Shown here piece by piece: positions 1 to 64,000 of a stretch of DNA of 64,000 nt; within the stretch, counting starts at the first letter, position 1, and each line of letters starts with the position of its first letter. The translations under genes were made by a program, and so were the position numbers. The notes under the pieces were generated by a model, which was not told the origin of the DNA, searched no databases, and saw only the letters and a program-made list of their open reading frames with translations. Source of the DNA: Halohasta litorea (lineage in GTDB: Archaea; Halobacteriota; Halobacteria; Halobacteriales; Haloferacaceae); contig NZ_JANHDJ010000002.1 in the NCBI RefSeq assembly GCF_024494645.1, positions 310,001 to 374,000 of the forward strand, written 5' to 3'.

Positions 1-758
1 CACGGGTCACCGTCACAGAACACAGTGACAGGAAGCTCCAGTTCGTCGTGGAGTCGTTTGATGATCCGCCGGGTTGCGCGGGCTGGCTGGCCCTTGAGAT
101 GGACCACGAGGCAGTTGTACTCCTCGTCGAACCCGTTTTCGATGAGTCGGTCGCGCATCCCGCCGGTCTCCACACAGAGGACGAAATCGATGTCGTTGTC
201 CAGAAATTCGATGGTATCGGGGTTGTTCGGGATCTGGTAGCCACCCTCGCCGACGTCTTCCTGGCAGTGGATCTCGCGTTCTCCTCTGCGCGTTTGCTCG
301 CGGATCTCCAGCGGCCCCATCAGCGTCGCCCCCGATTCCTCGGGCCGCATATGGAAGTCCTCCCGGGTGACATCCGAGACGATTTCGAGGTCCTCGATCA
401 TCTGATTTGATTCATCCTGGTCCGAGAAATGGGCCTCGGTGTTGTCCCAGGATTCGGAGAGATAGTAGAGCTCTCGCAGCGTCGAGGAGCGGTCCTCTGC
501 CAACTGCTGGTCGAGGAACTCGATGGTGTACACCGCTTTTAAGAGCTTCCGCGCACCGCGGACCGAGTTCGCCGAGCGCGTCGACGTTCGGTCTCCATAA
601 ACCCAGACCCCCGAGTCCTTGTCGTACTCGATGTTGCTTTTCGTTCGCGTTGGCAGCGTCATCTCTGGGATCTGGCCGCCGGCGAACTGGTCGTAGAACT
701 CCTCGGCGAGGTCGATAAGCTGTTCTCGGGCTCGGGCTTCTTCGGTTCGTTTGCTCAT
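1..758 (-). CDS. top6A: DNA topoisomerase VI subunit A (partial, 3' end outside window)
   Basis: Catalytic cleavage/religation subunit of type IIB topoisomerase, homologous to Spo11; with subunit B it relaxes and decatenates DNA. About 252 N-terminal residues are visible, translated by hand from the ATG at 758; the family is usually near 365 residues, so the remainder lies left of position 1. The winged-helix CAP domain contains [10 protein letters not shown] with the catalytic tyrosine at about Tyr99 (second Tyr, by comparison with the Spo11 RDxxY motif). The Toprim part begins with [10 protein letters not shown] and reaches VFCDGDP at the window edge. The start lies 4 bases after the top6B stop, so the two are co-transcribed and probably translationally coupled. 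Confidence 0.95.
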
Positions 759-762
759 TGTG

Positions 763-3183
763 TTAGGCGTTCAGGGTCAGTTTCTCGGCTTCGATCCCCT
801 CGACGGTGATATCGAAGTCGGCGTCGTCGCCGACGGTATAGGTCAGTTCGGCCTCCTCACCGGCCGACACCGACGGGGACCACTGGACGTACCACTCGCC
901 GTCGAGGTCGACGACGCTCCCCGCGCCGTTGAGGTCCTGTGGCTCGACGCTCACGATCTCGGTGATCTCGGGGCTCTCGCTTCTGTCGGAATAGTTTTCG
1001 ACTGTCAGGGTTACCGTTCCGTTCTTGATCTCGCGGTCAATACAGAGGTTGTTCATAATCTTGCCCATCGCGCCCTCGATGTTGGGCCGCGAGCGGCCCG
1101 TCACCTCGGCGACTTTGTCGGCCATCTCCGGCAGAATCCGGCTGAGAACGTCCTGTTTCTCCTGGCGCTTCTGGAGTGACCGCTGTTTGTTGAGATAGGA
1201 CTTGAGTTCGCGGGCGGCCTCCCGGATCGCCAGCTCGATCTCGTCTTCGATGGCCGGGATGTTCGCCAGGGCGTCCTTCGATTCGCTGGTGAAGGGGACG
1301 TTCGTGGAGGCGACGTGGATCATGATGACCGCCGGGCCGTTCGGAATCCCGCTGCCGCCGGGCTGGTCGAGCCGGTAGTTCCGCCAGCCGATCCCCTTGA
1401 CCACATCCGTAATGGCACACGCCCCCTGCTGGTAGACCAGCGGGACGCGGTTGGCGAAGCGCAGGAGGTCGACTTTCCCCTCCGATTGGAGTTCGCCGCC
1501 GTAGGCGATCCCCGCCTCGACGATGAAGGGGTCGCCGCCGTGGACGTCCGCGTCGCGCGTCGCCGCGGCGTAGAAGTCGGCGTCGTACTCCTTCCGGAGC
1601 CCGGCTTCGACGAGTTCCGAGGTGATCGGCGAGAGGCAGTCCGTGGGTGGTGCGAGGATATTGGTCTCCCGCATCGCCTCCAGGAGTTCGCTGGCCGTAT
1701 CGCGGCTGTCGGCGATCGCCCGCACCTTCGGGGCGTCGTCGGGGACCGTCCGCGAGATGTCCCACAGCGCCTCGATGATGTTTTCGCGGGCGGTCTCGCC
1801 GACGGTCACGTCGTCGTACTCGACGGTCGCGTCGGCGGCCTCCGCGACGAGCCTCGAAAGCTCGTCGTGGGTCAGTCGGAACTGGGTGCCGTCGCTGTTG
1901 GCGAGCCGCCGGGCGATGCGTTCGGCGAGCGCCTGAATCGTCGCATCGTCCTTCCGGGTGCTCGTGGCATCGTCGACCAGCGTGTAGATCGCCGGTGTAA
2001 GGTGGTCTCGACCGTCCTCGGCGTCCGGTTCGAAGGCGGTGAGTTCGGCCCAGACCGCCGCAACGGCGTTTTCTCTGACTGTCGATCCGAAGGTGCGGCC
2101 GAACTCCTCGGCGACGCTCTCGGCGACGTTGTCGACGATTTCGCGGAGTTCGAAGTGGGCCGTTCGCTCGCGGCTCGTCAGTACCGATTCGATCTCGCCC
2201 GCGAACGACTCGGTAGCCTCGGCACCCTTGTTCGAGACGGCCTCGGTGATCGCGGCGTCGATGTCGACGTTGAGACTAGGCGTCGGCCACGAGAGCTCCC
2301 GGCCGTAGTGGCGGTCGCGGAACGCATCCAGGACCTTCGTGGCGGTCTTTTTGCCGACGCGGGTGAACTCCTCCTGGAGGAACCCCGAGATAGAATACGA
2401 TTCGGTCGCCGCCAGCATCTTGAGCAAGGTCCCCAGTTCGACCCCGTGGGGGTGGGGGCGAATCTCGCTGGTTTCGGCGGGCAGTTGGTCGGTCCCCCGC
2501 TCGAATTTGAGCGGCTCGTCGAGACCGGGCTCCCGGAGTTCGATCCGGGCGTGGGGGTTGACGACCGCGGTGTGTTTGATGTAGTCGTGGAGCTGCTGGC
2601 GGGCCCGCATGTTGGCCTCCATCTCCAGTTCGATCCGCGTGCCGTGGGTCCGGTCCCAGGTGGTGGTTTCGGACTTCCGGATCTCCGGCTCGTTGGTGTC
2701 GGTGTCGATGATCAGCTCGAAGTACTCGGCCCGATCGGCCTCCTGGGTTCGGCTCGTGATCTTGGCGGGCTTGCCGCTTGTGAGCTGCGAGTAGAGGACA
2801 GCTGCCGAGATTCCGATCCCCTGCTGGCCGCGACTCTGCTCGCGGGCGTGGAATCGTGACCCGTACAGCAGTTTCCCGAAGACCTTGGGGAGCTGTTCTT
2901 TCGTGATGCCCGGCCCGTTGTCCTCGATAACCAGTTTGTAGTAGTCACCGGCCTCGGCGATCTCGACGTAGATGTCGGGTCGGAACCCGGCCTCCTCGGT
3001 GGCGTCGAGGGCGTTGTCGACGGCCTCTTTGACCGCGGTGACCAGCCCGCGGGCTCCCGAGTCGAAGCCGAGCATATGCTTGTTCTTCTCGAAGAACTCG
3101 GCGATGGAGATCTCTCGCTGGCCTTTTGCCAGCTCTTCGGCGATCCCCTCGTCGGCACCGAGTTCCGCCTGGAATGACGTCAT
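763..3183 (-). CDS. top6B: DNA topoisomerase VI subunit B
   Basis: ATPase subunit of topoisomerase VI (806 residues). The N-terminal GHKL ATPase domain shows the Bergerat motifs EAVDNALDA (N box), IEDNGPGI (G1) and the [16 protein letters not shown] lid/G2 motif; the H2TH and transducer domains follow, and a C-terminal Ig-like extension typical of haloarchaeal and methanosarcinal proteins ends in a run rich in beta-strand residues. An in-frame ATG at 3195 would add four residues, but the TATA-like element centred near 3214 places transcription start near 3187, downstream of that codon, so 3183 is preferred. First gene of top6B-top6A and divergent from gyrB-gyrA. Confidence 0.96.
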
Positions 3184-3208
3184 TCTATACCTCATCGTTT
3201 CCGCGGAG

Positions 3209-3219
3209 CTATTAAAACC
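3209..3219 (-). promoter_or_regulatory. TATA-like element of top6B
   Basis: On the minus strand this reads GGTTTTAATAG, centred about 31 bases before the ATG at 3183, which fits an almost leaderless haloarchaeal transcript. Confidence 0.5.
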
Positions 3220-3267
3220 TGTTCGGCATGGCAACACGAAACCGGCCGACACCGAAGCGACATCCCG

Positions 3268-3286
3268 GTCTCGCAGATCGCGAGAC
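3268..3286. promoter_or_regulatory. Perfect inverted repeat between topoisomerase VI and gyrase operons
   Basis: GTCTCGC, five bases (AGATC), then GCGAGAC: a perfect 7-bp inverted repeat in the middle of the 205-base gap between the divergent top6BA and gyrBA starts. It lies outside both core promoters, so an operator for a dimeric regulator acting on both operons is possible; this role is inferred. Confidence 0.4.
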
Positions 3287-3295
3287 GGACTGTGA

Positions 3296-5305
<2,010 letters not shown>

Positions 5306-5309
5306 ATCT

Positions 5310-7823
5310 ATGAGCGCAGATTTACCAGAAGAGCCGGATATTGACGCCGCACGCATCGAAACCGCCCGGATCGAAGACGAGATGGAGCAGTCGTATATCG
5401 ACTACGCCATGTCGGTCATCGCCGGCCGTGCACTGCCTGACGTCCGTGACGGACTCAAACCGGTCCACCGCCGCATCCTGTATGCCATGCACGAGGCGGG
5501 CGTCTCCTCGGGGTCGGCCCACCGGAAGAGCTCCTCGATCGTCGGCGAGACGATGGGTGACTACCACCCTCACGGCGACAGCGCGATCTACGACACGCTG
5601 GCCCGGATGGCCCAGGACTTCTCGATGCGCTATCCGCTCGTGGATGGCCAGGGGAACTTCGGTTCGGTCGACGGCGATCCACCGGCGGCCATGCGGTACA
5701 CGGAGGCCCGGATGGCCCCGATGGCCGAGGAGTTGCTCGACGATCTCGACAAGGATACCGTCGACTTCGTGCCGAACTACGACGACCGCCTCGAAGAGCC
5801 CGATGTCCTCCCGTCGGCATTTCCCAACCTCTTGGTCAACGGATCGTCAGGTATCGCCGTCGGGATGTCGACCAACATCCCACCCCATAATCTCGGCGAG
5901 GTAATCGACGCCACCGTTCACCTGATCAACAACCCTGAGGCCACCGTCGAGGACTTGATGGATCACGTCAAGGGCCCCGACTTCCCGACCGGCGCGAACA
6001 TCGTCGGCCGGGCCGGGATTCACAGCGCCTACAAGACGGGCCGCGGTCGCGTCCGAATCCGCGCCGAGTTTGAGACCTTCGAGGAGGAGGGGCGGATCGT
6101 CATCAACGAACTCCCGTTCCAGGAGAACAAATCCAGACTCGTCGAACGCATCGCCGACGATGTCAACGAGGGGAAACTGGAGGGCATCCGCGACCTCCGC
6201 GACGAGTCCGACCGCGACGGGATGCGTATCGTCATCGAACTCAAGCGGGATGCGATGGTCGATGTGGTCAAAAACCAGTTGTTGGAGAGCCATCTCGAAC
6301 GCACCTTCGGCGTTATCAACCTCGCGTTAGTTGACGGCTCGCCGCAGGTCCTGACGCTCAGAGAGACCATCCAGCACTACCTCGATCACCGCCGCGATGT
6401 CGTCCGGCGGCGCTCGGAGTTCGAACTCGACGAGGCCGAGGATCGCGCCCACATCCTGAAGGGCCGACTCACCGCGCTCAACAACGTCGACGCGGTCGTC
6501 GAGACGATCCAGGATGCCGAGGACCGCGACGAAGCGAAAGACGCCCTCCGCGAACAGTTCGACTTTTCGGAGCCGCAGGTCGAGCACATCGTCGCCATGC
6601 AGCTGGGCTCGCTGACCTCGATGGAGGCCCAGGAGATCGAAGACGAGTACGAAGAGGTCCAAGCCAGAATCGAGCGCCTGACCGAAATCCTCGAAAACGA
6701 ATCCGAACTGTTGGGCGTCATCGAGGACGAACTCCTCGCAATCAAAGCCGAGTACGACGACGACCGCCGGACCTCGATCATCGAGGATACCGGCACCGTC
6801 GCCCACGAGGACCTGATCCCCGAAGAGGACAGCGTGGTCGTCATGTCCGAGGACGACTACATCAAGCGGATGCCGCTGTCGACCTTCAGTGCCCAAAACC
6901 GCGGCGGCAAGGGGATCATCGGCACCGATCTCAAGGAAGGCGACGGGGTCTCCTCGGTGTTCGTCGCCAACACCCACGACTATCTGCTCTGCTTTACGAA
7001 TCAGGGCCAGATCTACACTTTGCGTGGGTTCCAGATCCCCGAGATGTCCCGGACCGCTCGCGGCAAGTCAGCGGTCAATCTGTTGGATCTGGACAGCGGC
7101 GAGGAGTTAACCGCGGTCGTCAACATGGACGACATCGAAACCGAGGAGATCGACGGCGACCGGTATCTGACGATGGTGACACGGGACGGCTACATCAAGC
7201 GCACCTCGGTCGACGAGTTCCAAAACATCATGTCGACCGGGATTCGCGCCGTTCGACTCGAAGACGGCGACAAACTGGTTGATGTCGAGGTCACCGATGG
7301 CGATCGAACGCTGGTCGTCGCCACCGCAGGCGGCATGACGATCCGGTTCGACGAAGCCGACGTCCGACCGATGGGCCGGAGCGCCCGTGGGGTTCGCGGC
7401 GTCGACCTCCAGGACAACGATACGGTCGCTGGCGTCGCGGGCGTCGACACCGACCGCCACAGTTGGGTACTGACCGTCACCGAGAACGGCTACGGCAAGC
7501 GCTCGGATATCGACGAGTACCGCATCCAATCGCGCAACGGCAAAGGGCTGATCGATATCAAGACGAACGACCGCAACGGCGAGGTCTGTGCGATGGAGAC
7601 CGTCGGACCGGGCGATCACCTGATCGTGATGAGCAAATCCGGCCAGATCATGCGCACCCCCGTCGAGGGGATCTCGATCGTCGGCCGCAACACGATGGGC
7701 GTGATCGTGATGGAGCTCGAAAGCGGCGACCGGGTCGCCTGTCTCGATGTCATCCCACGAGAGAAAGTCACCGACGCCTCCGAGGAGGGTGTCGATCTCT
7801 CGGCGTCGCCCGAAGACGAGTAG
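5310..7823 (+). CDS. gyrA: DNA gyrase subunit A
   Basis: Breakage-reunion subunit of gyrase (837 residues). The N-terminal winged-helix domain has the quinolone-region motif [12 protein letters not shown], with Ser91 at the position of E. coli Ser83, and the catalytic Tyr130 in [11 protein letters not shown] long coiled coil (about residues 370-480) leads to the six-bladed C-terminal DNA-wrapping beta-propeller, whose GyrA box appears as QNRGGKG, supporting true gyrase rather than a topoisomerase IV-like role. Start set at [10 protein letters not shown], four bases after the gyrB stop; the ORF extending further upstream overlaps gyrB. The stop abuts the stop of the convergent regulator gene with no gap. 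Confidence 0.97.
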
Positions 7824-8444
7824 TTACGAACGGTCGACCCGGATGAGTTCGTCGGCTCCAGCGGCGAAGTCGACCGCATCCGGGCCGAAGGAATCGGCGT
7901 ACCGAACGAGGAGTGTCAGCACGGTTTCGGGCTGTTCGACGACGTAGTTTTCGGAGCGGTCCAGGAGACCAACGTCTTCCAACTCACCGGCGTAGTTGCT
8001 CACCGTTGCCCGCGAGACCGACAGCCGGTCGGCGAGGGCGCTCCCGGTTTCGGCGGGCGATTCGAGCAATTCGATCACCATCCGCCGGGGCGTTTCGCGT
8101 CGGAGATAGCCGAGGGCGGTCCGTTCGAACGCCGAAAACTGCCCGGCCGGGAAGAAGCGTCGATACTCGCCGTCACGGCGGGACTCGACGGCCCCCGCAT
8201 CGGTGAGCGATCGGAGGTGGTGTTGGGTCTCACCCGTTCCGAGTTTGAGGTCGTCCCGGAGCTTCGAGAAGTGTGCGCCGGGCGTGGTCGACAGATAGCC
8301 CCGAATCGCATCCGGGACGTCACTCCGGGAATCGGATGTCTCGCCCTCGGCACCGCTGGCGATCCCGACGAACGATGTCGACGCGCCGAGGGCGGCGAAC
8401 CGTCGAAGCGTCGTCCGTTTCCGTTCGTCGACTGGCTCTCCCAT
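7824..8444 (-). CDS. Double winged-helix transcriptional regulator
   Basis: 206-residue protein with two predicted winged-helix domains. The first (about 45-105) resembles haloarchaeal IclR/ArsR-like modules with HFSKLRDDLKLGTGETQHHLRSL as recognition region; the second (about 125-185) has the ArsR-like helix SALADRLSVSRATVSNYAGEL. The N terminus has a short RRFAALGASTSFVGIASG stretch, which could be a weak membrane anchor or a non-cleaved signal. A TATA-like GTACTTTTAACC on the minus strand (8469-8480) lies about 30 bases before the ATG. Target genes cannot be inferred; it is convergent with gyrA and not in an operon with it. Confidence 0.8.
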   Translation of the reverse strand: MGEPVDERKRTTLRRFAALGASTSFVGIASGAEGETSDSRSDVPDAIRGYLSTTPGAHFSKLRDDLKLGTGETQHHLRSLTDAGAVESRRDGEYRRFFPAGQFSAFERTALGYLRRETPRRMVIELLESPAETGSALADRLSVSRATVSNYAGELEDVGLLDRSENYVVEQPETVLTLLVRYADSFGPDAVDFAAGADELIRVDRS

Positions 8445-8593
8445 CTACGACTCCGTAGGGGAGATATCGGTTAAAAGTACTTCGACCCTAATTCGTCGTA
8501 TCGCGGAGTTAGGGACTGTTTACTGGCCGTATTTGTCCGGATTGGGGTCGGCTGTATGTCGACTGTAGCCGGATACAGATGCGTACGTACCAG

Positions 8594-9763
8594 CTACCGT
8601 TCGGTCTCGGTCTCGCGTTCGAGGCCGCCGTCGGGCGAGGTCTCGGATTCGGTGAGTGCCTCCTCGTCGATCTCTTCGTCGGCCTCGTCGATCACTTCGT
8701 CGGGGCTTTTGATCCCCGACTCGCCGGTTTTGACCTGTTCGGCCTCCTGTTCGAGCTGCTCGATGTCCATCTCGGCGGCCTGGTCGATCTCGCCGAGGAT
8801 CTCGTCGATATCGTCGAGCCCGAGCATCTTTCGGGTGTCGTCGTCGAACTCCTTGCCTTCGAGGCCCTCGGACTCCTGGATGTCGCTGCCGGTGAGCTGT
8901 TTGCCGTACCGACCCACAAGCGAGGTGAGCTCCTGGGGCAGGATGAACGTCGAGGACTCGCCCTGGCCGATGCGTTCGAGGCTCTCCATCCCGCGTTCGA
9001 TGATCGCGCGCTCGCCCATCGCCTCGGCGGATTTCGCCCGGAGGACCGTCGAGATCGCATCACCCTGTGCTTCGAGGATCTGGCTCTGTTTTTCACCCTG
9101 TGCGCGGATGATGTCGCTCTGTTTGTCACCCTCGGCGGTCTCGACCGCAGAGCGGCGTTCACCCTGTGCTTCGAGGATCATCGCCCGGCGGCGGCGCTCG
9201 GCGGAGGTCTGCTGCTCCATGGCCTGCTGGACCTCCTTCGAAGGGTTGACCTCGCGGACCTCGACGCTCTCGACGCGAATACCCCACTCGTCGGTGGGCT
9301 CGTCGAGTTCGGTCCGGATCTTCGCGTTGATCTCCTGGCGCTTGTTGAGCGTGTCGTCGAGCTCCATATCACCGAGGACCGCACGCAAGGTGGTCTGGGC
9401 GAGGTTCGAGACGGCCTTCTTGTAGTCGTCGACCTCCAGGAAGGCTTTCTTGGCGTCCATCACCTTGATGTAGACGACGGCATCGGCCGTGACGGGGGAG
9501 TTGTCGCGGGTGATCGCCTCCTGGCGCGGCACGTCAAGGGTCTGGGTCCGCATATCGAACGGGTAGGTCCGGGAGACAAAGGGCGGGATAATGTTGAACC
9601 CCGGCTCCAGGAGCTTCCGGTACTCGCCGAAGACGGTCAGCGCCTCCTTCTCGTAGGCGTCGACGATCTCGACGGTCTGCCAGATGACGACGACGGCGAC
9701 GAACAGAAACAGGAGGCCGACTGCGGTGAACGTCAGCGCCCCCTGCAGTACGAGTGATTCCAT
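8594..9763 (-). CDS. SPFH/band 7 (stomatin-prohibitin) membrane protein
   Basis: 389-residue SPFH-domain protein. One N-terminal transmembrane helix (about 10-30) is followed by the band 7 domain (about 35-200; GEYRKLLEPGFNIIPPFV, YPFDMRTQTLDVP), a long coiled coil rich in AEGDKQSDI/AQGEKQSQI-type repeats (about 185-250), and a very acidic C-terminal tail (about 300-389). Stomatin-like proteins form membrane scaffolds and often sit beside NfeD proteins, which is the arrangement here: NfeD is 92 bases upstream on the same strand. Probably involved in membrane organisation or proteostasis; no protease domain is present in the protein. Confidence 0.9.
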   Translation of the reverse strand: MESLVLQGALTFTAVGLLFLFVAVVVIWQTVEIVDAYEKEALTVFGEYRKLLEPGFNIIPPFVSRTYPFDMRTQTLDVPRQEAITRDNSPVTADAVVYIKVMDAKKAFLEVDDYKKAVSNLAQTTLRAVLGDMELDDTLNKRQEINAKIRTELDEPTDEWGIRVESVEVREVNPSKEVQQAMEQQTSAERRRRAMILEAQGERRSAVETAEGDKQSDIIRAQGEKQSQILEAQGDAISTVLRAKSAEAMGERAIIERGMESLERIGQGESSTFILPQELTSLVGRYGKQLTGSDIQESEGLEGKEFDDDTRKMLGLDDIDEILGEIDQAAEMDIEQLEQEAEQVKTGESGIKSPDEVIDEADEEIDEEALTESETSPDGGLERETETER

Positions 9764-9855
9764 ACCGGTTTTTGGGCTGACAGGCTCATAAGGGTTGTCT
9801 TCATTAATATATTCACACAGATTTGAAGCAGTAGAAACGCGGTTGGGACGGCCAG

Positions 9856-10491
9856 CTATCGCTCGAACTCGGGGTCTTTCTCGGGGTTTTCGGTGCGCTT
9901 CTCGATGAACTCGGAGGCTGCTGTCTCGTCCTGTTCGGGCGGGTCGGACGGCGCGTTGTCATCGGTCCGCCCGGCGGCCAGCTGGCGGTCGATGTCGTCT
10001 TCGATGATCGACAGTGCCTCGACGGTGACGACGTTGCCGCCGCCGGGGTCGACGACCATCACGTCGGTTCCTTCAGGAATCTCGTTGTCCATCGATCGGG
10101 CCGAGTAGTAAGGGTTGAAGCCGCCACCCTGAAGCTTGACCTCGCCGCCGGAGGGGGTGACACGCTCGGTGACGCGGCCGGTTTTCCCCTGGAGGGCGTC
10201 GGAATCACTGGTCTGTTGTTGGCCCTTTCCGCCGTAGAAGTCGAACTCGTGGTAGAGGTAGAACGCGATCGAGCCGAACAGTAAGACCAGAAACCCGAGG
10301 ATAAAGGGGTTGAGCGCGATGATCGGGCTGAAAAGCAGACCGACGAGCCCGGCCCCGAGCAGTCCGATACCGACGACGATGAAGTTCGCGCCGGGCGCGA
10401 GAGCCTCGACCAGCGAGATGAGGAGCCCGGCGGTCACGAGCACCAGCGGCAACGTCTCCGGGCTCACGAGATCGACCTGCAACAGGAGCAT
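9856..10491 (-). CDS. NfeD family membrane protein
   Basis: 211 residues with three to four hydrophobic segments in the N-terminal half (LPLVLVTAGLLISLVEA, ANFIVVGIGLLGAGLVGL, FILGFLVLLFGSIAFYLY) followed by an OB-fold-like soluble domain (about 95-165; GKTGRVTERVTPSGGEVKLQGG, GTDVMVVDPGGGNVVTVE) and an acidic tail. This is the short NfeD form that pairs with SPFH proteins; the downstream gene encodes one. Lies 55 bases after a small membrane protein and in the same direction as pyk. Confidence 0.9.
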   Translation of the reverse strand: MLLLQVDLVSPETLPLVLVTAGLLISLVEALAPGANFIVVGIGLLGAGLVGLLFSPIIALNPFILGFLVLLFGSIAFYLYHEFDFYGGKGQQQTSDSDALQGKTGRVTERVTPSGGEVKLQGGGFNPYYSARSMDNEIPEGTDVMVVDPGGGNVVTVEALSIIEDDIDRQLAAGRTDDNAPSDPPEQDETAASEFIEKRTENPEKDPEFER

Positions 10492-10546
10492 ACACCCCCT
10501 ACGTGTTCGATCTGTTTAACGCTTGCATCGCTGGCGGCGGCGACCG

Positions 10547-10744
10547 TCACAACAGGCCGGTGAGGATGATCCCGACGGTCAACGCGACTCCGAGACCGAC
10601 GAAGACGGCGTGTTCAAACGTGATCGACTCGGGTTCGATCGGGTCGGGCTCCGGCGGGTCGGGTTCGGCCTCCGGGCCGACCTCGTCGACGCTGAAGCGC
10701 CACTGGCTTTCTTCGGGGTCGGATTCGGCTGGACCCTGAGTCAT
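10547..10744 (-). CDS. Small acidic single-TM protein
   Basis: 65 residues beginning MTQGPAESDPEESQ, with an acidic proline-rich N-terminal half (EPDPPEPDPIEPES) and one C-terminal transmembrane helix (HAVFVGLGVALTVGIILTGLL). An upstream in-frame ATG at 10768 would overlap the end of pyk by sequence context, so 10744, thirty bases after the pyk stop, is preferred. Similar tail-anchored small proteins are common in haloarchaea; function unknown. Its position in the pyk-NfeD-SPFH run suggests co-transcription. Confidence 0.75.
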   Translation of the reverse strand: MTQGPAESDPEESQWRFSVDEVGPEAEPDPPEPDPIEPESITFEHAVFVGLGVALTVGIILTGLL

Positions 10745-10774
10745 ACAGAAGGGAGGGTCGCCGAACACATAGGC

Positions 10775-12529
10775 CTACCGTCTGGGGGTTCGGAGAACGT
10801 TGCCATCGAAGACGACGCCGCGTTCGGCGTCGATGCTGAGCGTCGCCCCGTCGTCGATCTCTTCAGGAATTACCGCGCCGCTGAGCATCGGAAACCCGAG
10901 TTCGCGGGCGATGACCGCGGGATAGCCGGTCATTCCCTCACGGGCATCAACGATGCCACCGATTTTCTCCATGTCGCCAGTGAACTCGCCGTCGAAGTCG
11001 GGCGACAGCGCGAGGATCGCTCCCTCGGGAACCTCGGAGAGATCGCCGTCATCGAGCCGAACGAGCGGTCCGGCGACACGGCCGCCGACGATCTGTTTTC
11101 CGCTGGCGATCTGTTCGGCGGCGACGTGGACCTTCAGCATATTCGTCGTCTGTGTCTGTTCGAGACTCGATACCATCCCGGAGAGTGCGACCACGGTATC
11201 GCCGCTTTCGGCGACGTTGGTGTCGAGTGCCGACTGGACGCTGCCTTCGAGAACCGTCTCGACGTTGTCCTGGTACTCGAAGTAGCGCGGGATCACACCC
11301 CAGACGACAGCGAGCTGTCGGCGAACCCGGTCGTTGGGCGTCGTGGCGACGATCGGCACCTGTGGGCGGAACTTTGCTGTTTTTCGGGCGGTGTAGCCGG
11401 ACTCGCTGGCGGCGACCACCGCGGAGGCACCGATATCGCGGGCGAGATAGCGCGCCGACCGCGCCAGCGCCTCGGTTCTCGACTGGTCTTTAGCCGCCGG
11501 AACGCGCTGTTCGATGCTCTCGGCGTACTCGTCGGTTTCTTCGACCCCTTCGACGATGTTGGCCATCGTCTCGACGACTCGGACCGGGTGGTCGCCGATG
11601 GCGGTCTCGCCCGACAGCATTACCGCGTCGGTGCCGTCCAGGACGGCGTTGGCCACGTCGGAGGCTTCCGCGCGCGTCGGTCGGCGGGTGTGGATCATCG
11701 AGTCGAGCATCTCGGTCGCCGTAATCACGGGCACCCCGGCGTCGACACACTTCTTGATGATCCGTTTCTGGACGATCGGCACGTCTTCGAGCGGACACTC
11801 GACGCCGAGATCGCCGCGGGCGACCATGACGCCGTCGGCGGCGCTGATGATCTCGTCGAGGTTCTCGACCGCGCCAGCGCGCTCGATCTTCGCAATGACG
11901 GGGATGTCCGGGTCGCCGAACTCCTCGAGTTTGTCGATGATCTTGTAGACGTCCTCGCCGTCGCGGACGAAGGAAGCCGCGACGAAGTCCGCCCGCTTGT
12001 CGGCCGCAAGCTGGAGTTCCTTCTCGTCGCCCTCGGTAATGAGTTCGATATCGAGGTCGACGCCGGGGATGTTGACGCCCTTGCGGCTCTGGAGCTTGCC
12101 GCCGGAGATGATCTCGGCGACGACCTCCTCGCCGTCGACGCCGACGACGCGGGCCTCGATTCGGCCGTCGTCCAGGAGGATCGTGTCGCCGGGTTCGCAC
12201 TCGGTGATCGAGACGGTGAGGCCGACGAACTCCGGCGTCGAGGTGTCGCCTTCGGCGAAGACGACTTCCGAGCCGGTTTCGAGCATCACCGGCGAGTCGA
12301 TTTCGGCGGTTCGGACCTCGGGCCCTTTGAGGTCGACCATGACCGCCAGCGGCTCGGTCAGTTCCTCGTCGATATCACGGATACGGTCGATCACGGTGCG
12401 GCGATGGTCGGTCGAGCCGTGGCTCGCGTTGAGACGAGCCACAGACATCCCGGCGTCGGCGAGCGACCGAATTGTCTCCCGGTCGCTCGATGCGGGACCA
12501 AGCGTACAGACGATCTTCGCGTTTCTCAT
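10775..12529 (-). CDS. pyk: Pyruvate kinase with C-terminal mobile domain
   Basis: Final glycolytic step, PEP + ADP to pyruvate + ATP, 584 residues. The barrel starts RNAKIVCTLGPAS; the active site includes MVDLKGPEVRT and IPVIAKIERAGAVENLDEI with the catalytic Lys, and VMVARGDLGVE. The C-terminal extension (about 480-584) is the PEP-utilising mobile domain also seen in Bacillus-type enzymes; at the position of its phosphohistidine the sequence reads GMTGYPAVIAREL, so the usual Ser-His is Gly-Tyr and the domain should not be phosphorylated. A TATA element (12551-12560) is 26 bases before the ATG. Confidence 0.96.
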   Translation of the reverse strand: MRNAKIVCTLGPASSDRETIRSLADAGMSVARLNASHGSTDHRRTVIDRIRDIDEELTEPLAVMVDLKGPEVRTAEIDSPVMLETGSEVVFAEGDTSTPEFVGLTVSITECEPGDTILLDDGRIEARVVGVDGEEVVAEIISGGKLQSRKGVNIPGVDLDIELITEGDEKELQLAADKRADFVAASFVRDGEDVYKIIDKLEEFGDPDIPVIAKIERAGAVENLDEIISAADGVMVARGDLGVECPLEDVPIVQKRIIKKCVDAGVPVITATEMLDSMIHTRRPTRAEASDVANAVLDGTDAVMLSGETAIGDHPVRVVETMANIVEGVEETDEYAESIEQRVPAAKDQSRTEALARSARYLARDIGASAVVAASESGYTARKTAKFRPQVPIVATTPNDRVRRQLAVVWGVIPRYFEYQDNVETVLEGSVQSALDTNVAESGDTVVALSGMVSSLEQTQTTNMLKVHVAAEQIASGKQIVGGRVAGPLVRLDDGDLSEVPEGAILALSPDFDGEFTGDMEKIGGIVDAREGMTGYPAVIARELGFPMLSGAVIPEEIDDGATLSIDAERGVVFDGNVLRTPRR

Positions 12530-12550
12530 GTCCGGAGATTCGCCAGACGA

Positions 12551-12560
12551 GTTAAAAAAG
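12551..12560 (-). promoter_or_regulatory. TATA-like element of pyk
   Basis: Minus-strand CTTTTTTAAC centred 26 bases before the pyk ATG, predicting a leaderless mRNA. Confidence 0.55.
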
Positions 12561-12724
12561 CCCCACGATACGGCTCATTCCTAACCAGATTTTGTATGTA
12601 TTTATAATTAAGAGTCGGGGCGGCTGTCGCACCGGGCTCCGTCGCTGGATCGCGGTGTCGGCTCGACCAGCGAGACCGACGCCGAACAGACCAGATTTTT
12701 CACCGGCTCGCGGGTAGGTAGGCC

Positions 12725-14071
12725 ATGCGAACACTCGCGTTTGACGGTCGGCTGGGTGCCAGCGGCGATATGATCCTGGGTGCGCTGTTGGCGGTCGGTG
12801 CCGACCGCTCGGTTCTCGACCCGGTCGAATCCGCACTTCCGGTTCGGTATGCGGTCGACTCGACGATGAAAAACGGGATCGACGCGACGACAGTCGACGT
12901 ACTGTTGACCGACGAGTCCGACGAACCCGACGAATCCGACCACGACAGCCACGCCCACAGCCAGCCGGATAGTCATGAACACACCCATGACCATGATGGC
13001 GATCACACACACGACCACGATCATACGCACGATCACGAACATACCCACGACCACGATCACACCCACGCCGAAGGTCATGGTGCCCACCGGAGTTATACCG
13101 ACGTCCTGGAGATCGTCGACGCGATGGCACTCCCGGAGTCGGTCGCCGCCGACGCCCGCGGGGCGTTTCGGCTGCTCGGCGAGGCCGAAGCCGCAGTCCA
13201 CGGCGAGTCCCTCGAAGCGATTCAGTTCCACGAGGTCGGCGCGGACGACGCCATCGCCGACATCGTCGGGGCAATGCTGCTGGTCGACGACCTCGGCGTC
13301 GACCGGATCGTTACCACGCCGCTGTCAGTCGGCGGCGGCCACCGCGAGATGAGCCACGGCACCTACCCCATTCCCGGTCCTGCCGTCCTGGAGATCGCCG
13401 AGCGTGCCGACTGGTCGATCGACGGCGGGCCGATCGACGTCGAACTCCTGACGCCGACCGGCGCGGCGATCCTCGCCCAGTTGGCCGACGGTGTCGAGAC
13501 GCTTCCCGCCCTCTCGGTCGAGCAGTCGGGGTACGGAGCCGGTGATTTCGACTTCGAGTCCCATCCGAACGTCCTTCGGGCGACCCTCGGCGATGGCGGG
13601 AGTCGGCTCGATCGGGATTCGATCACGGTCCTGGAGACGAATCTCGACGACGCCTCGCCGGAGCTGTTGGGCGGGCTCCACGAAACCCTCACCGCGGCCG
13701 GTGCGCGCGACGTCTCTATCCTCCCGGTGACGATGAAGAAATCCCGCCCGGGCCACCTCTTGAAGGTGATCTGCAAGCCGGAGGACGCCGAGCGCGTTGC
13801 CCACCGCCTGGCGCTCGAAACCGGGACGCTCGGGGTCCGCGAACACGGTGCCGGTCACCGCTGGACCGCCCACCGGGAGATCGAGACGGTCGACCTCACC
13901 ATCGGTGGTGAGACCTACAGGGTCGACGTGAAAATCGCCAGCACGACCGACGGCGAGGTCTACGACATCAGCACTGAGTACGACGATGCGGCCGCCGTCG
14001 CGGCTGAGACGGGGCGACCGATCGGCGAGATCATGCGGCGAGCAGAAACGGCGCTCGAAGACGGATACTAA
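12725..14071 (+). CDS. larC: Nickel pincer cofactor biosynthesis protein LarC
   Basis: Family LarC (formerly DUF111): CTP-dependent insertion of nickel into the pyridinium bisthiocarboxylate mononucleotide to make the nickel-pincer cofactor of lactate racemase-type enzymes (family knowledge). 448 residues; N-terminal domain RTLAFDGRLGASGDMILGALL, central EVGADDAIADIVG, and C-terminal domain with ETNLDDASPELLGG and VTMKKSRPGHLLKV. Residues 73-121 are a His/Asp-rich insert with 20 histidines, a probable nickel store. larA, larB and larE are not in this window, so the enzyme served is unknown. Divergent from pyk, convergent with the next gene. Confidence 0.92.
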   Translation: MRTLAFDGRLGASGDMILGALLAVGADRSVLDPVESALPVRYAVDSTMKNGIDATTVDVLLTDESDEPDESDHDSHAHSQPDSHEHTHDHDGDHTHDHDHTHDHEHTHDHDHTHAEGHGAHRSYTDVLEIVDAMALPESVAADARGAFRLLGEAEAAVHGESLEAIQFHEVGADDAIADIVGAMLLVDDLGVDRIVTTPLSVGGGHREMSHGTYPIPGPAVLEIAERADWSIDGGPIDVELLTPTGAAILAQLADGVETLPALSVEQSGYGAGDFDFESHPNVLRATLGDGGSRLDRDSITVLETNLDDASPELLGGLHETLTAAGARDVSILPVTMKKSRPGHLLKVICKPEDAERVAHRLALETGTLGVREHGAGHRWTAHREIETVDLTIGGETYRVDVKIASTTDGEVYDISTEYDDAAAVAAETGRPIGEIMRRAETALEDGY

Positions 14072-14089
14072 CGCCGAAGTAGGGGCTCC

Positions 14090-14614
14090 CTACCGATCCT
14101 CGTCGGTGTCCGTATCGGTGTCGGCGTGTCGACTCCCTTCGTCGTCTTCGGCGGCGTCGACCTCGCTTCGTCCTTCGGGTGGGTTCGGTTGCTCCATCTC
14201 GGCGTCGCTGCCGGCCTCGCCTTCATTGCTGTGAGCCTCGGCCTCATCGCTGGCCGCTGGCTCCTGACCACCTTCGGCTTCCTCGACCGACTCCTCGATC
14301 GTCTCCTGTTGACCCTCGGTGTCGCTCCCGATTTCCAGGATCGCCTCCTCGGCTGCTTCCTCCTCGTCTGTCGACCACTCGACTTCGAACTCGACCTCGT
14401 ATTCTTCGTCGCCCTCGCCTTCCTCTTCGGTTTCGCGTTCGATTTCGAGCTCGAACTCCGCCGTCTCGGGGACGGTCACGCTCACCTCGTCTTCGTCGGT
14501 CCGGAACGTGACCGAACCGTCCGCTTCGAGCCCATCGGCGAACTGTCGGAAGTAGGACGCGATCGTCGCTCTGTCGTGGGAGCCTTCGACTTCGATCAGT
14601 GTTTTGTCGGCCAT
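14090..14614 (-). CDS. Amphi-Trp domain-containing acidic protein
   Basis: 174 residues. The N-terminal 85 residues match the haloarchaeal/bacterial amphi-Trp domain (start MADKTLIEVEGSHDRATI, core YFRQFADGLEADGSVTF and a final VEFEVEWS with the aromatic residue). The remaining half is a low-complexity acidic tail of Glu, Asp, Ser and Gly. A GTG two codons upstream is possible, but the ATG at 14614 matches the family N terminus. Function unknown; stops 18 bases from the larC stop and is divergent from radB. Confidence 0.8.
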   Translation of the reverse strand: MADKTLIEVEGSHDRATIASYFRQFADGLEADGSVTFRTDEDEVSVTVPETAEFELEIERETEEEGEGDEEYEVEFEVEWSTDEEEAAEEAILEIGSDTEGQQETIEESVEEAEGGQEPAASDEAEAHSNEGEAGSDAEMEQPNPPEGRSEVDAAEDDEGSRHADTDTDTDEDR

Positions 14615-14730
14615 ATCCACCGGTTCGTCGGCGAGCCGTATCAGTTCTGCTGGCCGCTACCCAACCAATCAGGAGAGCGACGTTCACGGGAGACCGAGGG
14701 GCTTTTGCGCCGACCGGCCGACCTCCGACT

Positions 14731-15423
14731 GTGAGCGAGCCAGTTTCGACCGGTTGCGGGGCACTCGACGAGCTGCTGGGCGGCGGCTTCGAACGGGGGA
14801 CGGTCACCCAGCTCTACGGGCCGCCAGCGGCGGGCAAGACCAACGTCGCGCTCTCGGCGGCGGTCGGTGTCGCCACCGACGGCGGCCAGGCCCTCTATAT
14901 CGACACCGAGGGGCTGTCGGTCGACCGATTTCAGCAGTTGATCGAGGCCAACTCGGACGAACCGGTCGAGGCGGTCGCCTCGCGGCTCATCATTACCGAC
15001 GCGGTGGATTTCGACGAACAGCAGGAGGCCGTCCGGGACGCCGCGGAGTTCGCCGAGCAGGTCGACCTCATGGTCCTCGATAGCGCCACGGGCTTCTATC
15101 GGCTCCAGCGCGGCGAGGACGAAAACGGCGGCGACTCGCTGCGGGCGGTCGCTCGGCAGGTCACCCAACTGCTGTCGCTGGCCCGGAAACACGACATTGC
15201 GGTTGTGATCACCAATCAGGTGTTTACGGACCCAGACACCGACCGAACGCGGGCGTTGGGCGGCCATACGCTGGAACACTGGACCGGCGTCGTCCTCCGG
15301 CTCGACCGGTTCCGCGGCGGCAACCGCCGGGCGACGCTCGAAAAACACCGGGCCAAAGCCGCAGGCGAGAAGGCGACGTTCAAGATTACTGATTCGGGGA
15401 TCACCGACGGCGAACTGCCATAG
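14731..15423 (+). CDS. radB: DNA repair and recombination protein RadB
   Basis: Archaeal RecA/RadA paralogue (230 residues) acting as accessory factor for RadA in homologous recombination. RecA-fold core with Walker A GPPAAGKTN (about 30-38), Walker B-like VDLMVLDSATGFYRL, and the L2-region QVFTDPDTD; it lacks the N-terminal helix-hairpin-helix domain of RadA, as expected. Starts at a GTG (VSEPVSTGCGALDELLGG), giving the normal family length; no suitable ATG follows upstream in frame. Its C terminus ends a short distance before the promoter of tRNA-Leu(CAA). Confidence 0.95.
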   Translation: MSEPVSTGCGALDELLGGGFERGTVTQLYGPPAAGKTNVALSAAVGVATDGGQALYIDTEGLSVDRFQQLIEANSDEPVEAVASRLIITDAVDFDEQQEAVRDAAEFAEQVDLMVLDSATGFYRLQRGEDENGGDSLRAVARQVTQLLSLARKHDIAVVITNQVFTDPDTDRTRALGGHTLEHWTGVVLRLDRFRGGNRRATLEKHRAKAAGEKATFKITDSGITDGELP

Positions 15424-15470
15424 CACCGCATATTTCACCAGCGAGTCGGTGATGCGGTTCGGTATACGGC

Positions 15471-15543
15471 GTCTATTTAAATACCGTCGTATCGATCAGT
15501 TGCAGCATCGGTAGCCAGTCGACCACGAAGTCTTTATTAACGA
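15471..15543 (+). promoter_or_regulatory. Candidate promoter elements before tRNA-Leu(CAA)
   Basis: Two AT-rich boxes occur in otherwise GC-rich sequence: TCTATTTAAATACC near 15471 and CTTTATTAACG near 15533. Either could act as TATA for the tRNA at 15592, leaving a 5' leader to be trimmed; which one is used cannot be decided here. Confidence 0.35.
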
Positions 15544-15591
15544 CGGTCACAGAATCCGGGTGAGGACCGTACAGGTCGATTGGCACTGCGT

Positions 15592-15675
15592 GCGAGGGTA
15601 GCCAAGCCCGGAAACGGCGGCGGATTCAAGCTCCGCTCCTGTAGAGGTCCGTGGGTTCAAATCCCTCCCCTCGCA
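15592..15675 (+). tRNA. tRNA-Leu, anticodon CAA
   Basis: 84-base class II tRNA. Acceptor stem GCGAGGG pairs with CCCTCGC, discriminator A; D-loop AGCCAAGCCCGG; anticodon stem GCGGA/TCCGC with loop TTCAAGC, giving CAA (reads UUG); long variable arm; T arm GTGGGTTCAAATCCC. The 3' CCA is not encoded. Followed at once by two hairpins (15673-15715). Confidence 0.95.
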
Positions 15676-15715
15676 CTGGCAACAGTGCGGAAGACCGCTC
15701 TTGGAGCGTTCTTCC
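15673..15715 (+). other. Tandem hairpins in tRNA-Leu(CAA) 3' trailer
   Basis: First hairpin: GCACTG, GCAA loop (GNRA type), CAGTGC, using the last three tRNA bases (15673-15688). Second: GGAAGA-C-CGCTC, loop TTG, GAGCG-T-TCTTCC with one mismatch (15689-15715). They may serve termination or 3'-end processing. The rest of the gap to 15888 shows no gene. Confidence 0.5.
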
Positions 15716-15891
15716 CTCGCAAACATTCTCGTGTGAACCAATCGCTTGCGCAGCGATGCTGTTCAGCGGCGGACTGCCGAACTATCGCGTTGATTCCGGC
15801 CCGAGGTATCCCCACTGCAGAACGGCGTCCTGGATGCCACGAGACAGCCGACCCGATTCGAACAGGGAATAACCAAAAATAATATTGATCC

Positions 15892-15899
15892 TTTTATAT
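15892..15899 (+). promoter_or_regulatory. TATA-like element of the 15920 lipoprotein gene
   Basis: TTTTATAT centred about 25 bases before the ATG at 15920; predicts a leaderless transcript and supports that start. Confidence 0.6.
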
Positions 15900-15919
15900 T
15901 AGTAATTCACGTACAATAT

Positions 15920-16867
15920 ATGGACCGTCGGACGTACCTCGTGGTGGGTGGTACTGTAGCTGTTTCCGGGTGTTTAGGGGTGCTTGAGGACGAGGAGTCC
16001 CAACCCGACCAAGACGCAGAAACGACCGCCGAGCCCGACCCCGAACAGGAGGCCCCAGCGCCGGACTCCGAAGGGGCCGACTCACAGACCGAGACGTCGG
16101 AGCCCGAACAGGAACCCGAGCCCGAGCCGGAGCCCGAAGGCGACGACAGACAGCAAACCGACGACGAGATCGAACTAGAGCGGTCGATCAGCCGGGCCGA
16201 AGACCAGTTTCGACGCGCACTGAGTGAGTACGGGCGCTCGGCCGAGTTCGAAGAGCCGACACTTCTGCACGTGCTCCCAAGTACGGAGATCGAGACGAAC
16301 AATGCCCGAGAACACCTGAATAGAGCCTCGGATATTCTCTGGACGGAGTCACGGGATCTTGCAACCACCGAAGACCAGAGACAACAGGTACGAGAGTACA
16401 GAACGTATGACGATCTCATCACGGATCTCGCTACTATTCAGCGATACATTCACGGAGCGTACTCCCGAATCGGCTCGACCGACGACGAGGAGATCTACTC
16501 CAGTGGGCCATCCGAACTCGCCAGCGCGAAACGCGATCACGAAGCCCTCGGTAAGGAGATCGCCGACAAGGAAATGTATATGACGGAGCTACAGACGAAG
16601 TTCGAACAGCAGCGCTGGCAGATCAAACTGGTCGAACGGATGTTTGCTGGACTGGTGACAGTAAAAGGGACCGCCTATATCGACGACCAGTCGGCGACAC
16701 AGCTAGACCTCGCACGGAGCGCGTTCGAAACCGTCAGGAACGAACTTCGAGACACGACTTCGGCCCCACCGGATGATGTCACCGACGAGGCGTTCCTGGA
16801 ACTCGTCGAAGCCTGGTACGAGCTAACGGATCAGACCTTTCGAGACGTCTCGACAGACGCTTCCTAA
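15920..16867 (+). CDS. Putative lipoprotein with helical domain
   Basis: 315 residues. The N terminus MDRRTYLVVGG followed by the lipobox-like VSGC (Cys18) indicates a Tat-type lipoprotein signal, as is common in haloarchaea. Residues 25-80 form an acidic, Pro/Glu-rich spacer (EPEPEPEPEG), followed by a mostly alpha-helical domain (about 85-310) with heptad-like stretches such as AEDQFRRALSEYGR and EMYMTELQTKFEQQRW. I do not recognise the family. Monocistronic by spacing: own TATA box upstream and a convergent gene downstream. Confidence 0.7.
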   Translation: MDRRTYLVVGGTVAVSGCLGVLEDEESQPDQDAETTAEPDPEQEAPAPDSEGADSQTETSEPEQEPEPEPEPEGDDRQQTDDEIELERSISRAEDQFRRALSEYGRSAEFEEPTLLHVLPSTEIETNNAREHLNRASDILWTESRDLATTEDQRQQVREYRTYDDLITDLATIQRYIHGAYSRIGSTDDEEIYSSGPSELASAKRDHEALGKEIADKEMYMTELQTKFEQQRWQIKLVERMFAGLVTVKGTAYIDDQSATQLDLARSAFETVRNELRDTTSAPPDDVTDEAFLELVEAWYELTDQTFRDVSTDAS

Positions 16868-16928
16868 CCCGCTGCCGACGACGACTGCTTACTCGATAGC
16901 GAAAACACCCACAACAGTCGAGTCTCGA

Positions 16929-17780
16929 CTATGCCTGCCCGGCACCGACGTAGAGGACGACGACGAGGAAGACCCAGACGACGTCGACGAAGTGCCAGTA
17001 CATCGAGGCCGTACTCACCGAGAGGTGGCGCTCGGCGGAGTACTGGCCGTAGAGGCCACGGATGAAGACGATGCTGAGGAAGACGACTCCGAGCATGACG
17101 TGAAGGCCGTGGAGGCCGGTCAGCCCGTAGAAGGCCGAACCGTAGATCCCCTCGCCGAGGGTAAAGCCCTCGTGGGCGATGAACTCGAAGTACTCTAGGG
17201 CCTGGCCGCCGAGGAACACAATCCCCAGCAGGACTGTCAGCCCCATGCCACGAAGGAAGTTCGTGCGGTCGCCGCTTCGGATGGCGACGTGGGCCCAGTG
17301 GAGCGTGAACGAGGAGGCGATCAGGATCGCCGTGTTTGCGAGGATGAGCGAACTAACCAGATCCGGGGTGGTCGCCGGGAGCGTCCACTCGGCGCCCGCA
17401 CGGAAGTAGAAGTAGTAGCTGAAGATTGCTCCGAAGGTCGCCAGCTCCGATCCTAAAAAGGCGATCATCCCCCAGCGGAGCGACGCACTTCCGTGTTCGG
17501 TGACATCCCGTGACCAGAACTTCGTAATGAAGGCGTGGTAGAGCCAGCCGTAGATCCCCGTCAAGAAGAAGCCGACGCTGCCAGCGACGACCGCCGGGCC
17601 AGCCAGCGGATGGACGAGGTCGCCGAGAATCCACAATGCGACACCGATATAAATGCCTGCGCCACCGAGCGCGGTCACGAACGGCCACCAACTCGCCTCG
17701 CCGAAGCCGCGCGGCCAGTCTTCGACCGCCGGGAGATGGTGGTGGTGATCGTCGTGTCCGTCCTCCGTTTCGGTACTCAT
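16929..17780 (-). CDS. coxC: Heme-copper oxidase (cytochrome c oxidase) subunit III
   Basis: 283 residues with about seven transmembrane helices. After a His-rich N terminus (DGHDDHHHHLP) the helices include SWWPFVTALGGAGIYIGVAL, GMIAFLGSELATFGAIFSYYF and the family signature GLHGLHVMLGVVFL, ending with ASMYWHFVDVVWVFLVVVLY. Subunit III stabilises the proton-pumping oxidase in the cytoplasmic membrane. Start at MSTETEDGH rather than 39 bases upstream because haloarchaeal homologues begin here. Subunits I and II are not in the window, so the oxidase genes are split in this genome or lie elsewhere. Confidence 0.93.
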   Translation of the reverse strand: MSTETEDGHDDHHHHLPAVEDWPRGFGEASWWPFVTALGGAGIYIGVALWILGDLVHPLAGPAVVAGSVGFFLTGIYGWLYHAFITKFWSRDVTEHGSASLRWGMIAFLGSELATFGAIFSYYFYFRAGAEWTLPATTPDLVSSLILANTAILIASSFTLHWAHVAIRSGDRTNFLRGMGLTVLLGIVFLGGQALEYFEFIAHEGFTLGEGIYGSAFYGLTGLHGLHVMLGVVFLSIVFIRGLYGQYSAERHLSVSTASMYWHFVDVVWVFLVVVLYVGAGQA

Positions 17781-17890
17781 ACCAGCCAGTTGCAAGTCTG
17801 TGACTAAAAATCCTCCCAACCGTCGCCGGGCTGATCCGAACCCACGCCGAGTCGCAAGCTACTCCTATCGGCTGGCCCTACCGCAGGCAA

Positions 17891-19294
17891 ATGGACCGTC
17901 GACGGCTCGGCCTGCAGGCTGGGGTCGGACTCGCAGGGGCACTGGCTGCGATCACGCTACTCAGCGAGGATGTACTCGCCCACGCGGCCGGACTCAGAGA
18001 CGCCGGAGCCACGACGGTCGACGTCCCGACGTGGCTGTTTTTGGCGACCGGCGGCGGCGCTGTCGGGGCCTCGTTTCTGCTGGCATCGTTCGTCACCGAC
18101 CGTGTCTTCATCCGCTCGTTTCACCAGTGGGGTGGGACGCTCCCGTCGCCAGGGAGAATTGTCTCGTTTATAACTCGACTAACGGGTATTAGCCTCCTCC
18201 TACTGACCGTGTATGTCGGCTACGCCGGGCCCCCGACCGGGTTCCGCAACTTCGCGGTCGTCTTTGTCTGGGTCGTCTGGTGGGGTGGCTACGTCGCCTC
18301 GACCTACCTCGTTGGCAACACGTGGCCGACGCTCAACCCGTTTCGAACGATCGCTGACCTGTTGCCGACGATCGACCGAGTGTATCCTGATCGATTAGGC
18401 GCGTGGCCGAGCGTGGCCGGGCTCCTCGCGTTGATCTGGATCGAGGTCGTCACTCCGTTGGCCGACGATCCGCGGCTGTTGGCGTCGATGATTCTCGGCT
18501 ACGGCGCGGTCACCGTGGCCGGGGCGGTCGTCTTCGGCTCCGAGGCGTGGTTCGGCAACGTCGACCCGATCTCACATGCTTTCTCGTTTTTCGGTCGGTT
18601 CGCACCCTTCGAGCGAACTGCCGAGGGGATCTCGTTCCGCCTGCCGGGGATGGCACTCACCGACCCCGATCTCGTTTCGGGCCGCGATGAGGTCGCATTC
18701 ATCGTTTGTCTGCTGTATGTCACCACGTTCGACGGCTTCGTTGCGACGTGGCTCTGGGAGACGTTCGTCGTCAGTGTTGTCGGGTTCGGGCTCCCACCGT
18801 TGTTGGTCTACTTTGTTGCCTACATCGCCGGGTTCGGGCTCTTTCTGGGGGCCTTCTGGTGGTCGTTGGGGCTGGCTCGCCGCTACGGTGAGACCTACAT
18901 CTCCCAGGAGGAGCTGGGTCGACGGTTCGCCCCCTCACTGCTCGCGATCGCGGTCGGCTACCATCTCGCCCACAACCTCGCGTTCGTCCTCGGACTGCTG
19001 CCCGCAGTAGCCGTTGTCAGTGCCGCCCCGCTGTCGCCACCGCAACAGCCGCCCGTGTTGGCGGGACTCCCCGGCTGGGTTTCGGGGCTCGAGATGGCGC
19101 TCGTCTTGGGCGGCCACGTCGTCGCCGTCTGGGTGGCCCACGCAGCCGCCTACGAGCTGCTGCCCGGTCGGCTCGAAGCGATCAAAAGCCAGTATGGGAT
19201 CACGCTCGTGATGGTCGGCTACACGATGATCAGCCTCTGGATCGTCACCACGCCGATCGTCGAGCCGCCGTTCATTTCGGGAGGTGGCCCATGA
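17891..19294 (+). CDS. Polytopic membrane protein, function unknown
   Basis: 467 residues with roughly eleven predicted membrane helices and short loops, for example FLATGGGAVGASFLLASFV, ISLLLLTVYVGYAG, VVFVWVVWWGGYVASTYLV and IAVGYHLAHNLAFVLGLLP. Residues such as the WPTLNPFRTIADLLP loop and the GYHLAHN His pair stand out as candidate functional sites. Relatives in haloarchaea and actinobacteria are sometimes labelled fenitrothion hydrolase, a label I would not transfer. Divergent from coxC and overlapping the zinc-finger/TM gene by four bases, so the two are probably translated together. Confidence 0.75.
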   Translation: MDRRRLGLQAGVGLAGALAAITLLSEDVLAHAAGLRDAGATTVDVPTWLFLATGGGAVGASFLLASFVTDRVFIRSFHQWGGTLPSPGRIVSFITRLTGISLLLLTVYVGYAGPPTGFRNFAVVFVWVVWWGGYVASTYLVGNTWPTLNPFRTIADLLPTIDRVYPDRLGAWPSVAGLLALIWIEVVTPLADDPRLLASMILGYGAVTVAGAVVFGSEAWFGNVDPISHAFSFFGRFAPFERTAEGISFRLPGMALTDPDLVSGRDEVAFIVCLLYVTTFDGFVATWLWETFVVSVVGFGLPPLLVYFVAYIAGFGLFLGAFWWSLGLARRYGETYISQEELGRRFAPSLLAIAVGYHLAHNLAFVLGLLPAVAVVSAAPLSPPQQPPVLAGLPGWVSGLEMALVLGGHVVAVWVAHAAAYELLPGRLEAIKSQYGITLVMVGYTMISLWIVTTPIVEPPFISGGGP

Positions 19295-19566
19295 GCGACC
19301 GGCCACAGCCTGAAACCACAGTCCCGGCCGACGAAACTCCAGTAGTCTGTCCCTACTGCGGGTTCGAACTCACTGACGACAAACAACGGCGGCTTCATTT
19401 AGGGCTCGAACATTATGCGGAGCTTACCGACGAGGAACGCGAGGCGTTCAAGGAGACGTATACCCAAGAAGAAACCGAGCTCAACCGGTTTCGGATCGTT
19501 GCCCTCGGCGGGTTGGTCGCGCTCTATTTCGGTTTCCTTGTCGTTTATGCCGTCTTGGCAGTCTGA
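19291..19566 (+). CDS. Small zinc-finger protein with C-terminal TM helix
   Basis: 91 residues. A C2H2-type finger VCPYCGFEL...LHLGLEH (about 23-44) is followed by a charged helix (EEREAFKETYTQEETELNRF) and one transmembrane segment (IVALGGLVALYFGFLVVYAVLAV). It overlaps the upstream membrane protein gene by ATGA, indicating coupling. The family is conserved in haloarchaea next to oxidase genes in my recollection; function unknown, possibly an assembly or quality-control factor. Confidence 0.8.
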   Translation: MSDRPQPETTVPADETPVVCPYCGFELTDDKQRRLHLGLEHYAELTDEEREAFKETYTQEETELNRFRIVALGGLVALYFGFLVVYAVLAV

Positions 19567-19572
19567 CCGCAA

Positions 19573-19589
19573 ACCGCGGATATCGCGGT
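19573..19589 (+). terminator. Hairpin after the membrane/zinc-finger gene pair
   Basis: ACCGCG, GATAT, CGCGGT: perfect 6-bp stem starting seven bases after the stop codon and followed by T-rich sequence (TTTAATTCATTTTT). A transcription terminator is the simplest reading. Confidence 0.4.
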
Positions 19590-19678
19590 AGCCCACGTTT
19601 AATTCATTTTTAAATATATGAATAAAATGTGCGACGCTCCGGAAAGTATTTCAGTCGTCTCTAGCGACGTTATACCAA

Positions 19679-21667
19679 ATGGATAGCGAGATAGTCGACG
19701 CCGTGACCGAGTGGGAGTCGGCCCCGTTCAGCGGCGGGTACGAGGGTCTTCACGGGCTCGCTGACCGGGAGTTTTCGGGCGCGGTCACACAGGGCACGGT
19801 GTGGGCCTTCATGCTCAACGGACGACTCATCGGAGTCGAAGACGGATCGGTATCGTCGTTCGACGAGGCCGACGGAACCGTATACGAGGCTCCCGCCGAC
19901 GCCTTGCCGTTGCTGTATGCGATGCAGGGCCACGGCGAAAAACAGGCACAGTACTACACGAACGAAAAGCCGATCTCGGAGGCGGATGCCACGCTTTCGT
20001 CGGGCAGTTTCACGGGCTATATCGAACTCTCCGAGAACGTGCTTTCGGGGGATTACTACACGGTCTACTACGGTGGCAAGTCGATGAGCGTCGCCTTCGT
20101 CGGCAACAGCCGACAGCTTCTCACCGACGAGGAGGCCTTCGAACGGGCCGACGACGAGGTCGGTATCTACACGGTCTACGCTGCGGATCTGGAGGTTATC
20201 GATATTCCGGAGCCAGCCGGAGCAGCCGACGAGGAGTCTCCTGGATCGGCGGCTCGCTCGACCGACCAACCCGATTCCGAGACCGACGCCGACACCGCCG
20301 ACACTACTGAGACGGCCGATTCAGTGACGCCGACGCCGTCTCCCAGCGAGACGTCGTCTGCGCCACCGAACTCGGCGACATCGAGTTCCGAGACGGCGAG
20401 CACCGAGACCACAGATACAGAGGGCAAGAGACCCACGGCCACGAAGACGGCCGCAGCAGCCGAGACGAACGGGGGGCCGAGTGTCGCACAGTCTACATCG
20501 GCGGCGAGTGCTTCAGCTGCGAGTACTGCTGAAGCCGACGGGGAGCAGAACGACGACGCGTTCAGCGCCGAGGCCGAGTGGCGCAACGCAAAAACGATCC
20601 CGTCGCTCGATCCGAGCAGTGATCCCGACGAGAAGACGGCCTCACGGTCGGCGGCCCAACGATCGGCATCGAAATCGCCGCAGGGGCAGTCGACCGCTGG
20701 AAAGAAGCTCTCCCGAAAACAGCTCCGCCAACGGCTCAAACGGGCCGAGAAAGTCATGGAGAAGGCCGAAGCACAGCATGAACAGTTGGTCAAAGAGCGG
20801 GATAGCGCGGTCGCCGAGCGGGATGCGGCCCGCGAAGAGCTCGAATCCGTCCGTGAACAGCTCTCGGAGGCCGAAGCCGAGGTCGACCGGCTCGAAGCGC
20901 AGCTCGAATCGGGACCGACTGCCGACGTGAGTGGGATGTCGGGCGGCCGGTCGATGAGTACGACCGAGGCTTTAGAGGGAACCAACCTGCTGGTCCGGTA
21001 CGCCTCGAAAGGCGACGCCACCCTGGAGGACGCGCTCTCCGGGGCGGCGACACAGGAGGAGGTCCGGGGTAACCTCCGGATCGACTCACACACCACCTTC
21101 GACAGCAATGGAGTGAGCGTCGACGGAACGCCGTTCGAGACGTTCCTCGACGACCGGATCGAACTCGCCTTTACCCGGTGGCTCGTCGAGGAGTTCCTCT
21201 TCGATATCCAACAGACCGGCAACCAGACCGATCTCAAGGGGATCTACGAGGCGATTCCGGCGATCAACCGGGCCGAAATACGTGGCAGCGTCTCGCTCGA
21301 TACCGACGACGAGGAGTCGATCGACGCGGAGTTCGACCTTGTCGTTCGTGACAAGCGGGACCAGCCGCTTTTCGTCGCGGATTTCAACGAGTCGAACCAG
21401 CCGGTCGGCGGCGCGGTAGTCAACTCCCTGGTCCGGGACGGCAGCGAGATCATCCAACACGAAGAGAGCTTCGCTGGCGCGTTCGCCGTGACCACGAGCT
21501 ACTACAAGGGCGAAGCCCTCGATGCGGCTGCCGATGCGACCGGTGGCGGGCTGTTGAGTGCGAGCCGCGGCAAGAGCTTCGTCTACATCTCCCGCAAACA
21601 GGGGTTCCACCTCTGTCTGATCGAACGGCTCGGCGATACCTTCGATCTCCACGTTCCGGAACTGTAG
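19679..21667 (+). CDS. Modular protein: N-terminal domain, Ser/Thr linker, coiled coil, C-terminal domain
   Basis: 662 residues with four zones. Residues 1-178 form a folded beta-rich domain (GTVWAFMLNGRLIGVEDG, GDYYTVYYGGKSMSVAFVG). Residues 180-330 are a disordered Ser/Thr/Ala/Glu linker. Residues 345-415 are a coiled coil (KQLRQRLKRAEKVMEKAEAQ, VAERDAAREELESVREQ). Residues 430-662 form a second folded domain containing TFDSNGVSVDGTPFETFLDD and RKQGFHLCLIERLGDTFDL. No transmembrane segment or signal. I believe homologues occur across haloarchaea, but I know of no function. Its own promoter region (TTTTTAAATATATG near 19610) suggests a single-gene unit. Confidence 0.75.
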   Translation: MDSEIVDAVTEWESAPFSGGYEGLHGLADREFSGAVTQGTVWAFMLNGRLIGVEDGSVSSFDEADGTVYEAPADALPLLYAMQGHGEKQAQYYTNEKPISEADATLSSGSFTGYIELSENVLSGDYYTVYYGGKSMSVAFVGNSRQLLTDEEAFERADDEVGIYTVYAADLEVIDIPEPAGAADEESPGSAARSTDQPDSETDADTADTTETADSVTPTPSPSETSSAPPNSATSSSETASTETTDTEGKRPTATKTAAAAETNGGPSVAQSTSAASASAASTAEADGEQNDDAFSAEAEWRNAKTIPSLDPSSDPDEKTASRSAAQRSASKSPQGQSTAGKKLSRKQLRQRLKRAEKVMEKAEAQHEQLVKERDSAVAERDAAREELESVREQLSEAEAEVDRLEAQLESGPTADVSGMSGGRSMSTTEALEGTNLLVRYASKGDATLEDALSGAATQEEVRGNLRIDSHTTFDSNGVSVDGTPFETFLDDRIELAFTRWLVEEFLFDIQQTGNQTDLKGIYEAIPAINRAEIRGSVSLDTDDEESIDAEFDLVVRDKRDQPLFVADFNESNQPVGGAVVNSLVRDGSEIIQHEESFAGAFAVTTSYYKGEALDAAADATGGGLLSASRGKSFVYISRKQGFHLCLIERLGDTFDLHVPEL

Positions 21668-21746
21668 TCGGTGCCGAGGGTGTTCAGACGAGAAACGGCT
21701 CGTGGGGCTTCGGAAAACAGTGCGCAGTCGGTGACAACAACAAACT

Positions 21747-22052
21747 CTAGCCTTCGATCTCGGCGGCGTCGTCGATGCGCATCGTCCGGAGCTTCTCGAC
21801 GATGGAGTCGATCTTGTTGTCGAGGTCGTCGACGAACTCCTCGGTGTGGTCGGTCTGGATCGCGCCCTGACTCGACGGCTCGATGAGGTTCTCCTCTTCG
21901 AGCACGCGAAGCGAGTAGCGGACCTTGTGGTGTGGGTAACCAGTCTCGTTCGACATCTTCACGATGCCGATCGGTTCGTTCTCGATCACCATTCGGAGGA
22001 CCTGTAGGTGCCGTTCGAGCATGTCGACTTCTTTCTCAAGTCTGTCTATCAT
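21747..22052 (-). CDS. Small winged-helix protein with N-terminal coiled helix
   Basis: 101 residues: an N-terminal helix MIDRLEKEVDMLERHLQV, then a winged-helix fold (IVKMSNETGYPHHKVRYSLR as helix-turn-helix, VLEEENLIEPSSQGAI as wing) and a C-terminal helix rich in Asp/Lys. Highly conserved in haloarchaea as a hypothetical regulator. The start at 22052 is chosen because a TATA-like CTTTAAAAAAGGG on the minus strand is centred about 30 bases upstream; the longer frame to 22100 overlaps that promoter. Divergent from purA, so it may control purine synthesis, though this is only positional inference. Confidence 0.85.
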   Translation of the reverse strand: MIDRLEKEVDMLERHLQVLRMVIENEPIGIVKMSNETGYPHHKVRYSLRVLEEENLIEPSSQGAIQTDHTEEFVDDLDNKIDSIVEKLRTMRIDDAAEIEG

Positions 22053-22077
22053 GACACATGCTAACTTGTCTTGGTCC

Positions 22078-22088
22078 CTTTTAAAGAT
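22078..22088 (-). promoter_or_regulatory. TATA-like element of the small winged-helix gene
   Basis: T/A-rich run reading TTTAAAAAAGG on the minus strand, 26-36 bases before the ATG at 22052. Confidence 0.5.
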
Positions 22089-22160
22089 TGCTGTCGGCAC
22101 GGGTGAAAAGGTCAGTACTGTGAATGGTTGGAGTGAGAGTAGTTAACAGTTCGGGTTCTG

Positions 22161-22178
22161 TGGCGTGTTGTCACGCCA
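22161..22178. promoter_or_regulatory. Perfect inverted repeat upstream of purA
   Basis: TGGCGTG, TTGT, CACGCCA. It lies about 75 bases before the purA start and about 80 bases outside the divergent winged-helix promoter, a position suited to an operator serving either gene. Confidence 0.4.
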
Positions 22179-22253
22179 GCCGACGGGCCGAGAGAGGGGT
22201 CGGAGTGGTGGACCGTAATCGGTTTACCCCCTGCTTGTGAAGCGACGGCTGTT

Positions 22254-23603
22254 ATGACCGTAACTATCGTCGGCTCCCAGTTGGGCGACGAGGGCAAGGG
22301 CGCACTCGTCGACATCTGGGGCGGCGACGCCGATGTCGTCGTCCGGTATCAGGGCGGCGACAACGCAGGCCACACCGTCGTTCGCGACGGCAACGAGTAC
22401 AAACTTTCGTTGGTCCCCAGCGGGGCCGTCCGCGGCAAAGTCGGAATCCTCGGCAACGGCTGTGTTGTCAACCCCGAAACCCTCTTTGACGAACTCGATA
22501 CGCTCCGCGAGAAGGGACTGGACCCCGACGTGCGGATCGCCCGCCGGGCCCACGCGATTCTCCCCTACCACCGCGTGCTCGACGGGATCGAAGAGGAAGT
22601 CAAAAGCGACTCGGATCTCGCCGCCGGAACGACCAAACGCGGCATCGGCCCGACCTACGAAGACAAAGCGGGCCGACGCGGCATTCGGATCGGCGACATG
22701 CTCGACCCCGAGGTGCTTCGGGACCGACTCGAATACGTCGTCCCCCAGAAGCGGGACCTCGCCGAAGAGATCTACGGCCTCGATATCGCAAACTCCGAAC
22801 ACGCCGATGCGTTCGACGTCGATGCGCTGTTCGAGACCTACAACGAGTACGGCCGTCGGTTCCGAGAGGAGTCGATGACCGTCAACTGTGGGGACTTCCT
22901 CGGCAACCGACTCGACGACGGCGACGAACTGCTGTTCGAGGGCGCACAGGGAACCTCTATCGACATCGACCATGGCATCTACCCCTACGTCACCTCCTCG
23001 AACCCGACCGCTGGCGGCGCAGCCGTCGGCACCGGTGTCGGCCCGACCGTCATCGGCCAGGGCGAGGTCGTCGGCATCGTCAAGGCCTACCTCTCGCGAG
23101 TCGGTACTGGACCACTACCAACAGAGCTCGATGGCAACGAGACCGAGGAGGAACTCGCCGACTTCATCCGCGAAAAGGGCGGCGAGTTCGGCACCGTGAC
23201 GGGTCGACCCCGACGCATCGGCTGGCTCGATATCCCCATGTTGCGGCACGCCGCCCGCGCCAACGGCTTTACCGGAATCGCGGTCAACCACATCGACGTG
23301 CTGGCGGGCCTCGACGAGGTCAAAGTCGGCCACGCCTACGAACTCGACGGCGAAGAGATCGAGACGATGCCCGCGACCACAGAGCGGTGGGGCGACTGTG
23401 AGCCGGTCCTCAAATCCTTCGAACCGTGGCCGGAAGTCGACTGGGCCGCCGTCGCCGAAGAAGGCTACGAGGCGATTCCGGCCAACGCCCGCGAGTACCT
23501 CGAATACGTAAGCCGGGAGGTCGGCGCGCCGATCTACGCGATCGGTGTCGGCCCCGGTCGGGAAGAAACGGTCGTCCGCGCGAATCCGTTCGACTCGCAG
23601 TAG
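22254..23603 (+). CDS. purA: Adenylosuccinate synthase
   Basis: GTP-dependent condensation of IMP and aspartate to adenylosuccinate, first committed step to AMP. 449 residues with the N-terminal P-loop-like GSQLGDEGKGALVDIW containing the catalytic Asp and Lys, GDNAGHTVV with the catalytic His, GTTKRGIGPTYEDKAGRRGI, and GTVTGRPRRIGWLD. Length agrees with the family. Monocistronic: purD follows 45 bases later but may share the transcript. A weak TATA-like CGGTTTACCC is found about 27 bases before the ATG. Confidence 0.96.
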   Translation: MTVTIVGSQLGDEGKGALVDIWGGDADVVVRYQGGDNAGHTVVRDGNEYKLSLVPSGAVRGKVGILGNGCVVNPETLFDELDTLREKGLDPDVRIARRAHAILPYHRVLDGIEEEVKSDSDLAAGTTKRGIGPTYEDKAGRRGIRIGDMLDPEVLRDRLEYVVPQKRDLAEEIYGLDIANSEHADAFDVDALFETYNEYGRRFREESMTVNCGDFLGNRLDDGDELLFEGAQGTSIDIDHGIYPYVTSSNPTAGGAAVGTGVGPTVIGQGEVVGIVKAYLSRVGTGPLPTELDGNETEEELADFIREKGGEFGTVTGRPRRIGWLDIPMLRHAARANGFTGIAVNHIDVLAGLDEVKVGHAYELDGEEIETMPATTERWGDCEPVLKSFEPWPEVDWAAVAEEGYEAIPANAREYLEYVSREVGAPIYAIGVGPGREETVVRANPFDSQ

Positions 23604-23648
23604 CTCCCAAAAGTAACACTTACGGCCGTTTGTCGACCTTTCTCCGGT

Positions 23649-24938
23649 ATGAGCGAAACCGTACTGTTAGTCGGTGGTGGCGGCCGCGAACACGCCATTG
23701 CCCGCGCGTTGGCCCCTGATTGTGCGCTGTACGCCGCTGCGAGCAACCGCAACCCCGGGATCATTCGACTCGCCGACGGGTTCGAAACGATCAGCGAGAC
23801 CGACGCCGAAGCGCTGGTCGACTACGCCGAAGAGGTCGGCGCTACTCTCGCCATCGTCGGCCCCGAATCCGGCCTGCAGGCCGGTGTCGCCGACGCCCTC
23901 GACGAGGCGGGGATCTACACCTTCGGTCCGCAGTCCGAGGAGGCGAGAATTGAAACGGACAAAGCCTTCCAGCGGCGCTTCATGCAGGACAACGACATTC
24001 CGGGCTGCCCGGTCTTCGAGACGTTCGAAGACATGGAGGCGGCCTGCGACTACATCGACGACAGCGAGATCGATCTCGCGGTCAAACCCGCCGGGTTGAC
24101 TGGCGGCAAGGGCGTGAAGGTCATCGGCGATCAGGTCGACAAAGAGGGTGCAAAGGAGTACATCCGGAGCGAGAACTACGACCGGGTCGTGCTCGAAGAG
24201 CGGTTCGTCGGCGAGGAGTTCACCCTCCAGGCCTTTGTCGCCGATGGCGACCTGCGGACGACGCCAGCGGTCCAGGACCACAAGCGCGCCTACGAGGGCG
24301 ACGAGGGACCAAATACGGGTGGAATGGGCAGCTACAGCGACACCGGCTTCGAGCTGCCGTTTATGGGTGAGGGCGACTACGAGGACGCCGTCGAGATCCT
24401 GGAGGCCACCGTCGAAGCGATGCCCGATTATAAGGGAATTCTCTACGGCCAGTTCATGCTCACCAGCCAGGGACCGAAAGTCATCGAGTACAACGCCCGC
24501 TTCGGCGACCCGGAGGCGATGAACACCCTCCCGGTACTCAATACGCCGTTCATCGACGTGCTCACGGCGGCCCGCGACGGCGAGGAGTTGCCCGAACTGG
24601 AGTTCTCCGGTGAGGCGACCGTCTGCAAGTACGCGGTTCCGGCGGGCTATCCGACCGATCCGGATTCGGGCGCGAAGATCGCGGTCGACGAGGAGACCGT
24701 CGGGGAGGGGCTGCTGTTCTACGCCAGCGTCGACGAGCGCGACGACGGCCTGTATACGACGACCTCCCGATCCTTCGCCGTGGTCGGCCTCGCTGACAGC
24801 ATCGCCGCAGCCGAGGAGATCGCCGAAGAGGCCCTCGCCGCGGCTGGGGATGGCCTCCGTATCCGACACGACATCGGGAAGGCTGATCTCGTCCAACAGC
24901 GCGTCGACCACATGGCCGAACTGCGCGGCGACGACTGA
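23649..24938 (+). CDS. purD: Phosphoribosylamine-glycine ligase
   Basis: Second step of purine synthesis: ATP-dependent ligation of glycine to phosphoribosylamine, giving GAR. 429 residues. N-terminal domain VLLVGGGGREHAIARAL; ATP-grasp core with VKPAGLTGGKGVKVIG and the signature GPNTGGMGSYSDTGF; VIEYNARFGDPEAMNTLP carries the Mg-binding Glu and Asn; the C-terminal domain follows. The gene lies 45 bases after purA on the same strand and could be co-transcribed with it. purF, the preceding enzyme, is at 42 kb under its own promoter. Confidence 0.96.
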   Translation: MSETVLLVGGGGREHAIARALAPDCALYAAASNRNPGIIRLADGFETISETDAEALVDYAEEVGATLAIVGPESGLQAGVADALDEAGIYTFGPQSEEARIETDKAFQRRFMQDNDIPGCPVFETFEDMEAACDYIDDSEIDLAVKPAGLTGGKGVKVIGDQVDKEGAKEYIRSENYDRVVLEERFVGEEFTLQAFVADGDLRTTPAVQDHKRAYEGDEGPNTGGMGSYSDTGFELPFMGEGDYEDAVEILEATVEAMPDYKGILYGQFMLTSQGPKVIEYNARFGDPEAMNTLPVLNTPFIDVLTAARDGEELPELEFSGEATVCKYAVPAGYPTDPDSGAKIAVDEETVGEGLLFYASVDERDDGLYTTTSRSFAVVGLADSIAAAEEIAEEALAAAGDGLRIRHDIGKADLVQQRVDHMAELRGDD

Positions 24939-25088
24939 CTACCTGCCGAATTGTAACTCATCCGGCTAGGTGTGTGCACTAGCTGAAACAGTATTGTTGC
25001 CGGTTCGGAGATCTCTTGTTTCGACCATGTCGTTATACCACAAAACGCATCCATAGTGCCATGTAATATCTTGTTGGAAATCTATACG

Positions 25089-25703
25089 ATGAACGAACCC
25101 GATTCAACTGAAGATGAGCCCACCCTCCATCGGAGTGGCTCCGCGGGAACAGGACGTTCTCGCCGGTTCGAAAATCCCGATACTCGCTTGCTCTTAGTGG
25201 GCACACTCGCCGTGGGAGTCGCTATCGGTGCACTCCTCGTTGGTGGACTCCCGATCTCAGAGGAGTCACCACCCGACCCAGAGATCGAATCAGTTGAAAT
25301 TCTCGACGCAGGGTGTCACAACGAGGTCCGTTCCTGGGCAATGTCGAGCTCTGATGGGGTCTGGGTCAGTACGATCAATAACACCGCAAAGCAGACAGCG
25401 GTATCTGCACAGATCCGTCGAACGTCTCTGCCGGATGCGACGGTCGCCACATATCGGCTGTCTCTGGAAACGCACAATACGACAGTCGAGTCCGATGAGT
25501 GTCCTGGCCGGATCGTCTATCGTGTCGAGTACGATGCTCCATACCCCGATGCTGCGGACGCTATGCGGACGGAACGATACGTTGATGGCGAGTTCCACGC
25601 CTGTGGCAGTTCGACCAGCGGTCCGGAGCCGGGCTGTGCCGCGCTGTATGAAGATCGGCCGACACAGTACTCGAACGGCACCGTCACATACGAGTCGGCT
25701 TGA
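25089..25703 (+). CDS. Membrane-anchored cysteine-containing protein
   Basis: 204 residues. A short cytoplasmic N terminus with basic residues precedes one transmembrane helix (LLLVGTLAVGVAIGALLVGG, about 34-53); the rest is an exported domain with four cysteines (GCHNE, DECPG, HACGS, PGCAA) that could form two disulfides. Family unknown, a type seen in many haloarchaea. The start at MNEPDSTEDE is preferred; an ATG 33 bases upstream precedes a sequence unlike haloarchaeal coding sequence. Codon use is somewhat less GC-biased than neighbours. Confidence 0.7.
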   Translation: MNEPDSTEDEPTLHRSGSAGTGRSRRFENPDTRLLLVGTLAVGVAIGALLVGGLPISEESPPDPEIESVEILDAGCHNEVRSWAMSSSDGVWVSTINNTAKQTAVSAQIRRTSLPDATVATYRLSLETHNTTVESDECPGRIVYRVEYDAPYPDAADAMRTERYVDGEFHACGSSTSGPEPGCAALYEDRPTQYSNGTVTYESA

Positions 25704-25871
25704 GTCGGTACGGATAGTCAACTGTCGTCTTCACCCTCTACGTCTCGAACGCTGTTATTGTCCGCCTCCGGTTCTATCTGTCACGAGCATACTGGGGCAG
25801 TCACAAATCCAGGATGAAGAGAGTCACACAGCCAGTAGCGACTTATAAGTAATCGGCGTTTACTGCGGATG

Positions 25872-25881
25872 CTCTTTTAGG
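25872..25881 (+). promoter_or_regulatory. TATA-like element of the hexapeptide acyltransferase gene
   Basis: CTCTTTTAGG centred 27 bases before the GTG at 25904; supports the GTG start and a leaderless transcript. Confidence 0.5.
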
Positions 25882-25903
25882 GATTCCCGACATACAGCAG
25901 GTC

Positions 25904-26422
25904 GTGAGTTCCCCACCGGCCGACAGCGAGCGCCGACACGATCGACTCGAACGCCATCCGACCAGCGGTCGACACAACTCGCTGTGGTCGTGGCCCGAGG
26001 CCAAGTCGCCGCTGCGAATCGTCCTCAACTATATCGTCGTCTGGCTGGTCCGACTCTCGCCGAGCCTCCGGCTGAAAAACTGGCTCGTCCGGCAGTTGGG
26101 CGCGACGGTCGGTGAGGGAGTTTCGTGGGGCCTCGAATCGACGCCCGACGTGTTCTGGCCCGAGCGGATCACCGTCGAGGATCACGCTATCATCGGCTAC
26201 GACGCGACGATCCTCTGCCACGAATTTTTACAGGACGAGTACCGCGTGGGCGACGTTGTCATCGGCGAGCGGGCGATGATCGGCGCTGGGGCGGTGATCC
26301 TGCCGGGCGTCGAAATCGGTGCGGGCGCACAGGTCGCCGCGAACTCGCTCGTTGCTCGGGACGTGCCAGCCGATGCGACGGTCGCCGGAATTCCCGCCGA
26401 ACCGGTCGACCACGATGACTGA
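25904..26422 (+). CDS. Hexapeptide-repeat acyltransferase
   Basis: 172 residues of the left-handed beta-helix (LbH) acyltransferase class. Hexapeptide turns are visible in VEDHAIIGYDATILCHE, GDVVIGERAMIGAGAVILPGVEIGAGAQVAANSLV and the closing VPADATVAGIPAEPV, which is the usual end of WbbJ-like transferases. A hydrophobic/amphipathic segment near residues 35-55 (VLNYIVVWLVRLSP) may associate with membrane. It begins at GTG. The substrate cannot be deduced; sugar or lipid O-acetylation is typical. Confidence 0.88.
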   Translation: MSSPPADSERRHDRLERHPTSGRHNSLWSWPEAKSPLRIVLNYIVVWLVRLSPSLRLKNWLVRQLGATVGEGVSWGLESTPDVFWPERITVEDHAIIGYDATILCHEFLQDEYRVGDVVIGERAMIGAGAVILPGVEIGAGAQVAANSLVARDVPADATVAGIPAEPVDHDD

Positions 26423-26527
26423 GAATTGTTTGCTGTTCCCGCAAATATTGGCTGTATATTCCTAAGGGAGCCGGTGAAAGTTTGTTATATAGGTTCTTAT
26501 TTATGCTCTCAGTATGTGTTTGTAAAC

Positions 26528-26632
26528 ATGAATTCAGTCTCACAGATCACGCGACAGCCAACAGGGATTCGGGGCCGCTTTCGACGAATCGCCGCCACGT
26601 ACATCGACCGTCGCTCACAGGAGTCGCGCTGA
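26528..26632 (+). CDS. Possible 34-residue basic microprotein upstream of a histidine kinase
   Basis: ATG at 26528 opens MNSVSQITRQPTGIRGRF and ends with SQESR at a TGA three bases before the kinase ATG. The peptide has eight Arg and few acidic residues, unlike a usual haloarchaeal protein. TATATA near 26484 lies about 43 bases upstream. It may be a true small protein or a regulatory upstream ORF; it could equally be chance. Confidence 0.3.
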   Translation: MNSVSQITRQPTGIRGRFRRIAATYIDRRSQESR

Positions 26633-26635
26633 GCG

Positions 26636-27712
26636 ATGCAGTCGGAGCAACACCACTCGGAGGGCTGTTTCAGACATCTCTTCGAGGAGCTCGAAGACGC
26701 CGTCGTCAAGTTCGAGCTGGTGGACAGAGAGGAACGTAGTTCCTCAAGCAGCCGGGCAGAGCCCGGCGAGAGCGAACCCGTCATTATCGACGCCAACGAC
26801 GCCTTTACCGATGTCTTCGGCTACGATGGTGAGACGGTGATCGGCGAACCCCTCAACGAGCTGATCGTCCCGGCGGCCAAACGCGCGGAGGCCGCACAGT
26901 TCGACCAGCGAACACAGGACGGAGAGTCGAATGCAGCTATCGTCGAACGAATGACCGACGAGGGCGAGCGGAAGTTCGTCTATCGGGGCGTTCCCTACGA
27001 GGAGGATTACGGCTTTGCGATCTACTCGGATATCACCGACGAACTCCAGCGGGAGCGCCATCTCGATGTGCTCCACCGCGTGCTCCGGCACAACCTGCGA
27101 AACGATCTCACCGTCGTCTTAGGGATGGCCTCCAGGATCATCGAAACCACCGCCGAAGACGAGACACGAGCGGCCGCAACAAAGATCAAACAGACCGCAA
27201 GCGAGCTCTCACAGCTCAGCGACGAGGCCAACACCATCGCGAAAGTCCTCGGCGAGCAGGCGACCGTCCGACCGGTCGAACTCGATCCGCTTGTCAGTGA
27301 CGTGGTCGCGGATATCGAATCCCGGTTCGAGGCGGCCGCGATCAGCGCCGACATCCCGACCGATACTGCCGTCAGCGCAAACGACAAACTCCAGATCGTC
27401 CTGCGGAGTCTCCTGGATAACGCAATTCGGCACAACGACTCGCCGGAGCCACGGGCGACCGTCACGGCCGAACGCCCCGACCCCTCGACCGTCGAACTCG
27501 AAGTGATCGACAACGGACCGGGCATCCCGGCGGCCGAACAGCGAATTATCACCGATGACGACGAGATCACCCCGCTCAACCACGGCAGCGGGCTCGGTCT
27601 GTGGCTCGTCAAATGGATCGTCGACACCTACGGCGGCAGTCTCGACATCGAGACGCCACAGAGCGGTGGGACTGTCGTCCGGCTCCGGCTGAATCACCCC
27701 AACGGCAACTGA
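26636..27712 (+). CDS. PAS-domain histidine kinase, orphan
   Basis: 358 residues. One PAS domain (about 12-135; PVIIDANDAFTDVFGYDGE), then a histidine kinase core: H-box VLHRVLRHNLRND with phosphoacceptor His in RHN, N-box SLLDNAIRHND, G1 DNGPGIP and G2 HGSGLGLWLVKWIVD. No transmembrane helix, so it is a cytoplasmic sensor. No response regulator is adjacent. The multicopper oxidase gene starts 153 bases downstream in the same direction; functional link uncertain. Confidence 0.9.
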   Translation: MQSEQHHSEGCFRHLFEELEDAVVKFELVDREERSSSSSRAEPGESEPVIIDANDAFTDVFGYDGETVIGEPLNELIVPAAKRAEAAQFDQRTQDGESNAAIVERMTDEGERKFVYRGVPYEEDYGFAIYSDITDELQRERHLDVLHRVLRHNLRNDLTVVLGMASRIIETTAEDETRAAATKIKQTASELSQLSDEANTIAKVLGEQATVRPVELDPLVSDVVADIESRFEAAAISADIPTDTAVSANDKLQIVLRSLLDNAIRHNDSPEPRATVTAERPDPSTVELEVIDNGPGIPAAEQRIITDDDEITPLNHGSGLGLWLVKWIVDTYGGSLDIETPQSGGTVVRLRLNHPNGN

Positions 27713-27763
27713 GCCCGGTCGACTTCCCAGCAGATCCAGTCACGGACGACGTTCGATTCGTTC

Positions 27764-27771
27764 GTATATAC
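27764..27771 (+). promoter_or_regulatory. TATA-like element before the multicopper oxidase operon
   Basis: GTATATAC. If used, transcription would begin near 27792, at the edge of the perfect hairpin at 27791-27811, leaving a leader of about 70 bases. Confidence 0.45.
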
Positions 27772-27790
27772 CCGTACGGCCGAACATATT

Positions 27791-27811
27791 CGCGGCGTCT
27801 CCGACGCCGCG
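27791..27811 (+). promoter_or_regulatory. Perfect 9-bp inverted repeat at the multicopper oxidase promoter
   Basis: CGCGGCGTC, TCC, GACGCCGCG. Location next to the predicted transcription start fits an operator or a 5'-terminal mRNA hairpin; a terminator for the kinase gene is the alternative. Confidence 0.5.
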
Positions 27812-27865
27812 GGAATCGCATTCTGGAACTATGTACGGTCTGTGCCAACTGTCGGGTGTACACCA

Positions 27866-29002
27866 ATGAGTAATCATATCGGCGCACCCGGACGGGGTAT
27901 CTCACGGCGTGAGTTTCTGGCAGCGACCGGTGGGGCCGGTGTCCTTTCGCTTGCGGGCTGTTCGGCACCGACCAACAACGCCCTCGGCGGGGTTCGACCG
28001 CAGGTCGAGTCGGGCGACCTCCCGACGACGAGCCCGCCGGAGGTCGTCAACGTCGACGAGCAGGGCGGCTCGGTGACGATGTCGACGGTCACCTCGCGGC
28101 ATCAGGTCCATCCACTCGATTCGATGGGTGGGCCGATCGAACTCCCACGAGTCTGGGCGTTCCAGGCCGACGACGGCGAGCCGAGCGTCCCCGGGCCGAT
28201 CCTCCGGACGACCGAGGGCAACGATATGGAGGTCACCCTCGACAATACCGACGCGAGCCATCCCCACACGCTCCACTTCCACGGGGTTCGAAAGACCTGG
28301 GAAAACGACGGCGTGCCGACGACGACCGGAATTCAGGTCGATCCCGGCGAGCAACACACCTACACGATTCCGGCAAACGTCCCGGGGACGCATCTCTACC
28401 ACTGTCACTACCAGACCCAGCGGCACATCGATATGGGGATGTACGGCATCCTCCGGGTCGACCCCAAGGGGTACGAGCCCGCCGACAAGGAGTACTTCCT
28501 CACCCTGAAAGACTGGGACTCGCGGCTCTCGAAGATGATGGACGGGCAAAGCGTCGACTACAGCCCACGGGACCGGACCCCCGATGTGTTCACGATGAAC
28601 GGCAAGAGCCTCCCGCGGACGATCCATCCCGAGGAGGGGTCGCCGATCATCGTCGACTCGGGGGATACGGTTCGGCTCCACCTCGCGAACTCGGGCTACA
28701 TGGCCCACCCGATGCATCTCCACAACCACCGCTACCGACTCATCGCCAAAGACGGCGGGCAGATCCCCGAGGCGGCCCAGTTCGAACAGGACATCACCAA
28801 CGTCCCGCCCGCCGGTCGACACACCATCGAGTTCGAGGCCGACGCCGACCCCGGCATCTACCTCATGCACTGCCACAAGGTCAACCACGCCATGAACGGG
28901 ACCTTCTATCCCGGCGGGATGGTCAACGCGATCGTCTACCGGGATGCGATGGACACCGACGTCTTCGCCCAACTCATGGAGTACGCGGGCTACGAGGGCT
29001 GA
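27866..29002 (+). CDS. Two-domain multicopper oxidase, Tat lipoprotein
   Basis: 378 residues. N terminus has a Tat motif (SRREFLAA) with lipobox LAGC (Cys32), so the protein is exported folded and lipid-anchored. Two cupredoxin domains: domain 1 with HPHTLHFHG (132-140) and HCHYQTQRHIDMGM (179-192); domain 2 with HPMHLHNH (281-288) and HCHKVNHAM (335-343). The paired His-x-His motifs can form the trinuclear cluster. Domain 1 also carries Cys180, His187 and Met192, which look like a type 1 site; domain 2 has Cys336 and His341. It is laccase-like rather than a clear nitrite reductase. Two bases before the halocyanin gene, so one operon. Confidence 0.9.
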   Translation: MSNHIGAPGRGISRREFLAATGGAGVLSLAGCSAPTNNALGGVRPQVESGDLPTTSPPEVVNVDEQGGSVTMSTVTSRHQVHPLDSMGGPIELPRVWAFQADDGEPSVPGPILRTTEGNDMEVTLDNTDASHPHTLHFHGVRKTWENDGVPTTTGIQVDPGEQHTYTIPANVPGTHLYHCHYQTQRHIDMGMYGILRVDPKGYEPADKEYFLTLKDWDSRLSKMMDGQSVDYSPRDRTPDVFTMNGKSLPRTIHPEEGSPIIVDSGDTVRLHLANSGYMAHPMHLHNHRYRLIAKDGGQIPEAAQFEQDITNVPPAGRHTIEFEADADPGIYLMHCHKVNHAMNGTFYPGGMVNAIVYRDAMDTDVFAQLMEYAGYEG

Positions 29003-29004
29003 CC

Positions 29005-30027
29005 ATGACCGGAGACCACGCGCAGCCACCGATCTCACGGCGTACCGTGCTCCGTACCGGCGCAGCGATCGGCACGGCGAGTCTCGGACTGACGACTGCC
29101 GGAGTCACAGCAGCCCAAAACGAGGTCCAGGAGCCCGATTACGGCGACTGGTTCGGCAACGTCGGCAACTACGACAGCACGGTCGACGAGCGGGGCAGCG
29201 ACGAAGTGACGATTACGGTCGGCTCGTCGGCCAACGGCGGGGCCTACGGCTTCGATCCGGCAGCGATCCACGTCGACCCCGGGACGACGATCGTCTGGGA
29301 GTGGTCCGGCGACGGCGGGAGTCACAACGTCGTCGCCGAGGACGGCTCATTCGAGAGCGAGCTGACCGAGGAGGCGGGCCACACCTTCGAGTACACCGTC
29401 GAAGCCGAGGGGATCATCACCTACGCCTGTTCGCCCCACAAGTCGCTGGGGATGAAAGGCACGATCGCGGTCGGCGACGTCGAGACGGTCACAGTCGAGA
29501 CCGCCAGCGAGGGCGAGAGCGAAGCCGACGACAGCGAGGACGGTATCGACTACGATGGCTGGTTCGAGAACGTCGACAACTTCGAAGAAACCGTAGACGA
29601 ACGGGGCAGCGACGAGGTGACGATTACGGTCGGGGCCGACGGCAACAAGGGTCACTACGCGTTCGATCCGCCCGCGGTCCGGGTCGACCCCGGGACGACG
29701 ATCGTCTGGGAGTGGGCCAGCGACGGGCCGAGTTACAACGTCGTCGAAAACGAGGGCCGCTTTGCAAGCGATCTCACAGGTGAGGGCGGCCATACCTTCG
29801 AGCAAACGGTCGAGGACCGTGGGATCGTCAAATACGTCTGTTCGCTCTACGAGCGGATGGGGATGCGCGGTGCCGTCGTCGTCGGTTCGCCTGACGCCGA
29901 TGGGGGGTACAGTCGGAGCGATCTCCTGACGCTGGGCGGCGGGCTCGGTCTCGTCGGCGCCTTGGTTTCGGTGTTCGCCGCTGGAACCACCAGCAAATCC
30001 GGACAGTCGGCAGAATCCGGCCGCTAG
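29005..30027 (+). CDS. Two-domain halocyanin with a degenerate second copper site
   Basis: 340 residues. Tat signal (SRRTVLRTGAAIGTAS) but no lipobox Cys; two halocyanin-type blue-copper domains (about 45-157 and 183-295); C-terminal hydrophobic helix (LLTLGGGLGLVGALVSVFAA) as an anchor. Domain 1 has all four ligands: His107, Cys142, His145, Met150. Domain 2 keeps Cys279 and Met287 but has Tyr244 and Tyr282 where the His should be, both explainable by CAC to TAC changes. The frame is intact. It should carry electrons to or from the multicopper oxidase encoded two bases upstream (inference). The two domains share the GSDEVTITVG start and DPGTTIVWEW, showing internal duplication. Confidence 0.92.
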   Translation: MTGDHAQPPISRRTVLRTGAAIGTASLGLTTAGVTAAQNEVQEPDYGDWFGNVGNYDSTVDERGSDEVTITVGSSANGGAYGFDPAAIHVDPGTTIVWEWSGDGGSHNVVAEDGSFESELTEEAGHTFEYTVEAEGIITYACSPHKSLGMKGTIAVGDVETVTVETASEGESEADDSEDGIDYDGWFENVDNFEETVDERGSDEVTITVGADGNKGHYAFDPPAVRVDPGTTIVWEWASDGPSYNVVENEGRFASDLTGEGGHTFEQTVEDRGIVKYVCSLYERMGMRGAVVVGSPDADGGYSRSDLLTLGGGLGLVGALVSVFAAGTTSKSGQSAESGR

Positions 30028-30818
30028 CGCCCCTGTATCCTGACGATCCCGTCTCTGAGGACGGTCCGGTTCGGAATGATGTGTTCTTCGCCGTCAGTCT
30101 CGATGCGGGTCACGAAGAGATCGACCTCCTGGACGATCCCGCGTTGGCCGCCGACTTTCACCTCGTCGCCGATGCTGTAGGGCTGATTGAGCAGCAGATA
30201 GACGCCCGCGGTCGCGGAGGCCAGCAGGTCGTGGGTAGCGAGTGCGGTGAAGACGATCAGCGCGAGCGCGTAGGCGGCCAGCAGGACGATCAACGCGAGA
30301 ACGGCAACGCCGATCTGACTGAGCGCGATCAGGATCGCCACGAACAGTACGCTGTATTTGGCGAGCAGCGGAATCAGTCCGATTTCGGGGAGTTTGATCC
30401 CGCGGAGCCGTTCGGAGACCAGCAGCTCGACCTTGTCGGCGATGACGACACCGGCGACCAGAATGACGATCGCGATGAACAACTGCGGGAGGAACACCGC
30501 GATGCCGCCCCAAAACAGGTCCGCAAACCGGAGGTCAGCGATCGTGATCGCCGTAAAGACGGCCACCAGAAAGGTAAACGCCCCGCTGAGCTGTGTGATG
30601 ATCCGTGCAGTGGAGGTCCCGAACTCGTTTGTGGTTCGCTCGAAGCTCGTCCCCTCGATCGTCTCGACGACCCCCATCCTGTCGAGCAGCCGACTCGTGA
30701 CGCCCATCACGCCGTAGGCGACGAGTACGCCGACGGCGAGGATGACAAGCGCCAGCCAGAGCCGGACCGGAACGCCGCGGATGATCCCGTCGACGGCGAT
30801 CTGGATCGGCCCGAACAT
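30024..30818 (-). CDS. MscS-type mechanosensitive channel family protein
   Basis: 264 residues with about five membrane helices (LALVILAVGVLVAYGVM, TFLVAVFTAITIADL, FIAIVILVAGVVIA, YSVLFVAILIALS, IVLLAAYALALIVFTAL) and a C-terminal MscS beta-type domain (QPYSIGDEVKVGGQRGIVQEV, HIIPNRTVLRDGIV). Its stop overlaps the convergent halocyanin stop by four bases. It lies three bases after the diadenylate cyclase gene on the same strand, so the pair is an operon; c-di-AMP commonly governs osmolyte and ion channels. Confidence 0.88.
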   Translation of the reverse strand: MFGPIQIAVDGIIRGVPVRLWLALVILAVGVLVAYGVMGVTSRLLDRMGVVETIEGTSFERTTNEFGTSTARIITQLSGAFTFLVAVFTAITIADLRFADLFWGGIAVFLPQLFIAIVILVAGVVIADKVELLVSERLRGIKLPEIGLIPLLAKYSVLFVAILIALSQIGVAVLALIVLLAAYALALIVFTALATHDLLASATAGVYLLLNQPYSIGDEVKVGGQRGIVQEVDLFVTRIETDGEEHIIPNRTVLRDGIVRIQGR

Positions 30819-30821
30819 GGG

Positions 30822-31628
30822 TTAGTACTCCTCCGGGTCGAGTTCGAGAATCAGTTGGCCACCCTTGAACGCACGGACTAGCCCATCGGACTCCGAGAGC
30901 ACGATCGACGTCGCGTTGGTGTCGCGGGTGATCGCGCCGCCAGCCATGTGGCGTGCCCCCAGCCCCTTGGGGATGTCGACGCCCTCGGCGGAGGGTTCGA
31001 GGTAGCGGTAGGCCGAGACGATCTTGCCCGAATCCGAGATGACAAAGGCCCCATCGAGCCGCGAGAACTCCTTGAGCATCACGTTGACAATGGGGTCGCC
31101 GACGTGGACGTGGGACTTCTCGAAAGGGTTGTAGGACAGCGGCCGGGACTTGTTCATCACCTTGCCCGCATCGCCGACGACGAACAGCGCACCGACGGGT
31201 TTGCCCTTCTGGCCCTTTCGGCCCAGTTCGAGGGCGACCTCGAAGACGTCGCTGATGACGGCGGGATCGGCCCTGGAGTTGGTAAACAGATCGTAGATCC
31301 CCGAGCGCATCGTCTCGTCGACCCGGACCCGGCTGGCGAAGTCGGCGTCGTCGCTGAACAGCGAGCCGATACAGGCGACGACATCGCCGTCGCCGACGAG
31401 GTCGTCGTCCATCGCTCCCTCGATGCCGAACTTGATTCGATCCTGGATATCCGCAAACGGAATCGGGAGTTCGACGAACGTGTCGGCATCGACCGTGTTC
31501 TCGGCCCCGATCACCACCACGTCCTGGATGTCCTCGAACCGCTCGTAAAACGAGCCGTTCGGACTGAAGAGGAACACGGCGTCGACATCCGACACGAGGT
31601 CGGCGAGAATATCGCTGAGGGAGGTCAT
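30822..31628 (-). CDS. dacZ: Diadenylate cyclase DacZ
   Basis: 268-residue haloarchaeal c-di-AMP synthase (2 ATP to c-di-AMP). C-terminal DAC domain with catalytic RLDGAFVIS (Asp192-Gly193-Ala194) and GLGARHMAGGAITRDTNAT, in which the usual RHR is Arg226-His227-Met228 as in the archaeal subfamily. The N-terminal domain (1-125) is the archaeal extension with a PYK-like/substrate-binding fold. In Haloferax volcanii DacZ is essential and its level is tightly controlled (literature as I recall it). Upstream of the MscS-like gene, three bases apart. Confidence 0.93.
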   Translation of the reverse strand: MTSLSDILADLVSDVDAVFLFSPNGSFYERFEDIQDVVVIGAENTVDADTFVELPIPFADIQDRIKFGIEGAMDDDLVGDGDVVACIGSLFSDDADFASRVRVDETMRSGIYDLFTNSRADPAVISDVFEVALELGRKGQKGKPVGALFVVGDAGKVMNKSRPLSYNPFEKSHVHVGDPIVNVMLKEFSRLDGAFVISDSGKIVSAYRYLEPSAEGVDIPKGLGARHMAGGAITRDTNATSIVLSESDGLVRAFKGGQLILELDPEEY

Positions 31629-31692
31629 TGCCGTATTTATATTCCCGCTGTTAATAAAGTTTTAATGCGGCGTCCGACGGACGGCAGACGGA

Positions 31693-32076
31693 TCAGCGGT
31701 CGCCAGGCCACGGAATCCGCTCGGAGTGGACCACGACCCACGCGAGTCCGGCGCTTATGAGGAGGATGCCAAGTTGGAGGATCTGGCTGATACGGTTGTC
31801 AGAAACACTGTCAGGGTCGATCAGGAGCACAACGAGAAACCCAAACAGGAGCGTACTAACGTACCATCGGAACAGGTCGTCCCACCGGAGGGTAGGGAGG
31901 TCGACGGTCGATTTATAAACGAGCCAGTAGGAACCGACGAATCCAGCTCCGGTCAGCATACCCACGATGCGGAACTGACTGCTCGGATCCGGCGGGGTAA
32001 GAATACCATCAACCCCGAGCGCCACAACCACAGCCAGCACCGCGAGTTTCACAAACTGACTTCGAGACTCGGTCAT
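31693..32076 (-). CDS. Four-helix membrane protein, unknown function
   Basis: 127 residues with four hydrophobic segments (FVKLAVLAVVVALGVDGI, IVGMLTGAGFVGSYWLVY, WYVSTLLFGFLVVLLI, ILQLGILLISAGLAWVVV) joined by short charged loops. No recognisable family. A TATA-like ACTTATAAGT on the minus strand (32097-32106) sits 25 bases before the ATG and supports it. 64 bases before dacZ, so it may be transcribed with dacZ-mscS, but the gap holds room for a separate promoter. Confidence 0.7.
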   Translation of the reverse strand: MTESRSQFVKLAVLAVVVALGVDGILTPPDPSSQFRIVGMLTGAGFVGSYWLVYKSTVDLPTLRWDDLFRWYVSTLLFGFLVVLLIDPDSVSDNRISQILQLGILLISAGLAWVVVHSERIPWPGDR

Positions 32077-32096
32077 CGTTTTGTAATCGATTCCAT

Positions 32097-32106
32097 ACTT
32101 ATAAGT
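32097..32106 (-). promoter_or_regulatory. TATA-like element of the 31693-32076 gene
   Basis: ACTTATAAGT, itself a palindrome, 25 bases before the ATG; predicted leaderless promoter. Confidence 0.55.
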
Positions 32107-32200
32107 GGTGTTTGAATACTCAAAATAGGTCGACCGTTAGTTAGTATCGACGTATCGTAAATCAAAACGCGTCTACTGTCGACTTCGTTCCGGACAGAAA

Positions 32201-32284
32201 TGCGTGGGAAGAGATTTGAACTCTCGGACCCCTACGGGACAGCGTCCTAAGCGCTGCGCCTTTTCCTGGCTTGGCTACCCACGC
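32201..32284 (-). tRNA. tRNA-Leu, anticodon UAG
   Basis: 84-base class II tRNA on the minus strand. Acceptor GCGTGGG/CCCACGC, discriminator A; D arm AGCCAAGCCAGG; anticodon stem CAGCG/CGCTG with loop CTTAGGA, giving UAG; long variable arm; T arm GAGAGTTCAAATCTC. No encoded CCA and no intron. Confidence 0.94.
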
Positions 32285-32396
32285 GCATTCGAATATACAG
32301 CCCAACCCGGCTAAGAAACTGTCGTTCTGGTCGAGCCCAGTCCCCGATCCAACGGCGGCCCGAGACGTTAATTAGTCCCGCCGGGAAGACCGATGT

Positions 32397-32705
32397 ATGT
32401 ACCGCGCACGGGACCGGCTCGAACACAGCGACTGGCTCGATCGGCTCGACGAGGCGGGGGCCGAACTCGATCTGAGCGAGTCGACCCGATCGACGGCCGG
32501 AGAACTGTTTCTCACCCACGTGCCCGACGCGGATCGATCGAAGCCAGCGGTCGCCGCCGCAAGCCTCTATGCAGCCGCGCTGATCACCGGCGAGGAGCGC
32601 TCACAGCCCACCGTCGCCGAGGCGCTAGATGTCTCCCGACTCAGCATCCAGTCGCGGTGGAAAGAAATCATGGCCGATGCCGGGTTTCAGCCGCCGAGCT
32701 GGTGA
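32397..32705 (+). CDS. Single cyclin-repeat TFB-like protein
   Basis: 102 residues consisting of one transcription factor B-type cyclin repeat: core KPAVAAASLYAAALITG and ending helix-turn-helix-like AEALDVSRLSIQSRWKEIM. It has no zinc ribbon, B-reader or second repeat, so it cannot replace TFB; full TFBs are about 300 residues. Possible competitor or adaptor of the basal machinery (inference). Convergent with coaD, one base between stops. Upstream gap carries the tRNA-Leu(UAG) promoter region, including TTAATTAG near 32368. Confidence 0.8.
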   Translation: MYRARDRLEHSDWLDRLDEAGAELDLSESTRSTAGELFLTHVPDADRSKPAVAAASLYAAALITGEERSQPTVAEALDVSRLSIQSRWKEIMADAGFQPPSW

Positions 32706-32706
32706 G

Positions 32707-33195
32707 TTAGCGCGTCGCCTCGCGGCCGGTCCGATCGGGCGTCAGGTTTCCGTGGCGGTCGATCTCGCCAGTGACGATCCGTGTCGACGAGATGCGCTTG
32801 CCGTCGTCGGCCGGGACGTGGTCGACGACCTCGATTGTGAGCGGTTCGAGACCCTTCTCCTCGCGGAGGTCGTTGATCCGCTCGGCCCCCTCAACCGTTT
32901 CGGGCGAGACGACCAAGGCGTCGAACCGCGGCTCGACGGCGATGCCGGTCGGCTCGGAGAGCGGTCGGATCTCGAAGCGTCGGTCGTGTTCTTCGGCCAG
33001 GGGTTCGAGCTCCGCCCGGAGGTCGGCTTTTCGTTCGTCGAAGGGACGGACGTACCGCTCGACGTGTCTGGTCTCGGCTGCAAGGTCGTCGTCAGTCAGG
33101 CCGACGGTCACATCACCCAGCGAGAACGCCCGCTCGAACAGCGCACGGTGACCGTCGTGGACGGGATCGAACGTCCCGCCCAACGCGACATTCAT
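32707..33195 (-). CDS. coaD: Phosphopantetheine adenylyltransferase, archaeal type
   Basis: Penultimate step of coenzyme A synthesis: 4'-phosphopantetheine + ATP to dephospho-CoA. 162 residues, nucleotidyltransferase fold with GGTFDPVHDGHRAL (HxGH motif) at the N terminus and the ISSTRI signature at about 136-141. Belongs to the eukaryote-like archaeal family, somewhat divergent from bacterial CoaD. Single gene, 39 bases after a winged-helix gene of the same strand. Confidence 0.93.
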   Translation of the reverse strand: MNVALGGTFDPVHDGHRALFERAFSLGDVTVGLTDDDLAAETRHVERYVRPFDERKADLRAELEPLAEEHDRRFEIRPLSEPTGIAVEPRFDALVVSPETVEGAERINDLREEKGLEPLTIEVVDHVPADDGKRISSTRIVTGEIDRHGNLTPDRTGREATR

Positions 33196-33234
33196 ACAGC
33201 CGGGTAGCGGGCCGCGAACTTAAATAACCACATT

Positions 33235-33873
33235 CTACTCCTGCTTGTCGCCCGACTTGTCGACATCGTCGTCTTCGGAATCAGCCGACGCGTCTTCGAC
33301 CTCGATGTCGACCGCTTCGCTGGCCTCCGTCTCCGCCTCGTCTTCGTCGTCGCCGTCGACGCTGATCGTCACGGGGCCGCCCTCCTCGTCGTCGGTCTCA
33401 CCAAGGCGGCGGTCGAGATTGAAGACGGTGTTGAGCTCGCGCTGGACTTCGCCGACGACGCCCCGAACAAGCTCGCTCGGCGCGATCGCCTCGTACTCGT
33501 AGGGGTTGTTGCCCGCGCCGCTGGACTCGCGTTTCTCCCGGTGGACGGTGTCTTCCTCGTGGAGTTCGGCCAGCGCCTCCCGGACGGTGCTCGGATAGAG
33601 CCCCGTCCCGTCGGCGACCTCGTCGCTCGTGCTGTGGGGGTGTTGGCGGAGATAGACGAAGATCCGCGCTCGGGTCTCGGTGTCGAGAATCCACGCCAGC
33701 AGGTCGACGATCCCCTGGTCGAACTCCGAGACGGCTCGGTCGGCCTCCTCTTCGAGCCGGGCTTTGGTCTTCTGGAGTTCCGCACGCGGACCATCGCTCT
33801 CGTCGTCGAACTCCTCGTCGACATCCGTCTCGTCGAACTCGTCGTCGTCAGCATCTGCTGGATCGGAGGTCAT
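33235..33873 (-). CDS. Acidic winged-helix transcriptional regulator
   Basis: 212 residues. A winged-helix domain (about 60-125) with helix-turn-helix STSDEVADGTGLYPSTVREALAELH and wing HREKRESSGAGNNPYEYE, preceded by a helical stretch (LQKTKARLEEEADRAVSEF) and flanked by acidic tails at both ends. Similar to haloarchaeal TrmB/ArsR-like regulators. The downstream gene is coaD; no ligand domain is visible. Confidence 0.85.
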   Translation of the reverse strand: MTSDPADADDDEFDETDVDEEFDDESDGPRAELQKTKARLEEEADRAVSEFDQGIVDLLAWILDTETRARIFVYLRQHPHSTSDEVADGTGLYPSTVREALAELHEEDTVHREKRESSGAGNNPYEYEAIAPSELVRGVVGEVQRELNTVFNLDRRLGETDDEEGGPVTISVDGDDEDEAETEASEAVDIEVEDASADSEDDDVDKSGDKQE

Positions 33874-33936
33874 GATACCATATGTCGGCTCTCCGGTGGC
33901 AAAAGAGTTTCTGTCGGACTGTAGGCAACGAATGGC

Positions 33937-35013
33937 CTACAGCACGAGCGAGTCACACAGCCCATCGAGCCCCAGCTCGGCCATCAGTTCGCGTTGTCGC
34001 TGGCTTCCGCTCGGTCCGTCGAGGACCTCCCGAATCCCCGAAACGCCGAGCCGGTCGGCCTCCCGGTCGACGACAGTTTCCAGATCGACGACGTCCTCGC
34101 CGTCCCGACTGATGAACGCGGCCTCGTGGCCGTGACGGATCGCCCGCCACTTGTTCTCGTCGAGCAGCTCCCGCCGGATCTCGGTTGCTGGCTCCTCGCC
34201 GTCCTCGTACCGGGCGGCCAGATCCTCGACGAGCGCGTGGATGTACTCGACGAACGCGAGGACGACCTCGGGGTCCGACTGGCCATCGGGGGTCCGGACT
34301 TCGACGGTGCCGAGGCCGGTGTGTGGTCGGACGTCGTACCAAAGTTCGCCGCGGTCGTTGATCGAGCCGGTCTCGACCATCCGCTGCTCGAAGGCATCGT
34401 AAGCCGCGAAATCCTCGAATGCGGTCGGCACGCCGGTGTTTGGGAGGTTCTCGAAGACCTTCGCGCGGGCCGAGGCGAGCCCGGTATCGAACCCGTTCCA
34501 GAACGGCGAGTTGGCCGACAGCGCGAGGACGGGTGAGAGATACCACCGGAGTTCGTTGGCGATCCAGACGGCCTTGTCGGGATCGTCGACGCCGACGTGG
34601 ACGTGGAGCCCCGCGGTCGTGTTCCGGTGTTGTGGGTACTGAATCCGCTCCAACTGTGCCTCGTACCGCGGTTTCGTCGCGTGATCGAGCTCCCGCCATT
34701 TCGCCGCGGGGTGGAGGCCAGCCGCCGCGATGTGGAAGCCGTGGGCCTCGGCGTGGTCGACCAGCGCCGCACGGACTTCCCGGAGCGTTGCTCCTGCCTC
34801 TTCCGGTGATTCGATGATCGGCGTCTGGGTCTCGATCGTACACTGGAACAGTTCGTGGTCCAGGCGATCCTGGAGGATCTCGGGCGGCTCCGAGTTGTAC
34901 ACCAGTTCGTCGATCCCCGAGACCGGCCGCCCGTCGTCGTTGACAATATAAAACTCCTCCTCGATACCGAGTGTGCCCATCCGCGTGAACGGCTCCGACG
35001 CGCCAGTCTCCAT
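33937..35013 (-). CDS. gshA: Glutamate-cysteine ligase
   Basis: 358 residues, carboxylate-amine ligase family type used in haloarchaea to make gamma-glutamylcysteine, their main low-molecular thiol. The start is [13 protein letters not shown]-like with motif LGIEEEF (about 15-21) holding the metal-binding Glu pair; [12 protein letters not shown] and [17 protein letters not shown] match the family active site. It occupies its own transcription unit between the winged-helix gene and the Nramp-related gene. An ATG at the second Met (MGTLGI) is also possible. Confidence 0.9.
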
Positions 35014-35086
35014 TACCCCGCCGTATGGAACGGACTCATAAATACCTCCTGAAGGCGGCGACTGTCAGCGCGGCAGTAGGCAATGC

Positions 35087-36436
35087 CTACTCGGAGACGG
35101 CGGCGGTGCCGCCGCTCAGTCGCGTCCGGAGATGCGAGCCGATGAGGACGACGGTTGCGACCCCCAACACGAGCGCGAAGACCAGCACGCCTCCCGATAG
35201 GAGCGTCAGTCCACCCCCGAGCTGGCCGGAGACGAACGAACCGGCGAGCACGCTGGCGACCGCGAAGACGGCGATGCCACCGATATTGAGCAGCGGTCCC
35301 GGCGCGTCGGCGACGGTTTCGGTATCGTTCAACAGAACGAGCACGACCGCGAGCACGAACGGCGTGCCGACGGTGCCGACCGCCAGCACCAACACGAGCT
35401 GCTGGAGGAACGAGCCGCCGATGAACGCGCCGCCAGCGCTCAGGAGGGCAGTGGTAGCCAGCAGCCAGCGGTAGCGGCTGTCGCTCACGTCGGTCTTCCA
35501 GCCGAGTTTGTCGGCGACCACGTAGGGTGGAACAAGCGTGTTACCGCCGAGCGTCGACACCGCCGCCCCAAGCAGGCCAGCGAGGAACAGCCGCTGGGCG
35601 AACTCTCCGGCGATCGGTTCGAGCGCCTGCCCCGCCGCGACCGCGGTGAGTCCCTGCGCGTCGACGTTTCCGAATAGCGCGCCCGCCGCGACGAGGAACG
35701 TCGCGATGCTGAAGATCCCGAAGGCCGCGAGCATCGAGACGCCGATATCGAACCGGGCGAGACCGGCGTCTTCGGTCGTCCAGCCGCGGGCCTGGACGGT
35801 GTAGGTCTGCATCGTGATGATCGTGATGTGGACCGCGCCGCCGAGGATCCCCGCCGCGACGAGCGCGCCCTCGACACCCGCAGGGATCGTCGGCACGAGC
35901 CCACCCGAGGCGGCGACGAGGTCGGTCGGCACGACGAACAGCGAGGCGACGAAGGCGACGACGACTGCCGAGACGATCAGTTTCGCGCCGAGTTCAGCGA
36001 TCCGGTAGCCGCCGCCCGCGAGCCCGGCCGCGAGGACGACTGCCCAGCCGACGCCCCAGAGACGGGCGTCGACGCCGGTCAGCAGCCCCGAAACGTCGGC
36101 AAGCGTCTTCATGATGATCAGCTGGGCGAACCCGGCGGCCAACACCACATCCGCCACGAGCAGCCACGCCCACGCGGAGCCGAGACGGCGTTCGACGGTC
36201 GCCACCAGCCCCTCTTCGGTTGCCAACGCGAGTTTCGCCGAGAGATACTGTGCCAGCGCGCCGAACAGCGCCGAAACGATCACGACCCACAGCAGGGCGT
36301 AGCCGAAGCTCGCGCCCGCAACGACCAAACTCGCCATCGTCGCTGGCCCGGCGGCGATCGCGCCAGCCAACCACGTGGGTCCCAGTGCCGAGGCCTTCTC
36401 GGCGACCGATCGACTGCCCGTTGCGTCATGACTCAT
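35087..36436 (-). CDS. Nramp-family transporter with atypical metal-site motifs
   Basis: 449 residues, eleven membrane helices of the Nramp/LeuT fold. TM1 has the family start LGPTWLAGAIA but where the canonical DPGN lies the sequence reads AAGP (about residues 28-31), and TM6 (ILGGAVHITIITMQT) lacks a recognisable MPH. Both motifs hold Mn/Fe ligands in canonical proteins, so this belongs to a divergent branch with altered specificity, perhaps non-metal or Mg. Adjacent genes give no clue to the substrate. Confidence 0.88.
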   Translation of the reverse strand: MSHDATGSRSVAEKASALGPTWLAGAIAAGPATMASLVVAGASFGYALLWVVIVSALFGALAQYLSAKLALATEEGLVATVERRLGSAWAWLLVADVVLAAGFAQLIIMKTLADVSGLLTGVDARLWGVGWAVVLAAGLAGGGYRIAELGAKLIVSAVVVAFVASLFVVPTDLVAASGGLVPTIPAGVEGALVAAGILGGAVHITIITMQTYTVQARGWTTEDAGLARFDIGVSMLAAFGIFSIATFLVAAGALFGNVDAQGLTAVAAGQALEPIAGEFAQRLFLAGLLGAAVSTLGGNTLVPPYVVADKLGWKTDVSDSRYRWLLATTALLSAGGAFIGGSFLQQLVLVLAVGTVGTPFVLAVVLVLLNDTETVADAPGPLLNIGGIAVFAVASVLAGSFVSGQLGGGLTLLSGGVLVFALVLGVATVVLIGSHLRTRLSGGTAAVSE

Positions 36437-36497
36437 ACCGGAGGCTCTGCCCCCCGACTGGTAAAACGTTATTACTCGGTGCTACCACCAGCGACAG

Positions 36498-37130
36498 TCA
36501 GCGTTTCCGCGCGACGATACCGAGGTGGTCGTCGTGGAACGGTTCGAGACGACGGCTGTCGACGATCTCGTAGGCGGCGGCTACCTCCTCACGTACCTCC
36601 TCGAAGACCGTCTCCGGGTCGGCGGTCACGTCCTCGCTGCGGGCTTTGACTGCCAGACAGAGCTGCCCCTCGTCGGCGAGGAACTGCGCGTTGTTGACGG
36701 CGACTGCCGCCTGTCCACGAGTCGCCACGTCCTGGACGAGCAGATCGAGATCAGCCTCGACGATGTGGGCATACGTCTCGGGTTTCCGTGCGTCTTTTAA
36801 AAGCGGGAAGAGGTTCGAGCGGTCCTCGGCGACACCGATGAGATCACGGACCGGCCGCGGGGCGAACTCGATGGCATACGTTGGCCCGGCGAAGTCCGCG
36901 ACGTGGCTCACGGTCGTCCCGCTTGCGGCACCCAGGTAGAGCACCGACTCGCCGCCCGAGAGGTCGACGTCCATCCCGGTTTCGAGCATTGCGCCGAGCT
37001 TCGAGCGCCCGGCGTCCCAACAGCGCCATTCGCCGTCGGTCGGCTCGCCATAGACGGGCTCGCCGCGGGTCGACAGCCGCTCGTGGCCGTCGAACTCCCG
37101 GCGTTCGATCCCATCGGGGAGACCGCTCAT
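36498..37130 (-). CDS. flpA: Fibrillarin-like rRNA/tRNA 2'-O-methyltransferase
   Basis: 210 residues; the methyltransferase of box C/D RNPs. S-adenosylmethionine-binding Rossmann fold with VLYLGAASGTTVSHVADF (motif I), IEFAPRPVRDLI, and VEADLDLLVQDVATRGQA carrying catalytic Asp. The start overlaps the stop region of nop5 by ATGA, showing a coupled nop5-flpA operon, the standard archaeal arrangement. Its guide RNAs are not visible in the window. Confidence 0.95.
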   Translation of the reverse strand: MSGLPDGIERREFDGHERLSTRGEPVYGEPTDGEWRCWDAGRSKLGAMLETGMDVDLSGGESVLYLGAASGTTVSHVADFAGPTYAIEFAPRPVRDLIGVAEDRSNLFPLLKDARKPETYAHIVEADLDLLVQDVATRGQAAVAVNNAQFLADEGQLCLAVKARSEDVTADPETVFEEVREEVAAAYEIVDSRRLEPFHDDHLGIVARKR

Positions 37131-37999
37131 TGGTCGCCCTCCGCAGACGCATCGTCATCTTTGGCGCGAGCGCGAATGGTCGACATCCGGTCGTCGAGCT
37201 CGGCGTGGATTTCGGGTCGACGCTTGCCACTGTAGTGGTCGATACGGGCCGCAATCGAGAGCTTGCCCGCCAACGCACGGGATGCCGACCCTCGGTCCTC
37301 TGGACGCGTCCCGCTGACGTATTCGTGGGTGTAGATGATCCCGTGTTTTGGGGAGCTGCCACGGCCTGCAAGGTGGGCGAACAGCGCGTCTTCGGCTCCC
37401 AGCACCTGCACCGTGCCGCTGGGTTTCTTTGCTAACCCTTCGAGCCCGCCAGCCAGTGCGATCAGCCGCGCGGCGAGGACGGCCCCGGCCATCTCACAGA
37501 GGTTCGGGGCGACCTCGGGGGCCTGTCGCTCGATGAACGTCCGGAGCTCGTCGGCCTCGGTTGCGAGGTCATCGACCCGTCCGGCCAGCGAGATCACACG
37601 CGCCTCCAGTGGGCTCGCGGGCTCCCGCTCGGCGAGTTGGCGGGCGGCATCAACGCCGGTACCCACGTCGTCGAACAGCGTTCCGGCCCACTCGGCGAGC
37701 CGTTCGGCGAGTTCGTTGGCCGTCCGGTCGGCGTCGTCCATCGCTCGAACCGCGTGGAGCAGTTGTTTGTCATCGGCCTGCTCGCGGTCAACGACGGTCG
37801 CCCGCGTCGCGGCGACGGTCGCCTCCTGGAGCAACTCGTAGTAGTCGGCCTCGCTGTCGGCGAACCCCGATTCGATGGCCCGTTGCGGCCAGTCGGCGGG
37901 CTCGGCGGCCGATCCGTCGTCGATGGCCGCCCGGGCACCGTCGACCGAGCCGGGATCGAGATCGGCGAACCAGCCCCGTTCGGTGGCGTGTTCTGTCAT
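37127..37999 (-). CDS. nop5: NOP5/NOP56 core protein of box C/D RNP
   Basis: 290 residues; scaffold that binds L7Ae-bound C/D RNA and recruits fibrillarin. NOP domain with coiled coil (about 110-165) and the signature APNLCEMAGAVLAARLIALAGGLEGLAKKPSG-like stretch (split here: EVAPNLCEMAGAVLAARLI), followed by VQVLGAEDALFAHL and SSPKHGIIYTHEYV. Start at MTEHATERGW, not at an upstream in-frame ATG whose extension is unlike any NOP5. Divergent from the peroxiredoxin gene. Confidence 0.95.
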   Translation of the reverse strand: MTEHATERGWFADLDPGSVDGARAAIDDGSAAEPADWPQRAIESGFADSEADYYELLQEATVAATRATVVDREQADDKQLLHAVRAMDDADRTANELAERLAEWAGTLFDDVGTGVDAARQLAEREPASPLEARVISLAGRVDDLATEADELRTFIERQAPEVAPNLCEMAGAVLAARLIALAGGLEGLAKKPSGTVQVLGAEDALFAHLAGRGSSPKHGIIYTHEYVSGTRPEDRGSASRALAGKLSIAARIDHYSGKRRPEIHAELDDRMSTIRARAKDDDASAEGDQ

Positions 38000-38132
38000 A
38001 GCCTCCCCTTTTGGCCGGGGCTGTATATCGCTCACCCTTTCGAGCCGTCTTGACCCCGGTCGACTGTCCCTGTCGGTTCCCACTCGGCGGCCCGATGGAC
38101 AACCACTTTGCCCGCGGCACGCAACGGCAGGT

Positions 38133-38600
38133 ATGCTCACCACAGGCGATCGGGCACCCGATTTCGAGCTACAGAACCAGGACGACGAGCCGGTCTCGCT
38201 GTCGGCTGCCGACGGCGAGTATGCGGTAGTGTACTTTTATCCTCGGGCCGACACGCCGGGCTGTACGACCGAAGCAAAGAGTTTCCGCGACCAGTTCCAG
38301 GAATTCGAGGAGCGCGGCATTACCGTGTTCGGAATCAGCGACGACCCCGTCGAGGATCTCGCCGCCTTCGCCGAAAAGCACGACCTCCCCTTCCAGCTGC
38401 TGTCTGACCCCCACGGCGAGGTCGGTCGCGCCTACGACTCCTACGGCGAGAAGAACATGTTCGGCCGGACGTTCGACGGGATGTTCAGAAACACCTACAT
38501 CGTCGCCCCCGACGGTAGTATCGCACGCGCTTTCGAGGGCGTCTCTCCGGCCGACCACGCCGAAGAGGTACTCGACGCGCTGAGCGATCTGCGAGAATAG
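38133..38600 (+). CDS. bcp: Thiol peroxidase of the BCP/PrxQ type
   Basis: 155 residues, peroxiredoxin reducing hydroperoxides. Active-site motif DTPGCTTEAKSFRDQ with peroxidatic Cys44; Bcp-type resolving cysteine five residues later is Lys49 here, and no other cysteine is present, so the enzyme is 1-Cys and must use an external thiol. The neighbourhood includes gshA 3 kb away, whose gamma-glutamylcysteine could serve. Start at MLTTGDRAPDFEL gives a usual Bcp length. Confidence 0.94.
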   Translation: MLTTGDRAPDFELQNQDDEPVSLSAADGEYAVVYFYPRADTPGCTTEAKSFRDQFQEFEERGITVFGISDDPVEDLAAFAEKHDLPFQLLSDPHGEVGRAYDSYGEKNMFGRTFDGMFRNTYIVAPDGSIARAFEGVSPADHAEEVLDALSDLRE

Positions 38601-38629
38601 ACTCGTACCGCGGTCGGGGCGACCGGGAG

Positions 38630-39676
38630 TCAGTAGCCGCGGGAGATCAGGTAGTCGGCCAGATCGGCCAGCAGGTCGCTGGCCTCGTTGTCGGGCAGGA
38701 CGTCTAGTCGATCCTTGCTCTGGGCGGTGAGTTCTTCGGCCATCTCGCGGGCGTAGTCGATGCTGCCGACCGCCTCCAGTTTCGACACCGCTGCGTCGAT
38801 CTCGGCTTCGGTGACCGTCTCGACGGTCGACTCATCGAGCAGCCCATCGACGTCGACGCCCTGCTGGCGGGCGTGGAGCGTAATGAGGGTCTCCTTGTTC
38901 TCGACGAGATCCGAGCCGCGCTGTTTGCCGAGGTCTTCGCTCGGAACCGTTAGGTCCAGGACGTCGTCCTGAATCTGGAAGGCCTTGCCCGACTCGACGC
39001 CGTAGCTGTACATCGCGTCGACGACCTCGTCGTCGGCGTCCAACAGGACTGCCGGAATCGCCGCGGCCGCACCGTAGAGGACGGCTGTCTTCCGTTCGAC
39101 CATATCCAGATACTCCTCGGGCGTCAGGTCGTCCCGGGACTCGAAGGCGACATCCAGCGACTGGCCCTCGCAGATCTTCGTACAGGTCGAGGAGAGCAGC
39201 CGCATCGCCTCCAAGGTGTTTTCGGGGTTGCCGCCGACATCGGCCATGATCTCGAAGGCCTTCGAGTAGAGCGTATCGCCCGCCAGAATCGCGGTCGAGG
39301 TGTCGTACTCGTTGTGGACCGACTGGACGCCGCGGCGGAGGTCGTCGTCGTCCATGATGTCGTCGTGGATCAGCGTGAACGACTGGATGACCTCGATCGA
39401 GACCGCCGCGGCCATCAGGTCGACCTCACCGCCGGTGACGGTGGGGAACGCCCGGTAGTCGGCCCCGCTGGCCTCGACATCCGCCAGCGCCTCGCCGACC
39501 AGCAGCGCGGCGGTGGGTCGGAGCCGCTTGCCACCGGCCTCCAGGATGTACCGGGAGGCCTCGTACAGTCGTTCGGGCTCGGCGAGCGGCAGATCGATAT
39601 CGATCGCGTCGTTGACCAGCTCGCGGCGCTGGCCGATCGCGGCGAGCACTCGCTTTTCGGTCGCGTTTTGGGTCAT
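38630..39676 (-). CDS. idsA: Geranylgeranyl/geranylfarnesyl diphosphate synthase
   Basis: 348 residues, trans-isoprenyl diphosphate synthase for archaeol lipids. First Asp-rich motif LIHDDIMDDDDLRRG and second FQIQDDVLDLT, with substrate-binding GGKRLRPT. Translation start overlaps the stop of rnj (TAATG), so it is second in an rnj-idsA operon. This gene order occurs in other haloarchaea, where isopentenyl phosphate kinase and IPP isomerase genes commonly sit upstream; they are not upstream here. Confidence 0.94.
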   Translation of the reverse strand: MTQNATEKRVLAAIGQRRELVNDAIDIDLPLAEPERLYEASRYILEAGGKRLRPTAALLVGEALADVEASGADYRAFPTVTGGEVDLMAAAVSIEVIQSFTLIHDDIMDDDDLRRGVQSVHNEYDTSTAILAGDTLYSKAFEIMADVGGNPENTLEAMRLLSSTCTKICEGQSLDVAFESRDDLTPEEYLDMVERKTAVLYGAAAAIPAVLLDADDEVVDAMYSYGVESGKAFQIQDDVLDLTVPSEDLGKQRGSDLVENKETLITLHARQQGVDVDGLLDESTVETVTEAEIDAAVSKLEAVGSIDYAREMAEELTAQSKDRLDVLPDNEASDLLADLADYLISRGY

Positions 39677-41028
39677 TACTCTACCAACTGGATGAGATTG
39701 CCGTTGCGTGTGACGTGCAGGTCACGACCCAGTTCGTAGCCCTGGCTCTCACAGAGATCGACGTACGGCGAGAACCCCTTGAGATCCTGGTGGGCCGGGA
39801 TGACATGTTCGGGCTGGAGCGCTTGGAGCATCTCGAAATGGCCCTCTTCGCGGAGGTGACCCGAGACGTGGATCTCGTCGTAGATGCGTGCGCCCTGCAT
39901 CCGCAGGAGTCGTTCGGACTGGTAGCGCTGGCCCTCGTTGGTCGGCTCGGGGATCACCCGCGCCGAGAAGATCACCTTGTCGCCCTCGTCGAGTTCGTAG
40001 GGGGTCTCGCCGCGACCCATCCGGGTGAGCATCGCCCGTGGCTCGCCCTGGTGGCCGGTGACGATCGGCAGGAAGTTCTCTTTGCCCTCCTTCATGATCC
40101 GTTTAAACGTGCGGTCGACCGATTTCCGGTGGCCATACATCCCGAGGTCGTCGGGGAACTCAACGAAGTTGAGGCGTTCGGCCGTCCCGGAGTATTTCTC
40201 CATCGACCGACCCAAGAGGACTGGCTGTCGGCCGATGTCCTTGGCGAACTCGACGAGGGACTTCACGCGGGCGATGTGGCTCGAAAAGGTGGTCGCCACG
40301 ATCCCGCCGTCGTAGTCCTCGATCGACTGCATTACGTCCTTGAGGTGCTCGCGGGCGACCGACTCGGAGGGCGTCCGACCCTTCTTTCCAGCGTTGGTAC
40401 AGTCCTCGATGTAGGCCAACACACCATTGCCTTCGCGGCCGATCTCGCGGAACCGCTCCATGTCGATGGGGTCGCCGATAACCGGGGTATGGTCCATCCG
40501 CTTGTCGAGCCCGTAGACGACTGCGCCTTCTGGGGTGTGGAGGACCGGATTGATCGCGTCGATCACCGAGTGGGTGACGTTGACGAATTCGAGTTCGACC
40601 TGGCCGCTGGAGCCGATCGACATCGTTTCCCCGGCCTCCATCTCGACGAGGTCGTTGTCAACGGTGAACTTCGACTCGTCGTCGACCTCCTGTTCGACCA
40701 GCGCGAGGGTGAACGGGGTGGCGACGATCGGGGCGTTGTAGCGGTGGGCGAGCTTCGAGATTGCCCCGATGTGGTCGAGGTGACCGTGGGTCGGGACGAT
40801 CGCTTTGACGTCGCCTTCGAGCTCGCTCATCACCCGATCGTCGGGGATCGCACCCATATCGATCAGGTCGAGACTGTGCATCTGTTCGGTGCGGACGTCG
40901 TCGTGGATCAACACCTGCGAGAGGTTGAGACCCATATCGAAGACGACGACGTCGTCGCCCGCACGGACGGCCGTCATCTGGCGACCGACCTCCTCATATC
41001 CGCCGACTGTTGCGATTTCGATTTCCAT
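39676..41028 (-). CDS. rnj: Archaeal ribonuclease J
   Basis: 450 residues, metallo-beta-lactamase/beta-CASP 5'-to-3' exoribonuclease. Metal site in [11 protein letters not shown]; beta-CASP motifs [13 protein letters not shown] and [12 protein letters not shown]. Start [10 protein letters not shown] set because longer in-frame starts would lie inside a predicted leader. A GGA ribosome-binding-like sequence is about ten bases before the ATG and directly follows a stable stem-loop (41041-41081). Upstream TATA-like element at 41215-41224. Possibly autoregulated (inference). Confidence 0.95.
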
Positions 41029-41040
41029 AGTTTCAAATCC

Positions 41041-41171
41041 TGCACAGCTCGCCCACACCGTTCGGTGTAGCCTGCTGTGCATCGAGCCGCGTGTAGGGGC
41101 CAAGCCCCCGGCGTACTGCGCGTCGGTGTGGCCCCGCTGTGTCGGACGGCCGCGACCGGCCATCGCCGACA
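41041..41171 (-). ncRNA. Structured 5' leader of rnj (candidate regulatory RNA)
   Basis: Three stems in 131 bases: (1) TGCACAGC (41041-41048) with GCTGTGCA (41074-41081), enclosing ACACC/GGTGT (41055-41059 with 41064-41068); (2) GCCG and GGGGC with GCCCC and CGGC (41086-41112); (3) TGTCGG with CCGACA (41140-41145, 41166-41171) enclosing GGCCG/CGGCC (41148-41161). Stem 1 is 12 bases from the rnj start codon. Read on the minus strand it is the mRNA leader. The 320-base gap to lsm holds no gene apart from this element and the two promoters. Confidence 0.5.
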
Positions 41172-41214
41172 GTTACCCGCGGGTTCGTTGGTGGATGGGC
41201 GTTGGACGTGCGGT

Positions 41215-41224
41215 GTTAAAAACT
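41215..41224 (-). promoter_or_regulatory. TATA-like element of rnj
   Basis: AGTTTTTAAC on the minus strand; predicts transcription start near 41193 and a leader of about 165 bases, in contrast with the leaderless norm in the window. Confidence 0.5.
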
Positions 41225-41316
41225 ACGTGGGTTCTCACAGTTCCGTCGACGGTGTTTGTGTCGTCTCAGGCCGCCGTATTCATCAGTCAGCGTGGGTGTG
41301 TCGCACTGTTCCGGTA

Positions 41317-41325
41317 CGTTTATTA
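41317..41325 (+). promoter_or_regulatory. TATA-like element of lsm
   Basis: CGTTTATTA, centred about 28 bases before the lsm ATG at 41349; predicts a leaderless lsm-rpl37e mRNA. Confidence 0.55.
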
Positions 41326-41348
41326 CCGAAACAGGTGGCTGTGACCGT

Positions 41349-41585
41349 ATGAGTGGACGACCCCTCGATGTTCTTGAGGCGTCTCTGAACGAGACGGTAA
41401 CCGTCGAACTGAAGGATGGCACGGCCGCTGTCGGCATCCTCTCGGGCTACGACCAGCACATGAACGTCGTACTCGACGCTCCGGGCGAGGTCGAGGAAAG
41501 CGAAGCCCTCGGCGATCTCACGGTCGACTCGGTCGAAGACACAACCATTATACGCGGCGATAACGTCGTCTCGATAACTGTATGA
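41349..41585 (+). CDS. lsm: Sm-like archaeal protein (Lsm)
   Basis: 78 residues forming one Sm fold: Sm1 motif [24 protein letters not shown] and Sm2 motif [10 protein letters not shown]. Forms heptameric rings binding U-rich RNA. The longer in-frame frame begins upstream of the promoter and is rejected. The stop overlaps the L37e start by ATGA; lsm-rpl37e is a conserved archaeal pair. Head-to-head with rnj. Confidence 0.95.
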
Positions 41586-41755
41586 CCGGATCAGGAACTC
41601 CCTCTCAGGGCAAGAAGAACAAAACGACACACGTCAAATGTCGGCGCTGTGGCGAGAAATCTTACCACTCCCGAAAGAAAGTCTGCTCGTCGTGCGGCTT
41701 CGGCAAATCGGCGAAACGACGCGACTACGAGTGGCAGTCGAAAAACGGCGAGTAG
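41582..41755 (+). CDS. rpl37e: 50S ribosomal protein L37e
   Basis: 57 residues beginning [18 protein letters not shown]. Zinc ribbon CRRCG...CSSCG with [19 protein letters not shown] context and basic tail [10 protein letters not shown], all diagnostic. Starts within lsm (ATGA). Basic, in contrast to most proteins here, as expected for a ribosomal protein. After the stop a T-rich sequence (TTTCTTCTCGCTTTT) may terminate the transcript. Confidence 0.96.
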
Positions 41756-41955
41756 CTCCGTTTCTTCTCGCTTTTATTGCATTTCCGCGATAGGTCAACG
41801 ACCGGCGAGCCATAACGCCGTCTGTGAGTCGAGTCTCGACGACCGTCTGCAACGTATCACTATGATGGTTCGAAACCCGTGCTGTCACCACCTAAATATG
41901 CACAAATATGTATATTATTGTCCACTGGAATCCAGCGGGACAGCACAAACACGGG

Positions 41956-41964
41956 GTTTTTAGC
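41956..41964 (+). promoter_or_regulatory. TATA-like element of purF
   Basis: GTTTTTAGC, 28 bases before the ATG at 41988. A short palindrome CTGGA-A-TCCAG at 41924-41934 lies just upstream of it and could bind a regulator. Confidence 0.5.
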
Positions 41965-41987
41965 TATCGACTCTCCTACGGGTGTGT

Positions 41988-43505
41988 ATGGAATACGGCC
42001 GGGATTCACGCCAGCAGTCCGTCGACGGGCCGACGGAGAAATGCGGTGTCGTCGGAATCGCTACGGCTGATCGCCCTGTCGCACGACCCTTGTACTACTC
42101 GCTGTACGCCCTCCAACATCGGGGCCAGGAGTCCGCGGGGATCGTCACCCACGACGGCTTCCAACAGCACAGCCACGTCGAGATGGGACTCGTCGGCGAC
42201 GTCTTCGACGAGAACGACCTCAACAACCTCAACGGGTCGACGGGCATCGGCCACGTCCGGTACCCGACCGAGGGAAGCATCAACTCCTGTTGTGCCCAGC
42301 CGTTCTCGGTATCGTTTAAATCGGGCTCGTTGGGCCTCTCGCACAACGGCAACCTCGTCAACGCCGACGAGATCCGCGAGGAACTCGCCGGGCTGGGCCA
42401 TGCTTTCACTTCCGACGGCGACACCGAGGTCATCGCCCACGACATCGCCCGGAACCTCCTGGAGGAAGACCTCATCCGGGCGGTCAAGCGAACGATGGAG
42501 CGGATTCACGGGTCGTACTCGCTGACGATCATGCACGACGACGCCGTCATCGGCGTCCGCGACCCCGAAGGGAACCGCCCGCTCTGTATCGGCAAACTCG
42601 ACGACGGCTATATGCTGGCCTCCGAATCGGCGGCCATCGACACCCTCGACGGCGAGCTGGTTCGGGATGTCAAACCCGGCGAACTCATCGTCCTGGATGA
42701 CGATGGCTCCGGCTACGATTCCTATCAACTCGTCACCAAGGACAACACGGCCCACTGCTTTTTCGAACACGTCTACTTCGCCCGGCCCGACTCGATCATC
42801 GACGAGAGCCTCGTCTACGACGTTCGGCGAACGCTCGGCGAAAAGCTCTGGGAGGAAAGCGGCATCGAGACCGACGTCGTCCTCCCCGTCCCCGACTCGG
42901 GGCGGGCGTTCGCCTCCGGCTACGCCGACGCCGCCGACGAGACCACTGCCGACGGCGAGCCCCGTCCCGAGGACGACGAGGGCGTCGAGTTCGCCGAGGG
43001 GCTGATGAAAAACCGGTACGTCGGCCGGACGTTCATCATGCCGACCCAAGACGAGCGCGAACGCGCCGTCCGGCTCAAGCTCAACCCGATCAAGAGTACG
43101 ATCGAGGGGAAAACGGTCACCATCATCGACGACTCGATCGTCCGCGGGACGACCTCGACCCAGCTGATCGAGTTGCTGCATGACGCCGGAGCCGAGGAGG
43201 TCCATATGCGCGTCGGCTCGCCACAGATCCTCGCGCCGTGTTATATGGGTATTAACATGGCGACCCGTGAGGAACTCATCGCCGCCGACAAATCCGTCGA
43301 GGAGATCCGCGAGGAGATCGGTGCCGACAGTCTCGCCTACCTCTCGATCGACGCCATCGCCGAAAGCCTTGACAACGACCGACAGAACCTCTGTCTGGGC
43401 TGTGTGACCGGCGAGTACCCCTACGAGATCGACGGCGAAACGACCGACCGCGACGTGAGTAGACCGGTCATCGACGAGCCCGAACCGTTCGCGGCCGACG
43501 ACTGA
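41988..43505 (+). CDS. purF: Amidophosphoribosyltransferase
   Basis: First committed step of purine synthesis, PRPP + glutamine to phosphoribosylamine. 505 residues. An 18-residue propeptide precedes Cys19 of EKCGVVGIA, the N-terminal nucleophile of the glutaminase domain; PRPP motif TIIDDSIVRGTTSTQ. Four candidate Fe-S ligand cysteines (AHCFFEHVYFA, LAPCYMG, CLGC) match the B. subtilis-type [4Fe-4S] enzyme. A GTG two codons before (41982) is possible; ATG chosen. Own promoter. Confidence 0.96.
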   Translation: MEYGRDSRQQSVDGPTEKCGVVGIATADRPVARPLYYSLYALQHRGQESAGIVTHDGFQQHSHVEMGLVGDVFDENDLNNLNGSTGIGHVRYPTEGSINSCCAQPFSVSFKSGSLGLSHNGNLVNADEIREELAGLGHAFTSDGDTEVIAHDIARNLLEEDLIRAVKRTMERIHGSYSLTIMHDDAVIGVRDPEGNRPLCIGKLDDGYMLASESAAIDTLDGELVRDVKPGELIVLDDDGSGYDSYQLVTKDNTAHCFFEHVYFARPDSIIDESLVYDVRRTLGEKLWEESGIETDVVLPVPDSGRAFASGYADAADETTADGEPRPEDDEGVEFAEGLMKNRYVGRTFIMPTQDERERAVRLKLNPIKSTIEGKTVTIIDDSIVRGTTSTQLIELLHDAGAEEVHMRVGSPQILAPCYMGINMATREELIAADKSVEEIREEIGADSLAYLSIDAIAESLDNDRQNLCLGCVTGEYPYEIDGETTDRDVSRPVIDEPEPFAADD

Positions 43506-43566
43506 GCACCGATTCATCCCGGCTCGTTTCAGTGGCACTTATTTCCCGTGACTCATAGCAACCCGT

Positions 43567-44064
43567 ATGAGTGATTCATCACGGACGCTCGGCCGCCGCG
43601 ACGCACTGCGTGGCTGTGCCGGACTCGCCGCGACCGCAGCCGTCGCTGCACAGCCGACAGTCGCACAGGACGGAAACGAGACTGAAACCCCGGCCAACGA
43701 AACGACCGGAAACGAAACTACAACACCTGGCAACGAGACGGCCGAAAATGAAACCGCAGCGCCGAACAATGAGACGGCTGGAAACGAAACCACACCGCCG
43801 GACAACGAAACGGCCGACAACGAGACCGCTGGACCGACCGACTCGGAGGAGATGGATACTGCCAACGAGACCGCCGAGTCAGAGGGATCAGATGACGGGG
43901 GTTCCGGTGCTGCCGGTCCCCTGTCGACCGAGGGTGTCGTGGCCGTCTTCCTCGGTATCCTCGCGGCGGCCCTGTTTTCGCCGGTGTTGTTCGCACTCAT
44001 CATGAAGGCCGTCTACGACGACGAGACGCCGGACGAATCTGCCCACGAGTATCGCCCGGAGTAG
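43567..44064 (+). CDS. Surface protein with repeated Asn-Glu-Thr sequons
   Basis: 165 residues: Tat-like signal (GRRDALRGCAGLAATAAV), an extracytoplasmic stretch with ten Asn-Glu-Thr triplets (about 36-100), each an N-glycosylation sequon, an acidic/glycine stretch, and one C-terminal transmembrane helix (VVAVFLGILAAALFSPVLFAL) with short cytosolic tail. It looks like a glycosylated stalk anchored in the membrane. No domain is recognised. Single gene, convergent with the DUF420 gene. Confidence 0.7.
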   Translation: MSDSSRTLGRRDALRGCAGLAATAAVAAQPTVAQDGNETETPANETTGNETTTPGNETAENETAAPNNETAGNETTPPDNETADNETAGPTDSEEMDTANETAESEGSDDGGSGAAGPLSTEGVVAVFLGILAAALFSPVLFALIMKAVYDDETPDESAHEYRPE

Positions 44065-44073
44065 TCCGCGCGA

Positions 44074-44631
44074 CTAGTACACCACGTACAGCATTCCGTA
44101 GACAACGATCCCGAGACTAAAGGAGATCAGCCACAGCACCGCCGCAACCTGGCCGACGCTCCGGTGTCGGCTCCGGTAGATCTCCTCGATCGGTCGGCTC
44201 ACTGCCAGCAGGATGACATAAAACAACAGCGGCACACAGACGATCGCCAGCAGGATGTGGATCGCCAACATGGGGAGATAGAAGAACTGGTAGACAGCAT
44301 TGGGGCCGCCGAAATCGGTGGGGCCTTCGAGACTGACACGGTAGAGGTAGAGGATCAGAAACGCCCCGAAGAGGACGAACGCGGCCAGCATTCGCCGCCG
44401 ATGGACTTCAACATCGCCACGTCGGATCGCCCGCCAGCCGCCGACGATCACGCCAATGGCCACGAAACTAATGACGGCATTGAGGTGTGGAATGAGATCG
44501 ATCAGAGTCTGGCTCCGGGGGAGCAGCCACGCCGGGACGACACCGCCGACCGCGCTGAACACCAAGCCGAGCGAGACGATACTCAAGGCCGCAGTCAGCA
44601 GCGGGACCCGCTTTTTGGACACCAGTTGCAT
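44074..44631 (-). CDS. DUF420 membrane protein
   Basis: 185 residues, five membrane helices (LLTAALSIVSLGLVFSAVGG, AVISFVAIGVIVGGW, MLAAFVLFGAFLILYLY, MLAIHILLAIVCVPLLFYVILLA, VAAVLWLISFSLGIVVYGML). Conserved His occur in IPHLNAV, VEVHRRRM and AIHILLA, as in the DUF420/CtaM-like group connected with cytochrome oxidase assembly. Start at MQLVSKKRVPLL; the upstream in-frame extension runs into the tRNA promoter. coxC is 26 kb away. Confidence 0.85.
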   Translation of the reverse strand: MQLVSKKRVPLLTAALSIVSLGLVFSAVGGVVPAWLLPRSQTLIDLIPHLNAVISFVAIGVIVGGWRAIRRGDVEVHRRRMLAAFVLFGAFLILYLYRVSLEGPTDFGGPNAVYQFFYLPMLAIHILLAIVCVPLLFYVILLAVSRPIEEIYRSRHRSVGQVAAVLWLISFSLGIVVYGMLYVVY

Positions 44632-44816
44632 ACAGTGACTTTGGAGATGGCCGGGCAAAATCGTTTGTTTGTTCGATGGGATCGGGGCGGTGTTCGCTCG
44701 ACGGGATGTCGCTGGGCCGGGATATGAGTCCCCTCCACATTGGGGCAGAAAATCGACAGCCCTTTTAGTAACCCTCGGATACCATTGAGTGCGGAAACAC
44801 AGAAACCACACGACGA

Positions 44817-44901
44817 GCGTGGGTAGCCAAGCCAGGCCAACGGCGCAGCGTTGAGGGCGCTGTCCTGTAGAGGTCCGCCGGTTCAAATCCGGTCCCACGC
44901 A
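44817..44901 (+). tRNA. tRNA-Leu, anticodon GAG
   Basis: 85-base class II tRNA. Acceptor GCGTGGG/CCCACGC, discriminator A; D arm AGCCAAGCCAGG; anticodon stem CAGCG/CGCTG with loop TTGAGGG, anticodon GAG; long variable arm; T arm CGCCGGTTCAAATCCGG. A TATA-like CTTTTAGTAA near 44762 lies upstream. Confidence 0.95.
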
Positions 44902-44959
44902 TCGTATGGGTGGATTCAACCACCAAATCGATGCTCGGTGTTGTCTCTACGACAGCACC
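44898..44959 (+). other. Tandem hairpins in the tRNA-Leu(GAG) 3' trailer
   Basis: First: GCATCG...CGATGC with inner GGTGG/CCACC, using the last bases of the tRNA. Second: GGTGTTGTC, TCTAC, GACAGCACC, nine pairs with one wobble (44937-44959). The arrangement mirrors the trailer of tRNA-Leu(CAA). Confidence 0.45.
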
Positions 44960-45355
44960 CACGCACAATTCTACCGAAGCTACACCAACGAGCGACAGCA
45001 CTGTCTAGTCGCGACTTATCGCGAAAGACGAACCTCATAGTGTCGACTACGGGAAATCAACCGGAAGCAATTCCGAACCGAGAGATGTCTCTCGAACGTG
45101 TAGAAATGAAGCGCGGGCGTGTCGGTATCCTACGTCGACTCGCCGTTGCTTCACCTATATTGCGGCGATAGCCACGGATAGCCCTGTTGGTCGGCAACGC
45201 CCGTGCGAGGCGGTAGCAGGCAAGCGGTAGGCTTTTAGGGAGTCCTAAAGAATAGTAGAGCCAACGAATGGTCGGAGACAGCGTGCGTCCGTGTTGGTCG
45301 GGGTACCTGGACTGGGCTGTCACGACCGGCGAACCGAACGGTTCTGAGGCGATCC
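44960..45355. other. Gene-poor region with several palindromes
   Basis: No supported protein over about 400 bases. Inverted repeats: TCGCGA-CTTA-TCGCGA (45009-45024); CGAGAGA-TG-TCTCTCG (45079-45094); TTTAGG-GAGT-CCTAAA (45234-45249), the last overlapping a TATA-like CTTTTAGG. A 33-codon ORF (45268-45369, MVGDSVRPCWSGYLDW at its start) begins just after that box and runs out of frame into the ABC ATPase gene; it may be a regulatory upstream ORF. Confidence 0.45.
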
Positions 45356-46573
45356 ATGTCGAACACTAACACACTCATCGAGACAGCCGAACAGCAGCCG
45401 ACACAGCCAGCCGTCGATCGGTCGGCCGACACCGAGACGGCCGTCGACGACCCGATCCTGCGGCTCGACGGCGTCACCAAAGCCTTCGGCAGCGAGACGG
45501 CCGTTCGGGAGATCTCGCTGGCCGTTGAGCGCGGCGAGCTGTTGACACTGCTCGGCCCCTCGGGCTGCGGGAAGACGACGACCCTCCGGATGATCGCCGG
45601 GCTCGAAACGCCCACCGACGGTGAGATCGAACTCGACGACGAGCTGGTGGCGACCGACGGCAGCGTCACCGCCCCCGAGGCCCGCGATGTGGGGATCGTC
45701 TTCCAGGACTTCGCGCTGTTCCCGCATCTTTCCGTCCGCGAAAACATCGCCTTCGGCCTCACCGAGATGGACGACGCCGCCACAGAGGCGCGCGTCGACG
45801 AACTCCTGGAGCTGGTCGATATGCCCTCTCATGGCGAAAAATCCCCGGCCCAACTGTCGGGCGGCCAGAAACAGCGGGTTGCGCTGGCCCGCTCGCTGGC
45901 CCCCGAACCCGACGTGCTCCTCCTTGATGAGCCGTTTTCCAACCTCGACGTGCGGCTCCGCGTCGAGATGCGCGAGGAGGTGCGGTCGATTCTCAAGGAG
46001 GCGGGGGTCACCGCCATCTCCGTCACCCACGACCAGGAGGAGGCGCTCTCTATTTCCGACCGCGTCGCCGTCATGAACGACGGCGAGATCGAACAGCTCG
46101 ATCGGCCCGAACGCATCTTCGAGCAGCCCAAATCCCGGTTTGTCGCCTCCTTCCTCGGGCGGGCAAGCTTCCTTACGTCCTACGTCCACGACGGTACCTT
46201 AAAAACTGGGCTGGGAACGTTCGACGCGGCGACCCTCGACGGCTACACCGAGGAGTACGAGGGGATCGCCGTCGACGTGCTCGTCCGGCCGGACGATCTG
46301 CGGGCGGCCCGCGCTCATCCCGACCAGACCGACGGCGAAGTGACCTCCCGGCAGTATGTCGGCCCCTCCTTTATTTATCGGGTCGACCTCGACAGCGGCG
46401 ATACGGTCCACTGCCTCCACAACCACGTCGAGGATTTCGAACTCGGCGAGCGCGTGACGGTCGACCTCGTCGCGGATCACCCACTGGCGTGGTACCCCCG
46501 CGAGGGAGCCGACGCCGAGGGCTGTTCGGTCGACGGCGAGGGCGACTTCTGTTCGTTTACCGACTCGTTATAA
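45356..46573 (+). CDS. ABC transporter ATP-binding protein, orphan
   Basis: 405 residues. ABC ATPase with Walker A GPSGCGKTT, Q-loop GIVFQDFALF, signature LSGGQKQRVALARSL, Walker B VLLLDEPFSNLD and H-loop SVTHDQEEAL; C-terminal TOBE-like domain (about 270-390). The class is the ferric iron/sulfate/polyamine importer (FbpC/PotA) type. No permease or binding-protein gene is adjacent, so its partner is elsewhere. It has an unusual 35-residue N-terminal extension. Preceded by a palindrome-rich region. Confidence 0.92.
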   Translation: MSNTNTLIETAEQQPTQPAVDRSADTETAVDDPILRLDGVTKAFGSETAVREISLAVERGELLTLLGPSGCGKTTTLRMIAGLETPTDGEIELDDELVATDGSVTAPEARDVGIVFQDFALFPHLSVRENIAFGLTEMDDAATEARVDELLELVDMPSHGEKSPAQLSGGQKQRVALARSLAPEPDVLLLDEPFSNLDVRLRVEMREEVRSILKEAGVTAISVTHDQEEALSISDRVAVMNDGEIEQLDRPERIFEQPKSRFVASFLGRASFLTSYVHDGTLKTGLGTFDAATLDGYTEEYEGIAVDVLVRPDDLRAARAHPDQTDGEVTSRQYVGPSFIYRVDLDSGDTVHCLHNHVEDFELGERVTVDLVADHPLAWYPREGADAEGCSVDGEGDFCSFTDSL

Positions 46574-46605
46574 AAGCGGCTTCGGCGGTTCGGTATCCGG
46601 CTAGT

Positions 46606-46746
46606 TCAGAGCAGCAGCGGAAGCCCGAAGGCGACGAGCAACCCGACGACGAGCACTACGCCGCCTTTCATCGCCTGTTCGGTCGTGAACGCCTGCATCG
46701 GCGAGGTGACTCGTCCATCGGGGTCGTCGTGTGCGTGATCTGCCAT
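46606..46746 (-). CDS. Small single-TM protein with His/Asp N terminus
   Basis: 46 residues read by hand: MADHAHDDPDGRVTSPMQAF then TTEQAMKGGVVLVV and GLLVAFGLPLLL. A polar His/Asp start followed by one membrane helix matches a haloarchaeal small-protein family conserved as a hypothetical (probably the one now called DUF7550, not certain). Flanked by the convergent ABC ATPase gene and the divergent GH13 gene. Confidence 0.7.
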   Translation of the reverse strand: MADHAHDDPDGRVTSPMQAFTTEQAMKGGVVLVVGLLVAFGLPLLL

Positions 46747-46849
46747 AGTGGGTTGTTAGGCGTCGACTACTAAAACGCACCTATCGAGGACATCGGCGTC
46801 TCCAGGACCAAGCCAGTCGTATTAAGCATCTCCCCGAAAAGGAACTGGT

Positions 46850-48622
46850 ATGACAGACACGCAGGCTGACGACCAGTTCATCCGCCGGGAGTGGTGGAAG
46901 GAATCAGTTATCTACCAGATCTACCCGCGGAGTTTCAACGACACTAACGGCGACGGCATCGGCGACATTCCGGGCATCATCGAGAAACTCGATTACCTCG
47001 ACGACCTCGGGGTCGACATCATCTGGCTCAACCCCGTCTACGAGTCGCCCAACGCCGACAACGGCTACGATATCGCCGACTACCAGTCGATCATGGACGA
47101 GTTCGGCACGATGGACGACTGGGAGACGCTCTTAGAGGGGCTCCACGACCGCGATATCAAACTCATCATGGACCTCGTGGTCAACCACACCTCCGACGAA
47201 CACGAGTGGTTCGTCAACTCCCGCGATCCGGACAGCGAGTACCACGACTACTACATCTGGAAACACGGCCGGACCGACATCGAGGGGTTCACGGGCCACG
47301 CAGGCCCGGAGGGCGAAGCGCCGCCGAACGAGTGGGAATCGTTCTTCGGCGGCCCGGCGTGGGCCTACGACGAGGCGGTCGGCAAATGGTATCTCCACCT
47401 CTTCGACGAGAAACAGCCGGATCTCAACTGGGAGAATCCGGACGTTCGGGACGAGATCTTCGAGATGATGGAGTGGTGGCTCGACAAGGGGATCGACGGC
47501 TTCCGGATGGACGTCATCAATCTGCTGTCGAAGCCGGATTCGGTCACCAAACACGATCCGCCGCTGAACACGACGAATATGTGGGAGACCTTCGATGGGC
47601 CCCGGATGCAGGAGTTCCTCGAAGAGATGTCCGACCGGGTCCTGGAGGGCCGGGACGTCTTCGCCCTCGGCGAGATGATGGGTCGGATGGATATGGATAC
47701 GGCCCAGGACTACGTCGAGGCCGAGGGGCCCCTCTCGACGCTGTTCCACTTCGATCACGTCCTGTTGGATCACGGCGGGGAGATCTGGGAGCGGGACGAC
47801 TGGACGCTCAACGAACTCCGGGACGTGCTCAATCGGTGGCAGTACGGGCTTGCCGAGAAGGGCTGGAACTCGATCTACCTCAGCAACCACGACCAACCGC
47901 GGCTCGTCTCGCGGTTCGGCAACGACGGCGAATATCGGAAAGAATCGGCCAAACTGCTGGCGACCCTGATCTTCACGCTCCGCGGGACGCCCTACATCTT
48001 CCAGGGCGCGGAAATCGGGATGACCAACTACCCCTTCGATTCGCTCGATGAGTTCCGAGATGTCGAGACCATCAATCCGGTCCAGAACGCCCTCGATAGC
48101 GGCGAGATCCAGGAATTTGATCACGTCAAACACGCCCTGCGGCAGAACAGCCGGGACAACGCCCGGACGCCGATGCAGTGGTCGGCCGACGAAAACGCCG
48201 GGTTCACTGATGGAGAGCCCTGGATCGGCGTCAACCCCAACTACACCGAGATCAACGTCGAGGCCGCCCGCGACGACCCCGATTCGATCTGGAACTACTA
48301 CCGCGAGCTGATCGACCTCCGCAAGAACAGCGACGTCAGCGACGCGATGGTGTATGGCCACTACGACGTGCTGATCAACGACCACGAGGAGGTCTGGTCT
48401 TACATCCGGACGCTCGGCGACGAGCGGCTGCTTGTGACGCTCAACTTCGCCGACTGGGAGGGCCACACCTGGATTCCAGAGGCGGACGTCGACTTCGACC
48501 CCCACGAGATGGAGGCCGAACTCCTCCTGTCGAACTACGGGGCCGACGAGCGGGCGACCGACGTCGACGCGTGGGCCTTCGATCTCCGACCATGGGAAGC
48601 CCGTATCTACCGGCTGAAATAG
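46850..48622 (+). CDS. GH13 alpha-glucosidase, oligo-1,6-glucosidase type
   Basis: 590 residues. TIM-barrel glycoside hydrolase family 13: calcium loop DTNGDGIGDIPG, region I DLVVNHTSDEH, nucleophile Asp221 in GFRMDVIN, acid/base Glu275 in FALGEMMG, transition-state Asp348 in SNHDQPR. The residue after the nucleophile is Val222, which in characterised relatives goes with alpha-1,6 preference (isomaltose), whereas Ala or Gly goes with alpha-1,4. No signal peptide, so cytoplasmic. TATA-like GTATTAAG about 30 bases upstream. Confidence 0.93.
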   Translation: MTDTQADDQFIRREWWKESVIYQIYPRSFNDTNGDGIGDIPGIIEKLDYLDDLGVDIIWLNPVYESPNADNGYDIADYQSIMDEFGTMDDWETLLEGLHDRDIKLIMDLVVNHTSDEHEWFVNSRDPDSEYHDYYIWKHGRTDIEGFTGHAGPEGEAPPNEWESFFGGPAWAYDEAVGKWYLHLFDEKQPDLNWENPDVRDEIFEMMEWWLDKGIDGFRMDVINLLSKPDSVTKHDPPLNTTNMWETFDGPRMQEFLEEMSDRVLEGRDVFALGEMMGRMDMDTAQDYVEAEGPLSTLFHFDHVLLDHGGEIWERDDWTLNELRDVLNRWQYGLAEKGWNSIYLSNHDQPRLVSRFGNDGEYRKESAKLLATLIFTLRGTPYIFQGAEIGMTNYPFDSLDEFRDVETINPVQNALDSGEIQEFDHVKHALRQNSRDNARTPMQWSADENAGFTDGEPWIGVNPNYTEINVEAARDDPDSIWNYYRELIDLRKNSDVSDAMVYGHYDVLINDHEEVWSYIRTLGDERLLVTLNFADWEGHTWIPEADVDFDPHEMEAELLLSNYGADERATDVDAWAFDLRPWEARIYRLK

Positions 48623-48763
48623 CGAGCCGTCGCTGCTTTGCTTCGGGTCCGTGACTCGTGTCGTGGAATCGAGGTTTGAAGAACTGATACGGGGTTTTAG
48701 TAGAGTCTTCCGTGGATATACTGAACAGCTATATATCGGTTGGCTTCCACTGTCACACAGAAC

Positions 48764-50755
48764 GTGACTACGGAGCCACACGGGTCGGAGAAGGATGCGG
48801 TACGACAGCAGCTCTACGAACTCCTCGATGACACGGAACGGTCGCTCGTAACGAAGCAACGACGCGGGCTCGAACTCGGCTGTGAGTATTTGGGTGTCGC
48901 CAATGGACACATCCAGCGCCGGAACGACGACGGAACCGACGATGTGATCGCCAGCGTCGGTTCGAACCCGAAGCTGTTCCCCGAAGGGATGGTCCTCGAC
49001 CGCGCGCGGACCTACTGCCGTCGGACGGTCGAGAGCCACTCGCCGCTGGCGCTGTCGAATGCCAGCGAGCAGGGGTGGGACACCGACCCGGCCTACGAGA
49101 AACACGGCCTCGACTGTTATCTCGGGACCACGATCTTCGTCGACGGAGCGATCTATGGGACGGTCTGTTTCACTGCCGAAGCCCCTCGGCAATCCGATTT
49201 TACCGCCGATGAGAAGGCGTTCGTCGAACTGATCGCTCGGCTGCTCGGTCGGACGATCGAGGCCGAGGCAAACGAACGGCGCGTCGAGCGGCTCGACCGA
49301 TCCCGCCGCCGCTCGGAGGCGAAATACGAAGCGCTGCTCCGGTTGGCTCCCGATGCCATCGTCGTCGTCGATACCGACACCGGGACCATCGAGACGGCCA
49401 ACGAGCGTGCGGCCAGCCTGACCGGCTACAGCGAAGCCGAACTCCGCGGGCTGTCGATCCTGGAGCTCCATCCTGAAGCCGACCGCCAGCGGTACGCCCG
49501 CCTGTTCGACGAGGGGTTCGACGACCGGATCCAAGAGCGGTTCGACGACGGCACGCCACTGGTGATCGAGCGGGCCGATGGCACGACGGTCCCGATCGAA
49601 CTCGGCGTCGGTCGGGTCGAACTCGATGATCACTCGGTCATTCTGGGCATCGTGCGGGACGTCTCGGAGCGAAAGGAACGCGAGCGGGAACTCCGACTCA
49701 AAGAACGGGCCATCGAGGAGTCGTCGATCGGTATTACGATCGGCGACGCGACGCAGCCGGATACGCCAATCGTCTACGCCAACGCTGGCTTCGAGGCGTT
49801 GACCGGCTACTCGATGGGAGAACTGAACGGAGAGAACTGTCGGTTCCTGCAGGGCGACGAGACCGACGCAGAGACCGTCGCCGAGATTCGACGGGCCATC
49901 GACGCCGAAGAGTCGATCCGGACGGAAATCCTGAACTACCGCGCCAACGGGCGGCCCTTCTGGAACGAGTTGACAGTCGCGCCGGTCATGGACCCCGAAA
50001 GCCGGGCGGTGACACACTTCGTCGGGATTCAAAACGACGTGACCGCTCGGAAACGTCGCAATCGGCTGATCGAAGTGCTCGATCGCGTCCTCCGGCACAA
50101 CCTCCGGAACGATATGAACGTCGTCATCGGCTTTTCGGAGACGATCGCCGCCCGCACCGATGGAGAGCTCACCGAGATGGCGAGCCGGGTGACGGAGACC
50201 GCACAGGATCTGATCTCGCTGAGCAACACGGTTCGTGGCTTCGAAAGCGGCGTTGTCGACGCCACACAGCCCGAACTACGCGACATTCGGACGGTTATTG
50301 ACGCTGCCGTCGAGGACCTCCGGAGTGACTACCCCGACACCGAGTTCACCGTCTTGGCTGCCGAGTCGATGACGGTGCTTGCGACCAGCAAACTCACCTT
50401 GGCGCTTGCTGAACTCGGGGACAATGCCGCCAAATACGGCGAGTCATCGGTCCGCTACGAACTGACAACCACCGATGACGGCCGGATCGCAGTCCACGTC
50501 CACGATGACGGACCGGGGCTCCCTGCTATCGAACGGAACGTCCTCGAAGCGGGACGGGAGACGCCGCTGGAACACGGTTCCGGGCTCGGGCTGTGGATGG
50601 TCAACTGGATCGTCACCAACCTTGGCGGCAGCGTAACAGCCAGTGTCGACGATGGCACGACGGTATCGATCTACCTCCCGACACCGGCGGCGACGGAGAT
50701 GGACGATGTGCAAAGCCAATCGGTCAGCGATCGACAGAGCGGCGGGCCACTCTGA
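48764..50755 (+). CDS. GAF-PAS-LOV sensor histidine kinase (predicted blue-light sensor)
   Basis: 663 residues starting at a GTG; a TTG start 24 bases upstream would also fit, but TATATA at 48730-48735 places transcription near the GTG. Order: GAF domain (about 15-170), PAS (about 185-300), LOV-type PAS (about 315-425), histidine kinase core. The LOV domain has ENCRFLQG with photoactive Cys359, Asn391 and Asn401 and Gln423 at LOV2-like spacing. H-box VLRHNLRNDM with His445, N-box ELGDNAAKY, G1 DDGPGLP and G2 HGSGLGLWMVNWI. No membrane helix and no neighbouring response regulator. Confidence 0.92.
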   Translation: MTTEPHGSEKDAVRQQLYELLDDTERSLVTKQRRGLELGCEYLGVANGHIQRRNDDGTDDVIASVGSNPKLFPEGMVLDRARTYCRRTVESHSPLALSNASEQGWDTDPAYEKHGLDCYLGTTIFVDGAIYGTVCFTAEAPRQSDFTADEKAFVELIARLLGRTIEAEANERRVERLDRSRRRSEAKYEALLRLAPDAIVVVDTDTGTIETANERAASLTGYSEAELRGLSILELHPEADRQRYARLFDEGFDDRIQERFDDGTPLVIERADGTTVPIELGVGRVELDDHSVILGIVRDVSERKERERELRLKERAIEESSIGITIGDATQPDTPIVYANAGFEALTGYSMGELNGENCRFLQGDETDAETVAEIRRAIDAEESIRTEILNYRANGRPFWNELTVAPVMDPESRAVTHFVGIQNDVTARKRRNRLIEVLDRVLRHNLRNDMNVVIGFSETIAARTDGELTEMASRVTETAQDLISLSNTVRGFESGVVDATQPELRDIRTVIDAAVEDLRSDYPDTEFTVLAAESMTVLATSKLTLALAELGDNAAKYGESSVRYELTTTDDGRIAVHVHDDGPGLPAIERNVLEAGRETPLEHGSGLGLWMVNWIVTNLGGSVTASVDDGTTVSIYLPTPAATEMDDVQSQSVSDRQSGGPL

Positions 50756-50876
50756 GAACAGTCCAGGACATGCTCTACAGCATCGGTCGGTGCTTCGAGT
50801 CACCAGCCGTGGGGAGATCGGGCCCGTCTACAGCCGACTACCGAGCGGACGATCTCTTCCCGATCCGGCACCCCAA

Positions 50877-51344
50877 CTATTCGCTCGGCTGTTCGCGTCG
50901 TTCGAGTCCCCGAACCGTCTCGGGGTCGAGTCGCCATCCCTGGATCGACTCCAGGGAGTTGGCCCGCTCGAAGCCGCGTATGAACCACGCGTTGTCGTCC
51001 AGCGTTGCGATGAACTGCTCGAAGGCCTCGCTGTCGGGGGCGACCGCATGGACAGGGCCGGTGACCGCGACGCTCTGCCAGTCGAACCGTCCCCGAATGT
51101 CGGTCACGAGCAGGCGGGCGGTCGCCCCCTCGGAGATGGCGTCTGCCTTCCTCGACTGTGGGCCCTCACTGAGAAACAGCAGGGCCACCGACTCGCCGTC
51201 ATAGCCGAACGACAGCGGCACGCTGTAGGGAGTGCCGTCGCCACACAACGAGAGGATGCCGTATCCCTGGTCTTCCAGGAGCCGATCGATGTCGTCGCGG
51301 CTCATCGGGGTGCCGCTGAACTGGGCATAGAGGTTCTGCGACAT
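50877..51344 (-). CDS. Pyridoxamine 5'-phosphate oxidase-fold flavoprotein
   Basis: 155 residues with the split-barrel FMN-binding fold: GYGILSLCGDGTPYSVPLSFGYD, ALLFLSEGPQSRKADAI, ARLLVTDIRG and FDWQSVAVTGPVHAV. Haloarchaeal members are of unknown substrate. Start at MSQNLYAQFSG; an upstream ATG would add 17 residues not typical of the fold. Convergent with the LOV kinase gene, both likely flavoproteins. Confidence 0.85.
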   Translation of the reverse strand: MSQNLYAQFSGTPMSRDDIDRLLEDQGYGILSLCGDGTPYSVPLSFGYDGESVALLFLSEGPQSRKADAISEGATARLLVTDIRGRFDWQSVAVTGPVHAVAPDSEAFEQFIATLDDNAWFIRGFERANSLESIQGWRLDPETVRGLERREQPSE

Positions 51345-51434
51345 GATAGTGTACTGTCGACCACCGAACCCATAGGCTATGTTGGCCGACACCACTACTG
51401 TACGGATCGTATGGTGGTTCGGTTAGTCGGCGAC

Positions 51435-51704
51435 TCAGGAGGCGATGTCGACAGCCAGCAGTGTGACCCCGGCGGCGAGACAGACGAGACCGACGAGTGT
51501 AGTCGCAGGCTCCGGGAAGACGACGAGAGCTGCTCCGACGAGCAGCAGCGGCGCGTAGAACAGGGGGTCGACGAACGAGAACTCGCCCTCTGTCGACTGC
51601 TCGTCGGCTGCGATCCAGTCGGCCTCCCCGCTCGTCGTCGCGGCTGCTGGCTCAGTCTCGGGTTCGGCCGTGGGGGTCGACGGCGAGGTAGGATTGCGAC
51701 TCAT
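51435..51704 (-). CDS. Small two-TM membrane protein
   Basis: 89 residues: a Thr/Pro/Glu-rich N-terminal third, then two hydrophobic segments (FYAPLLLVGAALVVF and TLVGLVCLAAGVTLLAV). Family unknown. It starts 246 bases from the divergent SPW protein gene. Confidence 0.6.
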   Translation of the reverse strand: MSRNPTSPSTPTAEPETEPAAATTSGEADWIAADEQSTEGEFSFVDPLFYAPLLLVGAALVVFPEPATTLVGLVCLAAGVTLLAVDIAS

Positions 51705-51950
51705 AGCGGAACTGAGGGTCCGATGTTTCGTTAACGCTGTGGCCGTGTTCGGCTTCGATCACCCGAATCGGATTCCGTATCGCATCTCCCGTTCGTTCGG
51801 AACAGACCCCGCAATCATCTGATTGTAGAATAGTAAGATGCCGTGAGAAATCAGCGTTCTTTTAATGACGAACCGTAACGGCAGATATATTTTCACCTAT
51901 TATGGCCACTATATTTATTGAAATGTGGGGGTGAGGTTCATCTGTCGATC
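51705..51950. promoter_or_regulatory. AT-rich divergent promoter region
   Basis: Contains AT-rich tracts (AGATATATTTTCACCTATTAT near 51892 and CTATATTTATTG at 51909-51920). The latter is about 37 bases before the SPW gene ATG, so a leader of about ten bases is likely. No other gene is seen. Confidence 0.4.
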
Positions 51951-52364
51951 ATGAGTGAAACAGCCACAAATACAGACACCCGATCAGCCATCGATACCCA
52001 GACGATGAAGTGGGTCTGTGGGATTATCTCGCTCGTTGGGTTGTGGATCGCCGTCTCGCCGTTCGTCTTCGAAGCCACCGCCGCCGCGCTGTGGAACAAC
52101 GTCATCGTTGGGGTGGCGATCTTCCTGCTTGCCGGCTTCAACTACTACCGCATGACAAACGGGCTGTTGGCGAGCGTCGGCGTCGGCTCGCTGGTCGTGT
52201 TGCTCGGCCTGTGGTCGATTATCGCCCCGTTCCTCTTCGCGATGGGGAGTGACGAGCTGGCGTGGAGCACCCTCATCGCGGGGATCGGCGTGGCAGCCCT
52301 CTCGGGCTACAACACCTACGCCAACCGGAAAGCCGACACCCCGGCGACCGGGACGCGAGCCTGA
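51951..52364 (+). CDS. SPW repeat protein
   Basis: 137 residues with four membrane helices arranged as two SPW-type repeats: GLWIAVSPFVFE...WNNVIVGVAIFLLAGFNYYR and GLWSIIAPFLFA...WSTLIAGIGVAALSGYNTY. Start MSETATNTDT follows a promoter; an upstream start with MKCGGEV is less likely. SPW proteins are membrane proteins of unknown role, often stress-associated. Confidence 0.85.
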   Translation: MSETATNTDTRSAIDTQTMKWVCGIISLVGLWIAVSPFVFEATAAALWNNVIVGVAIFLLAGFNYYRMTNGLLASVGVGSLVVLLGLWSIIAPFLFAMGSDELAWSTLIAGIGVAALSGYNTYANRKADTPATGTRA

Positions 52365-52420
52365 GACGAACAGGACCTCCAAACTGTCGACCGACCTTTT
52401 TGCCTCCCTTCTCACCGCGC

Positions 52421-52678
52421 TCACTCAGCGGTCGGACACTGAAGCGTGCGCTCGACCTGTTGTCGACGGAACCGTGCGAACTGGTGCTGGGTGAGCACCA
52501 CAGCGAACAGCACCATCACGAGCGCGAACGGAACCGAGACGAACAGCGAGACGTCGTTGATGTAGCTGTTTGCCAACTGAACAGCCGCAAGCACTGCTGG
52601 AACCAGTGTCAGTAGCAGACAGTGGATCGGAACTGAGCGAATCATCGCAGCCAGCGTCACATCGTCTTGAGTAGTCAT
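52421..52678 (-). CDS. Small two-TM membrane protein
   Basis: 85 residues with two hydrophobic segments (IHCLLLTLVPAVLAAVQL, LFVSVPFALVMVLFAVVL) and a basic end (HQFARFRRQQVERTL), a topology typical of small haloarchaeal inner-membrane proteins. Family unknown; divergent from the tRNA methylthiotransferase gene with a 226-base gap. Confidence 0.6.
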   Translation of the reverse strand: MTTQDDVTLAAMIRSVPIHCLLLTLVPAVLAAVQLANSYINDVSLFVSVPFALVMVLFAVVLTQHQFARFRRQQVERTLQCPTAE

Positions 52679-52904
52679 CGAGATATGTTTGCTATCGAGA
52701 GCCTCTTCAATAGGGTTTCGACTGTGTCGACCGACCGGACCAACTGGTAACTGTCAGAGGGGCCGTGCATGGTACAGAACAGAAACAACCGACCCTATGT
52801 CAGGATGGCGACAACAGGTCGAGGGCTCCAAGAAAGATGCCGATCTTGCTGTCGGCGCGGACCGTCGGCCTTTTGCTCACCCGACGACAAACACGGATAG
52901 CTGA

Positions 52905-54158
52905 ATGGCCACGTATCATATCGAGACCTACGGCTGTACGTCGAATCAGGGTGAAAGCCGCCAGATCGAGCAGGCGCTCCGTGAGGGCGGCCACTACCCC
53001 GCCGACAGTCTCGACGACGCCGACGTCGCCATTCTCAACAGCTGTACGGTCGTCGAAAAGACCGAACGCAACATGATCCGCCGGGCCGAGGAGTTGCAGG
53101 AAGAAACCGCGGATCTGATCGTCACCGGCTGTATGGCCCTCGCCCAGGGCGAAGAGTTCGACGAGGCCGGGATCGACGCCCAAATTCTGCACTGGGACGA
53201 GGTCCCCGACGCCGTGCTCAACGGCGAGTGTCCGACCGTCACCCCCGACACCGAGCCGGTCCTCGACGGCAAGATCGGCATCCTGCCCATTGCCCGCGGC
53301 TGTATGAGCAACTGCTCCTATTGTATCACCAAGTTCGCCACCGGCCGGGTCGACTCCCCCTCGGTCCAGGAGAACGTCGAGAAAGCCCGCGCGCTGGTCC
53401 ACGCCGGAGCCACAGAGATCCGGATTACGGGCCAAGATACGGGTGTCTACGGCTGGGACACGGGAGACAGAAAGCTACCGGAACTCCTAGACCGAATCTG
53501 CTCGGAGATCGACGGCGAGTTCAGAGTCAGAGTAGGGATGGCCAACCCCGGCGGCATCCACGGGATTCACGACGAACTCGCGGACGTGTTCGCACGCCAC
53601 GACAAACTCTACAACTTCATCCACGCCCCCGTCCAGTCCGGCAGCGACGAGGTCCTGGAATCGATGCGCCGCCAGCATCGTGTCGACAAGTTCCGCGAAG
53701 TCGTCGACGCCTTCGACGACCGACTCGACTACTGGACGCTCTCGACGGATTTCATCGTCGGCTTCCCCACCGAAACCGACGCCGACCACCAGCAGTCGAT
53801 GGAGTTGCTGCGGGAGGTCCGCCCCGAGAAGATCAACGTCACCCGGTTCTCGAAGCGGCCCGGCACCGATGCGGCCGATATGAAGGGCCTCGGCGGGACG
53901 CTGAAAAAGGAACGCTCGAAGGAGATGTCGGCGGCCAAAATGGAGATCGTCGCCGAGGCCTACGAGGCGATGGTCGGCACGACCCAAGAGGTGCTCGTGG
54001 TCCAGGAGGGCACGGGCGACTCCGTCAAATGTCGCGACGGGGCCTACCGGCAGATCATCGTCCAAAATGCGGGCGACCACGGGCTGGAACCCGGCGACTT
54101 CTGTGAGGTCGAGGTGACGAGCCACCAGACGGTGTATGCCTTCGGGACGCCGGTCTAA
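52905..54158 (+). CDS. mtaB: tRNA N6-threonylcarbamoyladenosine C2-methylthiotransferase
   Basis: 417 residues, radical SAM methylthiotransferase of the archaeal/eukaryotic CDKAL1 group converting t6A37 to ms2t6A in tRNAs. N-terminal domain cysteines in YGCTSNQGES, LNSCTVVE, VTGCMAL; radical SAM triad in GCMSNCSYCITKF; HAPVQSGSDEVLESM-like substrate motif; C-terminal TRAM domain (about 355-417). Its stop overlaps the convergent NYN gene stop by four bases. Confidence 0.93.
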   Translation: MATYHIETYGCTSNQGESRQIEQALREGGHYPADSLDDADVAILNSCTVVEKTERNMIRRAEELQEETADLIVTGCMALAQGEEFDEAGIDAQILHWDEVPDAVLNGECPTVTPDTEPVLDGKIGILPIARGCMSNCSYCITKFATGRVDSPSVQENVEKARALVHAGATEIRITGQDTGVYGWDTGDRKLPELLDRICSEIDGEFRVRVGMANPGGIHGIHDELADVFARHDKLYNFIHAPVQSGSDEVLESMRRQHRVDKFREVVDAFDDRLDYWTLSTDFIVGFPTETDADHQQSMELLREVRPEKINVTRFSKRPGTDAADMKGLGGTLKKERSKEMSAAKMEIVAEAYEAMVGTTQEVLVVQEGTGDSVKCRDGAYRQIIVQNAGDHGLEPGDFCEVEVTSHQTVYAFGTPV

Positions 54159-54604
54159 CTGTCTTGGTCGTCTTCCAGCGTGATGCTCTCAGTGGCGGCG
54201 TTGCGGAGCGCATCCGATCGGCCGTGTGTGCCGGGTGAGATCGCCAACGTTCGGAGCCCACTGTTGTTTGCGACCTCCAGGACCGGTTTGAAATCGGTGT
54301 CCCGCGAGGCGATCGCGATCGTATCGCCACGGCCCTCGACCGCAAAGCGGGCGGCGTCGACCGCGAGTTTCACGTCCACGTCCCCGCTGGTGACGATCAC
54401 CTCGAAGCCGCGGGCTTCGGCGGCCTGGATCAGCCCCGGCGTCGCGTGTTCGTCGACGTAGAGCCGGGTCGTCGCCAACCGGCCGGTCTCGGCGGCGGCC
54501 TCCCGGATATCGTCGAGATCGACGTCGAACTCGTCTCTGAGTACGTTCGGTCCGTCGACGAACAGCCCGACCCCATCGAACCCCTCCTCGTGTGCAGACG
54601 GCAT
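54155..54604 (-). CDS. NYN domain ribonuclease-like protein
   Basis: 149 residues of PIN-like NYN domain (LabA/DUF88-type). Conserved acidic residues occur in LFVDGPNVL, GDVDVKLAVDAARF and IASRDTDFKPVLE. Such proteins are thought to cleave RNA; target unknown. Convergent with mtaB, sharing its last four bases. Confidence 0.88.
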   Translation of the reverse strand: MPSAHEEGFDGVGLFVDGPNVLRDEFDVDLDDIREAAAETGRLATTRLYVDEHATPGLIQAAEARGFEVIVTSGDVDVKLAVDAARFAVEGRGDTIAIASRDTDFKPVLEVANNSGLRTLAISPGTHGRSDALRNAATESITLEDDQDS

Positions 54605-54730
54605 TATCCCGCAGTCGACGACGGGCTGATAAAGACGTGCCGTTTGCTCGGTCAGTCAACGACAGAACAGCTACATACAACAGAATTCTCGGAAATATTT
54701 TCTCACATCCCAATGTATCTTGTCCACAGA

Positions 54731-54740
54731 CTTATTACCC
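54731..54740 (+). promoter_or_regulatory. TATA-like element of the first small paralogue
   Basis: CTTATTACCC centred 27 bases before the ATG at 54762; supports that start. Confidence 0.5.
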
Positions 54741-54761
54741 AGTATTAATTATGATAGATAT

Positions 54762-55052
54762 ATGGTGTCAAGTACCACACCACACACCCCGTGCGCCATC
54801 GATCGGCCGATGAACGATCACGGTGCGCTCATGCTCTCCGAGATCACGGGTAGCCGGACCTTCCAGGTCGTCGAGTACGCCACGCGGGAGGTGCGAGAGA
54901 CCCTGGAGCTGGCTGCCGACGGCGCGGTCGTTCGGGTCTGGCTCGAACCGATCAGCTCCCGGGGCGACGCCTGGCGGGCGATCGACATCGAGGGCGGTGT
55001 CGAGACGACACCCGGTGGCTCCAAGCTGTTGCAACAGCCTGTCACGCTCTGA
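54762..55052 (+). CDS. Small haloarchaeal protein, paralogue 1
   Basis: 96 residues; core MNDHGALMLSEITGSRTF, QVVEYATREVRETLEL and GDAWRAID. Homologous to the gene 75 bases downstream (shared MNxHG, TxQxVEY, RxxL and WRA positions). A second possible start is the internal MNDHG (54810). No metal or nucleotide motif is visible; function unknown. Confidence 0.65.
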   Translation: MVSSTTPHTPCAIDRPMNDHGALMLSEITGSRTFQVVEYATREVRETLELAADGAVVRVWLEPISSRGDAWRAIDIEGGVETTPGGSKLLQQPVTL

Positions 55053-55094
55053 AGCGTCTATCATCGATAATAACACATATACAGGATATCACGA

Positions 55095-55104
55095 GCTTTA
55101 TTTG
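55095..55104 (+). promoter_or_regulatory. TATA-like element of the second small paralogue
   Basis: GCTTTATTTG centred about 28 bases before the ATG at 55127; shows the paralogues are transcribed separately. Confidence 0.5.
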
Positions 55105-55126
55105 GGTATTGGGCGGTATACTACGT

Positions 55127-55384
55127 ATGGAGCAGACCCCTCCGAACGACGACGGTCGATCGTATACTATTGTTGATGACATGAACGAACATGGCGGGAT
55201 GACGGTCGTCGATGGTTCGACGAACAGCACCTACCAGCTCGTCGAGTACGACAACGAGAGCCTCCGCCGGGAGCTGTCGTCCCGCGAGATCGGCGACTCG
55301 GTAACGCTGCAGCTCGACCGGGCGGGCGTCCGCGCCAACGTCTGGCGGGCGAGCCGGGCCGAGCCGGTCGTCCTCGCGGCCTGA
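55127..55384 (+). CDS. Small haloarchaeal protein, paralogue 2
   Basis: 85 residues; MEQTPPNDDGRSYTIVDD followed by MNEHGGMTVVDG, YQLVEYDNESLRREL and NVWRAS. Aligns with paralogue 1 over almost the whole length, pointing to a tandem duplication. Own TATA box. Unknown function. Confidence 0.7.
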   Translation: MEQTPPNDDGRSYTIVDDMNEHGGMTVVDGSTNSTYQLVEYDNESLRRELSSREIGDSVTLQLDRAGVRANVWRASRAEPVVLAA

Positions 55385-55560
55385 TCGCATCGATATCTCA
55401 CCTCGACGGCGGTTGGTCCCCGCCCGATCTTTTGCTGTGGTACATGTACTCACTCCTCAGTGGTCGGCTCAGAACACCCTGCAACCGCTGTCTACCGTTC
55501 GTTGTGACCTGTCCTGGAGCCGATAACAACACCTTACTTTCGGCGGGCAGAGCTATCCGT

Positions 55561-56655
55561 ATGGCCTACCGACACCCGCCGCTTGCCGACGTGCATGCGG
55601 CCGCCGGGGCGTCAGTCACCGCGTTCGGTGGCTGGGAGATGCCAGTCGAGTTCGACTCGATCCGAATCGAACACGCCGCGGTCCGCGAGTCGGTCGGCAT
55701 TTTCGATGTCTCACACATGAGCGAGATCGAAGTCGCTGGCCCCGACGCCACCGAACTGATGGGTCGGCTCACGACCAACGACGTGGCGGAGCTCGCGCCG
55801 GGTGAGGCCCAATACGCCTGTATCACCCGCGCCGACGGCATCATCCTCGACGATACCATCGTCTACCGACTGGGCGATCGCGACGGCAAGGCCGCCTATC
55901 TGTTCATCCCGAATGCGGGCCACGACAGCCAGTTCACCGAGTGGTGGACCGACCACCGCGAGAAGTGGGGCCTCGATGCGACCGTCGACAACGTCACCGA
56001 CCAGTGGGCGATGTTCGCCCTCCAGGGGCCCGATTCGCCCGACCACATCGCGGCAGTCGCCGAGGAGCCAGTTACCGATCTCGCGCGGTTCGAACACACC
56101 ACGAGCGAGATTGCGGGCGTCGACTGCATTGTCGCTCGCACCGGCTACACCGGCGAGGACGGCTTCGAAATCCTCTGTCCGACCGCCGACGCCGAGACTG
56201 TCTGGACCGCATTCGACTGCCACCCCTGCGGACTCGGCGCGCGTGACACCCTCCGCATCGAGATGGGGTTTCTGCTGTCGGGCCAGGACTTCGACCCCGT
56301 CGAGGAGCCACGGACCCCCTACGAGGCTGACGTGGGATTTACGGTCGATCTCGATACCGAGTTCGTCGGCCGCGAGGCGCTTGCCGACCAGCACGCCGCA
56401 GGCGTCGACCGGACGTTCGTCGGCGTCACGATGCTCGACCGCGGAGTGCCACGCGAGGGGTACGAGTTGGTCGACGAGGCGGGCGAGCCGATCGGCCACC
56501 TCACCTCTGGCACGATGAGCCCGACGTTCAACGAGGGGATCGGCCTCGGCTACGTCGATGTCGATCACGCAACGGCCGGTGAATCGGTCAGGATCGTCGT
56601 CCGTGGCACCGAAAAACGGGCCGAAATCACCGACGTACCGTTCGTTTCGAAGTAG
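55561..56655 (+). CDS. gcvT: Glycine cleavage system T protein (aminomethyltransferase)
   Basis: 364 residues. Transfers the methylene of the lipoyl-bound aminomethyl group to tetrahydrofolate-type carrier, releasing ammonia. Folate-binding motifs DVSHMSEIEVAGPDA, GYTGEDGFEIL, GARDTLRIEMGF. Starts at MAYRHPPLADVH, the family start, not at an ATG 129 bases upstream. First of the operon gcvT-gcvH-gcvPA-gcvPB; gaps 39, 15 and -1 bases. Confidence 0.95.
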   Translation: MAYRHPPLADVHAAAGASVTAFGGWEMPVEFDSIRIEHAAVRESVGIFDVSHMSEIEVAGPDATELMGRLTTNDVAELAPGEAQYACITRADGIILDDTIVYRLGDRDGKAAYLFIPNAGHDSQFTEWWTDHREKWGLDATVDNVTDQWAMFALQGPDSPDHIAAVAEEPVTDLARFEHTTSEIAGVDCIVARTGYTGEDGFEILCPTADAETVWTAFDCHPCGLGARDTLRIEMGFLLSGQDFDPVEEPRTPYEADVGFTVDLDTEFVGREALADQHAAGVDRTFVGVTMLDRGVPREGYELVDEAGEPIGHLTSGTMSPTFNEGIGLGYVDVDHATAGESVRIVVRGTEKRAEITDVPFVSK

Positions 56656-56694
56656 TGATACCCTCAACCACCGAACACGACACAACACCCACAG

Positions 56695-57078
56695 ATGAGT
56701 TTCGACGTACCCGACGACCTGACCTATCTCGAATCGCACGAGTGGACGACCACCGACGACCCAACGGTTCGTATCGGTATCACCGATTTCGCCCAGGACG
56801 AACTCGGCGACGTCGTCTTCGTCGAACTCCCCGCGGTCGGCGACGAGATTGAGGCCGGATCGGCCTTCGGCGTCGTCGAATCCATCAAGGCCGTCTCGGA
56901 TCTCTATGCCCCGATTTCGGGCGAGGTGACGGCGGTCAACGAGGAGCTGTTCGACCAGCCCGAACTCGTTAACGACGACCCCTTCGGCGACGGCTGGATG
57001 CTCGAAGTAGCGCCGAGCGACGAGGCGGCGTTCGACGGACTCCTCTCGCCCGACGAGTATCGTGACCAGATCGCATAA
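56695..57078 (+). CDS. gcvH: Glycine cleavage system H protein
   Basis: 127 residues, lipoyl carrier that shuttles the aminomethyl intermediate among P, T and L proteins. Lipoylation Lys65 sits in [16 protein letters not shown]-terminal [20 protein letters not shown] is characteristic. Second gene of the glycine cleavage operon. The L protein (dihydrolipoamide dehydrogenase) is not in the window. Confidence 0.97.
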
Positions 57079-57093
57079 CCGGACCACACACCA

Positions 57094-58422
57094 ATGACAC
57101 AGCCAGACGGCAGTCCGTTCGCACCACACGCAGCCGCCGAAACCGCCGCGATGCTTGAGGCAGTCGGCGTCGAAAGCGAGGCCGACCTCTTCGATATTCC
57201 AGACGACGTGGCCTTCGACGGCGAGTTCGGGATCGAACCACGAAGCGAGCAGGAAATCCGGGGCGAACTGCGACGACTCTTTGCCCGTAACAACGACCTC
57301 ACCGAGTTCATGGGACGGGGCCACTACAGCCACTACGTTCCCTCGATCGTCGATCACCTCTCGGACCGTGCGGAGTTTTTGACCAGCTACACCCAGTACC
57401 AACCCGAGATCACACAGGGGTTCCTGCAGGCACTGTTCGAGTACCAGTCGATGCTGGTCGAACTCACCGGCCTGCCGATCGCCAACTGCTCGATGTACGA
57501 CGGCGCGACCGCGCTGGCCGAGGCCGCCCTGCTAGCCGACCGCGTCCGCCAAACGAGCGGGCACCGGATCCTCGTCCCCGAATATCTCCGCGACGGCAAG
57601 CGATCGGTTCTGGAAAACTACGTCGACGGCGCGGGACTGGTCGTCGAATCCTATCCGATGGACGACGGCAACGTCGACCGCGAGGCGCTCGCGGAGCTCA
57701 CAGACGAGGAAACAGCCATGATCTACGCCGAGAACCCGACCGTTCGCGGCACCATCGAGGAAGGGTTGAGCGAAGTCGGCGAGATCGCCGCCGACACCGA
57801 GGCGCTGTTCTGTCTCGGTTCCGATCTCGTCGCCCTCTCGCTGCTCGAAGCACCCGCAAGCGTCGGTGCGGACGTGGTCGTCGGTGAGGCCGACGTGCTC
57901 GGGTTGCCCACGAGCTACGGGATGGGACTGGGGATCTTTGCGACCCGCGAGTCGTTCCTCCGGCAGGTGCCTGGCCGCCTGGTCGGCGTCAGCGAGGATT
58001 CTGACGACCGGCGGGCCTACACGCTCACGCTTCAGACCCGCGAACAGCACATCCGCAAGGAGCGGGCGACCTCCAACATCTGTACGAACCAAGCGTGGGT
58101 CGCCCTCCGCGCGGCCATGCACATCGCGTCGCTCGGCCCCGACGGACTGGTCGACCTCGCAGAGGACTGCGTTCGGGACGCCGCGGCGTTGGCAGATCGC
58201 GTCGACGATCTCGCGGGCTATCAGGCCCCGGTTCACGACCGCCACCACTTCCGGGAGTTCGTCGTTCGGTCGGACCAGCCAGCCGAAGGAATCGCCACCG
58301 CGCTCGAAGCCGAGGGGTTCGCGGTCCACGCCGTCGACGACCACTTGCTCCAAGTCTGTCTCACCGAGACCAACGCTCACGCGACCGATGGGTTAGTCGC
58401 CGCCTTACAGGAGGCCGCCTGA
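57094..58422 (+). CDS. gcvPA: Glycine dehydrogenase (decarboxylating) subunit 1
   Basis: 442 residues, N-terminal half of split P protein. Fold-type I PLP-enzyme fold without the PLP lysine; motifs [43 protein letters not shown] and [19 protein letters not shown] are diagnostic. The stop overlaps the gcvPB start by one base (TGATG). Split P subunits are typical of archaea and many bacteria. Confidence 0.96.
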
Positions 58423-59843
58423 TGATCTACGATCAAGCCCGCTATACCGAGGGCAACAAACACGAACCGCTGTTGTCCGAGAAAGACGACACGACCGTCG
58501 CGGTCGACGAGACCGACTCGCCGTTGCCCGACGAACTGACCCGCGACGAGTTGACCCTGCCGGGGCTCTCCGAGCCGGAGATCGCCCGCCACTACACCCG
58601 CCTTTCGCAGATGAACTGGAGCATCGACAGCGGCCCCTACCCGCTGGGGTCGTGTACGATGAAGTACAACCCCAAGTTCACCGAGGACGTGGCGGCCGAC
58701 CCGAACGCGGCGATCCACCCCGACCGCTCGGCCAGCAGTGCGCAAGGGAATCTCGGGGTGCTCTATGGGCTCCAGGAGTACCTCGCGACTATCGGCGGGA
58801 TGGATGCGGTCACGCTCCAGCCGCCCGCAGGCGCGGCTGGCGAGTTCACCGGCATCCTCGTGGCCAAGGCCTACCACGATCATCACGGCAACGACCGCAG
58901 CGAGGTGATCATCCCGGCGTCGGCCCACGGCACCAATTTTGCTACTGCTGCGATGGCTGGCTACGACGTAGTCGAACTCCCCTCCGACGAGGGCGGACGT
59001 GTCGACCTCGAAGCCTTGAAAGCTGCCGTCTCCGAGGAAACCGCGGCGCTGATGCTCACAAACCCCAACACGGTCGGCCTCTTCGAGCGGGATATCGTCG
59101 AAATCGCCGAGACGGTCCACGAAGCCGGTGGCCTGCTCTACTACGACGGCGCGAACCTGAATGCCCTGCTCGGCCGGGGGCGACCGGGCGACATGGGCTT
59201 CGACATCATGCACTACAACGTCCACAAGACGTTTGCGACACCGCACGGCGGCGGGGGTCCTGGAGCCGGTCCGGTCGGCGTGGTCGACGAACTTTCCGAG
59301 TTCCTCCCCAGTCCCCGAGTTCGGGAAACCGACGATGGCGACTACGAACGGTTCGACCCCGACCACTCGATTGGCAAGGTCCACGGCTTTGCCGGCAACT
59401 GGCTGGTGTTAATCAAAGCCTACGCCTACATCGCCCGACTGGGAGACGAGGGCCTGGCGGATGCCAGTGCGAAGGCGGTGTTAAACGCCAACTACCTCGC
59501 CGAACAGTTGGAGATGGATGTCCCCTACGGACCGTTCCACCACGAGTTCGCGGCGACCGCGGGCGACCGCGATGCTGCGGATGTCGCCAAACGAATGCTT
59601 GATTTCGGGGTCCATCCGCCGACGACAAAGTGGCCCGAGATGGTGCCCGAAGCAATGTTGACCGAGCCGACCGAGATCGAAAACTGCCGAACACTCGATC
59701 AGTTAGCCGAGGCGTTCAACAACGCCTACAGCGATACCGATGAGGCGATCGAGACCGCCCCCTCGCGGACCACTGCCAGCCGAATCGATCAGGTGAGTGC
59801 CGCACGGAACCCGCGGCTCTCGTGGCAGGCTCTCGACGAGTAG
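58422..59843 (+). CDS. gcvPB: Glycine dehydrogenase (decarboxylating) subunit 2
   Basis: 473 residues, C-terminal half of split P protein, carrying PLP at Lys269 in HYNVHKTFATPHGGGGPG; other motifs SCTMKYNPKF, QPPAGAAGEFTGIL and IPASAHGTNFATA. Decarboxylates glycine and loads the aminomethyl group onto GcvH. Start set by the one-base overlap with gcvPA. A longer in-frame extension upstream lies inside gcvPA and is not used. Last gene of the operon. Confidence 0.96.
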   Translation: MIYDQARYTEGNKHEPLLSEKDDTTVAVDETDSPLPDELTRDELTLPGLSEPEIARHYTRLSQMNWSIDSGPYPLGSCTMKYNPKFTEDVAADPNAAIHPDRSASSAQGNLGVLYGLQEYLATIGGMDAVTLQPPAGAAGEFTGILVAKAYHDHHGNDRSEVIIPASAHGTNFATAAMAGYDVVELPSDEGGRVDLEALKAAVSEETAALMLTNPNTVGLFERDIVEIAETVHEAGGLLYYDGANLNALLGRGRPGDMGFDIMHYNVHKTFATPHGGGGPGAGPVGVVDELSEFLPSPRVRETDDGDYERFDPDHSIGKVHGFAGNWLVLIKAYAYIARLGDEGLADASAKAVLNANYLAEQLEMDVPYGPFHHEFAATAGDRDAADVAKRMLDFGVHPPTTKWPEMVPEAMLTEPTEIENCRTLDQLAEAFNNAYSDTDEAIETAPSRTTASRIDQVSAARNPRLSWQALDE

Positions 59844-59911
59844 GCGCTTTCTACTGGTTTGTCGACTCATTGACGACCAACTGTTATCCCGTTTCTCTCG
59901 AATAGCCCAGT

Positions 59912-60709
59912 ATGGAGCTCGAACTCACAGGCAACGCTGCACTCGTTACCGCCTCCAGCCGTGGACTCGGCAAGGCTGCCGCGACCGCCCTCGTTCGGGA
60001 GGGCGTCGACGTTGCCATCAACGGCCGGGACGAAGCAACCCTCGAAACGACCGCAACCGAACTCCGCGACGAAGCGGCCGCCGACGCTCGCGTCGTCCCG
60101 ATCAGCGGTGATCTGACCGACCCCAACGACATCACACGGCTCGTCGAAACGACGGTCGAGGAGTTCGGCCGACTCGACCACCTCGTCACCTCCGCCGGTG
60201 GACCACCGAGCGGCTCGTTTTTGGAGACGACCGACGACGACTGGTATCAGGCCTTTGACCTCCTGGTGATGAGTGTCGTCCGACTCGTGCGGGAGAGCGC
60301 CGACTATCTCCAGGAGGACGGCGGCGGCACCATCGTCACGATCACCTCCAGGAGCGTCAAGGAGGCACTCGATGGGTTGGTGTTGTCGAATTCGGTTCGG
60401 ATGGGCGTCATTGGACTCGAAAAGACGCTCTCGCGCGAGTTGGCTCCCGAGGTTCGGGCGAATGCCGTCCTGCCAGGGGCCCACGAGACGAGCCGGATCG
60501 AAGAGTTGATCGAGCAGGGCGTCGAGCGTGGCGAGTTCGACGACTACGACGAGGGACGGGCCGACTTCGGTACCGAGACGGCGCTGGGGCGAATCGGTGA
60601 ACCGATCGAACTCGGCGAGACGGTCGCGTTCCTCTGTTCGTCGGCAAGTAGCTACATCACGGGTCAGTCGATCGTCGTCGACGGTGGCAGCGGTCGTGCA
60701 ACGCTCTGA
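59912..60709 (+). CDS. SDR family protein with altered catalytic residues
   Basis: 265 residues, Rossmann-fold short-chain dehydrogenase/reductase. NAD(P) motif [10 protein letters not shown] (glycine-rich TGxxxGxG variant), C-terminal dimer region and [13 protein letters not shown] ending. The catalytic Ser is Ser146 but the Tyr-x-x-x-Lys pair is Ser159 and Arg163 (SNSVR), and the usual NNAG is TSAG. This atypical subgroup resembles FabG-like proteins of unknown reaction. It follows gcvPB by 68 bases with possible own promoter. Confidence 0.88.
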
Positions 60710-60729
60710 ACCGTGTGCTGGTAGTAGCC

Positions 60730-60747
60730 AGCTACCGATGGGTAGCT
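60730..60747. promoter_or_regulatory. Inverted repeat before the CBS-HPF gene
   Basis: AGCTACC, GATG, GGTAGCT: perfect 7-bp arms 20 bases after the SDR stop and just before a TATA-like CTTATATAGG (60756-60765). Either an SDR terminator or an operator for the next gene. Confidence 0.4.
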
Positions 60748-60857
60748 GCCGAATTCTTATATAGGCCACCAGAGGCTTGAGACGGTGTCCCGAATCCTCG
60801 TCGTGGTCGCACGTAGCCGATGACTACCCGGTCGTGTTCCGATGGAGGCCTACAGCT

Positions 60858-62075
60858 ATGGATATTGCAGACATCGTTTCCGACGACTACGAGGAGTTCA
60901 CCCCAGAGACACCCGTCTCGAAGCTCGTCGGCGTCTTCGCCGACCCATCGGTCAAAGGGGTCGTCGTACACGGCGACGCCTTCGAGGGGATCGTCACCAG
61001 ACGACAGCTGGTAACCTCACACCACCAGCCGAATCAGAAACTCCGGTCGCTGCTGTGGCACGTGCCGCGAGTGGCACCCGACGAGGATATCCGCGAGACT
61101 GCACAGCTCATGCTCGACAGCGACTCCCGGCTGCTCCCCGTCTTCGAGGGACGGGAACTCATCGGCGTCGTCACCGATGATGCGATCCTCGGAAAAGTCG
61201 AGGCGTTCCTGGATGCCGCCACGGTCCGGGAAGCCTACACGGCCGACCTCGTCACGCTCGACCCGGACTCGACGTTCGGGCATGCGATCAACAGCTTCCG
61301 AGAGAACCATCTCACACATCTTCCGGTTGTCGAGGACGATACCGCAGTCGGCATCGTGAGCCTTTACGACGTCACCGACATCACGATCAGACCCGAAACA
61401 AAGAGTCAGGGCGGCGACGTAGGAGCGGTCGACTCCTACGGCGGCGACGTGGCCGACCGGGCCGCCCGCACCCGAGGCGGCGGCTACGGGGCGCGGGAAG
61501 GCGAACTGACACGGATGCTCGAACTCCCGGTTCGGGACCTCATGGCCTCGCCCGTGCGGACGATTCGCCCCGAGTCGACCCTCGAAACCGCCGCCGAGGA
61601 GATGTTCGACGTCGGCGGCTCGGCGCTCGTGGTGACCGACAACGGCGGGCCGTTCGGGATTCTCACGAAAACGGACCTCCTGGAAGCGCTCACGTGGGAG
61701 GCCGGTGGCAACCGGGCGGTACAGGTCTCCGGCAGCGAGTATCTCGACGATGTCCAGTACGAGGATCTCGTCGAACTGGTCGAGAAGTTCGACGCAAAAG
61801 ACCGCGAGATGTCGATCCTGGATGCGAAAGTCCACCTCCACACCCACAAGGAGAAACTCCGCGGCACCCCACTCCTGCTCGCTCGGATCCGGCTCCACAC
61901 CGACCGCGGGCTCTACATCGCCTCCGGCGAAGGGTATGGCGCGAGCCACGCGCTCAACGAGGCCCGAGACGTGATCGAACGGCAGATCCGAGACAAAAAG
62001 ACCCACGGCCGGACCAAGAAGCCGCCGGACGAGGCGTTCTGGGAGAAACGGTTCGGCTGGCTGTTGGAGGAATAG
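60858..62075 (+). CDS. Four-CBS protein with ribosome-hibernation-like C-terminal domain
   Basis: 405 residues. Four CBS repeats (about 1-60, 65-120, 125-185, 225-285; VTDDAILGKVEAF, GIVSLYDVTDITI, GILTKTDLLEAL) interrupted by a Gly-rich linker (GGDVGAVDSYGGDV), then a C-terminal domain (about 310-405) containing LHTHKEKLRGTP and GYGASHALNEARDVIERQI that looks like the HPF/YfiA or sigma-54-modulation fold. CBS pairs bind adenosyl ligands, so ribosome dormancy could respond to energy charge (inference). Start MDIADI follows a leader of about 70 bases. Confidence 0.85.
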   Translation: MDIADIVSDDYEEFTPETPVSKLVGVFADPSVKGVVVHGDAFEGIVTRRQLVTSHHQPNQKLRSLLWHVPRVAPDEDIRETAQLMLDSDSRLLPVFEGRELIGVVTDDAILGKVEAFLDAATVREAYTADLVTLDPDSTFGHAINSFRENHLTHLPVVEDDTAVGIVSLYDVTDITIRPETKSQGGDVGAVDSYGGDVADRAARTRGGGYGAREGELTRMLELPVRDLMASPVRTIRPESTLETAAEEMFDVGGSALVVTDNGGPFGILTKTDLLEALTWEAGGNRAVQVSGSEYLDDVQYEDLVELVEKFDAKDREMSILDAKVHLHTHKEKLRGTPLLLARIRLHTDRGLYIASGEGYGASHALNEARDVIERQIRDKKTHGRTKKPPDEAFWEKRFGWLLEE

Positions 62076-62177
62076 GCGGCGTATTCTGTTATCTGTCGAA
62101 TCGTCCTTTTTAAGCAGCCGTGACCGTTCGGTCGGTTCACCGACTTTTAAAAGTCGCCAATCGGGGAGCGTGTCGAG

Positions 62178-64000
62178 CTACGCCAGCCACTCGTCGGGTT
62201 TGGTGTCGTAGTCGACTTCGCTGGCCTCGATCGCGGTTTTCAGTTCGGGTTCGAGATCGAACTCCTCGTGGCCCTCGCCGTCGTAGCGGATACGAACGCC
62301 GACCTCGGTGCCCTCCGGCTCGCGGCCCCGCCTGCGGGCGACTTCGAGTTCGTGGTCGTCGTACTCCGTCCGGATCGTCATTAGATTCACCGGACGGCCC
62401 CAGAGATCGAACACGCGCTCCAGGACGTCTTTAGCCTCCCCGATATCGAGGGCGACCCCGTTGTAGCGGTGGCCCAGCAGCAGCTCGCCGCGGTTGGCGA
62501 AGTTGCCGTCGTAGACCGCGATCGAGGGCTTGCCGAAGTTGGTGAACTGCAACAGGAGCTTCCGTTTGACGTCCTCGGCGGCCGTACTCGCCACGCGGTA
62601 CTCGCTGCCAGCGTGGGAGTACTCGTAGGTGAAGTAGTTGTTGTGCAGCACGAACTCGCCGGTGAGGAACTCGTCGATGAACGTCACGTCATTGTGGCTT
62701 TCGCGCACTTCGCGCATCCGATCCCAGCCCGCCGTGTAGTCGACGTCCGCGATCGCCGCTTCCACACTGGCGTACTTCTCGTCGTCGAACATATACCGAG
62801 CCAACTGTTCGAGCTCCGAGCGGTCGATCCCCTTGAGGAAGCCGCGGTTCTGTCGCTTTGCCAGCGAGAAGTGACGTTCGGCCAGCCCTTCATACGTGAG
62901 GAGTTTCCACGGATAGCGGTCGGCGTCGATCGCCCGCTCTTCGTCGGGATCGAACTCGCCGTCCCGCGTCGCGATCGCCCGCTCGACCGCGTCGGCGTCG
63001 ACTCGTGGGTCGCCTTCGTCGGCCAATGTGGCCAGTTCGTCGAGCCGATCCGTGCCGACGCCACCGATCGCCGGATCAGGTGCGAGCAGCGAGGCGACCG
63101 CCTCGAAGTCGACCGCGTCGCCGAAGTTCCGCCACGTGACGCCCTCGACGCGGAGCAGTTTGTCGGCGACCTCCTTGCGGTTGGTCGTGTTTTCGAGATG
63201 GTCCCACAGCTCCTTGCCGAGTTTGTAGGGGTTGAGCCCCGGCGAGCCGAGTACACGGGCCTGGTGATCGGCGTAGGTGATGAACTCGTCAGTCCCCGCG
63301 AAGCGTTCGTCGCCCATCATCAGCGACTCCCAGTAGGCTGCCCACCCCTCGTTCATCACCTTGGTCATCTTCTGGGCGGCGAAGTAGTAGGACTCCTCGC
63401 GGAGCCGCTCGATCACGTCCGTCTCCCATTCTTCGCGGTCGACGGCTTTGCCAGCCTCGGGATCGAAGCGTTTGCCGTGGTCCCTGAGGAACGCGATCAC
63501 GTCGAGCCGGGGGTCGTCGATCCCGGCGGCCTCGTCGGCCTCGGCTCGATCTTCGAGCCACTCCTCGTCGAAGACCTGCTGGCGGACGTCCTCGGAGAGG
63601 CCGAGCTGATCGAGCTTGTCGGTGATGTCGTCGATATCGTGGGCGTCGTCGTCGGTGTCGGCGGCGGCCAGCGGGCGATGTTGATCGATGGTATCCTCGA
63701 TGCAGAGCACCGCATCGATCAGCCGCTCGACCTCGGTGCGGTCGATCTCGGGGTCCTCCATATACCGCTCGATCGCCTCGCCGTGGCGTTCTAACATCGC
63801 CGCCGCGTCGGGATCTGTGCCCGTACCCCCGCGGTCGCTGTAGAGGCCGAACCAGCTGTTGTTGGCGAAGAAGTCGGCGTGGGCCTCGACGTGGGTGATG
63901 ACCGCCTTCTGGTCGGCCATCGTGTTGGACTCCTGGAGAAAGGCGTGGCTCGGATTGTCGTTGTTGACGATCTCGAAGGCCTTCCCCATGCCGAACTGAT
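62178..64000 (-). CDS. SpoVR family protein (partial, N terminus outside window)
   Basis: About 606 C-terminal residues are present, ending at the TAG near 62178. Diagnostic SpoVR motifs: KAFEIVNNDNPSHAFLQ, VEAHADFFANNSWF, MTKVMNEGWAAYWESLMM and GLNPYKLGKELWDHLEN. The coding frame runs through position 64000 (codons for Gln-Phe-Gly precede the first internal Met at 63989), so that Met is not the start. In haloarchaea spoVR usually follows prkA-type kinase genes and a yeaH-like gene, which would lie to the right. Confidence 0.93.
   Translation of the reverse strand, partial: QFGMGKAFEIVNNDNPSHAFLQESNTMADQKAVITHVEAHADFFANNSWFGLYSDRGGTGTDPDAAAMLERHGEAIERYMEDPEIDRTEVERLIDAVLCIEDTIDQHRPLAAADTDDDAHDIDDITDKLDQLGLSEDVRQQVFDEEWLEDRAEADEAAGIDDPRLDVIAFLRDHGKRFDPEAGKAVDREEWETDVIERLREESYYFAAQKMTKVMNEGWAAYWESLMMGDERFAGTDEFITYADHQARVLGSPGLNPYKLGKELWDHLENTTNRKEVADKLLRVEGVTWRNFGDAVDFEAVASLLAPDPAIGGVGTDRLDELATLADEGDPRVDADAVERAIATRDGEFDPDEERAIDADRYPWKLLTYEGLAERHFSLAKRQNRGFLKGIDRSELEQLARYMFDDEKYASVEAAIADVDYTAGWDRMREVRESHNDVTFIDEFLTGEFVLHNNYFTYEYSHAGSEYRVASTAAEDVKRKLLLQFTNFGKPSIAVYDGNFANRGELLLGHRYNGVALDIGEAKDVLERVFDLWGRPVNLMTIRTEYDDHELEVARRRGREPEGTEVGVRIRYDGEGHEEFDLEPELKTAIEASEVDYDTKPDEWLA

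Follow-up and report, generated by a model that had tools for sequence, protein, structure and literature searches.

Type-1 copper sites are a textbook case of a rigid and conserved ligand set. Halocyanin, the blue copper protein of Natronomonas pharaonis, is reported to be an exported, membrane-anchored one-electron carrier (PMC8305020), and a study of Haloferax mediterranei reports co-regulated halocyanin/plastocyanin and multicopper oxidase (MCO) operons (PMC11218638). The halocyanin described here is encoded in a 64,000-nucleotide stretch of the Halohasta litorea genome, hereafter the window. It resembles the N. pharaonis protein in belonging to the TIGR03102 domain family and in having a first domain (D1) with the full ligand set, but is built of tandem domains, the second of which (D2) has tyrosine in place of both histidine ligands.

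Two other systems offer partial parallels. The top Foldseek match of the halocyanin model is PDB 9cck, a Nitrosopumilus maritimus MCO with a C-terminal cupredoxin domain. Here too an MCO and a cupredoxin carrier form one unit, but 9cck is a single fused chain, whereas the window has separate adjacent genes and an additional, ligand-poor cupredoxin domain. Plant early nodulin-like proteins (ENODL) contain cupredoxin-fold domains that are reported to be unable to bind copper and to be kept for another role (PMC4499708). The likeness is one of analogy, as these are plant phytocyanins that have neither a tandem copper-binding domain nor a tie to an MCO.

The halocyanin and its upstream oxidase

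The halocyanin gene (29005-30027; all features given are on the forward strand) starts with ATG, has an unbroken frame and encodes 340 amino acids, and its start codon lies 2 bp past the stop codon of a two-domain MCO gene. A signal region recognized in the sequence (29005-29115) includes the residues SRRTVLRTG, whose RR motif we take to be Tat-type. The D1 core (residues 49-157; 29149-29475) contains a complete type-1 copper ligand set, with codons for His107 at 29323-29325, Cys142 at 29428-29430, His145 at 29437-29439 and Met150 at 29452-29454. An acidic linker that is predicted to be disordered (residues 158-185; 29476-29559) leads to the D2 core (residues 186-294; 29560-29886), in which the set is incomplete: the cupredoxin-fold domain lacks both histidine ligands, with Tyr244 (TAC; 29734-29736) at the first histidine position and Tyr282 (TAC; 29848-29850) at the second, and keeps Cys279 (29839-29841) and the axial ligand Met287 (29863-29865). 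A C-terminal hydrophobic stretch (residues 307-327; 29923-29985) is a probable membrane anchor. The residues at these ligand positions in both domains, and their numbering, are exactly those given in an earlier note on this DNA, which was also right that the frame is intact. Both domains match the halocyanin family far above chance: the NCBIfam halocyanin-domain model TIGR03102 aligns to two stretches with 256.1 bits (E 3e-77; cut-off 93.8 bits), and our own halocyanin profile scores 183.1 bits with D1 and 154.0 bits with D2, covering all 109 positions in each. Judged by its ligand residues, D2 is predicted to be a halocyanin-fold domain with no classical blue copper site.

The MCO gene, the first of the pair, occupies 27842-29002, with a methionine codon at 27866 a likelier start than the GTG. 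Its product has an RR in the signal region, presumably Tat-type, as well as Cys40, which we take to be lipobox-like, and the products of the two-gene unit are both predicted to be exported. Cu-oxidase_2, Cu-oxidase_3 and Cu-oxidase all score above their Pfam cut-offs. Invariant HCH-plus-His motifs are present in each half of the protein, presumably reflecting type-1 copper in both halves; the copper motifs and Cys40 are shared by every one of 61 homologues (the 63 MCO-linked loci described below, minus two with short MCO rows). The best sequence matches among solved structures are the two-domain MCOs 3g5w and 2zwn, from which the window MCO differs by its HCH-plus-His motifs in both halves. 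Copper nitrite reductase (NirK), which the gene at first resembled, was rejected as its identity, and we refer to it as a two-domain MCO because its TIGR02376 score is far under the cut-off (66.6 bits against 296.3). No characterised haloarchaeal two-domain MCO of this kind was found in the literature searched. At a threshold of E<=1e-60, 106 of the family's 170 genomes encode the two-domain MCO.

The gene pair is present in one other (G001) of four genomes of the genus, counting the window's own, and no comparable MCO-linked two-domain protein was found in the remaining two, G002 and G003. The window and G001 proteins are 71% identical for the halocyanin and 87% for the MCO, and they differ at 30 of the 109 D2 residues. 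D2 of G001 reads SHNVV...CTPHESMGM and has all four ligands (His-Cys-His-Met), with CAC codons at both positions where the window has TAC, and with CCC rather than CTC just before the second. Because this only same-genus relative keeps four D2 ligands, the change to tyrosine in the window species is recent, and for the window itself a decay confined to one strain is possible. We also note a two-domain halocyanin-like protein that is not linked to an MCO, encoded elsewhere in the window's own genome (L007; G000:C29) and in G002 (L026), whose ligand positions read His-Ser-Asp-Met in D1 and Ala-Ser-His-Met in D2. With serine for cysteine in both domains, and in two species of the genus, this protein is probably copper-free throughout.

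Distribution and origins of the tyrosine pair

A DNA pattern specifying Tyr-x-Cys-x-x-Tyr-x3-Gly-Met, which other kinds of ligand loss escape, turns up in 11 of the 170 family genomes and 35 of the 391 class genomes, and a reversed control gives none in either. The class search identified 36 places, and among the 30 loci examined are 23 with tyrosine at both positions (Tyr/Tyr; the window included), five with leucine and tyrosine (Leu/Tyr) and two single-domain proteins. All of the Tyr/Tyr and Leu/Tyr proteins have two domains and adjoin an MCO; the single-domain proteins (L236 and L237) keep the first histidine and have tyrosine at the second (His-Cys-Tyr-Met), and no MCO was found alongside either. 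With two extra codons fixed, the pattern matches 18 stretches in a collection of 84,980 species, 15 of which are haloarchaeal halocyanin genes; the other three (L074, L077 and L079, all bacterial records) have no halocyanin match. Among the 15, a Halovivax asiaticus gene (L070) has one matched domain, again His-Cys-Tyr-Met with the first histidine kept. Another of the 15, from Haloglomus irregulare (L081), has its halocyanin frame split by an in-frame stop, as apparently has the MCO too, and these split frames in a draft genome are either pseudogenes or sequence errors.

A catalogue of 108 distinct two-domain proteins was compiled from matches to the window protein at strict E-values and from matches to a Cys-x-x-Tyr pattern, a non-random sample in which the proportions of D2 states do not represent frequencies. 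D2 reads His-Cys-His-Met in 64, Tyr-Cys-Tyr-Met in 33 and Leu-Cys-Tyr-Met in five; the remainder are Ala-Ser-His-Met (two), and Leu-Ser-Tyr-Thr, Tyr-Cys-His-Met, His-Cys-Gly-Met and His-Ser-gap-Met (one each). All 33 Tyr/Tyr proteins, including that of the window, are encoded directly behind an MCO gene on the same strand, although at one locus (L040/G079; L219, G079:C2:128500-134500) the Tyr/Tyr halocyanin is intact and only the last ~100 MCO residues are found upstream, and at another (L084) the fetched stretch stops inside the MCO. With linkage defined as an MCO match of more than 150 bits, 63 proteins are MCO-linked: the 33 Tyr-Cys-Tyr-Met, 23 His-Cys-His-Met, five Leu-Cys-Tyr-Met, and the single Tyr-Cys-His-Met and Leu-Ser-Tyr-Thr proteins; two His-Cys-His-Met proteins (L034 and L214; 74-76 bits) are excluded from this count. 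D1 is His-Cys-His-Met in all 63. The combination of a Tyr-Cys-Tyr-Met D2 and an MCO occurs in Halogeometricum, Halomarina, Halorarius, Haloglomus, Halosegnis and Haloarchaeobius.

The Tyr/Tyr proteins do not form a single lineage. In the MCO tree the window and G001 are paired (SH-aLRT 99) inside a set of 24 rows (support 100) that otherwise includes 17 four-ligand, five Leu-Cys-Tyr-Met and one Leu-Ser-Tyr-Thr protein and lies away from the other Tyr/Tyr proteins. A constraint that unites all 33 Tyr-Cys-Tyr-Met rows lowers the log-likelihood by 265 units (p-AU 3e-109), and in a halocyanin tree with the D2 ligand residues masked, a Tyr/Tyr clade is rejected with the window (p-AU 0.00028) but not without it (0.65). 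A single Tyr/Tyr ancestor shared with the window is therefore rejected on both trees. For the other 33 (32 Tyr-Cys-Tyr-Met proteins and the Tyr-Cys-His-Met protein), a single origin is not rejected, one clade also being acceptable in the MCO tree (p 0.216). Because these tests separate the window from the other Tyr/Tyr proteins, the Tyr/Tyr state has at least two origins among the MCO-partnered halocyanins, a recent one in the window and an old one in another lineage, and the window protein is not by descent a member of the conserved Tyr-Cys-Tyr-Met clade. It shares with that older clade the gene pair, the architecture and the four D2 residues, but lacks residues specific to the clade, among them Asp248 and Ala266; it may nonetheless work in the same way.

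The Leu/Tyr group (family code f8; L169, L171, L189, L192, L193 and L207) is a further MCO-linked case of histidine loss from D2, within which L207, sister to the five Leu-Cys-Tyr-Met proteins, reads Leu-Ser-Tyr-Thr, having lost the cysteine and methionine and kept the tyrosine at the second histidine position. The Tyr-Cys-His-Met protein (L212) is a paralogue in genome G267, where a Tyr/Tyr copy (L199) exists as well, and is sister to a Tyr/Tyr protein (L173); it seems that the second position can revert to histidine, or that in L212 the histidine was never lost. Reversion to histidine within the conserved clade itself, in three proteins nested there in the free tree (L203, L213 and L214), is not supported, a tree with the clade held together scoring the higher likelihood. 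Whether D2 is His-Cys-His-Met or not changes at least seven times on the halocyanin tree, and a test on independent pairs, of which there are too few, shows no significant association between ligand loss and lying next to an MCO. Tyrosine accounts for five of the six histidine replacements in the MCO-linked groups (Tyr and Tyr; Tyr and Tyr; Leu and Tyr), with p between 0.0016 and 0.011 in a post hoc calculation that assumes each replacement to have a 0.2-0.3 chance of being tyrosine. Adding L007 (twice), L217 and L070 gives six of ten (p 0.006-0.047, likewise post hoc and at assumed rates); these counts precede L236 and L237, which would add one tyrosine, and omit the gap in L100.

Constraint and predicted fold of the second domain

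In the conserved clade the D2 tyrosines, cysteine and methionine are each present in 32 of 32 proteins, as are Ala266 and Asp248; at position 248, 22 of the 23 four-ligand proteins have alanine. Invariant columns number 34 in D2 and 22 in D1, and the mean pairwise identities of the two domains are 0.66 and 0.64 respectively. Cysteine is encoded by TGC in 20 proteins and by TGT in 12, and the tyrosine codons are TAC 63 times and TAT once; since the tyrosine codons barely vary, synonymous turnover is uninformative at those positions. Comparisons by the NG86 method give close-pair ratios for D2 near those for D1, and it is on the close pairs alone that we rely, the all-pairs dN/dS medians (0.45-0.51 for the conserved clade and the four-ligand MCO-linked proteins, D1 and D2 alike) reading as saturation and GC bias. 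These patterns of sequence conservation indicate that D2 of the conserved clade is not decaying.

Constraint is less well supported for the window itself. NG86 dN/dS between the window and G001 is 0.25 for D2, 0.20 for D1 and 0.15 for the MCO. When changes are polarised with nine chosen outgroups, they divide between the window and G001 as 11:4 for D2 (p 0.12), 3:4 for D1 and 11:7 for the MCO, and no split is significant by itself. With each of four single outgroups, D2 splits lie between 12:6 (p 0.24) and 17:4 (p 0.007), and a D1 split of 12:3 (p 0.035) is reached once. Evolution of the window D2 has probably accelerated somewhat, as would accompany lost constraint or a changed role. The earlier note had asked whether the two tyrosines are conserved and D2 is under purifying selection; the nearest relative has histidine at both positions and 32 other MCO-linked halocyanins have tyrosine, and the D2 ratio against G001 is well below 1 in a domain that is probably somewhat accelerated.

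An AlphaFold2 model of window residues 49-294, built with 49 aligned sequences picked from the 63, has a mean pLDDT of 91.9, with D2 blocks at 94-98 and a disordered linker; because pTM is 0.53, the placement of D1 relative to D2 is not readable from it. Predicted D2 superimposes on plastocyanin 1bxu with a Z-score of 14.2 and an rmsd of 1.6 over 89 residues. A model of a conserved-clade protein (L041; 42 sequences, mean pLDDT 90.9) likewise shows a confidently predicted D2. D2 is thus predicted to keep the cupredoxin fold, which would put both tyrosines in an intact framework of that type.

Interpretation and significance

The likeliest scenario, to which we lean with modest confidence, has D1 as the electron carrier of the pair and D2 as a cupredoxin module that holds no copper and serves in structure or docking. 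Its ligands and the adjacency of the genes suggest that D1 would exchange electrons with the MCO through its full type-1 site; if D1 alone came to serve the oxidase, copper in D2 could have become dispensable, with the D2 surface still needed to space D1 from the membrane and to dock on the MCO, and with the tyrosines filling and closing the vacant metal cavity. D2 looks repurposed rather than simply broken, because distant relatives independently made and kept the same double exchange beside the same oxidase gene. The earlier note had offered a tyrosine-based site, a structural module or a decaying domain; the invariant Tyr/Tyr pair in 32 non-sister MCO-linked halocyanins favors a D2 that is kept for a function but has no classical type-1 site, and a tyrosine-based metal site has gained no positive support. 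Counting against a spacer or docking role is the retention of Cys279 and Met287, which would be superfluous in a pure spacer (L207, related to the Leu-Cys-Tyr-Met proteins, has lost both), and, for the window itself, a sister that keeps all four ligands.

That sister is also the starting point of a serious rival for the window itself, which we regard as appreciably less probable: D2 may be in early decay, having lately lost copper binding, with its likeness to the Tyr/Tyr clade a matter of chance, CAC to TAC being a single transition. The retention of His-Cys-His-Met in G001, the excess of window changes in D2 and not in D1, and the slightly higher D2 dN/dS all fit such a history. However, the frame, the cysteine, the methionine and the predicted fold are intact, dN/dS is well below 1, the D2 split is not significant alone, and tyrosine at both positions equals the state of an independent, conserved lineage. 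Relatives with all four D2 ligands had been named as grounds for reading this as one strain's decay, and G001 is such a relative; as the whole story, one-strain decay is ruled out by the 32 other proteins in the Tyr/Tyr state. A different and rather improbable alternative is that D2 is a new working site, in which two tyrosines, cysteine and methionine bind a different metal, or hold copper in a new geometry, or form a tyrosine/cysteine electron-hopping or radical relay between D1 and the MCO. This would better explain why cysteine and methionine are fixed with the tyrosines in all 32 conserved-clade proteins, and it accords with a double histidine-to-tyrosine change made at least twice and with the second-position tyrosine of the Leu-Cys-Tyr-Met and single-domain proteins; against it, L207 lost cysteine and methionine and its tyrosine stays, the invariant residues may be structural, and no cupredoxin metal site of such composition was found in the literature searched. 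That search, with subscription journals mostly outside it, likewise yielded no paper on histidine-to-tyrosine halocyanin sites. Sequencing or assembly error at both codons is very improbable: the assembly is in 34 contigs and each tyrosine codon is one C-to-T change from the relative's histidine codon, but the genome is rated 99.94% complete, the open reading frame is intact, the 30 D2 differences from G001 mark a generally diverged stretch, and Tyr/Tyr is also present in independent genomes.

With a retained structural or docking module as the preferred reading, the Tyr/Tyr D2 is real and reproducible and goes beyond a strain curiosity, and the window is a recent, independent instance that could be drifting. 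Loss of the D2 histidines in MCO-partnered halocyanins is recurrent, having led twice to the same Tyr/Tyr pair and to its fixation once. These tandem halocyanins thus amount to a replicated natural experiment, in which both histidines of the second site became tyrosine at least twice while cysteine and methionine stayed, and one lineage has kept the result across many genera. The window and G001, as a sister pair with TAC and CAC at both positions, allow the effect of the change to be measured directly. Were the new-site alternative true, haloarchaea would have twice reached a working cupredoxin site of two tyrosines, cysteine and methionine, either a phenolate/thiolate metal centre or a tyrosine/cysteine electron-hopping relay, that couples the type-1 copper of D1 to the MCO. 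For two-domain proteins annotated as 'halocyanin domain-containing', two coppers should not be assumed.

Follow-up and report, generated by a model that had tools for sequence, protein, structure and literature searches.

A conserved, probably cis-acting structured leader upstream of RNase J genes in Halobacteria

In E. coli, feedback in cis through the rne 5′ UTR is established, and in Synechocystis the rne 5′ UTR is cleaved by RNase E (PMC10989929). The leader upstream of the RNase J gene (rnj) of Halohasta litorea resembles this system in being a long cis leader placed before the gene for an essential RNA-decay nuclease. However, the rnj leader is archaeal, precedes a β-CASP enzyme (RNase J) instead of RNase E, and is about 165 nt in length compared with 361–622 nt; no common sequence or fold was found between the two, and feedback at rnj is a proposal. 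RNase Y of Bacillus subtilis is likewise a decay nuclease that regulates the lifetime of its own mRNA, but there the control works through cleavage, part of it within ~100 nt of the beginning of the reading frame, and no archaeal structured leader is involved (PMC10303841).

Conserved cis structured leaders do occur in archaea, Halobacteria included, upstream of ribosomal protein operons (S15, eL15, and L4), where the likely ligand is the ribosomal protein; none of those described lies before rnj (Eckert and Weinberg, 2020; PMC7247131). The box H/ACA hairpins HP1 and HP2 are also conserved in halobacteria (PMC2584109), whereas the rnj leader is without H/ACA features and is tied to the rnj start codon. 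A box H/ACA guide, suggested by three stems and a UACA after hairpin P3, was considered for the leader and rejected. An ACA lies near the scanned end of P3 in only 6 of 68 leaders, counted with a pattern that picked up other sites as well. In addition, the 5′ strand of the internal loop of hairpin P4, which would form the guide pocket, is variable, and no pocket pairs with the known haloarchaeal 23S targets (E. coli positions 1915/1917 and 2584–2586) beyond 3 + 3 nt. A search of the whole window against Rfam 15 at the gathering score returned no family, and at E ≤ 1 none of the 4227 families, leader or riboswitch, matched the rnj locus. The rnj leader is unmentioned in the literature searched, the scope of which did not extend to a 2017 screen of 224 candidate structured RNAs or to the pseudouridine-guide paper. 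A structured leader on a decay nuclease is known from bacteria, and the archaeal, RNase J-linked form appears to be new.

Promoter and fold of the rnj leader

The window, which is the whole stretch of 64,000 nucleotides of H. litorea DNA analyzed here, contains rnj on the minus strand with its start codon at 41028 (Table 1). The product belongs to the RNase J β-CASP family (TIGR00649, score above cut-off), its best PDB relatives are RNase J chains, and the nearest named relative found is that of Halohasta salina (95% protein identity). A first-pass annotation of the sequence had placed a TATA-like element well upstream of this start codon, and TTTTTAAC is indeed found at 41222–41215 on the minus strand, immediately preceded by AACCCACGTAG as the BRE. 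Among 81 relatives that keep the CCCGCGGG motif at the 5′ end of the leader, AACCC and TTTTTA are near-invariant, carrying 1.3–2 bits per position, compared with mostly less than 0.4 bits upstream; the 50 nt upstream of the BRE lack conservation in the same relatives. The distance from the first T of the TATA box to CCCGCGGG is 36–39 nt in 81 of 81 scored leaders. This fixed spacing, together with the promoter position, leads to an expected transcript start near 41193 and a leader of about 165 nt; the promoter-to-AUG distance is conserved, while the 5′ end itself is predicted. The promoter is unusually conserved in the window (41223–41233) and in relatives, with AACCC invariant or nearly so, and a GTA-containing element is conserved at about +16 to +21 after the TATA box.

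A leader of this length is uncommon in Haloferax volcanii. According to its map of transcript starts, 72% of coding transcripts are leaderless, leaders longer than 150 nt were found in only 97 coding transcripts, and translational control by structured leaders was judged not typical of haloarchaea (PMC4983044). The tested H. volcanii termination site A1, with 11% termination and an AGATC motif, is contained in HVO_2724 (PMC7237163). AGATC occurs at about +341 of the Haloferax rnj coding sequence (L038, L041, and L045), and early termination inside rnj may be an extra layer of control.

Table 1. Features of the rnj locus in window coordinates.
Feature	Positions	Strand	Basis
RNase J gene rnj (450 aa), putatively controlled gene	39676..41028	−	TIGR00649 and PDB relatives
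idsA-type prenyl synthase gene, next after rnj	38630–39676		
rnj promoter, BRE + TATA box (AACCCACGTAG-TTTTTAAC)	41215..41233	−	Near-invariance in 81 relatives
lsm gene, divergent neighbor, outside the leader element	41349..41585	+	
Structured rnj 5′ leader RNA (start predicted at ~41193)	41029..41193	−	Fold, covariance-model match, conservation
CCCGCGGG, P1 5′ strand, running into the GGGUAA junction	41176..41183	−	
Closing helix P1	41182–41178 paired with 41091–41087	−	Fold
GGGUAA junction	41178–41173	−	
Hairpin P2 (UGUCGG/CCGACA + upper stem)	41140..41171	−	Fold; covariation
Hairpin P3 (GGGGCCA/UGGCCCC), with CCGACG...CGCCGG as conserved core at its apex	41096..41135	−	Fold; covariation
CGCGG, P1 3′ strand	41087..41091	−	Fold; own-versus-swapped pairing; kept across a ~290-nt insertion in G005/G108
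3′ hairpin (UGCACAGC/GCUGUGCA + upper stem)	41041..41081	−	Fold; genus-level, at the place of P4 in other genera
Unpaired GGAUUUGAAACU between the 3′ hairpin and AUG	41029..41040	−	

The first-pass annotation had also described three successive stems between promoter and gene, and these are recovered in the fold as P2, P3, and the 3′ hairpin, although a fourth, closing helix (P1) had been overlooked. The stem it had singled out, of 8 + 5 bp and ending 12 nt from the AUG, is present as 8 bp plus an upper stem, whereas the conserved core of the leader is the upstream P1/P2/P3 part. The GGA beside this stem, noted as resembling a ribosome-binding site, exists at 41040–41038. As a Shine-Dalgarno sequence it was rejected for being unconserved in relatives, most of which read ...AAACC-AUG. 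Constitutive sequestration of the AUG by the leader was likewise set aside, as predicted accessibility is mixed and the AUG region is not clearly sequestered.

The comparison with shuffled sequences that the annotation had proposed bears out a structured region: positions 41200–41029 fold at −85.6 kcal/mol against −70.2 ± 4.2 for shuffled versions (z −3.7), and none of 200 shuffles folds as well. For the predicted leader (41193–41029) z is −4.4. Of 300 pieces of 165 nt taken at random from the window, only one folds that well, and z −3 is attained by 1.3%. The covariance model described below matches the window leader over 174 nt (E 7.6e-12). Across 79 leaders, however, the mean single-sequence fold z is only −1.2, mildly better than shuffled, and thus the structure argument is carried by covariation.

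Conservation, covariation, and distribution

Leaders collected from 79 relatives have a common architecture consisting of P1, a GGGYAA junction, P2, a mismatch-rich P3, and a near-invariant P3 apex, and in most genera the hairpin P4 stands beside the AUG. The core consensus reads UACCA-n-CCCGCGGG-YAA-[P2]-GCGGGG-nCCAGCGA-CCGACG-YGCUGYAAGA-CGCCGGGGC-CGGUGGCCCCC in its 5′ part and, after CGGUGGCCCCC, n-GGAUUU-nnGUGAGCA-n-GCCAC-n-GUGGC-n-UUUCAAUGCUC-n-AAACC-AUG. GGAUUU in the window leader corresponds to the conserved (A/C)UUU linker that follows P1 in the relatives.

The covariance model (R1) was built for P2, P3, and P4 from 17 leaders aligned with MAFFT and did not include P1. Since the 79 leaders were collected and aligned by this model, their alignment is fitted to it and leans towards structure; the MAFFT alignment, P1 (outside the model), and controls with slid pairings serve as independent checks. 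In the MAFFT alignment of 17 leaders, 98.1% of cells are paired and the covariation score is 0.135 compared with 0.085 for shuffled alignments, none of 500 of which scored as high. In the alignment of 79 leaders, 93.5% of cells are paired (78.5% shuffled), two-sided changes occur in 26 of 31 pairs (17.1 shuffled) and in 267 cells (64.8 shuffled), and covariation scores 0.326, whereas shuffled alignments score 0.115 (0 of 500 as high) and slid controls 0.018–0.049; being drawn from related sequences, such counts overstate the number of independent events. All seven modeled pairs of P2 show two-sided changes, while the innermost P3 helix (CCG.CG/CG.CGG) is near-invariant and gives no covariation evidence by itself. 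RNAalifold missed most stems on a first MAFFT alignment of 33 sequences, in which P2 and P3 of Natrialbaceae were misaligned, and alignment by the covariance model fixed this. Covariation and conservation in relatives, the lack of which had been named in the first-pass annotation as telling against a leader, came out strongly positive. Together with the fold in the window, they bear out a structured leader before an archaeal rnj. On this comparative evidence, the rnj leader is almost certainly a real conserved RNA structure. Given also its placement before RNase J genes and its lack of an Rfam match, of coding sequence, and of H/ACA features, it is taken to be a previously undescribed leader RNA acting in cis.

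In P1, the CCCGCGGG motif at the 5′ end pairs with a 3′ strand that directly precedes the conserved UUU. Depending on the genus, this strand reads CGGG or GCGGG, or else CCCGC or CCGCGG, the palindrome being used in different registers. Paired with their own partners, the P1 strands reach −14.1 kcal/mol, compared with −13.56 ± 0.16 kcal/mol for swapped partners and −13.94 kcal/mol for the best of 200 permutations. An AT-rich insertion of ~290 nt lies between P3 and the P1 3′ strand in L203, L204, and L205 (genomes G005, G113, and G108). Across this insertion, GCUCCCG and CGGGAGC are still complementary in G005 and G108, and in G113 AUGCUCCCG stands opposite CGGGGCAU as the P1 strands. The long-range P1 is part of the predicted optimum in 49 of 59 scored leaders. 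A rival helix, CCCGC:GCGGG, formed directly around P2, belongs to the optimum in 7 of 59 leaders, and forcing it costs ~4 kcal/mol on average. It is possible, given these predicted energies, that the 5′ CCCGC pairs alternatively with the P1 3′ strand or with the GCGGG after P2 and so forms a two-state switch.

The part of the leader nearest the start codon is more variable. In most genera P4 consists of an outer GAGCA/UGCUC and an inner GCCAC/GUGGC helix shortly before the AUG. The genus in the window has the UGCACAGC/GCUGUGCA hairpin at this place, with an identical stem in L003 and a GAGCAG/CUGCUC version in L004. In two close relatives (L005 and L035) the 3′ hairpin is absent and the leader ends ...AUUUGAUACAU-AUG. 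Judged from these relatives, the start-codon-proximal stem of 8 + 5 bp is a genus-level feature and the least conserved part of the leader.

Of 148 genomes of the family, 147 have RNase J genes, as do all 145 genomes sampled from the class. Within the family the leader model matches 113 of the 148 genomes, representing 25 of 28 genera, and in leaders of genus g14 that it leaves unmatched the motifs can still be recognized by eye (L133, L147, and L148). Among the 145 Halobacteria genomes it yields 96 matches in 94 genomes, covering 43 of 58 genera; in a phylum sample of 197 genomes, 19 have matches, all in the order of the window and none outside it. Directly upstream of an RNase J gene lie 92 of the 96 class-wide matches: 88 by coordinates, with the model ending at a fixed position in the first codons in 83 of 88, and 4 further ones upstream of RNase J genes that were found by tblastn and are missing from the compared protein-search rows. 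The remaining four comprise three fragments of 26–38 nt and one weak match (E 0.001) without RNase J within 3 kb. This isolated match, L183 (G168:C113:77476-77596), contains GACCUGCCCG..CGACGUGCUGCCACACGUCGGGGCGGGUC and is probably due to chance. No credible free-standing copy was found by the class-wide model search in the 94 genomes with matches. Downstream, idsA nearly always follows rnj in relatives. On the other side, lsm-rpl37e adjoins rnj in only some genera and is missing there in Natrinema, Natronococcus, and further relatives whose rnj retains the same leader. The leader thus follows rnj and not its upstream neighbor, and its assignment to the divergent lsm gene was rejected, since lsm is lost in many relatives in which the leader stays. 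As far as these genomes indicate, the leader is found exclusively where RNase J transcription units begin, and it very probably acts in cis on rnj.

Haloarculaceae-type rnj leaders are without the CCCGCGGG core; they open with UAACCGAG-nnn-ACGGYCGYCC and close with CUCGG a short way upstream of the AUG, and CCGAG/CUCGG is invariant in 31 leaders. Their ACGGYCGYCC hairpin covaries (24 two-sided cells in the 31 leaders, compared with a shuffled mean of 7.5 and maximum of 15), and the 12 tested give single-sequence fold z values of −1.4 to −6.5. A paralogue, rnj2, is found in several families and has a third kind of leader, CCGAAACACGCGUUGUCCCC...GGGAUCG-CUCUGAUCGG, with CCGA/UCGG and GUCCC/GGGAY as closing pairs in 18 aligned leaders. 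The second RNase J of H. litorea is such an rnj2 (L112; G000:C28:137089-138429; 77% identical); its leader differs in sequence and, folded together with 30 nt of coding sequence, is predicted to form a long rod of −77.6 kcal/mol, a value without a shuffle control. Since both the Haloarculaceae-type and the rnj2 leaders are closed near the AUG, each RNase J clade, by this comparison, is equipped with its own leader closed near the AUG. The three leader families have no common sequence core and so show no one motif by which RNase J could recognize them all. That Haloarculaceae rnj and rnj2 also have leaders, each of a different sequence, suggests that such control has been selected for strongly and repeatedly.

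Possible functions of the rnj leader

In H. volcanii, an organism without an exosome, aRNase J is essential; alone it is a homodimer with endonuclease activity, which is restrained by RecJ3/4, and RecJ3 and RecJ4 occur in complex with RNase J (PMC10470531). An enzyme that is essential and acts as an endonuclease when alone, in an organism lacking an exosome, plausibly needs its dosage controlled. In the leader, the long-range helix P1 closes a junction with P2 and P3, and in most genera P4 comes after it, next to the start codon. It is proposed that RNase J, or its complex with RecJ3/RecJ4, recognizes this structure and acts where the RNA is exposed, either at the 5′ terminus or at the conserved UUU linker; the linker, unpaired and lying between P1 and P4, would be an obvious target. 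Surplus RNase J would then shorten the lifetime of its own mRNA, and output would be limited by negative feedback, as for RNase E through the rne 5′ UTR. Feedback control with RNase J itself as the sensor of the leader appears the likeliest function, because the leader occurs only before RNase J genes, because leaders of similar design are seen again in other RNase J clades, and because RNase J is essential and restrained by RecJ3/4, with bacterial RNase E and RNase Y both using feedback; at this stage its chance is judged to be about even. The chain as a whole, from a cis-acting structured rnj leader to the limitation of RNase J by negative feedback, may equally well prove right or wrong. Also in Halobacteria, the S15 leader lies ahead of rpsO-recJ operons (PMC7247131), and the two partner nucleases, RecJ and RNase J, may both stand behind structured leaders.

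The main rival to RNase J feedback is a leader sensed by some other factor, such as a ribosomal or RNA-binding protein, a riboswitch ligand, or salt or temperature, with the level of RNase J following. The P3 apex (CCGACG-YGCUGYAAGA-CGCCGGGGC) and the GGGYAA junction are near-invariant in sequence, beyond what pairing needs, as would be expected of a binding site, which at the P3 apex may just as well be one for another protein or a small ligand. Protein-binding leaders are known in archaea, for example the S15 leader of Halobacteria (PMC7247131). Ligand-sensing leaders, in contrast, often serve several genes, whereas this one is found only before RNase J genes, and it matches nothing in Rfam; sensing by another factor is therefore regarded as rather unlikely, though well ahead of the readings that follow. 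High conservation and compact structure would also suit a trans-acting non-coding RNA, released from the rnj leader or encoded at the same place, and potential non-coding RNAs own 2898 of 4749 mapped start sites in H. volcanii (PMC4983044). Such an RNA is improbable here given that no credible free-standing copy occurs in 94 genomes, that in 83 of 88 coordinate-matched cases the model runs right up to the rnj AUG, that H/ACA guide features are absent, and that the paralogue rnj2 has its own leader.

A passive, unregulated role is slightly less probable again. P1 starts ~10 nt from the predicted 5′ end, and aRNase J enzymes are typically 5′–3′ exonucleases (PMC10470531), so that the leader might act as a cap-like structure shielding the rnj mRNA from 5′–3′ decay, or aid its translation; mere protection, however, would not need near-invariant loops and junctions or a leader restricted to RNase J. 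The leader could instead be coding sequence, with an in-frame ATG at 41163 beginning a 45-aa N-terminal extension of RNase J, as the window does contain an open frame of 495 aa. This can be practically dismissed: in several relatives the open frame is only 451 aa, too short to include an extension; differences in leader length fall in all three frames; it is pairing that is conserved; and homology to solved RNase J structures begins at residue 2 of the shorter-start protein.

Returning to feedback by RNase J, a wider form of the proposal extends it to nearly all haloarchaeal RNase J genes, paralogues included. These would carry at least three families of closed leaders that sense RNase J activity, so that its level is set by feedback, with CCCGC acting as a two-state switch; the arrangement would be an independently evolved archaeal counterpart of RNase E autoregulation. 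This wider form is put forward tentatively, with somewhat less than an even chance of being correct. To our knowledge, built-in RNA controls are hardly known in Archaea. The folded rnj leader most likely allows the cell to meter the amount of RNase J; as a leader RNA it extends across a whole archaeal class and belongs to the essential nuclease of organisms that have no exosome. It provides a concrete element for H. volcanii genetics, through which homeostatic control of archaeal RNA decay, as it exists in bacteria, becomes directly testable.
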